This document shows, piece after piece, positions 1 to 64,000 of a DNA stretch of 64,000 nt (positions are counted from its first letter, which is position 1; each line of letters starts with the position of its first letter). Origin of the DNA: Mytilus galloprovincialis (lineage: Eukaryota; Mollusca; Bivalvia; Mytilida; Mytilidae). The notes under the pieces were generated by a model, which did no database searches, was not told where the DNA came from, and saw nothing but the letters and a program-made list of their open reading frames with translations. Made by a program: the position numbers and the translations under genes. The stretch lies in assembly GCF_965363235.1 (NCBI RefSeq), contig NC_134845.1, forward strand, positions 27,034,524-27,098,523, written 5' to 3'.

Positions 1-559
1 AATCGATCCATAGTGGTCATTGATATAGTATACAGACCCTCTCTATTTAATAAACTCTGTGACTGCCGTGGATAGTAAACTTGAAAATGATAGCAGATAG
101 AATTCTGAAATTACACTTTATTCTTTGTATATATATGTATGTTCAAAGTATACAGAAAAACGCAAACCGGAAGGCTAATATGACTTAAAATTTCGTCCAA
201 TGACGGGACAATATCCGGATGCCTTTTTTCTCGTTTTTCCCCAAAAATAACTCAATCTGAATAATCATATGAATGGATGATAAATGGCACTATGCACTGT
301 ACCTATAGGACACCGAGGCGTGTTGATTAATTTATTGTGGAAAGAAGAGAAGCGACACCCAAAATGAGGTCTTCTCGTTTAATAGTATAGATATGTTTCA
401 AACTTTTTACATACATTTTAATGATAAGGATGTTAAATAAATAAACTAAAATCGGGGTAGCTCGATAGATATCAAATATATCCCATTCAGTTACGTTTTG
501 TCTAGTGGTTCGATTATCAAAAGAGAATAGTAGTATTTTGTAGTTGTTTTAACACTTAC
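1..559. other. non-coding flank or intron of the B-box gene
   Basis: AT-rich sequence with no coding frame I can support. Because the B-box exon ends at a splice donor just to the right, this stretch is probably the beginning of its next intron. The following exon would lie left of the window. Confidence 0.5.
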
Positions 560-1347
560 CTGACGCTGTATTTCGATTGAATGTTTTCTACGACCTGGTC
601 AATAAAATCGTTTATTTTGAATTCTCCAATATTTTCTGGATCAGCTACTGTTGGGATACTTTCAGTTTCTACAAAATCTTTTGTTAACAATTTTTGCTGT
701 ACGTAAAATGTCATGTCATGTTCCATTTGTATCAATTGATCTATTTTCTCGGTTATTGAGCTATAGTCCTTCTGTATCTTCTTTAGCTTTGCTAGTTCGA
801 AATTCATACCTTGTTGTTCATTTGTGAGAAAATCAGTAGCTCGATTGACATTTTGCTCAGCAACTGACTTAATAATTCTTACTAATTCATCCGAAATGAT
901 GCGTGCTTCTTCAACAAACTGATTGATTTCTTTTTGTAAATTTTTCATTTTAACATTTTCAATCTCATCTATCAGTGCTGACAAAATTTTTAATTTCGAT
1001 TTCACATTACAATTCGTTTGTTTAAGATCTTCCCGAGCACTAGCAGCTATTTCTGTCATGTTAGTGAAGTCATGACCTTTGTGAACCGTAGTTGTACAGG
1101 CTGAACATGTAAGGCATTTACAGTTTTTACAATAATGAACATATTCAAGGTTGTGACTTTCACATTTAAGTGTCGAAGCAAACATTGATCTATCTATTTT
1201 GAATGATTCTGTTACCTTGTGGTTTTGTATAAACTTGTCATGAAATTTTCTGCATGGTGCGCACAGATAATACTGACATTCATAACAATATAGGCCAGCG
1301 TTATCCTTTTCACATGTATTACATTTGTTTGATGAAATCTGCGCCAT
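560..1347 (-). CDS. RING-less double B-box / coiled-coil (TRIM-like) protein, partial
   Basis: One open exon of about 262 residues starting at the ATG at 1347. There are two zinc-binding B-box-like modules. The first uses C9, C12, C21, C24, C29, C32, H36 and H43. The second uses C62, H65, C73, C76, C81, C84, H89 and H92. Residues about 105-215 are a heptad-rich coiled coil. No RING finger precedes the B-boxes, so on its own it lacks the usual E3 ligase module. This arrangement is common in the large bivalve TRIM/B-box families, whose members act as adaptors, often with C-terminal NHL or beta-propeller repeats. The frame reaches a stop only by reading through a good donor (AG|GTAAGTG, exon end at 560), so the protein probably continues in an exon left of base 1. 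An intact single-exon protein ending at 556 is possible. Family assignment is by motif; exact orthology is unknown. Confidence 0.8.
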
Positions 1348-1964
1348 TTTTATTGAAATAACAGGAAGTAAAATGTTTAATGATTTATCTTGTTAAACAT
1401 ATATTACCTTGATAATATACGTCGTTCTGAATATCGAATTAAACTCAACATTTAATTTGACATAAAATACATTTAACATGCAAACAAAATTTAATATGAG
1501 GACTAAGTCTGCAATGACAGTAGGAATATCTACAGAAAATTTTTATAGACTTATGAATCCAAAGTGTTCATTTGCACTTAAATCCTTTGGTGTATCGTTT
1601 CACTCTTCTGTGATCGTTTTATCAATCAAATAGTTACACAATAAAAATAAAGTGCACCCAGTTCTTCTTTAGACAATGCTAAAAGAAAACGATAAAAATC
1701 TTTAACAATGTTGAAAAGTCCCTCAAAGAGTGTAGTTATGTTTCTCGTGGGTTTTTTTGGGGTTTTTTTTTGGGGGGGGGGGGTATTTGCATTAATTTGA
1801 CTTTATTGTCGAAACATCTGTATATAGTGTCCAGAACAGAAAGGGCAACTCGAGGCATACTTGGGATCTCGTAGACAACATACCAGGAGAAAAAAATATG
1901 CTGTTTGTGGTTGCTCACCCAATTTTGTCAACATAAAGGAACGATATATCAACTGCCACAGAAA
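1348..1964. other. upstream flank of the B-box gene; homopolymer tracts
   Basis: No gene seen. It contains the presumed 5' flank of the B-box exon and, near 1748-1786, adjoining T-rich and G-rich homopolymer runs, including about ten consecutive G. Confidence 0.4.
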
Positions 1965-2280
1965 AAGGAGGTTTTAATTTACCGAGCTATAAATAAAGGT
2001 AACAGTAGAATACCGCTGTTCGAAAGTCATAAATCGATTGAGAGAAAACTTATCTGGGTTACAAACAAAAACTGAGGGAAACACATCAACTATAAGAGGA
2101 AAACCACCAAACAACAGAAACACTAAAGTGCAACAAAAAAAACGACAATGCAACACACACACAAACGAACTATAAGATAACAACTGCCAATTTCCTGTCT
2201 TTGTACAGGACATTTTAAGACAAAATGGTGGGTTGAACCTGGTTTTGTGGCCAGCCAAACCTCGCGCGTTAATGACAATG
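1965..2280 (-). repeat. interspersed repeat family C, copy 1
   Basis: On the minus strand this matches the plus-strand copy at 30640-30925 along most of its length. Both begin with an ACAAAACCAGGTTCAACCCA-type start and contain a CCAAGTCCGGAAAATGG-like module. The open frame on this strand is a by-product of the repeat, not a gene. Confidence 0.65.
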
Positions 2281-2299
2281 TTAAATATAACACTAAAAT

Positions 2300-2560
2300 G
2301 ACATTACATCAAATATCAGTTCAAAATAGTAAAGAAAGCCAAACAAGTTCAAAGTTGAAGTTCAAGAGCATTCATGACCCTTAATTCCAAATATTAGTGC
2401 CAAATATAACTAAGGTTATCTATGCCTGGGATAAGAAAATCCTTAGTATTAGAACAATTCCTACTTTTGCAAACAGTAAATATATAACAATGACCATATA
2501 CTTGTAATTGATGTGCATGTCAACACCGTAGTGGAGACTAACCACAGAATATAAACGTAA
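2300..2560 (-). repeat. hammerhead-repeat family E, body only
   Basis: It matches the body of the repeat at 28469-28766, including AAGAAAATCCTTAGTATT-like and ATGACCATATACTTGTAATT-like segments. The ribozyme end is missing or decayed in this copy. Confidence 0.6.
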
Positions 2561-2844
2561 AATATAACAGAACACGTAAAACAACCTAGGACAGCACATA
2601 AAAATAGCAGAACAGAACCACGCATTGTCTGCCACACGACATAATCGATGCCACAAAAGTGAAGTCACAGGTAAATTTCTAAAACATTGATATAGTTCAA
2701 GATCAGGTTTGTAATAACGGTATTTGGCGTATTTTATAACAATTACAATACTATTGATATAGAATTATGTTAGTAATAAGATAATTAAATGTATTATCTA
2801 GCTATGTCGGTATTTCTTCTAAATCAAACTGTAAAAGAAAAAAT

Positions 2845-3030
2845 CATGTACGTTCAGTTGCCAGCTGTACCCTTTCATTTTTTTAGAAAAATTTCTGCAC
2901 CAAGTCCGGAATATGGTAAATGATTTTCACTCGTTCCTTTGGTTGGTAACGTCTGATTTTATAAATGTTTTTTTTACTTCCACATTTTTTTAATTACCTT
3001 AGAGTTCGGTTTTTTTATTCTTTTTTGTGC
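2845..3030 (+). repeat. interspersed repeat family B, partial copy
   Basis: It contains the CACCAAGTCCGGAATATGG module followed by the GAGTTCGG segment shared with the copies near 24.2 kb and 41.6 kb. No coding content. Confidence 0.55.
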
Positions 3031-4890
3031 TCACATGCAAACATTTTCAACGGTCTAGAAATATAGACTGACAAATGATATAGATACAAGCCTATCATAA
3101 ACATGTGTGAAGACATGGGGGAACTATTTGTCCCCTTTCTGTGTAGTAGAATACACAAGTAAAATGCATGCGGTTTTTATATTATATATTGTTAGGCTAT
3201 CCAATATAAAAGCATGTGTGGAGTATCAATATTTAAAGAACGATTGAACTATAACACGGCCGACACTCGGCTAACCGAGAGATTGGTCGGTTAATTTATA
3301 TTGAGTATGCGGCTATATGGGAGATTGGTCTGTTAATCGGGTTGGCTATACGTCTGTTAAGAGTAAAACGCACAGTTTAATGTTAAACTCTATCAAATAT
3401 ACAGATTTTTGGCATATTATAAGAATCAAATCAAAAAAAGAAAATTGTCTTGACAATATGATATCTATCATAGAACATTTTCCACCTTTAAAAACATTTC
3501 ATAGTCTGCGCAGTTTTCAGTAAAAGTAAAAGGCGTCGCGCAAGTATGTAGTATTTATGACTACACGCATAGCATTTTTTTAATAAAAGGCGAAACAAAC
3601 AATTTTAGATATCATTTAAAAGACACAAAATACTACTTTGGTTCTTGCATATAAATTGACATTAGTAAATATTTCGTGAGAAATACCACGTTTTAGTGAA
3701 AATTATGGGTTATAAAGTCTGTTAATGGGTTGGACAATTGTCAGTTAAGAGTTATTTAGCCACGAAAATAGTTTTGCTACCTTTATATTTTCCCATTGAA
3801 AAGTTAAGAATGAGAGATTCTTGAGTAAACAAAATGATAACACAATGCAGCACTAACCTTCCAGTAAACGCATTTTTATTTTGACTTTCTTTGCATTTTA
3901 TTGAAGAGTGTCACTTCAATATAGCGTGATCTGGGTTGTCCGCTGGAATATGCATGAATTTATTATTAACGATTTCAATCAGTCTTAATTTTTGTGTCTG
4001 CAAAAAGTAGCATGTTCTCAAATCCGACTGAACGTGTCTTTCTAATACAACGCAGGGTACATATAACGTGTTGTCGTTCTCATATGCACATGGTATTTGT
4101 CACTGGACGTTTAACCCTAATTCGTCAGCATCATCCAATTGGTTCTTGTCTTCTATTACTTAATCATCTGTTGTTTATAAATCATTCTAAAGAAGTAAAT
4201 GGAAAGGAGCGAATGCAGCTACATTTGGTTGTATTAAGTTTAAATTCATGTTATTCAGTTTAGTTCCTTTTCTACATATGTACAGTGGAGAACTGCAGTT
4301 GTCCACATGTAAACTTCAACCATTTGTTACCAATATGAGTACATCGCAATCCGTTACTGTTTCAACACCCAGGGTGGTTTCATGTCTTTATTTTTAAACA
4401 ATTATTGTTTTTTTCTCTCTTTTTTTAGCAATGCATCACTCTCTACTGTCCTTATCTTTTATTTATATTCTGTATCTCCATCCAGATTCTCGTGTACCCA
4501 ATGAGGGTCCGGATTGGGGTGTTGATTATTTCTGTATTCTTTAAATTGTTATGTTACTTTTCTATACATTTTATTTATCTTACTCATTATTCTTTCTCTA
4601 TTCTTTATATTTAGGCATCCCAATATATGTTTACTTACTGATGTTTAGTTACATTACGACGTTAATCTCTGATTTATATACTGGTTACCAATGTAGATGG
4701 AAAATTGGTGTCATTCATGACAATAAAACAGAATCCGCAGAATATATGCGACCATTCTCGAATAAAATTAATTTTACTTTAATTTATCACTTTTTGAAAC
4801 CACTTTTATAAATTTTCAATATCCATTGCCTAAATTTTTAATCTTTCATGTGTTTTGTTTCCGTATATTTTATATTCCATTACTCATGTT
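3031..4890. other. no gene recognised
   Basis: AT-rich sequence with only short open frames of low complexity (for example 3317-3523, 3994-4263 and 4551-4811). None has a recognisable domain or a matching splice partner. The stretch is intergenic between the B-box gene and MIEAP-like copy 1. Confidence 0.4.
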
Positions 4891-4894
4891 TTGT

Positions 4895-5175
4895 TTCTGT
4901 TTCCGTTGCGCCTGTCCCAAGTCAGGAGCCTCTAGCCTTTGTTAATTTTGTATAATTTTTAATTTTAGTTTCTTTTATATATTTTGGAGTTGAGTACGAC
5001 GTCCATTATCACTGAACTAGTACACATTTTTGTTTAGTGGCCAGCTACAGAACGCCTCTGGGTGCGTGATTTTCTCGCTGTATTGAAGAACCGTTGGTGG
5101 TCTTAGGCTGTTTTCTGCTCTTTTGTCGGGTTGTTGTTTCATTGACATATTCCCCATTTCCATTCTCAATTTTAT
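4895..5175 (+). repeat. Penelope-like element PLE-1, 3' tail
   Basis: This matches the 3' untranslated region of the element at 12365-14450 in opposite orientation. It has the CCTGTCCCAAGTCAGGAG module, the segment reading 'gaacgcctc.gggtgcg', and the end ATTCCCCATTTCCATTCTC. The copy is truncated at its 5' side. Confidence 0.7.
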
Positions 5176-5447
5176 TGAAACAGACATGACTCGCGATTAT
5201 ATCACATGTATTTTTTCTGAGAACGCAAAATTTTTCATTTTAGTTTTAGACCTTATAAGCTTGTATAGTTGTTAATTTTACTGTTTATACTACAGTTCTG
5301 AGGCTTTTTTGGTGGACCATCAATGAATTTGTTAGAAACTTTACAAATTGGAATGGGTATTGATGAAGCACCGATTTTTTAAACAAACACTATGAAACTT
5401 CATGTGTGTGCATTATGTTCGAAACAACAAGATTCAAAATTCGATAT

Positions 5448-5453
5448 TTTATT
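5448..5453 (-). terminator. candidate poly(A) signal of MIEAP-like copy 1
   Basis: AATAAA on the minus strand about 220 bases beyond the stop codon of copy 1. Only the hexamer supports it. Confidence 0.35.
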
Positions 5454-5671
5454 AGTCTCAACACTTGAAATACAAAAACATACAAAGTGTATTGGTAAAA
5501 CTATTTCAAAATAATAAACTGTAAAGAAAATACAATGAAACAACTGTGCAATAAACACAGTCACATAGATTCATAATAAATAATATCAAATAATTAGTAT
5601 TCTCAAATCCGGAAAACATAAATCCATTAGAGACATAATTGTATGATGAAATACAATTATCTCTGATCATT

Positions 5672-8600
5672 CTATTTATATTGGACTACTCCTTGATACA
5701 AAAGTGGGCCGTTTTCATGCAAATACATTGCTGGCCAGACAATAAAGTCCACTTCATCACCATTTTTTGTATATCCCCTGAAGTTGTCAAGATTATCAGC
5801 AGTAAATGAATAATATAGAGGCGGATCAGTAATTGCACTATACCAAAAGAGTTCAAGGCAGGCGTCTACATAGGGTTTCAATGTTTCGTCTTTTTTATGT
5901 TCTTTATTCATTTCCTTTTCCCAAAAGTGCTACAAAAAACAAGAACTATAATACAAAATTTAAAAGCAAAGCTAAACATTTTTATTTAACTTAACAGTTT
6001 AGAATATCAGATCTTGAAAAGAAATTGAACAAATCGTTGACTATCAAAACTTAAAAAATTGTCAAGTTACATGTGTTACGAATTTACAGTTTAAGAAGGT
6101 TATAATATTTCTACAGTTGTGTATTTATCGAAACATCTTTGAATTTTCCATTTGATCTCTTTATCGTTGAAAACGGCATTAACAATCATCCCTTTATCCT
6201 TGGTTGCTATCAGACGCTTTACCTGTATAATTGTTGCTAGGGTGCTCTCTTCGAGGTCCGCGTTAGAAGTATAAATAGTAGGTAGCTATTCAGTGTAAAT
6301 TGTCATTCTTATCAGAGACGTTGATAGAAGAAGACTGGAAAGGTAGGACCGTTAATATTTGAAGACGAGAAGCAGGATTTGTCAAACAAAGTGGAGTGTT
6401 TGAAACCTGTTGAGAAAATATAAATAGTTTCGGTTCCGTAGAAGTTGTATAAACAGGGTTAGTGCTAAGGTTCTGCGTTCCACATCTCTCACTATTGCAG
6501 TGAGTGTTTGCTGTTAAACCATACCTTAGTGCTACCCTGTTCCAACAGTTACATAAATATATTTTAATAAAGTTTCATACGTCGAAAGTTTACAACAGTT
6601 TGAATAGTTTCCATACATTCGTTTTATTCAGGTTTCAGCCCGTTTGATACATTTCGGTTTCAAACTAGTTCCAAACATTTCGGTTTCAGACCAGTTTCAA
6701 ACATTTAGGTCTCAGACTAGTTCCAAACATTTAGGTTTCAAACTAGTTCCAAACATTTCGGTTTCAGACCAGTTCCAAACATTTAGGTCTCAGACTAGTT
6801 CCAAACATTTAGGTTTCAGACAATAGTTCCAAACCGTCTGACCCGTTTCAAACATTTAGGTTCCAGACAGGTTCCAAACATTTAGGTTTCAGACAATAGT
6901 TCCAAACCGTCTGACCAGTTTCAATCATTTAGGTTCCAGACAGGTTCCAAACATTTAGGTTCCAGACCAGTTTTATACATTTAGGTTTCAAACCAGTTCT
7001 ATACATTTAGGTTCCAGACTATAGTTTCAAACAGTTGGTTTTAAACAGTATCGGACAGAAAGGGTTTTAAACAGTTTTGATTCAACAAGTTCGGATTAGG
7101 TTGATAGGTGTTGAAATTCGTTTTATGTATTATAGTATTTGTTTCATATTTGATAGAGATAGTGTAAACATTTAATTGACTTTAGAACTTTTGAATTGCT
7201 TTTCAAATCCAGGAAACTGGTACGAACCCGAGGATAAAAATATCTAAACGTCCCCGCCCGGTTACACGTTACAAATGGTGGCTTAGCGGTGGGATTTGTC
7301 TAGCATTTCTCAAGCGTATTTTGTACATATAAATTGTATTTTATCATGAATTCACATAGGAAAGATAGTGTTTTATATGATCCTGACATAAGTTTAACTG
7401 AGGAACAGTTAAGTCAGGAAATAGATATTTTAACTGCCGAATTAGAAAAATATCGGCATGTTAAAGACAGATCAATTTCCCAGGTTGATACACCCCGAAC
7501 AGTGTTTAGACATAGTGATTCGGGGATAGGTTCAGTCAGGCGTTCCGAACAATTGTCAAAACAAACAAACTCCCCGATTTATGAAAAAAATGTAAGTAGT
7601 AGTGTAAATGGAGACGGTTTAGGAGCCCGACCGAGATCTTCAGTCAGGTTTGAAACATCAACACCTGCTGCGGAAAAACAGAGTTCGAAACATTTTACTG
7701 AACAATTACAATTCCCAATTAGTGACAAATTTGTCACAAAAAGAGCAAGTAAAACTGGTTTAACTCGTGATACCGAGTTTTGTGAAGATAAACAATCCTA
7801 TGCTTCGGATGGATACAAAAATAAAAACATAGTTAAAACTGCTACCTATGATGGGAAAGGTCCTTGGCTTGACTTTAGGTCACATTTTGATGCCTGTTCC
7901 CAAATTAATAACTGGACAGACAAAGAGAAAGGTCTGTATTTGGCCGTTTCTCTCAGGGGTCAGGCTCAAGGTGTTTTGGGAAACTTAACCCAGGAGTCTA
8001 GACAAGATTTCAAAGAATTGGTTAAGGCATTAGAAGAGCGTTTTTCTCCGTCTAACCAAACGGAGCTGTACAGAACTCAGCTCAGAGAGAGACACCAGAG
8101 AGCTGTAGAGACGTTGCCTGAGTTGGGCCAAGACATAAGAAGGTTAACTAACCTTGCATATGCAACTGCACCAAACGAAGTGCGGGAGACTTTGGCAAAA
8201 GAACAGTTCATAGACTCGTTAATAGATTCGGATATGAGGCTCCGAATAAAGCAGGCAAGACCTTCTGATTTAAATGACGCTATCAGACATGCAGTTGAGC
8301 TTGAGGCTTTTAACAAAGCTGAAAGCAAGAGGATTGAAGGTCAGGGGTTTTTACGAACTGCGTCTGAAAATAGTGCTGACAACATGACAAGTCAGCTTTT
8401 GAAAACCATGTCAGAGACATTAATAGAGTTGCAAAAAGAAATGAAAGACTTGAAACAAAACAATAAAGGGAGGAAGCAGGGTGGTGCCCCGCAGCCCTGT
8501 TCATTTAGGTGTTATGCTTGTGACGAGGTAGGCCACAGAGCATTTAACTGTCCTGCTTATCCAAACTTTCAATATAATTATCCGAACCCTAGATATCAGA

Positions 8601-11600
8601 ACAAACCTAAAACAAAATATATTAACCAAAACTATGAAAATTCAGATATGATACCGGGAAAAGTGGGAGTTCATAAACTATTTCCTGATGCAGGTATGTT
8701 CCTGAAAGCAAAAGTAAACGGAATTATCACAGATTTGTTGATAGATACTGGAGCTACAGTTACAGTTATCTCCACTAAAATGTTTAAGAAAATGTCAAAT
8801 ATGCCTTATTTAACTCCAACTGAAAGGGATATACTTACAGCTAGTGGACATTCGTTGCATGTGTCAGGCAAAACTGAACTTGAAATTGAAACTGATACGT
8901 TCAAATGTATAAGCGCTGCCATAGTTGCTGACATTAATGTAGATTGTATACTAGGGTTAGATTTCTTGAGAACACATGAAGCTAACATAAATATATACAA
9001 GGGGACTTTAACTATTAAGGGACATGAAGTTAGATTCTATGTCCAAGGTCACATAGGCTGTGATAGGGTTGCAGTATCAGAAACTATCAACACACACCCT
9101 AGACGTGAGATTGTTTTAAATGGAGTTATATTCAATGAAGTTCCTGACTCATTTAAAACAGAACTTGTTCAACCTAGAGATGACTATAAGAGAACTGACC
9201 AAGCAATAGTAGGTAGGGCTCTTGTTGCAAAAGGTAAAACTAATTTACTTCTTTGTGTAGAAGGAAAGTCTGAGATCAGATGTGAAGACTGTGAAACAGT
9301 TTTTAAGAAGCAGGAGTATCTAAAAAGACACACGAAAAACATTCACAGAATGGAGACTATTAAAAGGAGTAACAAAGTTGTTGAAAAGAAGGTTGGTGTT
9401 ACAGAAAGAGGACAAGATGATTTTGATCAGTCTGATCCTGAAAACCTGATAGAAGATATTTCGGATGACATTAGCAGTGTAAATAATCCGGATGATGCAT
9501 ATAGCGATGGGCAGGATTCTAAACTGAACGCATACTATAGTGAACCAGGCACAGACGGATCAGTCAATGATAAGGATGAAGAGAAGGAAGCGGTTTATCA
9601 TTGTACGGTATATTCTGAAGAAGACACGTCACAAAAGAAAGAAACTAAGAAGGTATATCAAACGCCGAAAGACGAAAACAGTGGCCCTACAGTAAGGAAA
9701 AGGTGTGCCCCATTACTAGTGTTGGCACCAACAAAGAGAAAGTGTCACTCCTTCATGCGAGGGGACAATATTGAGAAAGAAGTAAGTGAAGAAGTGGAAT
9801 ATCCTAAAAGACAGAAGTTTGTTACAAAACAACAAGCCACACAAACTAACGTAGTAAAAGAAAGCAAAATGGTTAGGATCATAACAAAGTATGTTGAGAA
9901 CGGTCACCAGATAGAAAAAGTTGAGGAGCATGAGATAGTTTGGTTGGTTTAAGAAATTAATGTCTGTTTATTGATGCAGGAAGCATCATATATATTAAAA
10001 CTGTATCATAAAACATGTTTTTGTTTGTTTTATTTCTGTTGTTTATAAATGTATATGTCTGTCCGTCGGATGGGGACGTAAAATCCGAGGTCCCGTGTTC
10101 AGGAAGTACCACGTCTTGTGCACGTTAAAGAACCCTTTACAACAACTCTTATTGAGGGGTCCATAAGTGGCCTGTTGTGAGGCAAAATTGTTTTAAACCG
10201 GGTTTTTTTTGGCAACACAACTTTTCAAGTGGTATTCAAAATAGAAAATTTGAAACGGTTTTATCTGGTCAAAATTTAATTTAAGTTCAGTATTCAGTTG
10301 CTTGTACAAATGTGAATTAAAGTAGGATATTTTGAAAATAGAAACTTAACAAACAAAACAGAAAGAACATGCAAGTCGAAAGAGGCTGACAGGAACCATG
10401 GAACTGTGAGTAGGCTAAGGTACCCCTAGGTCTGACGCTTGTCGACAGATTGTTGTAGGAAAGCCATTAGTTGGTTATCATGGTATAACCCTCGGTGTAC
10501 AAACAGTTGCTGGGAGAGATATTCTGCGGAATGAGTGGATACATTGAGGTTTAAAGTAGGACCTTGGTATGGTGTCAGCTAGTGTTAACGAGAACGGTTT
10601 TGATTGTGTTTTGATTTAGTGAGTACAAAATTGTAAACTCATGCGAGGACGCATGAAATCGGAGGCGTGGGTAGTGTTACGAATTTACAGTTTAAGAAGG
10701 TTATAATATTTCTACAGTTGTGTATTTATCGAAACATCTTTGAATTTTCCATTTGATCTCTTTATCGTTGAAAACGGCATTAACAATCATCCCTTTATCC
10801 TTGGTTGCTATCAGACGCTTTACCTGTATAATTGTTGCTAGGGTGCTCTCTTCGAGGTCCGCGTTAGAAGTATAAATAGTAGGTAGCTATTCAGTGTAAA
10901 TTGTCATTCTTATCAGAGACGTTGATAGAAGAAGACTGGAAAGGTAGGACCGTTAATATTTGAAGACGAGAAGCAGGATTTGTCAAACAAAGTGGAGTGT
11001 TTGAAACCTGTTGAGAAAATATAAATAGTTTCGGTTCCGTAGAAGTTGTATAAACAGGGTTAGTGCTAAGGTTTTGCGTTCCACATCTCTCACTATTGCA
11101 GTGAGTGTTTGCTGTTAAACCATACCTTAGTGCTACCCTGTTCCAACAGTTACATAAATATATTTTAATAAAGTTTCATACGTCGAAAGTTTACAACAGT
11201 TTGAATAGTTTCCATACATTCGTTTTATTCAGGTTTCAGCCCGTTTGATACATTTCGGTTTCAAACTAGTTCCAAACATTTCGGTTTCAGACCAGTTTCA
11301 AACATTTAGGTCTCAGACTAGTTCCAAACATTTAGGTTTCAAACTAGTTCCAAACATTTCGGTTTCAGACCAGTTCCAAACATTTAGGTCTCAGACTAGT
11401 TCCAAACATTTAGGTTTCAGACAATAGTTCCAAACCGTCTGACCCGTTTCAAACATTTAGGTTCCAGACAGGTTCCAAACATTTAGGTTTCAGACAATAG
11501 TTCCAAACCGTCTGACCAGTTTCAATCATTAAGGTTCCAGACAGGTTCCAAACATTTAGGTTCCAGACCAGTTTTATACATTTAGGTTTCAAACCAGTTC

Positions 11601-14600
11601 TATACATTTAGGTTCCAGACTATAGTTTCAAACAGTTGGTTTTAAACAGTATCGGACAGAAAGGGTTTTAAACAGTTTTGATTCAACAAGTTCGGATTAG
11701 GTTGATAGGTGTTGAAATTCGTTTTATGTATTATAGTATTTGTTTCATATTTGATAGAGATAGTGTAAACATTTAATTGACTTTAGAACTTTTGAATTGC
11801 TTTTCAAATCCAGGAAACTGGTACGAACCCGAGGATAAAAAATATCTAAACGTCCCCGCCCGGTTACACGTTACACATGTAAACAATCTCAAATCATAAA
11901 AGTATATTTTTAAATTTTTATAAGTGTTTTACCTGACACAGCAATGGAATAAACGTTCGAGAACATGACCGCCTTGCGTCCGTGAGGTGTTTTGTATAAG
12001 CACCGGAGTCTTCTTTCATCTCAGTCTTCAAAACAAAAATTTGAGAATGAACACAGTATAATCATAATTATCTTAACGTGTTTAAAATTGATAACACAGG
12101 AAAAGGTTAAATTGTTGGATTATGTTTTTCAAATTTTCGAATGTGTGTGAGGAGTTTATCATTAATAGGATATTTGTCAAATTTGGGGATTTACAAGTAT
12201 TCATAAATTGATAAGATTAATGTATCGTGGCTTTGTGATGCTCATGCAGATTTAAGACAAAAGTCAACAATTGCCGTTAAAGCCGCTTTATAAATTAAAA
12301 TTTGCAGTTGCTTCTTGTGGTGTTCTCAATTATATATGATATATTTCCATGTATCCCGTGGTTGTCTGAATTTAAAATTGAGAATGGAAATGGGGAATGT
12401 GTCAAAGGGACAACAACCCGACCAAATAAAAAACAACAGCAGAGGGTCACCAACGGGTCTTCAATGTAGCGAGAAATTCCCGCACCCGGAGGCGTCCTTC
12501 AGCTGGCCCCTAAACAAATATATACTAGTCCAGTGATAATGAACGCCATACTAATTTCCAAATGTACACAAGAGACTAAAATTAAAATAATACAAGACTA
12601 ACAAAGGCCAGAGGCTCCTGACTTGGGACAGGTGCAAAAATGCGGCGGGGTTAAACATGTTTGTGAGATCTCAACCCTCCCCTATACCTCTAACCAATGT
12701 AGAAAAGTAAACGCATAACAATACGCATTAAAATTCAGTTCAAGAGAAGTCCGAGTCTGATGTCAGAAGATGTAACCAAAGAAAATAAACAAAATGACAA
12801 TAATACATAAATAACAACAGACTACTAGCAGTTAACTGACATGCCAGCTCCAGACTTCAATTAAACTGACTGAAAGATTATGATTTCATCATATGAACAT
12901 CAGGCACAATCCTTCCCGTTAGGGGTTTAGTATCATACCATCATAACATATATGAGAAGAACATAACCCGTGTCATGCCAACAACTGTTTTTAGAATAAA
13001 TGTGTTTAGTTCCGATGCAAAGACCTTATCAGTGATTCAATATTAACGCCAAAATATGCAATCTTTAATGACTTGACAACAGTATCGTAATTATATCCCT
13101 TCTTAATAAGTCTGTTCAAAGGTTTTGTAAGTTTCTGAGGTGAATATTGACACCTTTGTGCTTTATAAAGAATATTTCCATAAAAAATTGGATGTGAAAT
13201 ACCTGAACGTATTAGAAGTCTGCATGTTGAGCTATATTTACGAATGACGTCTTTATACCGATGATAAAATTTAGTAAATGTTTTGACTAGTTTGTGATAT
13301 CGAAAACCCTGGTGTATCAATTTTTCAGTAATACATAAATTTCTCTCGTTAAAATCTAAAACATTGTTACATACACGAGCGAATCGTACAAGTTGAGATA
13401 TATAAACACCGTAAGATGGTGACAAGGGAACGTCACCGTCTAAAAACGGATAATTAACGATAGGAAATGAAAAATCATCCCTTTTATCATAAATTTTAGT
13501 ATTCAGCTTTCCATTAGTGATATAGATATCAAGATCGAGAAAAGGGCAGTGGTCATTGTTAGTATTAGCTTTATTTAAAGTAAGTTCAACAGGATAAATT
13601 TCATTAATATACATACTTAAGTCGTCATTATTGAGAGCCAAAATATCATCCAAATATCTAAAAGTATTATAAAATTTGTTTATCAGATGTTGTTTCGATG
13701 GGTCTTTGCTTATTTTTGTCATAAATTGTAACTCATAACAATACAAAAACAGGTCCGCAATAAGTGGTGCACAGTTAGTCCCCATTGGAATTCCGATAAT
13801 CTGACGATATACGGAATCCCCAAAGCGAACAAAAATGTTATCTAGTAAAAATTCAAGGGCATATATAGTATCAAAGCATGTCCAATTAACATAGTTTTTT
13901 TGTTTATTGCTACTAAAAAATGACCTAAAAGAGTTTGAACATATATATTCACATTCTGATTTTTTGAATGCCCATTTAATTAGGTGTGTGAATTTTTTCT
14001 TAATGAGAATGTGAGGCATAGTATAGTATAGTTTTAGCACGCTTCAGAGTGATAGTCGGGCTAAATCGCGACATTAAATGATTAATTTCTTTGTCAGATT
14101 TATTTTATGTATTAAACTCTTAGGCTTTGTTCTTCAATTCACAGTGTGGCGTGATCGTCAGTTAGCAAATAATTCCACTAAAACCGGTGCTAGGTGTCGT
14201 CTAAGACTTAAAGTAAGGTGAGGATTTTTGCTCCATGTTGAAGGTCTGACTATGATTTTAAGAAGATTATCAACAATAAAAGCACTGTTTCTTAAGTTTA
14301 CTTTATAGTGTTTTTTTGCTGTACATGTAACCATTTTGTGTTGTGTGTGGATACCAATATCCTTTCTTTTAATCAAATGACGTAGAAGACAATAACAATC
14401 AAAACCAAGGAGTAAACAAAGACTCACAAAACCAAAGGACATTTACATCAACAGTTATAAATAATAATCAACTTGTGTCACAGTAGTTGTTTTTATAAAT
14501 GCACGAAACCCTTAACCTATAAAAGTCCCAAATTTAAAAATGTAAAACAATTCAAACAAGATAACTAACGGCCTGATTACAGTACAGGACACAAATTATA

Positions 14601-17600
14601 TACTACAACAACGACTCAGTCTGACTTAGAGAATCCTAACCTTGGATAGAAACATACATATTGTGGCTGGATAAAACTTGTTTGCTAGAACCAAAACACT
14701 TCCCGAACTAGGTACTGAAGTGTTACAGCGCATAATAAGAACAGAAACATGTTATTCAGTGGTTGTCGTCCTTACCAAATACCAAATACCGCATCTTGTA
14801 AACAATTAAAAACGAATCCAAACCTGACACTACTAAATAACTGTTATTTATATTCACACTTTACAGTGTGAATATGTAACTTACGTACAGAGATTGTAAC
14901 AGGTTCCATACAAGCTTTTTGTAAACTGGAAAACTGGTGTTTTGAAACTCCAGAACAAAACCTCCAGCATGCCTGAAAAAATAACAAAACAATCAAAAAC
15001 TTTTAACAAATCGACTTAGTTAAATCAATTGAAAAGTAATACTCCAGAACAATTCATACCTCTAAAATTTTCAATAAAATTTCACAAATGGATTTTTCGT
15101 CCTTGTTCTTCGCTAACAGGATTTCGAATGCATCAGTCCATGAGTTATCATATAGACAGTTGAATTTCTCTGCTAGTCTCTGTGGTCGGTTGGGGTCACT
15201 CAGATCAGTTACATAAGGATTCCCGTCCATCATTTTGTCTCCAGCTACTTTACTCAAACTAAAATGACATGTGAATACAGTCTTACTTTAGATTCTAATA
15301 TGACATCCTTATTACGCTTTGTAAACAAAGCCGTGTTCTAATGAGCACAAAATATGTTTGACACATGCGCACGAACTTACTGTTTATATTAACTTTATTT
15401 CCATCGTTATCCTTTAAAATATATACATTTAAGCAGCTAACATAAATTTTTATTATATTTTTTATGAAACAACATATATTTACCCTGCTCGTAATGTAGC
15501 AATTAAACTTATTAAATATGAAATGCAATGCACAGACTCCTCCAGGAGGAAACGGGAACAGCCAAACATTTTTACGGTAATTTCGTACGCTTCGACCTAT
15601 AAAAGTACTGTATTTGTCCTATTAGAATCGAAATAATTCCTTCATGTCATGCTCTATGCTCATTTTAACATGGGTAGGCATTATAATTGACCACATTTTA
15701 CACCTCGCTAACGCTCAGTGTAAAATATCGACAAATATAATGCCTACCCATTTTAAAATGAGCATAGAGCATGACATGAAGGAATTATTTCTTAATTTAG
15801 TATACCTGATTTGGTCAAAAGTAAGAAAGGTAATTCAAACACATCTGCTAAGTGGTTTTTTATTTCGATTTCCACAGAACATCAATTATTAAGGATTAAA
15901 TAAATAATATCCAAAGTTTCACGTGTAACATGGTGTTTATTCTTAGCAATAACATTCATATAAATTAGGGGGAGGCGAGATCACATACATGTCTCAAGTA
16001 ATATAGCGCGTCATTTGTTTGATGCTGTGTTATATATTTGTTTTCTTTCATTATTTTGTACATACATAAGTTCATTAATGTTGTGGTTTGAATTGTTTTA
16101 CATTTGTTATGTACGTGCCTTTTATAGTGGGCTATGCGGTATGGGCTTTGCTCGTTGTTAAAGGCCGTACAGTGACATATAGTTGTTAATTTCTGTGTCA
16201 GTTGGTCTCTTGTGAAGAGTTGTCTCATTGGCAATCATATCACATCTTATTTTTTATACACTGTTACGTTCTTTTCAATTTGTGCTGACTTCGAAGTTTA
16301 CACCTTTATTCTTTGTTCGAACTCTTGTTTGATTATCAAACTTAAACAACACTAACTTTGTTCTCAAACGATCGACTTCCGTTCCAAGATCCTCCTTTTC
16401 TATAGTTATTTTGTCAATTTCATGTTTTAGTCTGTCATTTTCCTCCTTTAAAGTTTTATCGAGACTTTTTCCACGAGCATGTTTCAAATCTGAAATCATC
16501 TTGTCATGTTCATGGTTTAACTTTTCTCTTTCAGCTGTTTCCTTTTTAAGCTTTTTTTCCACTCTCAATAATTCCTTTTCCAATTCTTCTATTCGCTTGT
16601 CTTTCTCTTTTGATTCTCTATTATATAAAACCAAAAATAATAAGAATTGCTAAAAAATAAATGGGTTATTAATTTTCCCTTCAGTTAGTACTTGTATCTC
16701 TTGCCCAATAAGGACAGAGAAAACAAGTTTTCTGTATCTACTAAGCAGAGGTAAAATAAAAATGTACGAGCACCTTGACAAGTGTCACGAACACCTGCAG
16801 AATATATATTATTTCATATTTTGTTCAAATCATACACGGCAGTGATCCTAAATCTTAAATGCACGATGTTTAGTCCGCGGAAAATTGTGTGATGATATAA
16901 TTACTGATAACAACGACTGAGCAAAGTTTGTTATATATATTTAATACTTTTTTTGTTTTGATTTTTGATATAAAATTAAAAGTTGATATTAAAACTTTTA
17001 TTATCACCTTTTAAAAAGACTCATCAAGACATATTTTTTTTATTATCTGTCAAAATACCCGATGGTTCATGTTTGGGATATAATATATGTTGATTTAAAC
17101 ATCTGGTATTAAAAATCTTATGTATTTTGGTGTTGTGGTTCTTTTTCTCTGTTTAGCTGAGCTTCTTTCGTTTCATCAGAAGATATTTATTCGCCCTTCT
17201 TGGTCAAGATGAATCAGAAATTTCATTTAAAACAAGTTTTCTGGTGGAATGTTGTACATGGGTTAAATTTATTTCCCTTCATGGAACATATTCTTTGTGA
17301 TATGCATGTAAAGATAAAATACCTCTTTTCTTCTTCCAGGCGTTTAGCAACACTAGGGTCGTATGCAGACCTCCCCTGTTAAAGACAACAATTGAAATGA
17401 TGTATAGCCATTGGTATCTCAGTTTAAATGAATTAATCATGTGGATATATATACTTCAGTGTATGTATGGTAGATCAATTGTGTCATAGATGTAGATAGA
17501 ATAAAGTTAGAAAAAAATGAAATGTCTTTACTTCTTGTATTAAAAAAAGAAAAAAGTCTTTGTCATGAAATAAAACCTGATGCCGTTTAAATGAGAATAG

Positions 17601-20367
17601 GCAAACAACAAGTTATATTTTTCCATGGAGAACATTGTGTTTAATTACTCCCTTGTAAGCAGCAACGCGATCGGATTGAAAAACAGATTCTATGTCCGAG
17701 CTTTACCCACAATCAGACAACATGATCTGTATTTTATTAAAGGCACCGAATAAACTAATAGGAAATAACAGCTCTGGAATATCGCATCAATTTGGGAGAT
17801 ACAAACGAAAACATACAGCCTCTATATGCTGGTGCCACTGGAATCCAGATACAGATAATTGTCTATAAACCAATCAATGTGCTCGTTGAAGGACAGATTA
17901 AAATTGCAATGTGATTATTCATAACATAATACACAAACTAAATAACAATTTAATAAGACAAAAATGGGGCTAAATATAAATTCCAATTTTTAAACCAATA
18001 TTTTCCTGTGCATTTGAATATGAACTGTGGCACTTTCAAATGATCAAGCAGGTTTAATAATGTTTCATAGGGAAAGGAAAAGGTGACAGCTGCAAACAAC
18101 AATACATCAAGTTGCCTGCAGTTTAGCAAATTTCTAGAAAATTTTTCTTTGAGACAGTATTATATTTTTATTTTTGGCTGTGCAGTAGCAAATATTTAAG
18201 ATGATGTGTTTCAAAAATGTTTTGTTTTTGAGTAAATGCATGCAATATCGATGAGAACTTGTTCTCAATAAAATAAATATATCTTACTTACTGTATAGTG
18301 AATCGTTGTCTTGTGCTTAGGTTTAGTCGAATCCCTGAAAAATATAATATGGAATGTCCCTTTGGTATCTTCCGTCTAATTCTTAGAATTTAAATTGTAA
18401 CGGTGATGTGGCTGTTCGCCACTTTTCAAATACTCAGGCGTCAGAAAAGTGTTCTGCGATCATTCCTAGGCTTATCAGTAAATTCCAGTTTCTATCTAGG
18501 TCCACATATTAATTTTATTTTCAATAAAAGAACAAAGTTCCTATGTCCGCTGCATTGCACATATTTTATGTAACCAATGAACAAGAGCAATAACTAATAA
18601 AAATTAATGTTTTTCCTTTTCCTTTTATTTTTAATGGAGAAATAAAAGCTTTAGAGAAAATGCAATGGGATTTCCGTTATAATTTATATTTCAAAAGGTC
18701 AAAGCTTAGGACTAATTTTCGAAATTGTCATTGCTGATGATATAAAAATCTGGCAAGAATTGTACACATGAGAGTGCAAACAAGACCGGATGGACGGACA
18801 CCAGGTATTTCGATGATGTCCCTTGCGACGCGTTAATGGGGTCACTTCAGTTCCTATAGTCGGAAGTGCCGCTGTGATAGGGACGTTTTTTGAGAAATGC
18901 TAGGAAAGGGGATCACTTCAGTTCCTTTATACAGATGTGCCGCTGTGATGGGGCCATTTATGAGATGTCAAATATTAAGATTGGTGGGAAACTTTTACAT
19001 CAAATAAATAAATTATGAATTACATTCAGTTTCGAGAATTTCGAGAAAACATCAAAATTATGTTTGAAATATAATTATATGAATTGGTGGGTATTTTGAA
19101 ATTAAACAAAAATCTAACCAGTGTCAGATTCTATGGGAGCAAATGTGCTTACAGGAACAATGTCTGAAAAAATATAATTTTCTGCATAAAAAAGTCCAAA
19201 AATAAATTCGACTCGCTCCGCTCGGCAAAGGCATCCACATCATTTCAACCCTGGCTACGTCACTGGATCTCCAATTCTCACTCGTTATGAAACATATCAG
19301 TATGAGTATCGCAATACAACGTACAACTCAGTACGAAGTGTTTCTAGATCATTTAGTTATCAACAATATTTTTGTTGTAGTTAAATATCCAGCCGCAAAT
19401 ATTTCATGTATTTTCTCGGTATGTAATTCTAAGTCTTGTTTATCATTTTTTTCTTTTTTGAAGTTTGATTCTCTTTATCGTGTTTATCTCTCATAGATTT
19501 TAAGATAATAGACATTAATGAAAACAGTGATAACGTCATTTATGGGCAGTATAAAGTCATATAAGGAGTCGTCGGACTTTTTTTTTTTTTTTTTTTTTTA
19601 CAGTTTTAAGGGACAGTAGGTTGATCTCAACATTCTGGACATTTTTGTGTCTTTAAGATTTTATCTGCTAGTCTCTATAGTGGTTTAAAATTTAATGGAC
19701 CAAACTTGCACTTTGTCGGTTTTATCTTTGGCCATTTCGGCAATTTTTGGTTAGTTAGCATACAAGATCATCGGACACAAGTAAAGAGACTCAAACTATG
19801 ATTGTGGCCAAATTTGATTCCCATTGACTACGAAGCTACAAAGAGAAAGAATTTTGTGAAAATTCACGGACGAAGAGAATAGCTCATTAACCTTTCGGGT
19901 CAGCTAAGCTTCAGAATAGTGACATTTCAACTAAGATTTTCCATTTCTATTTGTTTTTGACATCTTATTCTGAATGAAAACTTGTTGTTCCCAATAATTC
20001 TTCTTTTTGTCAAATTGGAGGGTTCTATCAGGAATGTATATACTGTTCACAGGTTCCATATACAAAGAGCTACATCAGGGATATACATATTTACAAAACA
20101 AAATTCGACACAATCCAATCGGGTATATAACTGGGCGTAATATAACGACATGATCATTCCTGTTAGAGACAAAAGTTCTCTGATTTACTAATTCATTTAT
20201 TTCACTCTTCATCTTACAAGATAAAACAATGTTGCGTTCATTTAGTAGCTTAGTTTACGATATGCTAATGTCAGCGATATGCTACTTTCATATTCTATAA
20301 ATCGATATCTTATATGTATACACTATTTAGATCATTTATACTGATTCTTATACACATACCTTGACAT
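5672..20367 (-). CDS. MIEAP (SPATA18)-domain protein, copy 1
   Basis: Spliced model of 8 coding exons (minus): 20367-20360, 18334-18292, 17375-17323, 16617-16357, 15258-15060, 14972-14889, 12025-11933, 5929-5672. All have GT..AG borders and phases agree, giving 332 residues. The start is the ATG in MSRDSTKPK; the exon carrying it runs upstream to an acceptor at 20384. Order: basic N-terminus, an 85-residue coiled coil rich in E, K and L (16617-16357), then the conserved C-terminal domain: an LSKVAG..DLSDP.RPQRLAEKF..LYD..WTDAFE exon, a CWRFC exon, a basic helix exon ending FIPLLC, and a final exon with LFWYSAI.DPPL, FRGYTK.G and VDFIVWPAMYLHE. This matches the MIEAP C-terminal family, whose vertebrate member is p53-inducible and acts in mitochondrial quality control. 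The 9-kb spacing and two inserted retroelements make this the longest copy. Function in the mussel is inferred. Orthology to SPATA18 itself is uncertain because the copies are lineage-expanded. Confidence 0.8.
6074..7273 (+). repeat. 5' LTR
   Basis: It matches 10675-11875 almost base for base. A TATAAATA box at 6270-6277 and an AATAAA at 6566-6571 suggest the usual LTR order: promoter, short transcribed repeat, then a long 3' part. That last part holds an imperfect 26-bp tandem array. A candidate primer-binding site (TGGTGGCTTAGCGGTGGG) follows the LTR from 7276; I cannot assign its tRNA. Confidence 0.9.
6634..7035 (+). repeat. 26-bp tandem repeat array inside the 5' LTR
   Basis: Roughly 15 degenerate units of about 26 bp built on GGTTTCAGACCAGTTCCAAA plus CATTTA. 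The array is repeated at the same place in the 3' LTR. It creates a repetitive 60-codon open frame that is not a gene. Confidence 0.85.
7334..9952 (+). CDS. gag-protease polyprotein of the LTR element, with C2H2 finger
   Basis: A single 872-residue frame starting 60 bases inside the 5' LTR boundary (an ATG five codons later is an alternative start). Order: a charged N-terminal region, a Ty3/gypsy-type gag capsid region (about residues 165-330, containing WLDFRSHFD and LEERFSP), a CCHC zinc knuckle (about 393-406, CYACDEVGHRAFNC), and a retropepsin-like protease with the catalytic D-T-G-A at about 470 and the distal ILGLDFL at about 540. These are followed by a single C2H2 finger (about 650-671, C..C....H....H type) and an acidic then basic low-complexity tail of about 200 residues. 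In ordinary family members gag and protease precede polymerase genes. Here the frame ends in a tail I do not recognise. It belongs to the mobile element and is not a host gene. Confidence 0.85.
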   Translation: MYFIMNSHRKDSVLYDPDISLTEEQLSQEIDILTAELEKYRHVKDRSISQVDTPRTVFRHSDSGIGSVRRSEQLSKQTNSPIYEKNVSSSVNGDGLGARPRSSVRFETSTPAAEKQSSKHFTEQLQFPISDKFVTKRASKTGLTRDTEFCEDKQSYASDGYKNKNIVKTATYDGKGPWLDFRSHFDACSQINNWTDKEKGLYLAVSLRGQAQGVLGNLTQESRQDFKELVKALEERFSPSNQTELYRTQLRERHQRAVETLPELGQDIRRLTNLAYATAPNEVRETLAKEQFIDSLIDSDMRLRIKQARPSDLNDAIRHAVELEAFNKAESKRIEGQGFLRTASENSADNMTSQLLKTMSETLIELQKEMKDLKQNNKGRKQGGAPQPCSFRCYACDEVGHRAFNCPAYPNFQYNYPNPRYQNKPKTKYINQNYENSDMIPGKVGVHKLFPDAGMFLKAKVNGIITDLLIDTGATVTVISTKMFKKMSNMPYLTPTERDILTASGHSLHVSGKTELEIETDTFKCISAAIVADINVDCILGLDFLRTHEANINIYKGTLTIKGHEVRFYVQGHIGCDRVAVSETINTHPRREIVLNGVIFNEVPDSFKTELVQPRDDYKRTDQAIVGRALVAKGKTNLLLCVEGKSEIRCEDCETVFKKQEYLKRHTKNIHRMETIKRSNKVVEKKVGVTERGQDDFDQSDPENLIEDISDDISSVNNPDDAYSDGQDSKLNAYYSEPGTDGSVNDKDEEKEAVYHCTVYSEEDTSQKKETKKVYQTPKDENSGPTVRKRCAPLLVLAPTKRKCHSFMRGDNIEKEVSEEVEYPKRQKFVTKQQATQTNVVKESKMVRIITKYVENGHQIEKVEEHEIVWLV
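9953..10674 (+). other. 3' internal non-coding region of the LTR element
   Basis: No coding frame seen. It contains a segment at about 10065-10155 with GATGGGGACGTAAAATCCGA and GTGCACGTTAAAGAACCC, a motif I have seen in other molluscan repeats. A purine-rich stretch (GGAGGCGTGGG) just before the 3' LTR is a candidate polypurine tract. Confidence 0.6.
10675..11875 (+). repeat. 3' LTR
   Basis: It is the direct repeat of 6074-7273, with the same TATA box, poly(A) hexamer and tandem array (11235-11640). It is followed immediately by the CATG target duplication. Confidence 0.9.
12365..14450 (-). mobile_element. Penelope-like retroelement PLE-1
   Basis: On the minus strand it has a 5' part with a short open frame (14442-14158), the reverse transcriptase frame (14040-13006), and a 3' untranslated region of about 640 bp ending in the CATTCCCCATTTCCATTCTC tail near 12370. 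The 3' part recurs nearly identically at 40085-40912 and as shorter tails elsewhere in the window. It sits in an intron of MIEAP-like copy 1, in the gene's sense orientation. The 5' boundary is approximate and no terminal duplication was found by eye. No GIY-YIG endonuclease region was recognised. Confidence 0.7.
13006..14040 (-). CDS. reverse transcriptase of PLE-1
   Basis: A 344-residue frame with reverse transcriptase palm motifs: GIPMGTNCAP at residues 83-92, the catalytic FRYLDD at 127-132, and CPFLDLDIYI at 165-174. The GxPMG..xxP form together with Y-L-D-D fits Penelope-like elements better than LINEs or LTR elements. At 344 residues the frame is short for the family. The N-terminal finger region seems incomplete and no GIY-YIG domain follows, so this copy is either 5'-shortened or of an endonuclease-lacking type. 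It is part of the mobile element, not a host gene. Confidence 0.75.
   Translation of the reverse strand: MLKLYYTMPHILIKKKFTHLIKWAFKKSECEYICSNSFRSFFSSNKQKNYVNWTCFDTIYALEFLLDNIFVRFGDSVYRQIIGIPMGTNCAPLIADLFLYCYELQFMTKISKDPSKQHLINKFYNTFRYLDDILALNNDDLSMYINEIYPVELTLNKANTNNDHCPFLDLDIYITNGKLNTKIYDKRDDFSFPIVNYPFLDGDVPLSPSYGVYISQLVRFARVCNNVLDFNERNLCITEKLIHQGFRYHKLVKTFTKFYHRYKDVIRKYSSTCRLLIRSGISHPIFYGNILYKAQRCQYSPQKLTKPLNRLIKKGYNYDTVVKSLKIAYFGVNIESLIRSLHRN
14850..14875. repeat. short perfect palindrome
   Basis: Arms ATATTCACACT and AGTGTGAATAT are separated by four bases. The palindrome lies 14 bases past the splice donor of the CWRFC exon of copy 1, inside the intron. Its significance is unknown. Confidence 0.6.
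15630..15791. repeat. foldback (MITE-like) element
   Basis: Left arm GAAATAATTCCTTCATGTCA... is repeated inverted at the right end, with near-perfect complementarity over about 55 bases. Inside lies a second short stem (ATTTTACAC / GTGTAAAAT) around a CCTCGCTAACGCTCA loop. It sits in the intron between the coiled-coil exon and the next exon of copy 1. Confidence 0.85.
16015..16256 (+). repeat. interspersed repeat family A, copy
   Basis: It contains the family's core (ATGCGGTATGGGCTTTGCTC, GTGACATATAGTTGTTAATT) and ends in GAGTTGTCTCATTGGCAATC then CACATCTT and a T-rich tail. It is intronic in copy 1. Confidence 0.7.
18830..18965 (+). repeat. two-unit imperfect direct repeat
   Basis: Two units of about 72 bp, each with TCACTTCAGTTCCT followed by GTGCCGCTGTGAT. 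They lie in an intron of copy 1. No coding content. Confidence 0.6.
19578..19599 (+). repeat. poly(T) tract
   Basis: Twenty-two consecutive T in an intron of copy 1. It could be the reverse-complemented tail of an old retroposed sequence, but nothing recognisable adjoins it. Confidence 0.6.
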
Positions 20368-20894
20368 TTTCTTTGCAAGTTTACCTGAAATGTAAATAAA
20401 TGTGTACATATAAAATGACACCAAAGGTGAAGTGTTTAACCGATATATACCGGTTTAATTCGAGGTTATATTTTACAATCACGGCGATTTATAAAAACAA
20501 AGAAATTGTTTTACTTACCTAAATATAATTTAACTGATTTATAAATTAATTAAATGTTCATTACACACTTAACATGTAATCTAAATTTTTGGTTCTTGCA
20601 TAAACGCTTCCAAAGAATTTTTTACGGAACATTGATTTTTGCGTTATGTCCCTTTAATGATTTTATACTCGGACACGAATAAACCGCATTCTTATGCTAG
20701 TCAATATGTAGAGTATCTATTTTTTCACATATATAGTTATAAAAAGCATGAATATCTAGACAGAAACCTAACGAATCCTATTATAAGAAAACGACAAATA
20801 ACCTGAAACTAGTTAACAACGAAAGTATTCATACAAACATATATCTTCAACTGATTTTAAGTCTGTTCTTATACGACTGTCTCAGGTAAGGGGG

Positions 20895-21330
20895 ATTATT
20901 TAGCGCAATCTAACTGTTTTAACCCAGCCATATTCGGTATATATGCCTGTCTCATGTAAGGAACCTGTTATTCAGTGGTTGTCGATGGTTGCTGTGTAAC
21001 ACTTTTGTTTTTCGTTCATCATTTTGCACATAAATTAGGCCGTTAGTTTTCTTGTTTGCATTGTTTTATATTTGTCATTTTGGGGCCTTATATAGCTTAC
21101 TATGCGGTATGGGCTTTGTTCATGTTTGAAGTCTGTGCGGCAAGCTATAACTTTTAATGTATTTGTCATTTTGTCTCTTGTGGAGAGTTGTCTCACTAAA
21201 AATCATACTCCATCTTCATATTTTTATATACATAGATAAATATGAAGACGTGGTATGAGTGTTAATGACATATGTAACTCTCCACCCAAGTCACAATTTG
21301 TAAAAGTAAACCATACATATATCAAAAATC
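20895..21330. repeat. family A repeats in tail-to-tail inverted pair
   Basis: A plus-strand copy runs to about 21235 and ends in CATACTCCATCTTCATATTT. It is followed at once by a minus-strand copy beginning AGACGTGGTATGAG and containing ACTCTCCAC. A further minus-strand scrap lies at 21590-21640. The pair lies upstream of copy 1's first exon. Confidence 0.6.
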
Positions 21331-21734
21331 TCATCATACATATAAATTGACTTCCTAACAGTTTTCATCTTATTATTGTTTTCTAATGCAAGTAACAATC
21401 TCAACATTTATATATATTCAGGAATTTTTAATTATTCGTCAATGTTTATAATATATTTACCACCATGAATTTAGACAAATAGAATGTTCGTACTTCATGT
21501 TCAATTGTAAATACATCTGAACCAAAAATACAAAAATATATACCTGTTACTCTCGGACCGGAAAATATTGAGATCAAATGTGGTGAAGGTTAGCAAATAT
21601 GGGTCACCATACGGCTTCAACAGTGAGCAAAATCAAAATCGTGCAAGTAGCTTATCATAACAACTAAAGATATCTCTACAGACGAGGAAACGGTTAATCG
21701 TTGATAAATTCGTTGGGAGTAATTTATACTTAGG

Positions 21735-22075
21735 TGGAGGGTTGGAATCCCGCTAACCATGTTTAACCCCGCCACATTCCGTATGTATGTGCCTGTCCCA
21801 AGTCAGGAGCCAGTAATTCAGTGGTTGTAGTTTGTTTATGTGTTGAATATTTGTTTTTCGTTCAATTTTTGTACATAAATAAGGCCGTTAGTTTTTTCGT
21901 TTAAATTGTTTTACATTGTCATTTCGGGGCCTTTTATAGCTGACTATGCGGTATGGGCTCATTGTTGAATGCCCTACGGTGACGTATAGTTGTTAATTTC
22001 TGTGTTATTTTGGTCTCTTGTGGAGAGTTGTCTCATTGACAATCATACCACATCTTCTTTTTTTTTTTTATATTA
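21735..22075 (+). repeat. interspersed repeat family A, fuller copy
   Basis: It begins near TTTAACCCCGCCACATTC, carries CCTGTCCCAAGTCAGGAGCC, then the ATGCGGTATGGGCTCATTG core and the GTTGTCTCATTGACAATC, CACATCTTC end, with a poly(T) tail. Confidence 0.75.
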
Positions 22076-23455
22076 GTTAAATCTGTTTAGAGTCAATTTT
22101 CAGTCCATTTCTTTGTCGAATCTATATTCATGTCCAAACTTAACCAACATATTACATTATTGATAAAATCGGTGGTGTCTAGTTCATGCGATTCAATCAT
22201 GATTTCCTTTGAAATCATGTATGCATTAGTTTATTATATTTTTCACTAAAATACATTTTTGTACTTGTATTGAATAATAATCAGTAAAATCATTTACATG
22301 CCATATATTCTAAGATAAAGATTGTTTTGTGTTATATATATATGATGCTTTACCTAATTATTGAAAAAAAATAAGAATACTTTTCTTTTAACATTTCATT
22401 GACCTTTATTCTTTATATTATTGATCTTTATACTATTGTCTTTGTATGTAAATCGTACTACTACGAGTTCCTTATAAAAGAATTAGGAATAAATTAGCAC
22501 TCATGTCATCCCACATTCAAAAACATATCATTTGACAAGGATTAGAATTTGGTGAATTGTTGTTGTAATTGGTTTTGGTAGGCGGCTTACTTATGTAGTA
22601 ATCGCGCCTTAAATTCATATAACATAAATGTTATGTATGTATACTTTCAGTCCTAAATTTATTTTTAGTATTACGTCTTGGCGAGTATTTATATGAAACT
22701 TTGACGAACATGGTTGACTGAGTTACTAAGAAATATATATACGTAGAGAGAAAAAAAAACACATAACTGATTGAAGGTACATGTTATAGGAAAATGAAAA
22801 AAAAACAAATGAGAGTCCCTAATGAAATGTACATTATAAATTGATAGGTATCATAAACTTGTTTAGAAATTTTATGTGGTTGTTCACCTTTGTATTGTCT
22901 GTGATATACTAATAAAAAAGTATATTTAGAAACATAAGACATGTGCTAGTTAACTGCTTCAAATGTAAGGACGTCTCCATCGATTGATGAAGCAAATAAA
23001 GAATCCTTAAGTAAGGATTGTTGTAGTTTTTCCTTTTCCTTTTCCATATTTGGCGAATCATATGTCCTTCATGGCTTCAATTAACATTACATTGAACAGC
23101 AGATCGGAGGACTTGCCTTATTTGTATTAGATACCTAACCTTTACAAGATTCCTTACAAACAACGGTACATGGCCGGCTCATCTGATGTTCGACTTGAAA
23201 ATTGAAAAAGATTCTGTCCAGAGTGAAAGAGAATCTTCAAAAATACTGTGTAGCGGTTTACTCGCGTAGAGGTATTAAACATATGTCGATTAAAAAAAAA
23301 AGACCATTCCGGATGTGAAATTGAAAAATCGTCTAAAATAAATAATCCACAATGCTTTTCAACTTAAAAATGGTTGTTTACTCTAAAATTTATACTTTTG
23401 GGATAACAAGCGGCAAGTTTTGTTAACAGTGAACAAAAAGGTAAAGCATTCTACA
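22076..23455. other. no gene recognised
   Basis: AT-rich intergenic sequence between copies 1 and 2. Both strands lack coding frames of useful length, and I recognise no repeat in it. Confidence 0.4.
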
Positions 23456-23459
23456 TAGA

Positions 23460-24500
23460 GAAGTATGCTGCATTTTCTTATTGAAAACATATTTGTTGAA
23501 TTTAGAGACAGAATTTTTACAAAAATTGTCGGCATTCCTATGGAAACGAACAGTGCGCCTCTACTTGCCGACCTGTTATAGTTTTCATATAAATTGGAGT
23601 TCCTTCAGACACATGTTAAAAACAAGAAGATAATCTTCAATAACAGAATCTATGACAAACGAGACTATTTTACTTTTGAAATTATCCATTTCATCCACCG
23701 GAGTAGCAATATACCAACTTCACCTGCGTATGGGTTATATATTTCCTAACTCATTCGGTATTCAAGAACTTGCAGCTACTGCTCAGACTTTGTAAAACGT
23801 CACCAGTGTCTGGGCAGAGAGGATACCAAGACCTTGTTGATAAATATTCCGTATCAACTTCACAAATACTACACGATGGTCTCCAAGTATAAATGCTATG
23901 TACTGACGTTGTTTATCCTCTTTTAATAACTCGCACGTGTTACAGTATTCTTTTATTTGTCTTTGTTAATTAATACTGTTAAGTCTATTTTATGCGCGAT
24001 ATGTATTTGACATGTCTCGGTACTTGTACATCCCGTAATTGTGATATTGTTCGATGGTATTTTTTTGAATTCTCGTCTTTCATTTTTGATAACGAGCTTT
24101 GTCTATATTTATATGCCTTTTTGTTTATCTTTGTTGACACATTTACCCTGTATTTATAGTGATTAAGATTATAACACAATGTTGACAGCTGTACCCTTTA
24201 TTTTTAACATTTTACCTATTATGTCTATTTGTTTTGATCACACATCGTTATCAATATAATGAAATTTTATGCAACTGTCATACAAGTGAGATGTTTAGCT
24301 AGCTATAAAACCAGTTTTAATCCACTATTTCTACATAAGAAAATGTCTGTACCAAGTCAGGAATATGAAATTTGTTATCGATTCCTTTTGGTGTTGTTGA
24401 GCCTTTGATTTTGCCAATTTCTTAGGTACTTTTCGTTTAGAATTTTCCTCGGAGTTCGGTATTTTTGTTATTTTATTCCATTCAATTGTTTTACTTATTG
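23460..24500 (+). mobile_element. decayed Penelope-like element PLE-2 with family B tail
   Basis: The first half translates in pieces to reverse transcriptase fragments (IVGIPM.TN.APLLADL, IYDKRDYF, SSNIPTSPAYG) related to, but different from, PLE-1. The second half (about 24090-24500) is repeat family B with its ACCAAGTCAGGAATATG module. The element is an old, broken copy. The short open frame on the minus strand at 23985-24179 is not a gene. Confidence 0.65.
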
Positions 24501-25140
24501 TAAGTACACAATCAAAGAACGTCCAGGTTATGACCGTCTTTAATGCTTAAGATCGTTAATGAGAACCAAATAACAGTTTAGTATTTGTAACGGTTGATGA
24601 GGGATCTCGTAGTGTAAGTATTGGTTCTTGATTTGCTTGTTTGCTTGAGCGACAGTATTCAAAATCTGTGGCAACATAAGCAAGTTTTCCTTTGTAGCGA
24701 GCAAATTTTGGCCCTGTTTTTAAAAGCATAGTCCGTCCTTTATTTTCTTCTTGAAATAAGTATCATATGCACTGTTTCGATGCTTTCAAACTGTATGTTT
24801 AACTGTCACGGCATATTGTTAAGATATAGTAAAAAAGATTTTTCGCACGTAATACTTATGTTTGTCTTTTATTGCCGGAACGACAATTCTATTCGAAGAG
24901 TTGGAGTTTTTATTAGTTTGTTTGGTCTTTTGTCTGATTATTTTAATAATTAATTTTTTACGTTTTACACACAATCTCCAAATATTTATACAAGGACTAT
25001 TAAGTGTACCGATAAAAACAATTATTTTTACTATAAAAACAAAAAATGCTAGAAGTTATTGCAAATTCTAAGATTTTTTTGATATTTTTAGTTTTTACCT
25101 TTTTTTATCATGAATATAAACTCATCATAGATAACATGAT
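24501..25140. other. no gene recognised
   Basis: AT-rich intergenic sequence. A 69-codon hydrophobic frame at 24862-25071 has no recognisable features and is probably chance. Confidence 0.4.
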
Positions 25141-25144
25141 TGAA

Positions 25145-25310
25145 ATTTATATTTGCGCCAGACGCGCGTTTCGTTTTCAAAAGTGTCATCAGTGACGCTC
25201 GAATAAAAAAAAGTCAAAAAGGCCAAATAAAGTTCGAAGTTGAAAAACATTGAGGACCAAACATTCCTAAAAGCCAAATACGGCCAAAGTAATCTATCCT
25301 ATACATATCA
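25145..25310 (-). repeat. hammerhead-repeat family E, with degraded ribozyme
   Basis: On the minus strand the ribozyme region 25198-25155 keeps stem I (GCGUCA with UGGCGC), CUGAUGA, GAAAC, the GCGC loop and the GUC cleavage triplet. Stem II is poorly paired. The family body follows to the right. Confidence 0.65.
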
Positions 25311-25952
25311 ACTCATGTTTAAACGAGCATAGGCCATGACATAATTTTTTTTCTTTTATAATTAATACATCGTTTTAAAAATCAGTTGTATCCCCCAATT
25401 ACTTTAGATTTTTTTTCGTTTGAAGTCTTACGAACGGTCATCTGCAAACTATCACAAATTTTATTGTAAGTGAAATATTTCATTCTCTGGTTTGTTGTAT
25501 TTTAAGAAAAATATACGTGTGGTTTATGTCAAACTGTTGTTACCTTTTATTTATTTTAAATAGATACATTGCATACACACATTCTTTCCTATTCTATAAA
25601 GGTTCATGTATTAACCCCTTGATATATTTTGTCAGAATATATTCCAAATTGAGTTGCTTTATTTCACTTATATATTACCACACACACTCACGCAAACAAA
25701 TATATACTAATGTTTTAATTTCTTAGAGTTAGAATAGATCTAAGTAAACATAACCAAAAGAAATTTTAAAGTTTAATATCATTTTATTACCTACATATGT
25801 GTAAGATCATCTGAATAAAAATATATAAATTATTGCAAACATAATAATATCTGATTAACTAGCTTTATAACAAACATACTGTAGTGCTTGTGGAAACTAA
25901 ATGTTGAAGATGTGACAATAAAAAAGTGAATAAAATGTAAAACTGATTATTT
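25311..25952. other. 3' flank of MIEAP-like copy 2
   Basis: AT-rich sequence with no further gene. A minus-strand AATAAA at 25783-25788, about 165 bases beyond the copy 2 stop, is the best poly(A) signal candidate. Confidence 0.4.
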
Positions 25953-28900
25953 CTATTCATTCTTTTCTACATTCTCTTCATTTTTCTCATATAGTTCGGG
26001 TTTATCATCCGTTTTGTCAGTCTCACGAATTTCAGTTTTCTCTTGAGGTTCGAGTTTAACATCTATTTTCCCTGCCACGTGATCCTCGGGTTTCTCTTGA
26101 AGTTTGGGTTTACCATCCAATTTCTCTGTCATTTGGTCAGCAGTTTGCTCTTCACATTCGGGTTTACTATTCATTTTGTCTGTTGCACGATCTTCAGTTT
26201 TCTCTTGAAGTTCCGGTTTTACATCTGTTTTGTCAGTCACATCATCTTTATCTGTCTTTTGAGGTTCGGGTTTATCCTCGTGTTTGTCAGTCATTTTGTA
26301 TTGGACAACACCTTTGTATAACAGCGGACCATATTCATGTAAATACATAGAAGGCCACACAACGTAGTCTATTTCATCACCACTCTTTGTGTATCCCCGG
26401 AAATCATCCACATTTGTATTTGCGTCAAATGCATAAACTAAGGGTGGATCACTGATGGCACTATACCAACAAAGCTCAATGCATTTATCCACATATGGCT
26501 GTAAGTCTTTAACTAATCCAGTATCTTTCTGTCTTTGCCAGTAACTCTGCAATGTGAACATTCAACGGCAGTTTTAGAAGATATCACTGTTCATTATACT
26601 GTCAAGCAATCAGTGATAACAAGATAGCGTTTAACAATCAAAATTACTCAAATCAATATCATAAGGAAAATTGAAAAAAAAATGTACTAATGTTTTGGAA
26701 GATATAATTTTGCTGAATGTAAAGTATCAAATCATATCTATGCATTTTTTTATGACGACTACGTATTCTATAAGAGCACTTAGTAGCGACATGTTTTCGC
26801 AGTTGTACATATACTCATCATATATACTAGGAATGAAATTTTGTTTTGCGTCATTGTATAGATCTCCAGAATTGTAATCTCATTTTTCATGCGTGTGTGT
26901 ATTAGAATGGCAGGTGAATCATGCATAGTAGGATATATTACCCTGTCAATCGAATCGGCGTAGCTACTTTTTTTTATACTTTATGTAATTTACTTAAATT
27001 TAGTTTGTTGTATTGATCTGTATTGAGTTGTCTTCTGATCAATTTATGAGATTAGAACATCGGTAAACATTTTTTTGAAAATGACGCAATTTATATAGTG
27101 GAAACAAATGATTTGAATTCAGATTTATTAACTCACCTCACACAATGTTGGTATAAACTGTTCAGCGAACATTCTTCTTGTTTCTTTTATTATTTTACTG
27201 TTTTGAACTGGAAAGTCATTTTTTACCTTTTTCTACAAATTAAAGTATATTGTTTAAAGGTTCGAATATTATTGGTTACTTGTTACAGAATTCAGAACTT
27301 TTAGATGATTTAACAAAATCATTTCTCAAAGGATTTTAAAAAAGGTATGCATTCCTAAGTTTACATGGTTCATTTAAGTTATTTTCATAAACAATGGAGG
27401 TCTTGTTAAATTCAAATAGGCTTATTTGGCTTCAGTTTCAAAGCCTCATAAACAGCACGAATAAAGCATATGACAGATAATTCAAGATGAATGTCAAGGG
27501 AAGACAAAATCTAAAGGATGAGATAAAAAGTTGTAATATTCAGCTTTGATGAAATATTGTAATACCTCCTTTGATTCTTTTTCTTCCAGAGAAAGCAGTA
27601 TGATGTGCAGGTCTGACAGCTGCATTCTTGCAACTTCACAACAGAAGTCCCAGCAACTCTAAAATGTTTATATGTTTGAATGTTAGATTGGTAACATATT
27701 CTGCCATCGGACTCGGACTTCTTTTACTGAGTTTAATTGAGCTATGTGTTTCTTTAAGGTAAGGACCCTCTAGCCTTTGTGGGTCATGTGGTATGTTTCT
27801 AAATTTTATGTTAATTTATATGTTTTGGAGTCTAGTTGTACGTCCAATTATCCTGAACTAGTACATAATTTTATTTAGGGACCAGACAAGAACCACCTCC
27901 GGGTGCGGAACTTCCATTCTCAATTTTGTGATATGATAAACTGTATTGAACTTATCTGACATGTGCATATAGTATTTCGCAATAAGAACAGAGAGAACAA
28001 ATTACGTAGAGATTGTTATCGTTTACCATATTAGTACCGCATGGTTTGTGTAGAGAATGGTCAAGAAATATCCTACAATGGATTTTGTTGGCGATTTGAA
28101 TTCGTTAAAATCATCACATATGAGTAGGTTTAATTATATTTTTTTAATTCATTTTTCTTAATTACTTACTTTGAAAATATCAATCAGTTTTCCACACGTC
28201 ATTTTCTCATCCATGTCTTCGGTGTTGATAATTTCATAGGCATCAGTCCAAGAATTATCGTAAAGACTATTGAATTTCTCTGCAAGTTTCTGCGGACGTT
28301 GAGGGTCACTCAAATCTGTTATGTAAGGATTGCCATCTGTCATTCTTTCTCCAGCTATCTTACTTAAACTATAAAAGAATAGATCACAGAAAGATGAATA
28401 AAGATAATTCTTCTGTTCTTTATTAACTTTGTTCTTTATAGGGACAATAGCTACGATATATGTAAATAGGTATCAAAGGTACCAGGATTATATTTTTAAT
28501 ACGCCAGACACGCGTTTCGTCTACATAAGACTCAGATCAAAATAGTTATAAAGCCAAACAAGTACAAAGTTGAAGAGCATTGAGGACCAAAAATTCAAAA
28601 AAGTTGTGCCACATACGCTTAAGATAATCTATTCCTGGTATTAGAAAATCCTTAGTTTTTCGAATAAATTCAAAGTTTTTTAACAGGAAATTTATAAAAA
28701 TGACCATATACATGTAATTGATAGTCATGTCAACACAGAAGTGCTGACTACTGGGCTGGTGATACCAAATATAAAATATGACTTGTTTTTGTTCAATCAT
28801 TAATGAAAGTGAAATAGTGAAATAATAATTCGCTTTCAGCAGACAGTATGCTTCAAATTTGTCAAAAAAAAGCTTGCAAGTGAATAATTCGACCTCATTG

Positions 28901-31900
28901 AATACGTATTCATGTGAACTTCAATTTAACCTCTTAGCTAGAGATGGATATTGCATTAATTGTAGGTGCTCAATTATTTAAAGAAGAAGAATGTCATCAC
29001 TTAAAGTGAATCAATTGAACATGGATCAAGTGAACATGAATTTAACAGCTTTAAAGGGATAATATTGCACTTCAAATAAATACAGTGTTTAAGAATTGTG
29101 CTTGAATAGTTTGTGTTTAAAGAAAACTAAGTATACCACTAACGCATACCGAATGTATAAACGTGTTACTCTTAATTAATGAAAATGACACTTTATAAAT
29201 TTCGTTCTTCCGAGGCGGTTTTCCTGATTAACCTTCCCTGAAAGCCAAGAATCTATAAATGCATAAATTTGTAGGTGCTGTTTCATAACCTAAAGTGATT
29301 TTAAAAGCACAGCCAAAATCATATAAGGTTAATTTTTGCCCGATTGGGTTCGGTCTACTTTTTCGGTAGCTTCCTTATCTACCAACGTGGAATTTTAATA
29401 TAATATGCCATTAATCATGCCATAACCAAAGCACAGACATCTGACCTGATGAAATCATCGTAACCTATACTATAACTAAGTTAAACTGATCTCACATAAC
29501 GTAAATAGTAACAAAATGTTAAAAGAGCATCTGTTAAAAAAATCAAACATCATAATATGAAGGACCATGGATTAGAAAGGAAATATGTACATTTTAAAAC
29601 TGAAAAAAAATCCTCAAGGGCTAATCTCGCCATTACGGAAGATTTCCTTAGAAGCTTTAAAACCAATATAACTCTTACCTAGTTCGTATTCGATCTACCT
29701 CTTTACGGAGACCAGCATTTTCAATGTTAAGTTTGTTCAGTTCTCCTTGTAGTCTAGAAGTCTCGTCTTTCAAACTTTTATCTACAGAAGTCTTTTTAAA
29801 ATCGTTAACTGTTTTTTCACGTTCCATACTTAACCGATTTTTTTGTTTTTTCTCCGCATCCACCTCAGCTAGCAGCTTATCATATTGCCTATTTCGTTCG
29901 AGTAACCTTTGATTCAATTCTTTATTTTCACTGAAAAACATACGGATTTGTTTCACAATGATAATGTAGAAAGTGTGTGTAAACATGAATTCAAAATACT
30001 TTGGTGCCTTTTGATAATATTCTTTTATTCGAAAATGCGGTGTTTTGTCTTAAAAACTGCATTTTGTGATATAAAGACAAAACAGAATATGAACTGCGTA
30101 ATGAATATATAATATGAGATTTTAAAGTTAAGTTAATACATCACTTCAAAACCAAAATAGTCTAGTATGACTTGCTTGAGATGGATCAAGTTAAATCATC
30201 AAATTCATATTTATAATCATCTAATAACATGTGTATATGTTTGTAAACAAATGATTCTTGAATGGCAGCTAGTCAACAAAATATTATTTTCACATCATTC
30301 TTCTCAAATCTCTTTCTAATATGTGCAATCTAATAGAACCTAAATGATATAAATTGATTAACCTATAATTGTTTGTAAATTATATATTTTTATTTTTATA
30401 CTAGCTTTTTTAATCTTTTGTTTTCATTGGCGAGCTTTTGATTATCTTCTTCTTTTTTCGAATCAAATACTTCATTCTGAAAAAAAGTAAAAGAAAAAGG
30501 AAAACAATTAACAAAAGACTTTATTGTACATAAATATAAATAACAATTAGAAAGAATGTTAGGTAGATTGCTTTTGCCTAGCTTTTAAACAAGTTGACAC
30601 GTTGATTTGTTTTAATGTTATATTTAACATTGCCATAAAAGCATGAGCCACAAAACCAGGTTCAACCCACCATTTTTTTCCTCTAAAAATGTCCTGTGCC
30701 AAGTCCGGAAAATGGCAATTGTTATTTTATAGTTCGTTTCTGTGTGTGTTGCATTTTAGTGTCGTGTTTTTGTTGTGCCGTTGTTCTCCTCTTATATTTT
30801 ATGTGTTTCCCTCAGTTTTAGTTTGTAACCTGGATTTTTTTTTCTCTCAATTGATTTGTGTTTCGAACAGCGGTAGACTACTGTTGCCATTATTTACTGC
30901 ATGTGTAGGATATATTATGGCATGTTAAGAAATTAACTATTAAGAACATTGGAATTATAGAGCACCTACTGCGGCAAAAAAGTAATAAACTCATATTATA
31001 ATAGAGACACTAGGCTAAACCTTTGTATATCCGACGCACGTTTCGTCTACATAAGACTCGTCAGAGACGCTCGAATAAAACGTCAAGTAAACTCCGAAGT
31101 TCAAGAGCTTTGAGGACCAAAAATACGAAAGCTTTAAAATACCGTTTTCATTTTTGTAATTTGCTGTTGTCAATTAGCGACATATAACTCCATAAATCTT
31201 TATTTAGCCTCATAATTAATTTTGAGATTTTGGGTTTTTAGCATATGAAAATATGATATGATTGACTATCCAATAAAGAACAAAGTTCCTTAATTTAAAT
31301 AACGATAGGCATTAATAATGGAGTGACATCTATGCTGTCAAGTAAGGTTTTATTAAGAAAGGGATTGATTAATTGGTGCTGTCTTAAAGGGGCACTAGCT
31401 ACGATATATATAAATAGTCTTAAATATGATTAATTTTTTTTTCGTTTAATCAATAATGAAAGTAAAATAGTGAACAAATAATTTTCTTTTACCAGACGAT
31501 ATTGTTCAAGTTTGTCAAATTAGCTAAGACATTTATGATGCAAGTGAATAATTCGACCTCATTGAATCCGTAGTCATGTGAACTTAAATTAAACCTTGTT
31601 CCCAGAAATAAATAACGCATGTAGTGTGCGTGTTCGATTATTTAAAGGAAAAGAATTTCAGCATTGAAATTGAAACAAAGGTTAATCATTTCATTGACTG
31701 ATTTGATCAACAAAATATTATTCGTATACAGGTAAAAATGATGATTAAAATATAATTTTAATCTATAATAAGAAATTAAAAAGACCTAGAAAAATCCAAA
31801 TGCACGTGTTCGCTTTGAACTGATACTTTTATTAATGTTTATATCGCTTATATTACCATCGGATGTTCTTGGGGGTCAACTCGATAGTTAATTGCGTAAC

Positions 31901-32947
31901 GACTAAAATACACACGAAACAAAGCAACATCTTATCGAGCCCATTCCCTGTAAAAATTTAATTAAGACTTTTTATAATTTGGATAAATGTTTCACATTGG
32001 AACAAATCAAGAATTTCTTATCACAGACAGCAGTAAAAATCGTGAATGTGTGACCCCGGCTTTAAAGATAAATGTTTTATACCAACAACTTTCGAAGCTT
32101 CGACTTTGGGAATCTCTCAAAATTCTCCAAGAGCATGCAGAATAATTATCAATATGATAACAAGAATTGTATAAATAATGCTGAATAATGCACTCACTCA
32201 ACACATTTTTTTGTTAAAACTGTTTTATCTATTAAAATCACATTTACAATATCCTTTATGTTTTTAAGTTCATACTTACTCCGCCTGTTTTCTTCGGAGT
32301 GGTAGACCTAAGAGTCGTAAAAACGACTCCTCCATTTTCACTAGAAAAAGTAAAGTAAGTATAAAAAAGGCATCAGTACGTTATAGCATATATGTACGTG
32401 TAATGTGCTGGAGTTCAAAATTTCAAAAGGTCTTATTCAATATTCTGATATCTATTCTTAAAAAGAAATATTTGAAAATAGAAAACTTGTTATATTTTCA
32501 TTATTTTGACTGATCGCCTGCTGTCCATAGTTTAAAAAATCCAAATCTTAAACGTATTACACACTAGATAAATATTTTTTCAAGCTAAATTTTAAATTAC
32601 TGTTTCAAATGTCATTAATCTAAAAAAAAATCACAAAAATACCGAACATAAGTTCAATTTTTTGTGTTTAAAAGGATGAGACAAGTATGGTTCAGACTTT
32701 TTCAAAGAAAATGAACTTGTAAAATAAATTTAAACTGCTACGTTATTGTTGTGCACAATCTATGTTTGAAGTCGATTTCACAATATATCGATTGCTTAGT
32801 TGTGTACATATAGATGGTTGTTTGGTACTCTTGTATAACTGATAAATTTGAAGCGTATATAAGTGTGCATAAATAATATAGATGCACTTACCCGTTTGTG
32901 TTTGCCATCGATATTCGTTTGTATGCCGCCATGTACATGACACGCAT
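25953..32947 (-). CDS. MIEAP (SPATA18)-domain protein, copy 2, with repeat-rich tail
   Basis: Spliced model (minus): 32947-32892, 32340-32280, 30476-30406, 29930-29679, 28368-28170, 27658-27566, 27232-27137, 26546-25953, giving about 473 residues. The first of several ATGs in the first exon is used; the start is uncertain, and MANTNGEN is a shorter choice. Order: polar N-terminus, coiled coil (75-85 residues, 29930-29679), then the four-exon MIEAP-type C-terminal domain with LSKIAGERM, DLSDPQRPQKLAEKF, WTDAYE, SCWDFCCE, KETRRMF...FIPTLCE, LCWYSAISDPPL, FRGYTKSGDEIDYVVWP. Unlike its neighbours it continues past the domain with a 113-residue tail of six 18-residue units. The junction after 30406 keeps frame only with a GC donor (AA|GCTAGT); a canonical GT three bases further shifts frame. 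Role in mitochondrial quality control is inferred from the family. Confidence 0.77.
25959..26294 (-). repeat. 54-bp coding minisatellite (18-residue units) in copy 2
   Basis: Six degenerate 18-residue units of the form T-D-K-x-D-x-K-P-E-L-Q-E-K-T-E-D-x-x, starting just after the conserved KGVVQYK end of the domain. Strongly charged and probably disordered. Absent from copies 1, 3 and 4. Confidence 0.85.
27760..27930 (+). repeat. PLE-1 3' tail fragment
   Basis: It contains CCTCTAGCCTTTGTGGG, CCTGAACTAGTACATAATT, GAACCACCTCCGGGTGCGG and TTCCATTCTCAATTTTG, matching the PLE-1 3' region. It lies in an intron of copy 2. Confidence 0.65.
28430..29060 (+). repeat. interspersed repeat family F, interrupted by family E
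   Basis: It matches 31385-31665 (AGCTACGATATAT, GCAAGTGAATAATTCGACCT, CATTGAAT.CGTA.TCATGTG). The match is interrupted by the 298-bp family E element at 28469-28766. Lies in the intron between the coiled-coil and MIEAP-domain exons of copy 2. Confidence 0.65.
28469..28766 (-). mobile_element. family E hammerhead-type element with target duplication
   Basis: A 298-bp unit with inverted ends GGTATCA and TGATACC, flanked on both sides by AAATA (28464-28468 and 28767-28771). It interrupts family F, whose uninterrupted copy at 31.4 kb shows the empty arrangement. The ribozyme region near 28503-28540 (minus) retains GACGAAACGCG and the GUC triplet but has lost part of the CUGAUGA core, so it is a ribozyme relic. 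Confidence 0.75.
30640..30925 (+). repeat. interspersed repeat family C, copy 2
   Basis: The plus-strand partner of 1965-2280, sharing ACAAAACCAGGTTCAACCCA, CTGTGCCAAGTCCGGAAAAT and TTTCCCTCAGTTTTAGTTTG. The open frame inside it is a shadow of the repeat. Intronic in copy 2. Confidence 0.65.
31015..31140 (-). repeat. hammerhead-repeat family E, partial
   Basis: Minus-strand CUGACGA, a GUC/GAC stem II and GAAAC are retained, but stem I pairing is weak. Intronic in copy 2. Confidence 0.55.
31385..31665 (+). repeat. interspersed repeat family F, uninterrupted copy
   Basis: The same family as 28430-29060 but without the family E insertion. Intronic in copy 2. Confidence 0.6.
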
Positions 32948-33274
32948 CAATCTGATTTTAAACAGAAATAAGTCTTATTAAAAAACACAGCTACTGTTTT
33001 CATGATAATTAAGATTGTTTGCATTCAATCTGATGTAAATTAAACAGTGAAGTTATTTTCATTTTGCAATGTAAATGACTTAATGGTATAAATATAAAGG
33101 GAAATAGTAAGAAGACCAAATGCAGAATGAAAAACAATCAAGGCATTAAAAACAAAAACTTCTGAAACAAATAGTACAACTATGGTCATATATGCCCGTG
33201 AAGAAAATCCTGTATGCTTCGAATAGATCAACATTTTGTTAACAATAAATAAACGAACCATGGAAACCAGCATT

Positions 33275-33570
33275 TAACCTGACCCGCGTTTCGTCTACAA
33301 ATGACTTATCAGTACAATCGAAACAAAATATTTTAATTTATAAAAAAATCTGTATCAAAGATTATGCATGGCAATGCAGAAGTTCTGACAACTTGACTGA
33401 AAACATTAGAACCAAAACGTCCACTAGCAGCGGCATTGTTCGAGTTGTTGTAAAAACTCATCTATGAAACTAGGCATATAACCTATTTTGGTATGCCAGA
33501 CGGGCGTTTCGTCAAAATAAACTACTCAGTGTGAAGCTCTAATGAATAATTGAAGGCCAAATAAAGACCC
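33275..33570 (-). repeat. two family E ribozyme relics
   Basis: Minus-strand fragments at 33275-33340 and 33478-33570 each keep GACGAAACGC next to a decayed CUGA core. They lie between the diverging copies 2 and 3. Confidence 0.5.
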
Positions 33571-33589
33571 AATTGATAAGCTTGACAAA

Positions 33590-33890
33590 CTATAGTTCGA
33601 GCAAAAGTAAAATAACAAAAATACAGAACTCAAAGGGAAATTCAAAAACGGAAAGTCCTAATTTAGATAGCAAAATCACAAGCTCAAACGCATCAAACCA
33701 ATGGATAACAACTGTTATATTCCTGACTTTTTGTCTGCTGTAGAAAATGGTTGTATAGCTAGTTTAACCTTTCACTTGTATGACAGCTACATAGAATTAA
33801 CTATATTGATAGTAATGGGTCAACAAAGAAATAGACATGATAGGTAAAATCAAAAATAGAGGTACATCAGTCAACATTGTGTTAAAATAA
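33590..33890 (-). repeat. interspersed repeat family B
   Basis: Minus-strand match to the 24.2-kb copy: AGAACTCAAAGGGAAATTC, GATAACAACTGTTATATTCC, TAGCTAGTTTAACCT. Intergenic between copies 2 and 3. Confidence 0.6.
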
Positions 33891-34924
33891 TCTAAAACTT
33901 AAAAGTATATAGAAAAAGCATATACGCAAAAAACGAAATACAATAATACAAACATTTGTTATATAATACAAACATTTGTTATAGCATAATAAAACAATAA
34001 ACGAGCTCGAACCACGTCAAATAGATAATACCAAAAACAGAATAAACAGTAATATAAAAGTTATAATTTACAAAGACAAATAAAAAAAAACACTATGACA
34101 CGAAATCAAGATGATTAACAGCGTCAATACATAAAATGTATACATCAAGACCATAATGTATATGTGAGTGTTGATATGGAATATTAATCGACAAGGTATT
34201 GGTATCTTTCGATGAACGTTTTCGAAAAAGAACGAGTCATTCTTTGACATAACCCTATTTTGACAACTTTTAGATAATGCATTTATGACGTTTTATAAAT
34301 TCTGAGTAGCAGCTAAACGTTCTTGAAAACCGAAAAAGTTGGGAAGTGTATATCCCATATACAGGTGAAGTTAGTGTATTGCTACTAAAGAGGGGGGCAT
34401 TGATAATTTCAAAACTAAGATCGTTTGTCGTGGATTTTTGCACTCAGGAGACCGCCTACGTCACATTCGAGGTATAGTCTTTAAATGAACCAGAGGAAGC
34501 CGTGTTTGTTGTTTCTTTAATTTCTAGTTCTGGAGAATGTTTTAATGGAACCCAACCAGAAAGGTTTGGATTATTGATGAAAAGAACATCACCAAAATAT
34601 CTATATGTGAAGTTGGTCTTCTTGTGTTTGACAAGTGTATGTGGTCGGCAAGCAGAGGCGCACAGTTCAGGAATGATTATTATCTTTTAAAAACCCTACC
34701 TTCAAATTCAACACATATGTTGTCAATAAGACACTTCATTATACTGATCAGTTGTTAAACATGGCTAAGGTCATAGATGTTTTATATTAAAAGCCTATGT
34801 TTATGCTTGTATAATTGTGTGTGTTTGTTTTAATTTTACAAACTAAAAACCATTCTTGCCAAGCAGATAACAAACTAACGTGCCCAGTAACCATTGTAGC
34901 GAATTTGACCTTGCTATAAAAGAG

Positions 34925-35340
34925 GGACGAAAGATACCAAAGGGACAGTCAAACTCACAAATCTAAAATAAACTGACAACGCCATGGCCAAAAATAAAAA
35001 AGACAAACAGAAAAACAATAGCACACACGACACAACATAGAAAACTAAAGAATAAACAACACGAACCCCACCAAAAACTAGGGGTGATCTCAGGTGCTCC
35101 GGAAGGGTAAGCAGATCCTGCTACACATAGTTACAAGCTATAATATTCTACCACGAAACTGTTCTGTATGTTCTGGCATAAGTAGGATATCCAATTTTCT
35201 TTCTCTGGACGAGACGTCACCTTTTTATGATTACTTATGCAGGTTTTAACATCAGAAAAAAAAGCCCAGAGACAGATAGCGGTCACGACAAACCCATAAA
35301 GTATACCGACATCATCTTATGGGGGAAATAGTGTTAAATG
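34925..35340 (-). repeat. interspersed repeat family D
   Basis: It contains GATACCAAAGGGACAGTCAA and CTGACAACGCCATGGC, then CTCCGGAAGGGTAAGCAGAT. A shorter diverged copy is at 43855-44075. No coding content. Confidence 0.55.
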
Positions 35341-35660
35341 TTTTGCACAATTTAACTTACTACTTTCGTTTTTGAAGTCGTCCATGTTAGTAATTTAAAT
35401 GATTTCTCTGTAGTATATACCTGATATGCATGATAAGTGACCTATTTTCAACAAACAAATGAAAAAGTTAAATATGTAAAACAAAACAAATATTTTGTAA
35501 AGAAAATGACTTTATTTAAAGGGATATCATATAACTGTAAATTCTGTTTGTTTTACTATAAAAGTAAGAAATTGAAAGAGGAAGTAGTATTTATGATTAT
35601 AGATAGGGATTTTCTACAAGTTTACTTTTGGTTTAAATTTTACCTTTGATTGAGGTAACC

Positions 35661-38600
35661 ATGTCGGCTAAAAGAGATAAAAGGTAATTTATAATAATAT
35701 AACCTACATAAAGTAAACAATGCTACCTTTGGATACCGTATCGGGTTAAAGTCGTTATATTAAAGGTGGCAATGTTGTTCCTTAAATTATCTTTCAAAAA
35801 TTCTTTGATTTCAACATACTTTTGTACTAATATAAAGTGTACTCTCATCAAAATATAAATATATGAATAACATCATAGAATACTGACGTGCGACAAAAAA
35901 TTTATAAGCATGCATTTACCCTACCACAAATAGGTTGATGGCAATATATAGTAGCAAAAATGTTTAATTCTAAAATCTTCAGAACAATTTTTATTATCTA
36001 CATTGTTGTTGGGGTTGGTTTGTTTTGCATTGTACATTTGACTGTGAAGTGTGCAACAGCTTACAATTAGAAGTTTTACAATCAATTAAAACTTGACCAT
36101 TATTTAATAAGGCCCAAAGAAAATAATGCGAGACGTTAAATAATCAATACACGAGTGAAAAATCAACTGATAAGGTGTTCTGTGTAAAATACTTTAAAAA
36201 AAACAACCTTTAAATATCAATAGGATTTAAATTGGTCAAGTGTATTGTGTGCATTTAAATTCAACAGTAATTGGCTAACTTTTGTAAAAATAACATTATG
36301 CAAATATTTGGTTTTCTTTATTTCTAAGGTACACGAAGTACGTCGCTTGGTATCGTACTTCTATGTTGAACGAATGGCAATAATTTAGTTATCTATCTAA
36401 TTTACTGAATCTCACAGTTCGTTTTAGCGTTTTTTTGTGGTCTGCGTTTAAGCTAATGTCATTAGAAACATGGCTAGGAATGTCAAAACAACTAAAATAA
36501 AACGTTTAATTGAAGAATTGCATTGTCGGGAAATGTTTCGTCCTAGAATAAGGCTCACGAAATGTTACCATCTCTCGTTTTATTTTTGAAGATACTCCTG
36601 TTTCTTGATATAAATGTTTAAAATCTAATTAGCTATTAAAGTTATTGTACCATACAGTTCATTTTATTTTCCTCATTGTGGTCTGTGCTTAGGTTTTGTC
36701 ATTAGAAACATGGCTATGAATGTAAGAACTGAAAAAAAAACATTGAATTTCAGGTTTTGTATTGTCAAAAAATATAATGTCCTAAATGTGTTTCTGGAAA
36801 TTTTATCATCTCTTGGTTTTCTCTTTCGCAAATATCCCTCCTTCATGATATAATTGTTCAAAATCTAATTAAAAGTAGATCTTCAAATTTCTGTTCCTCA
36901 CAATTAATTTATGGTTTAGTTCTCATTGTGGGCTGCGTTAAAGCTATGCCATATCTATAAATATAAGATCAACGTTGAATATTATTAAACTCATCATAGT
37001 CTTAGATACCAGGATTGAAAGGCAGCATTTGCATATTAAGAAAGTATTATGCCCTACAGTGCGGCTCATGATATTTTACAATCTCCCGCCTTTTTTCTCT
37101 CTCACCAAAACCTCTCTTGTATGATATACATATTCAAAATTCTTTGTGATACTATGTGATTTGCACTTGAGCATGTAAATCGGCAATTCGTCCTTTTTTG
37201 TGTAACAGTCGATGAAAATATGGATTAAAATTACATTACAAAGACTTAAACTTAACTGAATAGTAACGACCAAGACAATTGATCACTTGCTTGTACATGC
37301 ATTTCATTTAGTGAGTATGTATATTTAAACAACATGAAAATATAATAAATGTGTACCTAAAGGGAAAAATGTGTTGCACGAAATTTTTCAAAAGTCATCA
37401 CAAATATTACATATCGTCCAAAAAAGGAATGTAAACGTCGTTGCTTTGTAAAAATGATAATGTCGAATAAAGATAAATCTCTTCATAACTTCCTTATCTA
37501 ATTATATTTTCTATCATTGGAAGAACTCTAGCTGACTTTCATGCTGAAATTCTGCATTTGAGGAAAGAAAGAGATGCACTCTATCAGTAAGTAATAAGAC
37601 AATATTTATACGTTAAGCAAGCAAATATGTTAAAATTAACTGTCAATCAGCACTTTTGTTCAAACTTTCTGTCGGTTTGTTTGATCTTATTTTGTCTTTT
37701 ATTTTCATTTGATCTTTATTTCATTTATTCTTCCATTTAGACCGACAGTACATTTGTTTATACTTCTATCATTTTGACTGGTCCACTTTTTTGACAAACG
37801 ATTGGCTTGTACAAATTGGTTTTCAGGTAAAAGAGCATGTAAAAATAAAGGTGTTGCAAAATTTGTGTAATTTTAGATAACGAATGTTGCTGATCAGAGT
37901 AATAAAACATTTTTTTTAAATTAAGGAATACAAACCATAAGGAAATGTGTTATAATTATCATCTAAGTCCAAAAAATAAAGATTTGAGCAGTAACAATTT
38001 AACAATTTTAAAAGTCCATATAGTATATAGTAAGCTAAAACAAAAAGCCCTTAAAAGTCTATCAAATAAAAAACGGTCTTATTAATCTACAGGCGAAATT
38101 ATATTGAAAAAAAATATTTTCTATTTACAGGCGAACACAATATGATACTGCGTATATTCATCAGATTCACGTCGATTACAGGCAGTTAGAGGACGAGCTA
38201 AAGACGCTTAAGGAACACAAAAGTGAGCTTGAAAAATCCCATAATAAAACAATGAAAGACTTGGTACATAATCAAAAAGAAGCAATAATAGTAACCTTAA
38301 AAGAAGATGTAAAACGACTACAAGCAGAACGAGATGAAAGGGACAAACAGATTGCAGACTTAAAGGCTGACAAAGACGAACTACAATCTAAGTAAAGATT
38401 TATCTGATAAAATAATACAATATAAAAATCAATGTTATCGTTAATTGAAGGGAGTAAAAGTGAAATAAACATGTCCCATAGTCCTTTCTTTGTTCACAAT
38501 AAGATCCTTGCTTCCGAATTATTTCAAATAGAATACAAACGACGTAAAGACATACTGAATAACACTAGTAACGCACTGAATAATTGTGTAGAACAATTTC

Positions 38601-41600
38601 ATTGTTGCTATTTTTTAACAAAATGTTGCAAAAATCTGTAACAAATAAAGACTAATTTTGAAACTCGTCCATAATCTTATATAGAATTTCTAGAATAAGT
38701 TAATGTCAAATGGTTCATTAGAAATCGATTGCAAAACATGAATGTCGAGCATTTATTAATTGTTTTGTTTTTAGTTTTTAAATTATCCAATTTCAGACTA
38801 AGTAAAGTTGCTGGTGAAAAGATGCTTGATAAGAATCCCCAAATAGCAGATTTGAGTGATTCACGTCGGCCACAGAAACTGGTGGAAATGATTTCTATTC
38901 TATATGATAACAAATGGACGGACGCATTTGAGAAATCGGAAGATAAGGGGGACGAAAAACAAATTTGTATTTACCTATTGGATATATTTAAGGTTATTTT
39001 CTTACTTATATCCCATTTTTTAAAGTCACTCCATATAAGTAAATGATTGTTTTTAATCGCTCACTATAAACGCACTTAATTATGTAATCAGTAATAGATT
39101 ACCTAGAGTGTATTTGTCGAAACCTTTTGGAATTTTGGTTCCTCAATGCTCCTCAATTTGTACTTTATTGGGGCTTTCAAACTTTTATGATGGTCGTCAC
39201 TGCTGAGACTTTTGTAGACGAAACGCATATCTGACGTACGAATTTGGTATATACAAAATTTAGTCCTGGTATCCATGATGAGTTTATTTACAACCACTGG
39301 GTCGATGCCACTGCTGGTGGAGATTTATTTCCCCGAGGGTATCACCAGCCCAGTAGACATGAATTATCATTGATATGGTTATATTGATAAATTAACTGTT
39401 TTTTTAAATTAGGCTTTTCTACCTCGGGCATAGATTACCTTAGCTGTTTTTGACATAACTTTTAGGAACGTTGGTCTTTAATGCTCTTCAACTTCGTACT
39501 TTATTTGGCCTTTTTAACTTTTTTGGATTCGAGCGTCACTGATGAGTCTTTTGTAGACGAAACGCGCGTCTGGCGTATATACAAAATTTAGTCCTGGTAT
39601 CTATGATGAGTTTATTGTTAAGCCTGATATCTTTAATTAGTTTATGTATGTATATTTGTAGTCTAGATGGATCAATGAGGCTTTAGACATTTTTACTCAT
39701 GCCAGATCATGTTTATCAATAAATAACAAGTAGAATTGTGAGCTACTGCTCACTTATGATACACCCACTCTAAGTATTTGTTAAAAGAATGTTGAAAAAA
39801 TGAATATGAAAATGCATACCGGTATTCACGTGAAGTATATTAACAAATTACAGGGAGGTCTCATTTGTAACTGAAAAAGGCGACGACAATTTCATGGACC
39901 AGACTAACATCCTTCTGAGCAAAAGTTCTATTAAGTTGAATCAGTTTTTACAAATTTTGTTTGCTCGTAAGTTTCAGATCTATCTTCGACTGTCTTTTTG
40001 CTTTCGCTCCGTAAAACTATTTTGATCCATGTTGTACAAATGAAAATATGTATTGGTCCGTATATATTTATTTAACATCAACTTTGATAATGGGGACATC
40101 AGCAGGCGAAAGCATTTGATATAATTTACATGTATATCGGAACTTCGGAACTAAACACATTTAATCTAAAAACAGTTGTTGTCATGACACGGGTTATGTT
40201 CTTCTCATATATGGGGACATCAGCAGGCGAAAGCATTTGATATAATTTACATGTATATCGGAACTTCGGAACTAAACACATTTAATCTAAAAACAGTTGT
40301 TGGCATGACACGGGTTATGTTCTTCTCATATATGTTATGATGGTATAATACTAAACCCCTAACGGGAAGGATTGTGCCTGATGTTCATATGATGAAATCA
40401 TAATCTTTCAGTCAGTTTAATTGAAGTCTGGAGCTGGCATGTCAGTTAACTGCTAGTAGTCTGTTGTTATTTATGTATTATTGTCATTTTGTTTATTTTC
40501 TTTGGTTACATCTTCTGACATCAGACTCGGATTTCTCTTGAACTGAATTTTAATGTGCGTATTGTTATGCGTTTACTTTACTACATTGGTTAGAGGTATA
40601 GGGGGAGGGTTGAGATCTCACAAACATGGTTAACCCCGCCGCATTTTTGCGCCTGTCCCAAGTCAGGAGCCTCTGGCCTTTGTTAGTCTTGTATTATTTT
40701 AATTTTAGTTTCTTGTGTACAATTTGGAAATTAGTATGGCGTTCATTATCACTGGACTAGTATATATTTGTTCAGGGGCCAGCTGAAGGACGCCTCCGGG
40801 TGCGGGAATTTCTCGCTACATTGAAGACCTGTTGGTGACCCTCTGCTGTTGTTTTTTATTTGGTCGGGTTGTTGTCTCTTTGACACATTCCCCATTTCCA
40901 TTCTCAATTTTATAAACTGTAATGAAACACCAGACGGTTATATTTTTGTCACTGCAGTCAACAACTGTAATAGCACATTAAGTTTTTACAAAAAACGTGT
41001 CACTGAATAAAAGAAATGATTAGAAATGTATGCTACCTTAATTTGTCTGCTTCTTATTGATATACGAGATTTGAAAATCTCCATAATTTTATCTTTAACT
41101 TGCATCCTTGGATGTTAAACAAATAGCTGCTAGCGTGGAAAAGATAATGAATATTTTCAGAAGCTCTGAATTTGTTAAAAAAAAATGTAGGTCCTTAACT
41201 GAAGGTAGAATGATCTATAATATATTGTTGTACGTTTGTTATAGGAATGCTGGAATTATTGCAAAGAAACTTGTGAACAACAGACCAAAATCTTAGAACA
41301 AAACCTACTGCTAGCATCAGAAAACAAGGTAATTTTGTTAATAAATTCCAATGTTATGCGCAAATGCCGTCATGGTAATCTTTTTCATTTTGATCGATAA
41401 TGAATCCACCAAAACTCTCTCCGAGGTTTATAGTAGTTTGAACAGTCCTTAGTTACATATACAGGTATATAACACGCAGAGATAGGTGAAAATGCTAAAA
41501 TTCTTAAAAAACAAAATCTTTTAAGTAATTAGTGATTTACTGAACCCCTATTTTTGACATTTTTACCTTAGCTATTATATCTGTTTGTTTGTCAATATAG

Positions 41601-44529
41601 TTGATGATATGAGACTGTCATACAAGAGAGAGGTTTAGCTAGCTATAAAACCAGGTTTAATCCACCATTTTCTACATAACAAAATGCTTGGATAATCAAG
41701 TCAGGAATATGGCAGTTGTTATCCATTTGTTTGATGTGTTTGAGCTTTTGATTTTGCCATTTGATTAGGGACTTTCCTTTTAGAATTTTCCTCGGAGTTC
41801 AGTTTTTTTTTGTGATTTTACTTTTTTGTATGATGTGTTTGAGCTTTTCATTTTGCCATTTGCTTAGGGACTTTCCGGTTAGAATATACCAACTTCACCT
41901 GCATATGGGATATACATTTCCCAACTCATTCAGTATTCAAGAGCTTGCAGTTTCTATTTAGACTGTAAAACGTCACCAGTGTCTGAATATAAAGCTGATG
42001 GACCAGGGGTATGTCAAAGAAGGTCGTGCTCTTTTTCTAAATAGGTTCATCGGAAGATACCAAGACCTGTCATAAGTCAAGAACCTGATGTTCATTGGTT
42101 ATCGTGTGTTGATGTGGTTCTTTTTTATATACTAGTAGATTATACCGTTGGTTTTCCTGCTTAAATGGTTTTACACTAGTAACTTTGGTGCCATTTACAG
42201 CTGCTGTTCGTTGAAAACCGTACTTTGACCTATAATGGTTTACTGTTAACAAATGGTGCATTGGATGGAAAGTTGTCTCATTGGCACTCATACCACATCT
42301 TTTGACTATTTTTGGGAATGTCTATTTGAGGTGGCTTGATCATGTTATACAATCCGTCATTGTGTTATTGTGCTATAGTATTTTGTTGTATTCTTTCACT
42401 TTTGCTAACGTGTTTTGTCTATATGCCTTTTTAATTTTCTTTTTTGACATATTTGTTTTGTTTTAAAGTGATTATACAATGTTGACTGCTGTACTCCAAT
42501 TTTTGATGGTTTTTCTATTATGTCTGGTTTTTTTTTACATACCGTTGACAATATAATATGATTTTATGCGACTATGATACAAGTGAGAGGTTTAGTTAGC
42601 TATAAAACCAGGTTTTGTCGGCATACGTTGTGTTGTGTTAACCTGTAACATCAAAATGAAATGAGACAATATACCAATGAAACAAAATGGGTTTCAATAA
42701 AGGTATTCATCTAGACAGTTGGATGATAGATGCACTTAAGTCAATAACAATAACAACAACTATGGATAGATAAAAATAACTCATGTATTCATAATATCTT
42801 TAAAAAAATAAACAGACACGCATGCAGACAGATGGACAGACATAATAAGGGAGGACATGTGGGTCGATAGAGACAGACAGACCGACACATAATTATATAT
42901 AAATAGATGTTAAGGCAGAACAAATGAAAGAATATCATATTTCAATGTTGCTTTATTCTAGGATGGTTTGTATGCATTGTCCCCAGGAAGTTCCAAGCTA
43001 CTAACTGAAATCCGAAAACGATCAGCTAAAGAAATGATGCCTAACTTATACGAGGTTGGTACACTCATATCTAAGTACAAACATCAAATTTGATAGCCCA
43101 TAATTCAACCAGGTGTTAAAATGGAGACACTTGTCATGTCTGAATATTGTACTGGTCAATTTTGGATTCAGTATTTACCTGATATGATACAAATCAGTCA
43201 TATGAAGTTTCGAGTATCATTGAAAATAAAAATTGAAATCAAAATATCTAAAAAGCACAGCCAAAAGTTAAAATAACATACAGCTGTCTTCTAATGTTAG
43301 ATGTGTATTTTACACAATATTTTAGACAATAAATCGACACAAGTTCAAACAATTTGAGAAAACAATAACAAAGGTTATTACAGATCTGCCATTATTAACG
43401 AAGACAACCACTAACGAGGTTTCTGACAACGAGATTTGGATGGAAGATTTCGTTCCTACTTTTTTTTAACTTTCAAAAGATACACATAAGGACACAGTAA
43501 AAGTAAAAATTAGTAACGGGAAAGGATCAAGTTTATAATAACGGTATGTCTCACTGGCGATAACAAAACTAAACTAGAAACAGATTTATATTTTATATAA
43601 ATTTAAAGATGATATATATAATTTGTCCTGAAAAAAAATATGTGTTAACTGGGCAATATTAAACGCTTTTACTTTGAAACATGCAATTATTTAATGGGGA
43701 AATATTAAATATTAACGAATGTCCTGTAACTATAGATTTATGAAAATGTTTGAATAACATAGCATTGCTATATGAATTACACGGATCATGAATCAAATGT
43801 TCTCTTGTTTATTTGGTTAAAGTTGGGATCGTATAACTAATATGTAGCATATGCTACCGGTAAAAGAGAGACGAGTTATACCAAAGGAACATTTCAACTC
43901 ATATGTCGAAAATAAACTGACATGGTTAAAAAAGAAAAAGTTAAACAAACAACAGAACAAAAAACACGTCATAGATAACCAGATAGTAAGCATATAACTA
44001 TGACGATTAACAAGAAGTGGTAGATACGAAAACAGTATAAATAAAACATTAGACTGATTACCACGAACACACACACACACACACACAACCTGGTATTTTT
44101 ATAGGTTCTCCGTAATGATCGGCATTTCTCAGAAAAATACAGATTGAAGACCTTTGTAATTGTCTAATTGTGTTAAAACATAGAAGTTCAAATTATATGG
44201 TCAAACTTAAAGTTGATGCATGCCAAATATCAAAATATTAAGTAACCCTTTCCTGGTTAGAACTGTTTTTGTTTCAGAAATTTAAATCTGTGAAGCAAGA
44301 TATTAAAGAAGATTTGCACACCTATGTAGAAAGTTGTCTAGAAGTTTGCTGGTATAGTGCAATAAATGAACCGCCGTTGCATTATGGGTTTGATGCAGAA
44401 GAACAGGCAGACGATTTCAGGGAATATACTCAAGGCGGGAAAATCGTGGATTTCGTTGTTTGGCCAGCAATGTATTTGTTTATAAATGGACCTATTTTAT
44501 ATAAAGGAGTTGCACAGTATAAAAACTGA
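35661..44529 (+). CDS. MIEAP (SPATA18)-domain protein, copy 3
   Basis: Spliced model (plus): 35661-35683, 37524-37586, 38131-38391, 38797-38992, 41245-41328, 42962-43054, 44278-44529, giving 323 residues. It starts MSAKRDKRTLADFHAEI. The first exon and the acceptor at 37523 are the weakest parts; the next AG, at 37531, gives a different entry phase. Order: a short N-terminus; a coiled coil of about 87 residues in an exon of 261 bases, the same length as in copy 1; then the MIEAP-type domain: LSKVAGEKM, DLSDSRRPQKLVEMI, WTDAFE, ECWNYCKET, the KLLTEIRKRSAKEMMPNLYE helix, VCWYSAINEPPL, FREYTQGGKIVDFVVWPAMYL, KGVAQYKN-stop. It lies head to head with copy 2 across about 2.7 kb and in tandem with copy 4. 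Its introns carry the intact hammerhead repeat and PLE-derived tails. Function inferred from the family. Confidence 0.77.
35684..37523 (+). other. first intron of copy 3
   Basis: AT-rich with no recognised repeat or exon. If the first exon is misplaced, the true 5' exon of copy 3 probably lies in this stretch. Confidence 0.35.
39080..39612 (+). repeat. tandem pair of family E hammerhead repeats
   Basis: Two head-to-tail copies. The upstream one has a decayed ribozyme ending near 39236; the downstream one starts near GGTATCACCAGCCCAGTAG at 39339 and has an intact core. Corresponding cleavage positions (39231 and 39570) are 339 bases apart, so one full monomer lies between two ribozymes. Intronic in copy 3. 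Confidence 0.75.
39533..39576 (+). ncRNA. hammerhead ribozyme, type I, minimal stem III
   Basis: All parts are present. Stem I is GCGUCA (39533-39538) pairing with UGGCGU (39571-39576) using two G-U pairs. The core CUGAUGA is 39539-39545. Stem II is GUC and GAC around a UUUUGUA loop, then GAAAC, a one- to two-pair stem III closing a GCGC loop, and the GUC cleavage triplet ending at 39570. The ACGCGCGU segment is self-complementary, so two molecules could share a longer stem III. This is the form described for ribozymes of Penelope-like elements and animal retrozymes. Cleavage activity is inferred. Confidence 0.75.
40085..40912 (+). repeat. PLE-1 3' region with 121-bp tandem duplication
   Basis: From just before the PLE-1 stop codon to the CCATTTCCATTCTC end, it is nearly identical to the reverse complement of 12370-13020. 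Its first 121 bp (40091-40211) are repeated directly from 40212 with about one difference. Intronic in copy 3. Confidence 0.85.
41585..42640 (+). repeat. composite of family B, PLE-2 scrap and family A
   Basis: Family B (41585-41875) is followed by a PLE-2 reverse transcriptase scrap (41880-42060; IPTSP..G similarity), a diverged family A copy (about 42060-42300), and a second family B piece (about 42300-42640). No intact gene. Intronic in copy 3. Confidence 0.55.
43855..44088 (-). repeat. family D copy and (CA)n microsatellite
   Basis: Minus-strand family D similarity (ATACCAAAGGAACATTTCAA, AAAATAAACTGACATGG), ending in a CA dinucleotide run at 44067-44087. Intronic in copy 3. Confidence 0.55.
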
Positions 44530-44760
44530 AATGGGATGTGAACAATAATTATGTTACAATAATAATTATTCAAAAATACTTATTTATTATTTATCATATC
44601 TAATGTTGAAGCAAAGAAAACAAGGAAAGAGCATATGCTTATGTTTTTCTTATGCATTTAATATTGGAAATATCGAATGATTGATATCAAGCTTTTGGGC
44701 ATATAGAAATCTTCGTTATGTATGAGTAAATGTACATGCAATAGATAGTGTTTGATATAT

Positions 44761-44812
44761 ACTTACTAACTTATCTTCTTCATCCCCAGAGAGACATAGT
44801 ATGATAAATTGT
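44761..44812 (-). pseudogene. relic of a MIEAP-type CW exon
   Basis: On the minus strand this resembles the end of the SCWDFC exon of copy 2: FIILCLSGDEEDKL against HIILLSLEEKESKE. It runs into a GTAAGT donor. The first half of the exon is not recognisable and no partner exons were found nearby. It may be a scrap of a fifth copy in the gap between copies 3 and 4. Confidence 0.35.
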
Positions 44813-45224
44813 ATGTTTACAATTACTCATTGTATGAAATGAAATATTAAACGGTATAACTAGTATACAATTTGAAACAGAACAAGACTTTTGTGTTTGT
44901 ATCTAAATTTCTATCAAATTCACTCTAGGTACTGCCCAAAAATGCATTGGAAATTCTATGCAATGTTTTGTTGTTAATGAAATCTTCTCAATTTCTAATA
45001 GGTTGATTTTTGTAAAACGAATATATACTTTTAGATAACTTTGCTCTACTGCGAAACGTCTTTGGTATGATTTTATTTTGTATTGTTATGATTTTGCTAT
45101 ATATACATACAGATATACAGATATTATCAGTTGTTTGGCACTAGCGTCGCTGAACATTTGGTTATATTACTGATTGAGATTTTGAGTGATAAAAAAGCCC
45201 GAGTTAACGCCAAAGACGCTTTCT

Positions 45225-45281
45225 ATGGTCGGGTTGTTGTCTCTTTGACACATTCCCCATTTCCATTCTCAATTTTATTGC
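45225..45281 (+). repeat. PLE-1 3' end scrap
   Basis: GGTCGGGTTGTTGTCTCTTT followed by CACATTCCCCATTTCCATTC, the terminal part of the PLE-1 tail only. Confidence 0.65.
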
Positions 45282-47103
45282 TTCAAGTTATATATATTGG
45301 TATCTCTAAAAATGTTTACTCTATCCAGAAATTTGTGTGCTGATACATTTTTGATAATCTATTTAAAAATAATTACAATACTTGTCCAGACAAACGTAAA
45401 AAAAAAAGTGCTGAACATTTGTCTGTTGTCAGACAAGTGATTCTTAGAATGAAATGTTTGTTTCAAATGAACATGTTGTTCCATTTTATATCATTTCAAC
45501 AACAGCAGTTTGGTAAGACCAGACTGAGCTTTTGAATGAGCAGATTGCAATACACAAATAACATTGTGATAAGATGCAATAGGTTGAGAGAAACTAAAAA
45601 TCAAGTTATGGAATATTCTGCAATAGATTGAAGGACGACATCTTTAATTTATCAAACTAAATGACAAGAAAAGGAATTACTTACAGACATTACTCAGACA
45701 GTAAGCATATGTATGAAAGAAAAAAGGATATGGGATACATATGTATTTATGCTACTAAAAAAGTAAGTGCACATAAAAGCATAAAACACAAAACACTAAG
45801 GAAACGCCCATGTATTACGGTTCTTCATCTCAGTCACATGGAATCAAAAAAACAAATATCATATCACTGCAATTTAAAGACCCTATGGCGTTTTTTTGTA
45901 GAATAGCATTAACATACGGTTAAATAATTCATTAGAAAAAAAAACTAAAAACGATTTTATGTAATAATTTCAAAATCTTTAATTCTGGCATCTATTTTTA
46001 TTGTTCAAAAACATTTCTTTAACAAATGCGTGTTGGTATTTGTTACGTTTGTGTGTTTGGTTCCGTTATTTGATTGTCCGTCAAAAGAGGAATTGACCTT
46101 TGTGGTGATGAGAAAGAATTTCGTGCTCGCATGATAGCACCATTAGAAGGCAAACAATAGAGTAAAATAAGGCTACTTGACCTTTCTCAGGTGTCGGAAT
46201 TTTTTAATAATGCAAAACGGCCAGTATTGATGAAACAGCATATTATTACGATCATATTTTCAAAAACATTGAGCACCAAGGGTGACTGGTGAATAGAAAA
46301 ATGGTCACTGTACTAAAGTGGGGCATTCGCTTGACTTTGGGGTATGTGTACAAGTACTCAGAAACGTCCGGTCAGAATGGGGGACGTTATAAATCTAAAA
46401 TCTTGAAATATATTATAATACACGTTTAAGATTTAGCGGCATGAACCACCGCATGTATGCTACACTAATGTAACTTCTTTTCATGAACAATAGGCTAATC
46501 CGTAGTTTTTCTTGCTTTCAGAAATTTAGACCGCAAAGAGAAGAATGCTCAGACAACCGACTTCTATCGCTCAGTTTTCTATAAAAAGTACTAACCTATA
46601 TTGGCCGTTCGCAATAAATCAGTAGTATAACTTTATTACTTGTTTCAATTGATCGAAAACTTGATATTGTTTCATTTTTAATCGTTCACTGGTTGGATGC
46701 AATTCATTAATTTTCAAAGGTTATTTAAAAGTTTGGTTGTCTAATGAATTTGTACAACTCTTACACGGTCTTTATAATTTAATGTATCAGATATCAAAAC
46801 TGCATTTCTTTAGTATGTCATTCCAAATTTAAAAGGTCTTTTTTCTTTCATTGAGGTAAGATATGGAAAGTTAAATATATTTGTTAGTAGTAAATATATT
46901 CAAGAGGAGTGGATTTATATATATATATTTATCACTAGTTAGGGAGCTTCAAACATATCTTTTAACATAGAATATATAGGTTAAAAGTTGATTTTTTTTG
47001 TGTTAAAGAAAGTAAGGCATTTACTGATTAAAAAGATTCTGTACTTTTTAATATTTATTGAGATTAAAACTAGATGTTAATATCTTTTTAGGGAATATGA
47101 GGT
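45282..47103. other. intergenic, no gene recognised
   Basis: AT-rich sequence between copies 3 and 4. A frame at 45661-45906 is lysine- and histidine-rich without domains and is probably chance. Confidence 0.4.
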
Positions 47104-50100
47104 ATGAGTAAAGTGCAGATGAAAGCTGGTATGTAAGTATTTTTCCAGTACTTTTTATGTTTTAAAGGGTCCATTCTTCAATTACGGTTCACATCATTAT
47201 TTTTATTCCTTAGATCATACTCTTGGTATGTTTGCAAAGTTTACAGACAGTAAAATTTATCGACGAATATATGCAATCTGATTAAATCCATTATAAGCAA
47301 AGCAATTGCACCGATCTTATTTTATTCAGATAGTGCATATGAGCTGCATAAGGTTATATGAAAATGTGCGGTTGTGTGTTTGATGTACAAAACTGTCGTA
47401 TAATCATTTCGCCTGTTTTGTCGTTATAGGAGTAACGCTAAAGGTATACAAAATGTGCAATCACAGAAATCAGCTGCCAGTAATAAAACAGTAAGTATCT
47501 TGCATAAACGACAATTATATATCATGTATCTTCTACGTGAATTTATTTATCATGTATTGTGTTGTCATTCAGTTTAAGCATTGTCTTCTTGGATAAAAAT
47601 AACAAGTTTGAAGTGAAATACATTTTGAAATAAAAAAAATAATTTTGCAATATAAAGAGCCTGTCAAATATGATAACAAAGAATGTAAAATACCGATTGT
47701 TATAGTTTCTAAAATTTTACTATTTTGATCCAGAAGGGGATTGAAACCTCATGTTACTAAAATTACATACTCAATAACGAAGAAAATAAGACTAGAGCTA
47801 AGATTTTTAATGGATAAAGCCCCCTTTCAAAATTTCTGGAAAAAAATATAGCAGGAAAATCACGGGTCGTACTTTCATTGACCTTATTTATTCCACTTTA
47901 TTCTCAATCGTTTTGATAGGGACAACAGACTGACCGATCCGGGAAGACAGCTGCTGTTAATCCTAGAAAGAAGCCACCTGGGTAAGCAACAAGCAGTAGT
48001 TAATTACAATACTAGTATTAACATTCAGTTAAAAGTACCACGACAAGATTGAAATTTCTTTCTCTGTATTGTTATGCAGTTACCTAATGTATTATCAATA
48101 TACAATAGTCTTAAACTATATAAATCATGCAACATTACTTTTTCTTGTTCTATGTTTATAGCAGTTTTTCTGAATCACTTATCGTTCGAGAAATTGTGTT
48201 ACTTGCGAACCTTCCAATCTCTAGACGGTTTATGTGTCTTAATAAAGTGCAATAAATTAGTTGCTGATATATAGTATTGGAATGTTGGTTGAATAACGTC
48301 CAGTTGCAAATATTTCATGCAAATTTAAGACGAAAACAGGCTTACATTTTTTTCTCTCCATTTTAAAATATTAATCGAATTGATCGGGAAAAAAGTTGAG
48401 ATAGGTTAAACATTGCCTCTGGAAAAAGATATGGTACATACAAAAAGTTGTGGTATGATTGTCAATGAGACAACTCTCCACAAAAGACCAAATGACAGCT
48501 ATAGGTCACAGTACGGCCTTCAACAATAACCGTTGTCCAGTGGAATCGTTATTGTAAATCATTATACATGAAATGGACATCATAATCTCATAACGATTGA
48601 TTTTAGTCCGATTTCATGAAACATAATTGAATCATCAAGGAATGAATATGGAACAGATACTTTAAATAAATGAGGATGTCCAACTTGAGCCAATTTACGT
48701 ATTTTGCCAGTTTTGAATTAAGTATAGCGTTAATATTTACAGAGGTAATGACCCAAGGAAGAAAAAAGAACCTCCTGAGCTGACAGAGCTTAAGATACAG
48801 ATAGTGAATATGAAATCGTAAGTGGATTCTTAACGGTCCTTTTGCATTAAGAGGTCCAAGACTATTTGCAAGTTCTTTATCAAAGAGGAGTCGAAATTCA
48901 AACAACAAAGTTGAATCTATAAAATGATTAATTTGGAGTATTGTGAAGTTCATATCTCTCTAACCGAGAGTAATACTATACAGATGCAAAAAACATTAAA
49001 CGATAGCAAAACAAAGGATATGGGGTGTCCATCCATGACACAAAATAAGTATATGCAAAGAAAAAAAACACACAAGGGCAAAGAAACATTGCTTTTATTG
49101 CTTTACTGATACATGTTTAAGTTACATTATTTTCACATTGCTTGATTTGAAATTGATAGTTAACCCAAAGCTTGAGCCTACAGTTAAGACATGAACTATA
49201 TTCTATATACATATAAATAACGTATATTGAAATCAGGAACTTTTATATTATCTATAAAATTGTATTGTTATTGTCAACATTTTTCATTGTTCAGACAAGT
49301 TCTTGACTTGGAGAATTCAATACGTCAACAACACGATGAGTTGGAAAACTATAAAACAGAAAACGTAGATTTAAACAAACAAATGACACAGTTTGTTATG
49401 GAAAAGGCTGGAAAATCTAGAGATTCAGTTATTGTGGATCTAAATCAGCAAGTAGAAAAGTTACAGAAACAAATCGAGGGTATTGGGAAAGAGAAGACAG
49501 AAATCCTGGCAGACAAAGAACTCTATATGACAACGTAAGTACAAAAATGTCTTTTTCATGAAAATGAGGAAAATGGTCAATATCTTACATGTTTTAATTC
49601 TGCATGTGAGCTGTTTCAGGAACATTTTTTACCAAACTGAATATTGGTAACACAACAAAATAAATGATGGCCACAACACTACCAAACATTTTTAACATCC
49701 TCTGCAGGAACAAGTTCACCATGCAGTTCTATTTTATTAATTACATGAGATACTTAAGAAAGAAAAATACTCACTTTTTAAAGTAAGGATCAAAAGGTTC
49801 ACTTAAAAAGGTAACACCAGTTTCTGTATTTACTAAGGTCATCCTAAGTAATTTTGAGATCATTTACATATTTAAATGACCAACCTCACATACAGTTACC
49901 CTAGTATGATCAGTATCTATCTTTTGTTGCAGACTTTCAAAATATATAACAGAGAAAACACCTGATGAAATGCCAGATATACCTAATATGGAGGAGAATA
50001 TCAGACCAACAAAGATAGCAGACATGTTTAATCAAGTTTACCAGAATGTATGGCCCAGAGCCTATGAAATAGCAAACGAGAAACTTAACGATGAAAAACT

Positions 50101-51979
50101 GTCCTGCATTTATTTGCTTACAATATTTAAGGTATAAATATAAGTTTATTTGTTATAAAATATAATGGTATAATAGAGCTGTTAAATGTACAGGAATCAT
50201 TAAACCTGCTTACAACACATATTGTTTTAGTAAGACCTGCTCATTTTAGACTGCCAATGAACTTGTATTTTTAACAAAATATATCATCATATACAAGTTC
50301 TTTTTAACCCACAATTACTAATATATGAAGAATCTTAATACTGATAATAATTTTTCTCATTTAAACCAGGATTCTTGGGAGTTTTGCTGTGCTTTATCTA
50401 GGCACCAGTTACACATTTTAGAGATGACTTATCTGGTACCTTATGGTCCAAACATGAGTGTAGAGGCAACGGTAAATATCTTTTATAAACTTGGAATAAA
50501 ATACAACAAAAAAGTAAATTATAAGCATAAGCACTACTAGTATATACTTCACACAAGTTATAAAGAAAATAAGTTAAATGAAAAATGTTGTGCTCTATTT
50601 CCAAGTACGTAGCTGTTAAAATGGATTAACATGTCTTTTCTCATGACATATACTGTTTTTAAATGAGTGGGTCTTTGTTAATAAGTCATGACCAAGATAA
50701 CAGTGGTGTGATGGATGTTAAACTTGTTTAGATTAATAGTCTACAGTTACGGCAAAATAAATGAAACATGCATATATGAAGCTGAATAAAATAAACAATT
50801 GCAGAATTATTGGATGATGTTGCCACATGGTTAATAAGCCAAGGAAAAACAATAAATTTTTGGGGGTTCAAATAATGTTAGGGTTTCTCTCTAATTGAAA
50901 TTAACTTTTATCTCCTTTTATTCATTTTCATATATTTATTTTTCAGTTCAACATTCCTCAACTGTCAGTGAAGAACTTAAAGGTGGTAAAAGAAACAAGA
51001 AAACATATAGCTAAGCAGACGATAGGAAATTTATATGGTGTAAATAGATTCACTTAATGTACACATTGATAAACAAAATAACAATGGCACAAACCCCTAA
51101 AACTACATAACTTACATAACAGAAGTTTCCTTTTGTGTTGTATATTAAATCAAAGATCCCAGAATTCCACATACGGCATAAGACACATGTAATATTAAAG
51201 CACTGTATCCATGTATAACCTGGCCATTCAAAGTCAAATAAAAGATTACATTTTTTTGTCTATACCAATTACAGCAACTTCTAGGGTGCAAAAAAGGTGG
51301 GGATGTCGAAGGACTTCTGTATTTGCTACCAAGGTTATCTGCTGGTAACAATACATTTTTTTTAAAGTCTGGAAACAAGTCATCATTAACATAATCATCC
51401 TAAATGTGAGTTCATATATATAAAAGACTCCATTGTAAAACTAAAATAAACATCAGATGGAATTTGTAAAGGGCATATAATTTGTCAAATGTACATCAGT
51501 AATTGGTGGACAAAGAAATTTAAGATATTGGAAGATTACTGTTGAAAACTTGAAGTTCTAAAGTCAGGAAGATAAACCTTGCTTCTTTCCTAAAAATTTT
51601 TATTTGATAAATGTGTCCAGCTAATTGTTAAGAAAGGAACAGTTATTAAAGAAGTTTTACTATCTTTCCATTTTAGTTATTTATGTCCCCAGAATCAGGT
51701 ACAGGGACCAAGGACATACCCTCAGAGCTGGAACCCTTTGTAAGGTCCTGTTTGGAGGTATGTTGGTACAGTGCTATCCAGGACCCACCATTAGGCTTTG
51801 TATTTGATACTGGTGTCAGCTGGGAGCTAGATACAAACTATTTTGAAATGTTTACAAAAACTGGTATCTATGTTGACTTTATTGTATGGCCTGCTATGCT
51901 TTTACACAACCATGGCATTGTGTTACAGAAAGGGGTAGTCCAAGCTTTAGATGAAAAGAGCCATAGACCTCAACAATAA
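47104..51979 (+). CDS. MIEAP (SPATA18)-domain protein, copy 4
   Basis: Spliced model of 9 exons (plus): 47104-47132, 47430-47490, 47920-47981, 48743-48817, 49295-49534, 49933-50131, 50370-50471, 50947-51039, 51677-51979. Every border is GT..AG and phases close exactly, giving 387 residues. Order: a polar, basic N-terminus rich in S, K, Q and P over four small exons; an 80-residue coiled coil (LDLENSIRQQHDELENYKTE and on); then the C-terminal domain: TKIADMFNQVYQNVWPRAYE, DSWEFCCALSRHQLHILEM, the KVVKETRKHIAKQ helix, VCWYSAIQDPPLGFVFD, MFTKTGIYVDFIVWPAMLL, KGVVQALDEKS-stop. The first domain exon is the most diverged of the four copies, lacking the SDP.RPQ form, while the last exon is well kept. 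In the vertebrate protein this domain accompanies a role in mitochondrial quality control. Here function is inferred. Confidence 0.83.
48434..48560 (-). repeat. family A 3' end
   Basis: Minus-strand GTGGTATGATTGTCAATGAG, ACAACTCTCCACAAAAGACC and the GTACGGCCTTCAACAAT core. Intronic in copy 4. Confidence 0.65.
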
Positions 51980-52265
51980 TACATTCTGTTTTCGTTGGTA
52001 ATACTTTATATGTTAGTTATGCAGGTATTATATTTGTTATTGTTACATAAATATAGCTTTAATTAAATATTCATGACTTTTCAAACTGTAATACTCTTCT
52101 TGTTTATATACATAATGGGTTTTGTTGTTGCTGTTCAACTTTTCATTTGGTACCATAATTGAGAATCCACTATATTGTACGATATGTACTGCATTATCAA
52201 CTGTACCTGCAATACTGTTTGTTGCATACATCTAACATGGTTATAAAATAATTCAAGTAGGATTT

Positions 52266-52851
52266 CAAAGGAGTAGGTCCGGTAAGGGCCGATTTTGGCC
52301 CCAAATTTCAGTTTCATCTAACGAGATATTAAAAACACTTTTTAAACACTTAATTGTCTATTTCAATTGATTCGATTAGTTTATGTAAAAGATTTTAACT
52401 GATTCAGTCATTAAAAACGCTCCGATTGAAGCTTAAATATGAAAAATCTATCAAATATGCCAAAAAACGTCACTTTTCAGATGGTTTTCGTCAAAAATGA
52501 AAGTGGCCGCATCCGTGTTCATCCTCAACCTTTATATATGTTATGTATTATCATCAAATACAACTTATATTTCAATATTATGAATGAACACGAATGCGGC
52601 CACTTTCATTTAAGACGGAAACTGTCTAAAATTTAACTAAAATGCTATAATTATGAAGATTTCAGTAATTTAGCATGACTTTATGATGCTAGTACACGAT
52701 ATATGTGCATTGTATTGTCAAAAACAGCACATATTTATGTAGCAGAAGCATTCTACTTTCCAAAAAATAGCTAAAAGATTACATTTTCACAATTTTGCAA
52801 AACTGCTTAATTTTGGGGCCAAAAAGGGGTCTTACTGAACCTACTCCTTTG
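52266..52851. repeat. nested foldback (MITE-like) element
   Basis: Outer inverted ends CAAAGGAGTAGGTCCGGTAA (left) and ACTGAACCTACTCCTTTG (right), extending inward through TTTTGGCCCC / GGGGCCAAAA. A second inverted pair lies inside: 52499-52522 and 52584-52607 match over 24 bases with one mismatch (GAAAGTGGCCGCATCCGTGT arm). No transposase frame. It lies between copy 4 and CHM. Confidence 0.85.
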
Positions 52852-53299
52852 TAATAATGAGAATGGATCAAATAAATGATACCAATATTTTGATAGTTTT
52901 TATAAAATTTTACAAACATATTGTTAATTTTCATCAAATGACCTTTTAATATAAGATTCACCTCCAGAATGAAAGAGAATGTAAGTGTCCAATAAAGATG
53001 TGTTGCCTGTGGTCTCCAAATAATATAATATTTGAAATAGTCCAATCCATGTTCTGTAATGGAAAATCCCAAACATCTCTTATAAGTAAAATGTTGTTAC
53101 AGTGATATGTCTATAACTAATTAGAAGATTTGTATTCAGAGAATTGAGCTATAATAGAATATTTATTCCATGGATAATGTTATATATGTAAACTGTGAAT
53201 GGTACTATAAGCTTATGTGTAACATTTCATTGTGTCACTTTATTGTTTAATACCAAGGCCATTGATTAGAATTATTGTATAGAAAAAGGTGATTCATAT

Positions 53300-53305
53300 T
53301 TTATT
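53300..53305 (-). terminator. candidate poly(A) signal of CHM
   Basis: Minus-strand AATAAA about 745 bases past the CHM stop. Other AATAAA hexamers occur nearby, so the choice is uncertain. Confidence 0.3.
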
Positions 53306-54049
53306 GACATGCTTGCATACAACTCAGCACAGCAAAAATACAATTAAATGCATTATTCAGATGTAATTGAAATACAAACAAAAATAACATCATGTCCTTT
53401 TTTTTTTAATCATGATCTGATAATAATTCGAAATCAATAAACAACGGCTATTTATTTGAATTCTTCGTTTATCTTTGCGATAACAACAAAAGTTCATAAA
53501 TTAATGCAGGAAATGCTTTTCAACAACAACATCTTTTCACAACTGAATCAACAAAACATTTTATCACATCAAACCTCACCAAAAAATTCTTGATAGTCTA
53601 AAAGCATATTTGCTTTAAAATCTTTTTATATCAGTAACAGTTAAAACATTATAAATTAAAAGAAAATATTGCAGCTTCCCTATTAATATCACATAGCAAA
53701 TACAAATACACATGAGTAGAGAAAAAAATGAATTTGGTTCATTATACAAATTATAGAAATGTTCTTCCTCTGAGTGACCTGAGCTGCAGTCACCAAGGTT
53801 CAATCAAATGCACGACCTTTTAAATATTAAAAATCATCGATCATAATCAGTTTCTGTAAGATAATAAGAAGTGAATTAAAACTAAATAATTTCTTGAACT
53901 CTTACATCATTTGAAAATTTATAAAAATTCAACATCATAAACTTATTAATTCCAATAAAATGCTTGATAAAGTATCTGCACCATTTCTCAAAGACTGATA
54001 ATCTTTCTATATCATAATATATTAGTGTTTTCCCATATACCAATTCATA

Positions 54050-57000
54050 TTATTCTGTTTTTGGTTCTTTTTTGTCAGTTGAACCTGTTTGATCTGGTGA
54101 TCCTGTGTGGCTTGAATTATCAGACTGTGATTGGTTATTTGGCTTATTGATAGATTCTGATTGGTCAGATTTAGATTCTTTAGAGTTTGAATTATCAGAT
54201 TGTGATTGGTCCTTTGGCTTATCAATAGATTCTGTGAAGTTTGAGTTATCAGACTCTGATTGGTCATTTGGCTTATTGATAGATTCTGATTGGTCAGATT
54301 CTGTAAAGTCTGATTTGTTACTTTCATCCTTAACAGCCTTTTCTGCATCATCAATATAGATGATATCCTCTGGATTTGGTGGTCTGGGTAAGAAGTCTTC
54401 TCCTGGCATTAACTTCTCAAATATAGCTCTTGACTAAAGAAAGAAAACAATATCTGATTAAAATATGATATAAGTGGGATAAACTAAAAGAAAATCAAAA
54501 ATAGAAATTGTTTAAACCTGTAACTTAACATATGTTGCTGTTCCAAGTCAGGAGCCTGTTATTGAGTGGTTGATGTTGTTTTGGTGTCTCTCATGTTTGA
54601 TTTTCGTTTATTGTTTTATATAGTTTATTCTTGTATTGTGCAGTTACACTAGTGTCTAATTATAAGGTTAGGGAGGATTCAGCGCCAACGAACTAGTTTA
54701 AGCCTGCAACATTCTATGTGTGCTTGTTTGAAGTCAGGAGCCTGTTATTCAGAGATTGTCTTTTGCTGTTGTATATTATATTTTTTAGTCATTATTTTGT
54801 ACATAAATCAAGCATTGTCAAGCCATTAGTTTTATCTTTTGTGAATTGTTTTACACTTGTCATTTCATTATGGCTGACTATACAGTATAGGTTTTGCTAA
54901 TTGTTGAAGGCCCTACAGTGACATATAGCTGTTAATTTCTGTGTCATTCTGTCTCTTGTGGAGAGTTGTCTCATTGGCAATCATATCACATCTTTTTACT
55001 TTTATATAATCAGGAGAATTTGAAATTCATTAAGGTGGTGAATTTTGTGAACTAAATAATCTACACTTCATTTGTGTAAACCATGAGATCTGTTTCAAAA
55101 TGGAAATGCTTCATTTTGCTGTTTGCCTCGAAAAAAGATAGGAACAAAAAGGGGAACAAATTGTGTTATTTCAACTTGTTTCTGAAATCAATTTAAAAAG
55201 ACAATATCATGAAATTTTTCTAATTATGCTCTAAATTCAGGGTTTTTGTTATTTGGGTTTTTTTTACAACTCAAGTAATCCTTGTCAAACATAGTACTAG
55301 AATTAAAAAGTTGAATAGACTGTTTAAAATTTTAAAATTTCCATAAGTTTATACTTTCATTCGTTCAACTAGCCTTGAAACTAAAAAGATCATATTCTAA
55401 AATATACAAAAAAATAATATATCAATAATATATCAATCAACAATCACCTTGAAAAAAATATCTTCAAAAATTTTATGTTATAAAATTGTTACAATTCTGA
55501 AAATCAATTATGAGTCATCCAACAGTTAAAACCCTGTCATTTTACCTGGTCTACAACAATATCTAGGTCCAGCTGTGGTCCTGGTCCAGGAATCACTATC
55601 ACATTCTCTGGGACCACAGTCCTATCCACTGATACATCACAGTAAAATTCTCTCTTGAAAAACATTGACCACATAATCACTGGTTTACCATCATCTACAA
55701 CATTAAAACTATCGTGAATATTTGACAAACATCAATAAAACGATATGTAAGGTGATATACATTAGAAAGCAACCAAACAATAAAATAAAAAAATATCTAA
55801 AAGTCAATAAACGATCTTCAATAAAAGAAAAAAAATCATTTATAGTCAAGGTCTAAATAGAATTGGGCCTGAAGACCTGACAAATTGTGAATTGAAATAT
55901 CTACTATTTTTAACAATTAACCGTTAACAGTAAAATAGCAAAACAACCAAACTCAAAGGAAATTCAAAATGGAAACCCCTTTCTAAAATGGCAAAATCAA
56001 GAGCTCAAACACATCAAGAAATGGAAAACAACTGTCAAATTCCAGACTAGTTACAGGTATTTCCTTCTGTATAAAATTGTGGATTAAACCTAAATCTCTC
56101 ACTTGTACTTATAACATTTGTTTTACCTTGACTAGGTTCTGTCTGGAATAATGTATTTACAATATCTTGTAAATCTAATTCTGGTGTAGTATCTTCATTT
56201 TCTGTTTCCATGGTTATATGTACAACATCTAAAATTTAAAGGAGCAATCAATATTTATTGTTTTGTGTATATCCATGTGTACATCAAGTAATCACTGTTG
56301 TATGGTAGTATTTAATGTTACTGTTCACAAAACTTCATGATGGTCTAGTTTTAATGATGAAAAAAAACCTGACATGAATCCTATCTTTAATGCATTTTGA
56401 GAGCTTAGCTGGACTAATCCTCACAAGGAAAACTCACATGAATACAAAATCTATTGTAAAAGCATAAAGACGCTCAAAACAGGTGATACACTAAAGTGAT
56501 TTAAACATTTCATCAAAACTAACTATAACAAGCATTATGAGAGTAATGCATACCAATACATAGTCCACTACCAGTTACAAATATTGTGGATTTATCTATT
56601 ATAAATGGGACCCATTTTTGTGGATTGAGGTAAAATTGTACTTTTATGCGTACTTGACTTCATGGTTTTATCAAATTTCTAGCCTCAAGAAATCAATTCA
56701 AATCGTGGTAAAGATTTACAATTGAAAATCTCAAAAATAATTGTCCTCTATTATTGCATGAATCAATAGTAAACAGAAAATGATAAAGTATAAATAAATT
56801 TCATCAAAATACAGTGTACATTATACTTACTAAGAGGTGAAGGACTGGACATAGAAGAGGGTGGTAGTTCTATCACAGTTGTTAAGTAGCGGCCATCACT
56901 TTTAGGTATTTGTAACAATGATAACTGAAAAAATCAACAGAAGATGAACTATATAACAATGGCATGTGTGTGTCCTGCATGTTATATTTGTTGTTGACAT

Positions 57001-60000
57001 AAAGCAACCTTCAGTCAACCAATCATTGGGATCTATTAGCAGGCTTATTAAATAAGTAAAGTGTAAAAGAAAGTAAAGAATTGTCTTTTCTAATAATGAT
57101 GTAAAACAAAATCTTTTCATCAACAGTCAAAGGGAAATAACCTTCGAAATATTACGTTAAAAAAATAAAATGAAGAAAGTCAATGCAATCAAAATTCTAA
57201 CTGTGCTTGCAGGGCCGACCGAAATAAATCCAAATTTCTGTCCCCACCTGTACCATAAAAAAATCACCTTGACTTACTTATCTCAAATCAGGATTCCAAA
57301 GCTTTCCATATATAATAATATTTTGATCTTGGGAATGAATCTTAAAATTATTTTTGATTATTGTATGATTTATAAGTACTGAATTGATATCATGGTATCA
57401 CAATAATGACACAATAACTCCGCTGAATACATCCTTTTACATAGTTGGTACATTGTTATCTCGTTTTCATTTTTGGTTCTTGGCTCTTTCTTTTGGGTTT
57501 ATGCACAAACCATTTGACCATGAAAATCAATACACAAACCGGAAACAGTCGGAAATTCAACACAAATTGACAGAAAAAAGTTAACAAAGTACAAATAAAA
57601 CACAAAGACAGTATTGTAGTCATTTATTTTCAACAAAAACTTTTTATTCAAGGATTTATGTAGGTTTGGCAATCACCAACGTAGTTTTGACCAGGAAATT
57701 CACTCCTGACCACTTTTCTCGAGCTTGGATTTTTCCTCTGGTCTCGGGATCTCGCTTATAAGTCGGTACCCCTCTCTGGATTCTGAATTTTACTCCCAAA
57801 CTTCCGACTTATAAGCGAGTATCTACGGTAAGTAATGTGTTTAGTTCTTATTTTTGAAATGCAAACATTTATTTACAGTCTTAAAAATATGTACACCATT
57901 GGAATCCATACTTGCATATAAAAGGCAATAAAGGATTGATGTGTCTGATAAATAACATGTCTTTACAACATGACACATTGTCAAGCCTACCTGTTGTGAA
58001 CCATCATGTACTATACTTTTGTTTGTAACCAGCACTGCTCTGGATATATACCTAATACAAATATAAAACAAATTATATAACAAAGGAATGACATAATATT
58101 AATGGAAAGAATGTGTATGCCCAGTATAAAGTCTTAAATTATTACACAAAATAATAAACTTAATACAAGTAATTTCTAAAAGAATATAAAACTAACACTT
58201 ATACTAAACTAATACATATGTACCTTCTAGAGTATATCTTCACTTAACATTAGCATATTTTGCATGCTTTTTATATATTTTTTTAGGTTTCAATTGTTGT
58301 CTTCAAATTTTTTAAACCTGATTTGAATAGTTCTCACAATCTATGTTTTATTGCACCTTCCTGGTATAAAATCGCAATTTTGACTTTCAGATGTCAGAGT
58401 TTTTCAAGCTAATTTTTTCTTGGAAAAAGATTGGGTAAATATTCATAATAATTTACCTTTTATTGGAAGCATTAAACAGTGGAACAGGCACAGATGATTC
58501 TTCTATTATCACATATCTGAAAATAAAAGTATCAAAATTATAGAACAAAACATATATCAATATAAAATGTAGCCATATCTATCCCTTAAAATAAACCCTA
58601 GTTTTTGTAACTGCCTTTCAAATTTTTGGGTATCTTAAAATATGGACTATATGACTATTAAGATATGATAACAGATGAGTTATAATTGTTTTCTTTTCAA
58701 CATAGGTCAAAACCACTATAAATTTTGTCAATAAAACTCTGGGATACACTTTATATTTATAATTGTATTAAATATCTTCATCTTTGTTTAGGGCCAGTTA
58801 ATCCTCTGGTTGTGTGATTTTCTCACTGTGTTAAATACCCTTTGAAGGCTTTTGTCTGTTTTCTGCTCTATGGTCGGGTTTTTGTATCTTTGAAACATTC
58901 CCCATTTCCATTCTTAATTTTAGAGAAACAGAGATAACTTACTTAGCTGTCAATTTCTTTCCATCTGTTGATATCAAACCAGTACATCTATAAAATAAAG
59001 TAAATATTATTTGGTGGACAATGGGAGATAACTGTTAATATTTTGAATCTTGAACAATAGCTTAATATACTGGTATCCTATTTTCAACAATTTAAAATGC
59101 TCATGATGGTGTTTTTTTTGTGTTGTTTGATTGCTGTCATATAAAATATTAACCCAATAAATGTATCTCCTTTCATTTATATATTACAATTTTTAATTTG
59201 ATGATTTTTTTCTAAATGCATTGTCAAATTTCATTACCTCCTTTAATTACTTTCAATCTTCTGATGTGTAATTAAATATAACTGATAATACATTGTTATT
59301 TAAAATAACATTTTGAAGAGTTAACACTACTTTCATTTGTTTAAAAAGGTTGAGTGACTGAAATATCCAAGTGCTTGTAAGCACTGAAGGGTAAAGATTG
59401 CTTTCATTTATCAGTGGGGAGTAAACTTGAATATTCAATTTTCAAATGTCCATCAAAACATTCTATTCCTATTTTAATATTTTATCTTTTGTATCTTCAA
59501 AACCCATTAGCTTACTTATTGTCTTTGTCTACGACCAAATGGCTAGCTGACATTTTCAGGCAATAAACACCACCAAAAACAGCACACATTCTGTAAAAAA
59601 TAAACTCTCATAAAGTGGTCTTTTAAACTTATGTAAATACCAACAATGAGTTAACATTAGCTAAATAGCTAAATACCCTGTTTTTACCATCTCCTTGCAT
59701 AGTTTAATTCATTTAAATAATTTTTAAATACATATACAGTCTTGGTCATACATGTATATATATCAAAGCTCTCTTTTTGTTTTTAACCCTGAATGAATTG
59801 TACATTCTTGTATTAACTTTTTATTCTAATGATGTGGTGAGCACATTCAAGACATAATATAATATTTTTTATTTACCTTCCTTTCAATATAAGCTTATAA
59901 TTTTCATTTTTCAATCATAATTGAATAAAATACCTGCAGAAACCCTGAGGAAGTTCACCACATCCATATAAAGGCCAGAGAAATGCTGTATTTCCATAAC

Positions 60001-63000
60001 GTCCAAGGGAATGTAGAAACTTCTTGGTTTTAGCTAAACCCTGTAATCATAGCAAAAATATGTTTGACGATAAGTGTTGACCTATATGATGGCAATATAT
60101 CATAATTCAAAAACTTCATAATTGTTTTCAAAACCAATTTCACGTAAAATTGCTTATAGTTTGAAACATCAAAGTAAAAAAATTATCAACTATTTATATT
60201 TGTGAAGAACTGATGGATGAAAGTATATTCAATGCATATACGCCCAAAAACCAGATCTTACTTTCTGTTACTTTCATAGTTTTTAAATGTTCATGATATT
60301 ATATCAACATTATTAAAATATATCAATAAACTTGTTTTCACTAATGAAAAATTCAGACACATTTATATTCTTTCTCAACTCACCTCAGGAGTTAATGTTT
60401 CACTAGTAGCCATGGCGATGGAATGTTGTACAAAATGTTTTATATTTTTGGTAAGTTTCTTTGATTCCAAATAATCTGTAAAGGGTCTGTCTGTAAAAGC
60501 TGAAACAAACAAGATGTCTTATTACATGTATTTGATACTTCTTAATCCAAGTTTGCACATATAAAAATCCTTGGATATCCTCTTTATTTTCAAATATTAA
60601 CATTGAATAATAATCAGCTGTATTATGAGTGCATGATAAGCCCATTGCTTTTTCAAAGAATAAAGCCCAATACCTTCTCAATGTCCTATCAGAAATTTAT
60701 AAAAATTGTAAGGGAGTTTACGTCAATAGATATAAACAATTCATTAGAGTTTCATGAAAACTGCTGAAATCATTTTGGAGTTGTCTGTAAATTGTAAAAT
60801 CTCTTTTTTCATGAACAGAACCCCATAACTTGTCATGAACAGAACCCCATAACTTGGAAACATAACATAAAAATTTACAAAAATAAAATGGGAGCTTATG
60901 TCAATGGATATAAAATGTTCACCAAAGTTTAATGAGACCTGCTGAAAGCATTTTTGAGTTTTTGTTCAAAAATTGGAAAATCACCCTCTTTTTAATGAAT
61001 AAAACCCTGTAACTCTGAAATGTAAAATGTGAAATTTACAAAAATCATACTGGAGCTCATGTCAAGAGATATAAACAATTCACTAACATTTCTTACAAAT
61101 AAGTGAAAGCATTTTTGAATTATTGTCCCAAAACTGGAAAATCCCCACTTCTTTTAATGAATAAAACCACATAACTTTGAAACTTAAAATCTTTAAAAAA
61201 GAGCTCACGTCAATAGATATTAACAATTCACCAAAGTTTTATGCAAATTGGTTAAAGCATTTTTGAGTTAATGTACGACATGTTGACTATGGACGAACAG
61301 ACAACGGTATACCATAATACGTCCCGTAAATGGGTGTAAAAAAAGTATTGCAATTTATACATTCTTTAATTATTTATTTTTAATCAATTAAATTTAAATT
61401 AATCTGACAGATGATAACCACAATTGAATGGTTTAAATTAATTAACTCATTGTAGTTAATTTCAATTTATCCATCAAAATCTTATAATATGCAAGAATTC
61501 TCTTTTATAAATGTATAAAGAAATATTGTGAATAAACCATTAATTTATTGATGTACCTTCATATTCTGTTGGCTTTTTATCATATTCTGCACAGGAAGTT
61601 AAAAATTTCATCAACATTCTCTTCTCCAACATAGATACTTCTTTACTGTTAAATACATCTGCTCTAGAACATGGTACCTATAAAACACATCTGAACAATA
61701 TATACAGTAATCCATAAAAGAACAAATTAACCAAACACCTCGCATAAATTATTATTCTTTACTTTCTTTAGTTTTGTATGATTGTATGCATAATATAATA
61801 ATATTGATAACGTTTCATGTTAAAAGGAATTAATTATCATGCAAAATCTATAAAATATTAACCTCAATCTATGAGAATAAAATAGATTTTAAAAGTACAT
61901 TAAATAGATATTGTAGCAAAAAAATATACTAAGAACACAAAAACACTGTTCCTCAATATTGTATCAAGGTTTTGTGTCATAAATTAAATCATCACATCCC
62001 TTTTATTACGTTACTCACCTTTTCAAGTTTTCCATCCAGTAAAGTTAACATCCTTGTGACAGTTTTAAACTCACAATACTTGGCAATGTCAGATGTAATT
62101 AGAAGCTGTACCATACTCCCACCACAGTAAAGTAACTGTAATCAAACACAAACAAAGGAAATATTGTAATCATAGTAAATTCAAAATACATGAGGAGAAA
62201 CGGTTGTATTGAAGAGGAGTTAAGATAATTAATATCATAGTGTGGCAGACAGAACAATTCAAGAAGCTGAAGATAATTTCTGTCCACTCCAGACCAGCAA
62301 AATAGGTGTTATTCTATTTTATTGATTATTAAATACATGTAGGCTCTTTGGAGGGTTAGTTCTCTCGTTTAAATTGTTTTACATTGTCTTATCAGGGCCT
62401 TTTATAGCTGACTATGCAGTATGGGCTTTGCTGATTGTTGAAGGCCATACGGTGACATATAGTTGTTAATGTCTGTCATTTTGGTCTCTTGTGGACAGTT
62501 GTCTCATTGGTAATCATACCACATCTTCTTTTTTTATATAAACATTCTTTCACCTTTGGTGTTAAATCTAAATTAAATTTCCTCCATTCTTTCAATAATC
62601 TAGATTTTGTCCATATTTCTTCTTTCTTCTTTATGTCATTGTCAACAACAGATTCAGGTAGTTCTTTCTTTTCTCCAATTGTTTTAGAATCTGAGCTATT
62701 TAGACCACTGTCCTTGACACCAGTAGTTGAACTGTCCTTGACATCTATAGTGCAATCCTTAACATCAGCTGTTACATTGTCCTTTATATCTGTGTTCACT
62801 TTTTGACTAGTGTCCTTAGTATCATTTTTACTTTGTTCAGAGGCAACACTGCTGTTATTAGCAGCTACTGAGTCATTATTTTTAACTTCGTTACTTTCAA
62901 TTATATCTGCTTTCTCAGAAATTTCTTCATTTTTCTCTGTACTTTCTTTTCCTTTACATTGAGAGTTTAAAGTACCTTCAGAAGAAGCCTTTTCCTTTAA

Positions 63001-63461
63001 ATCACTTTCTACATCTGTCTTGTCATCACTAATGTAGAAAAAAAGTTTACAATAATTTATCCCTACACAATTTGAAAATACTTTTAATTTTAATAATTTC
63101 TCTCAAAGATATATATTCAGAAAGAAGAATCTAAAATCCCCTTCAGAAATAATGATTTCTTGGTGCTACCTAATACAGACAGAAAATTTTGTAAGTTAAA
63201 CAACAACAAAAGAAACTGACATTTTTGTGTTTTTTTTGTCAACACACACAATTATTTTCTGGTCATAAAAAGAAAGAAAGAATTACATTAAACATTATCT
63301 CTTTCAAGCCTGTGACATTACACTCACCCAATATTAAATGTAACATTAGTATGGCTGTAACTTTTATCTATTAGTTCAAGCTCAATTGTACTTTCTTCAT
63401 CACTTATTAGATTTTTAATTGTATCTGCATCAGTGGCTTTCAGAGCATCTTCTCCTTTCGT
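54050..63461 (-). CDS. CHM: Rab escort protein (CHM/REP), 3' 14 exons, partial
   Basis: Exons (minus): 63461-63328, 63028-62554, 62135-62019, 61677-61557, 60499-60384, 60040-59934, 59590-59516, 58987-58943, 58516-58457, 58051-57991, 56924-56831, 56228-56127, 55694-55546, 54433-54050. All borders are GT..AG and phases close, giving 679 residues before the stop. Family landmarks in order: [140 protein letters not shown] binds new Rab GTPases and presents them to Rab geranylgeranyl transferase; it shares the GDI fold. The first, FAD-like N-terminal exons (the GTGLPES region) are not in the window and must lie right of 64000. The acidic insert before FNLDLTP and the S/D/N-rich tail are species-specific low-complexity regions. 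Confidence 0.95.
54525..54998 (+). repeat. family A, two partial copies
   Basis: Two starts of the family (each with AAGTCAGGAGCCTGTTATT, near 54547 and 54730) precede one core and one GTTGTCTCATTGGCAATC end. It lies in the last CHM intron, antisense to the gene. Confidence 0.65.
55925..56110 (-). repeat. interspersed repeat family B, partial copy
   Basis: CAAACTCAAAGGAAATTC, AGAGCTCAAACACATCAAG, GGAAAACAACTGTCAAATTC and AAACCTAAATCTCTCACTTG match family B on the minus strand. Intronic in CHM. Confidence 0.6.
58780..58922 (+). repeat. PLE-1 3' tail scrap
   Basis: GGGCCAGTTAATCCTCTGGT, CTGCTCTATGGTCGGGTTTT and ACATTCCCCATTTCCATTCT match the PLE-1 end. Intronic in CHM. Confidence 0.6.
60700..61330. 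repeat. tandem array of about 150-bp units in a CHM intron
   Basis: Four diverged units starting near 60700, 60880, 61030 and 61185. Each has a GGGAGTTTACGTCAATAGAT-like start, an AAAGCATTTTTGAGTT-like middle and an AATGAATAAAACC-like end. A short local doubling (GAACAGAACCCCATAACTTG) occurs near 60820-60856. No coding content. Confidence 0.75.
62340..62535 (+). repeat. family A, 5'-shortened copy
   Basis: GCCTTTTATAGCTGACTATG, the ATACGGTGACATATAGTTG core and GTTGTCTCATTGGTAATCAT, CACATCTTC. Lies in the CHM intron ending at exon 62554-63028's donor side. Confidence 0.65.
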
Positions 63462-64000
63462 CTGAAAGACATCAATATCTTTATTAAAATAACAACACTT
63501 AATCAAAATATTTTCCTTGTCTCCTATCAACACACAATTCTTCAATATTTTTATCATGCCTCTGCTCATAATAAGCTTAAATCAAAGCGCGAAAGCGCTG
63601 TAAAGGCAGTTAATTACAGGTTGTGTGTATTTCTAGTCCAGTTATATCATTACCTTCCATAGAACAGAGGTGGTTTGTAGTATTTAAGATTTAGAGTTCT
63701 CTTGTACCTAGTTCACCTATATCTATAGTCTGCTGTTTACAGTATATTTTCTGTACCTCGCCATGAAATGCATTTTTAAGACATAAGAACTTTTCCTTTT
63801 TAATGTAAATAAAACTATTTTTGATTATTGATTATATACACATATTCAATTACTCCTATCCTATGAAAAATAATTCACAAAGATTGACTAGTCTCCGTTC
63901 TGTGTGTATTGCTAGAACATCAAGTAACATAATGGTTAATGTACATAGTAACATGTCAACTCTTTTGAAGACAGAACTTTTTTAAAATTCTCCCTCCAAG
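63462..64000 (-). other. CHM intron, upstream part off the window
   Basis: No REP N-terminal motif is seen here, so this is read as intron leading to earlier exons beyond the window. Confidence 0.5.

Follow-up and report, generated by a model that had tools for sequence, protein, structure and literature searches.

A decayed retrozyme copy in Mytilus galloprovincialis and the copying of its hammerhead-bearing relatives

How is a short non-coding unit that carries hammerhead ribozymes (HHRs) copied through a genome, and does its spread depend on a ribozyme that works? The question is raised by a locus of the mussel Mytilus galloprovincialis, within a window of 64,000 nucleotides (the whole stretch of DNA analysed here), where a sequence-only reading had described a retrozyme-like tandem unit bracketed by two hammerheads. 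The copy found there, old and broken, is a decayed and ordinary member of its kind. From the comparison with its relatives we think it likely that it descends from a mussel-type non-LTR retrozyme which would be copied by way of an RNA circle, from a fixed starting point, and for which the hammerhead would be needed.

The window element and its family

The insertion (Table 1) belongs to subfamily A, with loop II UUUUGUA; it begins inside a unit and ends at the standard point of the family. The extent first proposed, 39080..39612, has to be moved at both limits. Its two type I hammerheads lie on the + strand at a spacing of 339 nt, from cleavage after 39231 to cleavage after 39570, as had been read before. 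The upstream one is broken: its core is CUGCUGA (A6 to C), stem II contains an A-A mismatch and the pairing of stem III (ACGCAUAU) is lost. The downstream one has, as claimed, all the catalytic elements (CUGAUGA, GAA and C17) and a palindromic stem III, ACGCGCGU. The suggested check with Infernal and Rfam does return it as RF00163, with an E value of 3.4e-4 over the whole window and 3.4e-6 over the 651 bases searched; its 32.5 bits fall below the gathering score of 34, so that a search at the gathering threshold reports nothing. Since the upstream hammerhead is broken, the locus alone would be cut at best at 39570/39571, without release of a 339-nt monomer.

The description of the unit as a full monomer has to be abandoned: lap 2 lacks 14, 4 and 19 nt with respect to the subfamily majority, and one of these deletions takes out the hairpin that relatives keep in the conserved structured domain. 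The two laps are also uneven, with 13.3% vs 3.7% substitutions over 188 columns (p 0.0013, uncorrected). Lap 1 (39094-39288) has no relative above 82% among 40 scored of 2,989 candidates, and parts of lap 2 match other copies at up to 97%; the higher divergence of lap 1 may correspond to an age break or to another subfamily.

Table 1. Retrozyme-related features of the window, with strand and basis of the assignment
Feature	Position	Strand	Basis
Two-lap retrozyme insertion	about 39088..39616	+	tandem-reference BLAST
HHR1, broken; cleavage would follow 39231	39194..39237	+	sequence reading
HHR2, complete by sequence; predicted cleavage 39570/39571	39533..39576	+	Rfam RF00163, 32.5 bits
Tail, cleavage site to standard 3′ end (..GTTTATT)	39571..39616	+	sequence
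Conserved structured domain, 3′ of standard end point	39290..39361	+	comparison with relatives
Decayed relative, two broken HHRs	33278..33566	-	sequence comparison
Relative; HHR 31027-31070	31005..31130	-	30 bits, E 0.0023
Decayed relative, subfamily B, HHR partly deleted	28461..28766	-	sequence comparison
Small remnant (tail part), additional to the earlier reading	26802..26844	-	sequence comparison
Decayed relative, subfamily A; HHR with its core but a broken stem II	25116..25297	-	22.2 bits
Decayed relative, subfamily B-like, HHR lost	2335..2540	-	sequence comparison

Judged by its described features, the element is a member of an established group, the non-LTR retrozymes of animals, in agreement with the first identification: type I hammerheads, a short tandem unit of low GC (37.1%), no stop-to-stop frame of at least 110 aa across 39088-39616 and thousands of dispersed relatives. 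Units of this group are about 170-400 bp long and bracketed by HHRs, have no LTR, PBS or PPT, and, where a TSD is present, it exceeds 4 bp. Furthermore, no frame of at least 110 aa with a reverse transcriptase (RT) and a GIY-YIG endonuclease, a Penelope-like trait, occurs at 39088-39616. The mussel precedent that had been mentioned is also real, non-LTR retrozymes with circular RNAs having been reported in M. galloprovincialis itself (Cervera and de la Pena, 2020; PMC7229834); a review from the same field is also available (PMC7761336). The Mytilus retrozymes of PMC7229834 are alike in their type I HHR, tandem units, low GC, dispersed copies and lack of a coding frame, and two HHR families of similar sequence are reported there. 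Their tandem unit measures 350-390 bp; neighbouring HHRs in the relatives studied here are mostly 336-374 bp apart (339 in the window). About 5,000 HHR copies are given there; here the two patterns together have 17,059 exact matches. Plant LTR retrozymes, as outlined in PMC7229834, similarly have hammerheads flanking a non-coding unit and a circRNA intermediate, but they differ in their type III HHR, circles of 600-800 nt, LTR, PBS, PPT and 4-bp target-site duplication (TSD).

The genome searched comprises 1.385 Gb in 331 contigs. It contains 13,114 matches to the exact HHR pattern, and 3,945 to that of a third subfamily, C (stem II GAC/GUC, stem III AUGCGCAU); the controls, reversed in the first case, gave 0 for both. 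The exact HHR scan of viral contigs gave 0 matches. Of the 146 HHRs cut from 60 loci and the window, 93 are distinct; removal of 15 on account of their length left 78, and trimming reduced these to 73. In this alignment 94.3% of the stem cells pair and paired changes occur in all three stems. Cells altered on both sides number 18, vs 2.9 in shuffles (0/500), and the covariation score is 0.111, vs 0.068 in shuffles (0/500) and 0.068 for the best slid version. The signal is weaker by stricter measures, either pairs with a double change (5 vs 2.3; 25/500 shuffles) or further pair types (16 vs 14.1; 64/500 shuffles), and, since four C sequences contribute most of the double changes, few events lie behind them. 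That the downstream hammerhead is a product of chance or a dead relic without biology would suit its score just under the Rfam gathering threshold and its broken upstream neighbour; the 13,114 exact relatives, with none in the control, and the covariation of the hammerhead make this hardly credible.

Two structural candidates were not retained. The palindromic stem III had been thought able to work as a dimer; the drawn monomer hammerhead has -3.4 kcal/mol vs a minimum free energy (MFE) of -13.1, and the dimer drawing, which closes one stem I only, has -20.8 vs a cofold MFE of -34.6. As both energies lie above their MFEs, nothing is concluded on a dimer hammerhead. Nor does a highly self-paired circle emerge: compared with 20 mononucleotide shuffles each, 36 circular folds are lower by about 0.9 sd on average, and five of them are higher.

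As regards the other copies in the window, decay had been attributed to those at 2.3, 25.2, 28.5, 31.0, 33.3 and 33.5 kb. This is correct for the first three. The HHR at 31.0 kb has a complete core and a weak stem I and is not plainly dead, and what had been read as two copies, at 33.3 and 33.5 kb, is a single decayed stretch. The long activity deduced from them fits the family, since relatives span from strongly diverged copies to an array in which the 41 units read do not differ.

Where copies begin and end, and how their laps compare

Arrays were sampled from 40 loci that are the first HHR pattern matches on contig C1 and from 20 loci of a BLAST list; 91 were cut, and the 80 with at least 80 bp and 40 bp of flank were kept. 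In 72 of the 80, the 3′ end falls at the same homologous position, 33-54 nt beyond the cleavage site on its 3′ side. All 35 arrays of subfamily A end at +45 to +54 and 35 of the 45 assigned to B at +40 to +47, the ends within these peaks amounting to 43/51 in pattern-chosen loci and 27/29 in the rest. Two of the ten B misses (L042 and one array of L057) prove to be C copies and end where that subfamily has its homologous point, at +33; a C array in L030, not one of the 80, ends there as well. The eight arrays that end elsewhere are in L013, L022, L031, L034, L036, L048, L051 and L061. In A, B and C the end point lies directly before the ACNACCACUGGG domain (in C, one base more or less). In this structured domain double changes affect 4 of 16 predicted pairs, chiefly in one hairpin, with a covariation term of only -0.24 kcal/mol (31 of 34 prepared sequences).

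The 5′ ends vary. Those of in-peak A arrays are compatible with a uniform distribution (KS p 0.79), those of in-peak B arrays are not (KS p 0.002), with many short copies. Within 5 nt of the cleavage site lie 4 of the 80 5′ ends, 2.4 being expected; there is no pile-up of the kind that linear self-cleaved monomers would produce. In 70 arrays no general TSD stands out clearly above control: the mean common stretch is 7.09 (control 6.86, sd 0.09), with at least 10 nt in 2 arrays (control 1.7) and at least 12 nt in 1 (control 0.1), the one clear case, L020, with 15 nt. The flanks contain no common repeat on both sides, only scattered common repeats, and a common upstream element was discarded on this basis.

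Fixed 3′ and varied 5′ ends would also be accounted for by a SINE-like linear route, in which uncut multi-unit transcripts acquire a fixed 3′ end by termination or processing and are reverse transcribed from it, hammerhead and circle being uninvolved. The conserved motif GGGTCGATGCC lends itself to this explanation, as we take it to be like the B box of RNA polymerase III promoters; an A box was not established. The end points of A and B, on the other hand, have no common run of at least 4 T. Together with the lap and variant data given below, this leads us to consider the linear route unlikely.

The laps of an array look equally old and of one origin. Adjacent laps were compared in 70 pairs, and in none is the difference in divergence significant after Bonferroni correction; the pair of the window element is the most uneven. 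Off-majority variants are in common within arrays at a median of 0.45 in A (77 pairs) and 0.64 in B (27 pairs), and between arrays at 0.11 and 0.00 respectively; laps have variants in common as if taken from one unit, which speaks against the linear route. Among the matches listed, from which 31 arrays were typed, leaving out a few HHRs beyond a gap, the arrays with at least three HHRs have a single period in 9 of 12 cases (e.g., 349 x 7 at C13:26,008,803) and mixed periods in 3. In the extreme case, at C1:433,273-448,382, 44 HHRs are spaced exactly 350 nt, and the 41 of 43 units that were read are all identical; this array has the standard 3′ end point (in L030) and starts inside a unit (in L073).

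Such arrays could also be read as satellites: single units would insert and arrays would grow mainly by unequal crossing-over or through DNA circles, with the hammerhead as a passenger in the long ones. The mixed periods in 3 of the 12 arrays are in line with this, and perfectly uniform long arrays can stem from recent amplification. Against it, 16 of the 43 in-peak arrays from pattern-sampled loci exceed one lap, and they are dispersed and have the same end point; as the shared variants also avoid the hammerhead, growth of this kind seems to us quite improbable as the main explanation.

Shared and private variants in relation to the ribozyme

The laps of an array offer a way of separating what preceded insertion from what followed it: variants present in at least two laps were taken as mostly pre-insertion and single-lap (private) ones as mostly younger, a distinction that conversion between laps could blur. 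In all 37 arrays, the HHR holds 16 of 224 shared and 104 of 657 private variants (p 0.0004), and its core alone 0 shared and 20 private (p 0.003). As this first test mixed in loci selected for an intact HHR, it was rerun on subsets of the arrays, with CpG and with CpG left out. For the 19 arrays selected by other means than the HHR, the counts are 9/127 shared vs 73/405 private (p 0.0013) and, without CpG, 2/119 vs 39/359 (p 0.0006); a weak bias may remain here, as the query for the 20 BLAST-chosen loci itself carries an intact HHR. The effect is not significant in the 18 pattern-chosen arrays alone (p 0.118; 0.39 without CpG), and for the core by itself both subsets give borderline values (p 0.048 to 0.055).

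Without CpG, shared variants per column are lowest in the HHR (0.0076), followed by the structured domain (0.017), the tail (0.019) and the middle (0.030-0.032), and private variants number 0.056-0.085 in every region. The region test gives a Fisher p of 0.005 for the HHR and of 0.0005 for an excess in the middle-5′ part, the others not being significant. The hammerhead is the most constrained part before insertion, which counts against uncut linear transcripts as the source. Altogether, the relatives hint that a working ribozyme may be required to spread.

A proposed copying cycle and its candidate enzyme

The cycle that we favour would begin with the transcription of genomic arrays. Type I hammerheads would cut the transcript into unit-length RNA, a step to which the HHR constraint in moved copies lends support, and the unit would be closed into a circle, as reported by others for Mytilus. 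A reverse transcriptase, primed at the target, would then begin at a single position next to the structured domain, 33-54 nt 3′ of the cleavage site, and go round the template for anything from part of a lap to many laps. Copying would break off at differing positions, as a rule leaving no recognisable target-site duplication, and the inserted copy would decay freely. Against this cycle, conversion between laps could also account for variants in common, and unequal crossing-over for long arrays. In a bolder form, which we advance tentatively and judge somewhat less probable than its opposite, the reverse transcriptase would load at one site by the structured domain and round the RNA circle more than 40 times per insertion, only elements with a working hammerhead would enter, and the arrays would be a record of rolling-circle reverse transcription in the germ line.

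As for the copying enzyme, the foremost candidate would be a Penelope-like element (PLE): PAc of Anolis (PMC11167929), which has been studied in vitro, likewise starts internally, downstream of a hammerhead. PAc starts after a cut at ATT, at an AC-rich stem-loop in its ORF; likenesses to the mussel elements are the hammerhead upstream of an internal start by a stem-loop, the tandem or partial-tandem copies and the AT-rich cut at ATT. It differs in encoding RT and endonuclease and in having the start inside the ORF, and its HHR mutants still insert in vitro, which counts against a need for the hammerhead. In PMC7229834, too, circRNAs are put forward as templates and PLEs are regarded as a strong candidate. 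The portions of PMC7229834, PMC7761336 and PMC11167929 at hand contain no mapped start site for a retrozyme, and the fixed 3′ point, the arrays from one template, subfamily C and the avoidance of the ribozyme by shared variants go beyond what is found in that of PMC7229834. The mapped end point and the comparison of shared and private variants make the copying of retrozymes and the role of their hammerhead answerable from assemblies, and they name a defined RNA for reverse transcription in vitro.

A partner enzyme with a matching tail was looked for among two types of RT and not found. The motif of PMGSPLSP type has 3 exact matches, and in L069-L071 no hammerhead is found in Rfam at E values up to 1; the RT of PMGTNCAP type has an unrelated 3′ UTR end in the one window case examined. 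Fragments of RT are present in 14 of the 60 sampled loci and at four places in the window, and, their density being about equal in both, no association is claimed.

Several observations concern these and other elements in their own right. One RT lineage dominates, with 5,384 exact genome matches to PMGTNCAP vs 3 to PMGSPLSP. At 12373-14043 (-), an RT frame (13006-14043) with the motif PMGTNCAP, preceded by an in-frame TGA and weakly resembling the PLE-like RT found in L069, is followed by a SECIS_1 match; the 3′ UTR of this element recurs at 98% at 40266-40912. The SECIS_1 matches here and at 40145-40912 (+) score 33.8 and 32.3, just under the gathering score of 35. We take the combination of RT frame and SECIS_1 to be a lead to selenoprotein-coding PLEs, on which a literature search found no paper. 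At 6626-11642 (+), an 882-codon frame that matches gag, zinc knuckle and aspartyl protease lies between two near-identical arrays of a 26-bp unit, which are 4,601 bp apart and have no pol frame of at least 110 aa between them. This is probably an LTR element whose LTRs contain a satellite. A long inverted repeat at 52481-52628, which matches MIR161 on both strands far under the gathering score, is probably a MITE-like element. Finally, a frame at 25953-26561 (-) matches Mitochondria-eating protein (MIEAP) and contains a 54-bp tandem repeat.
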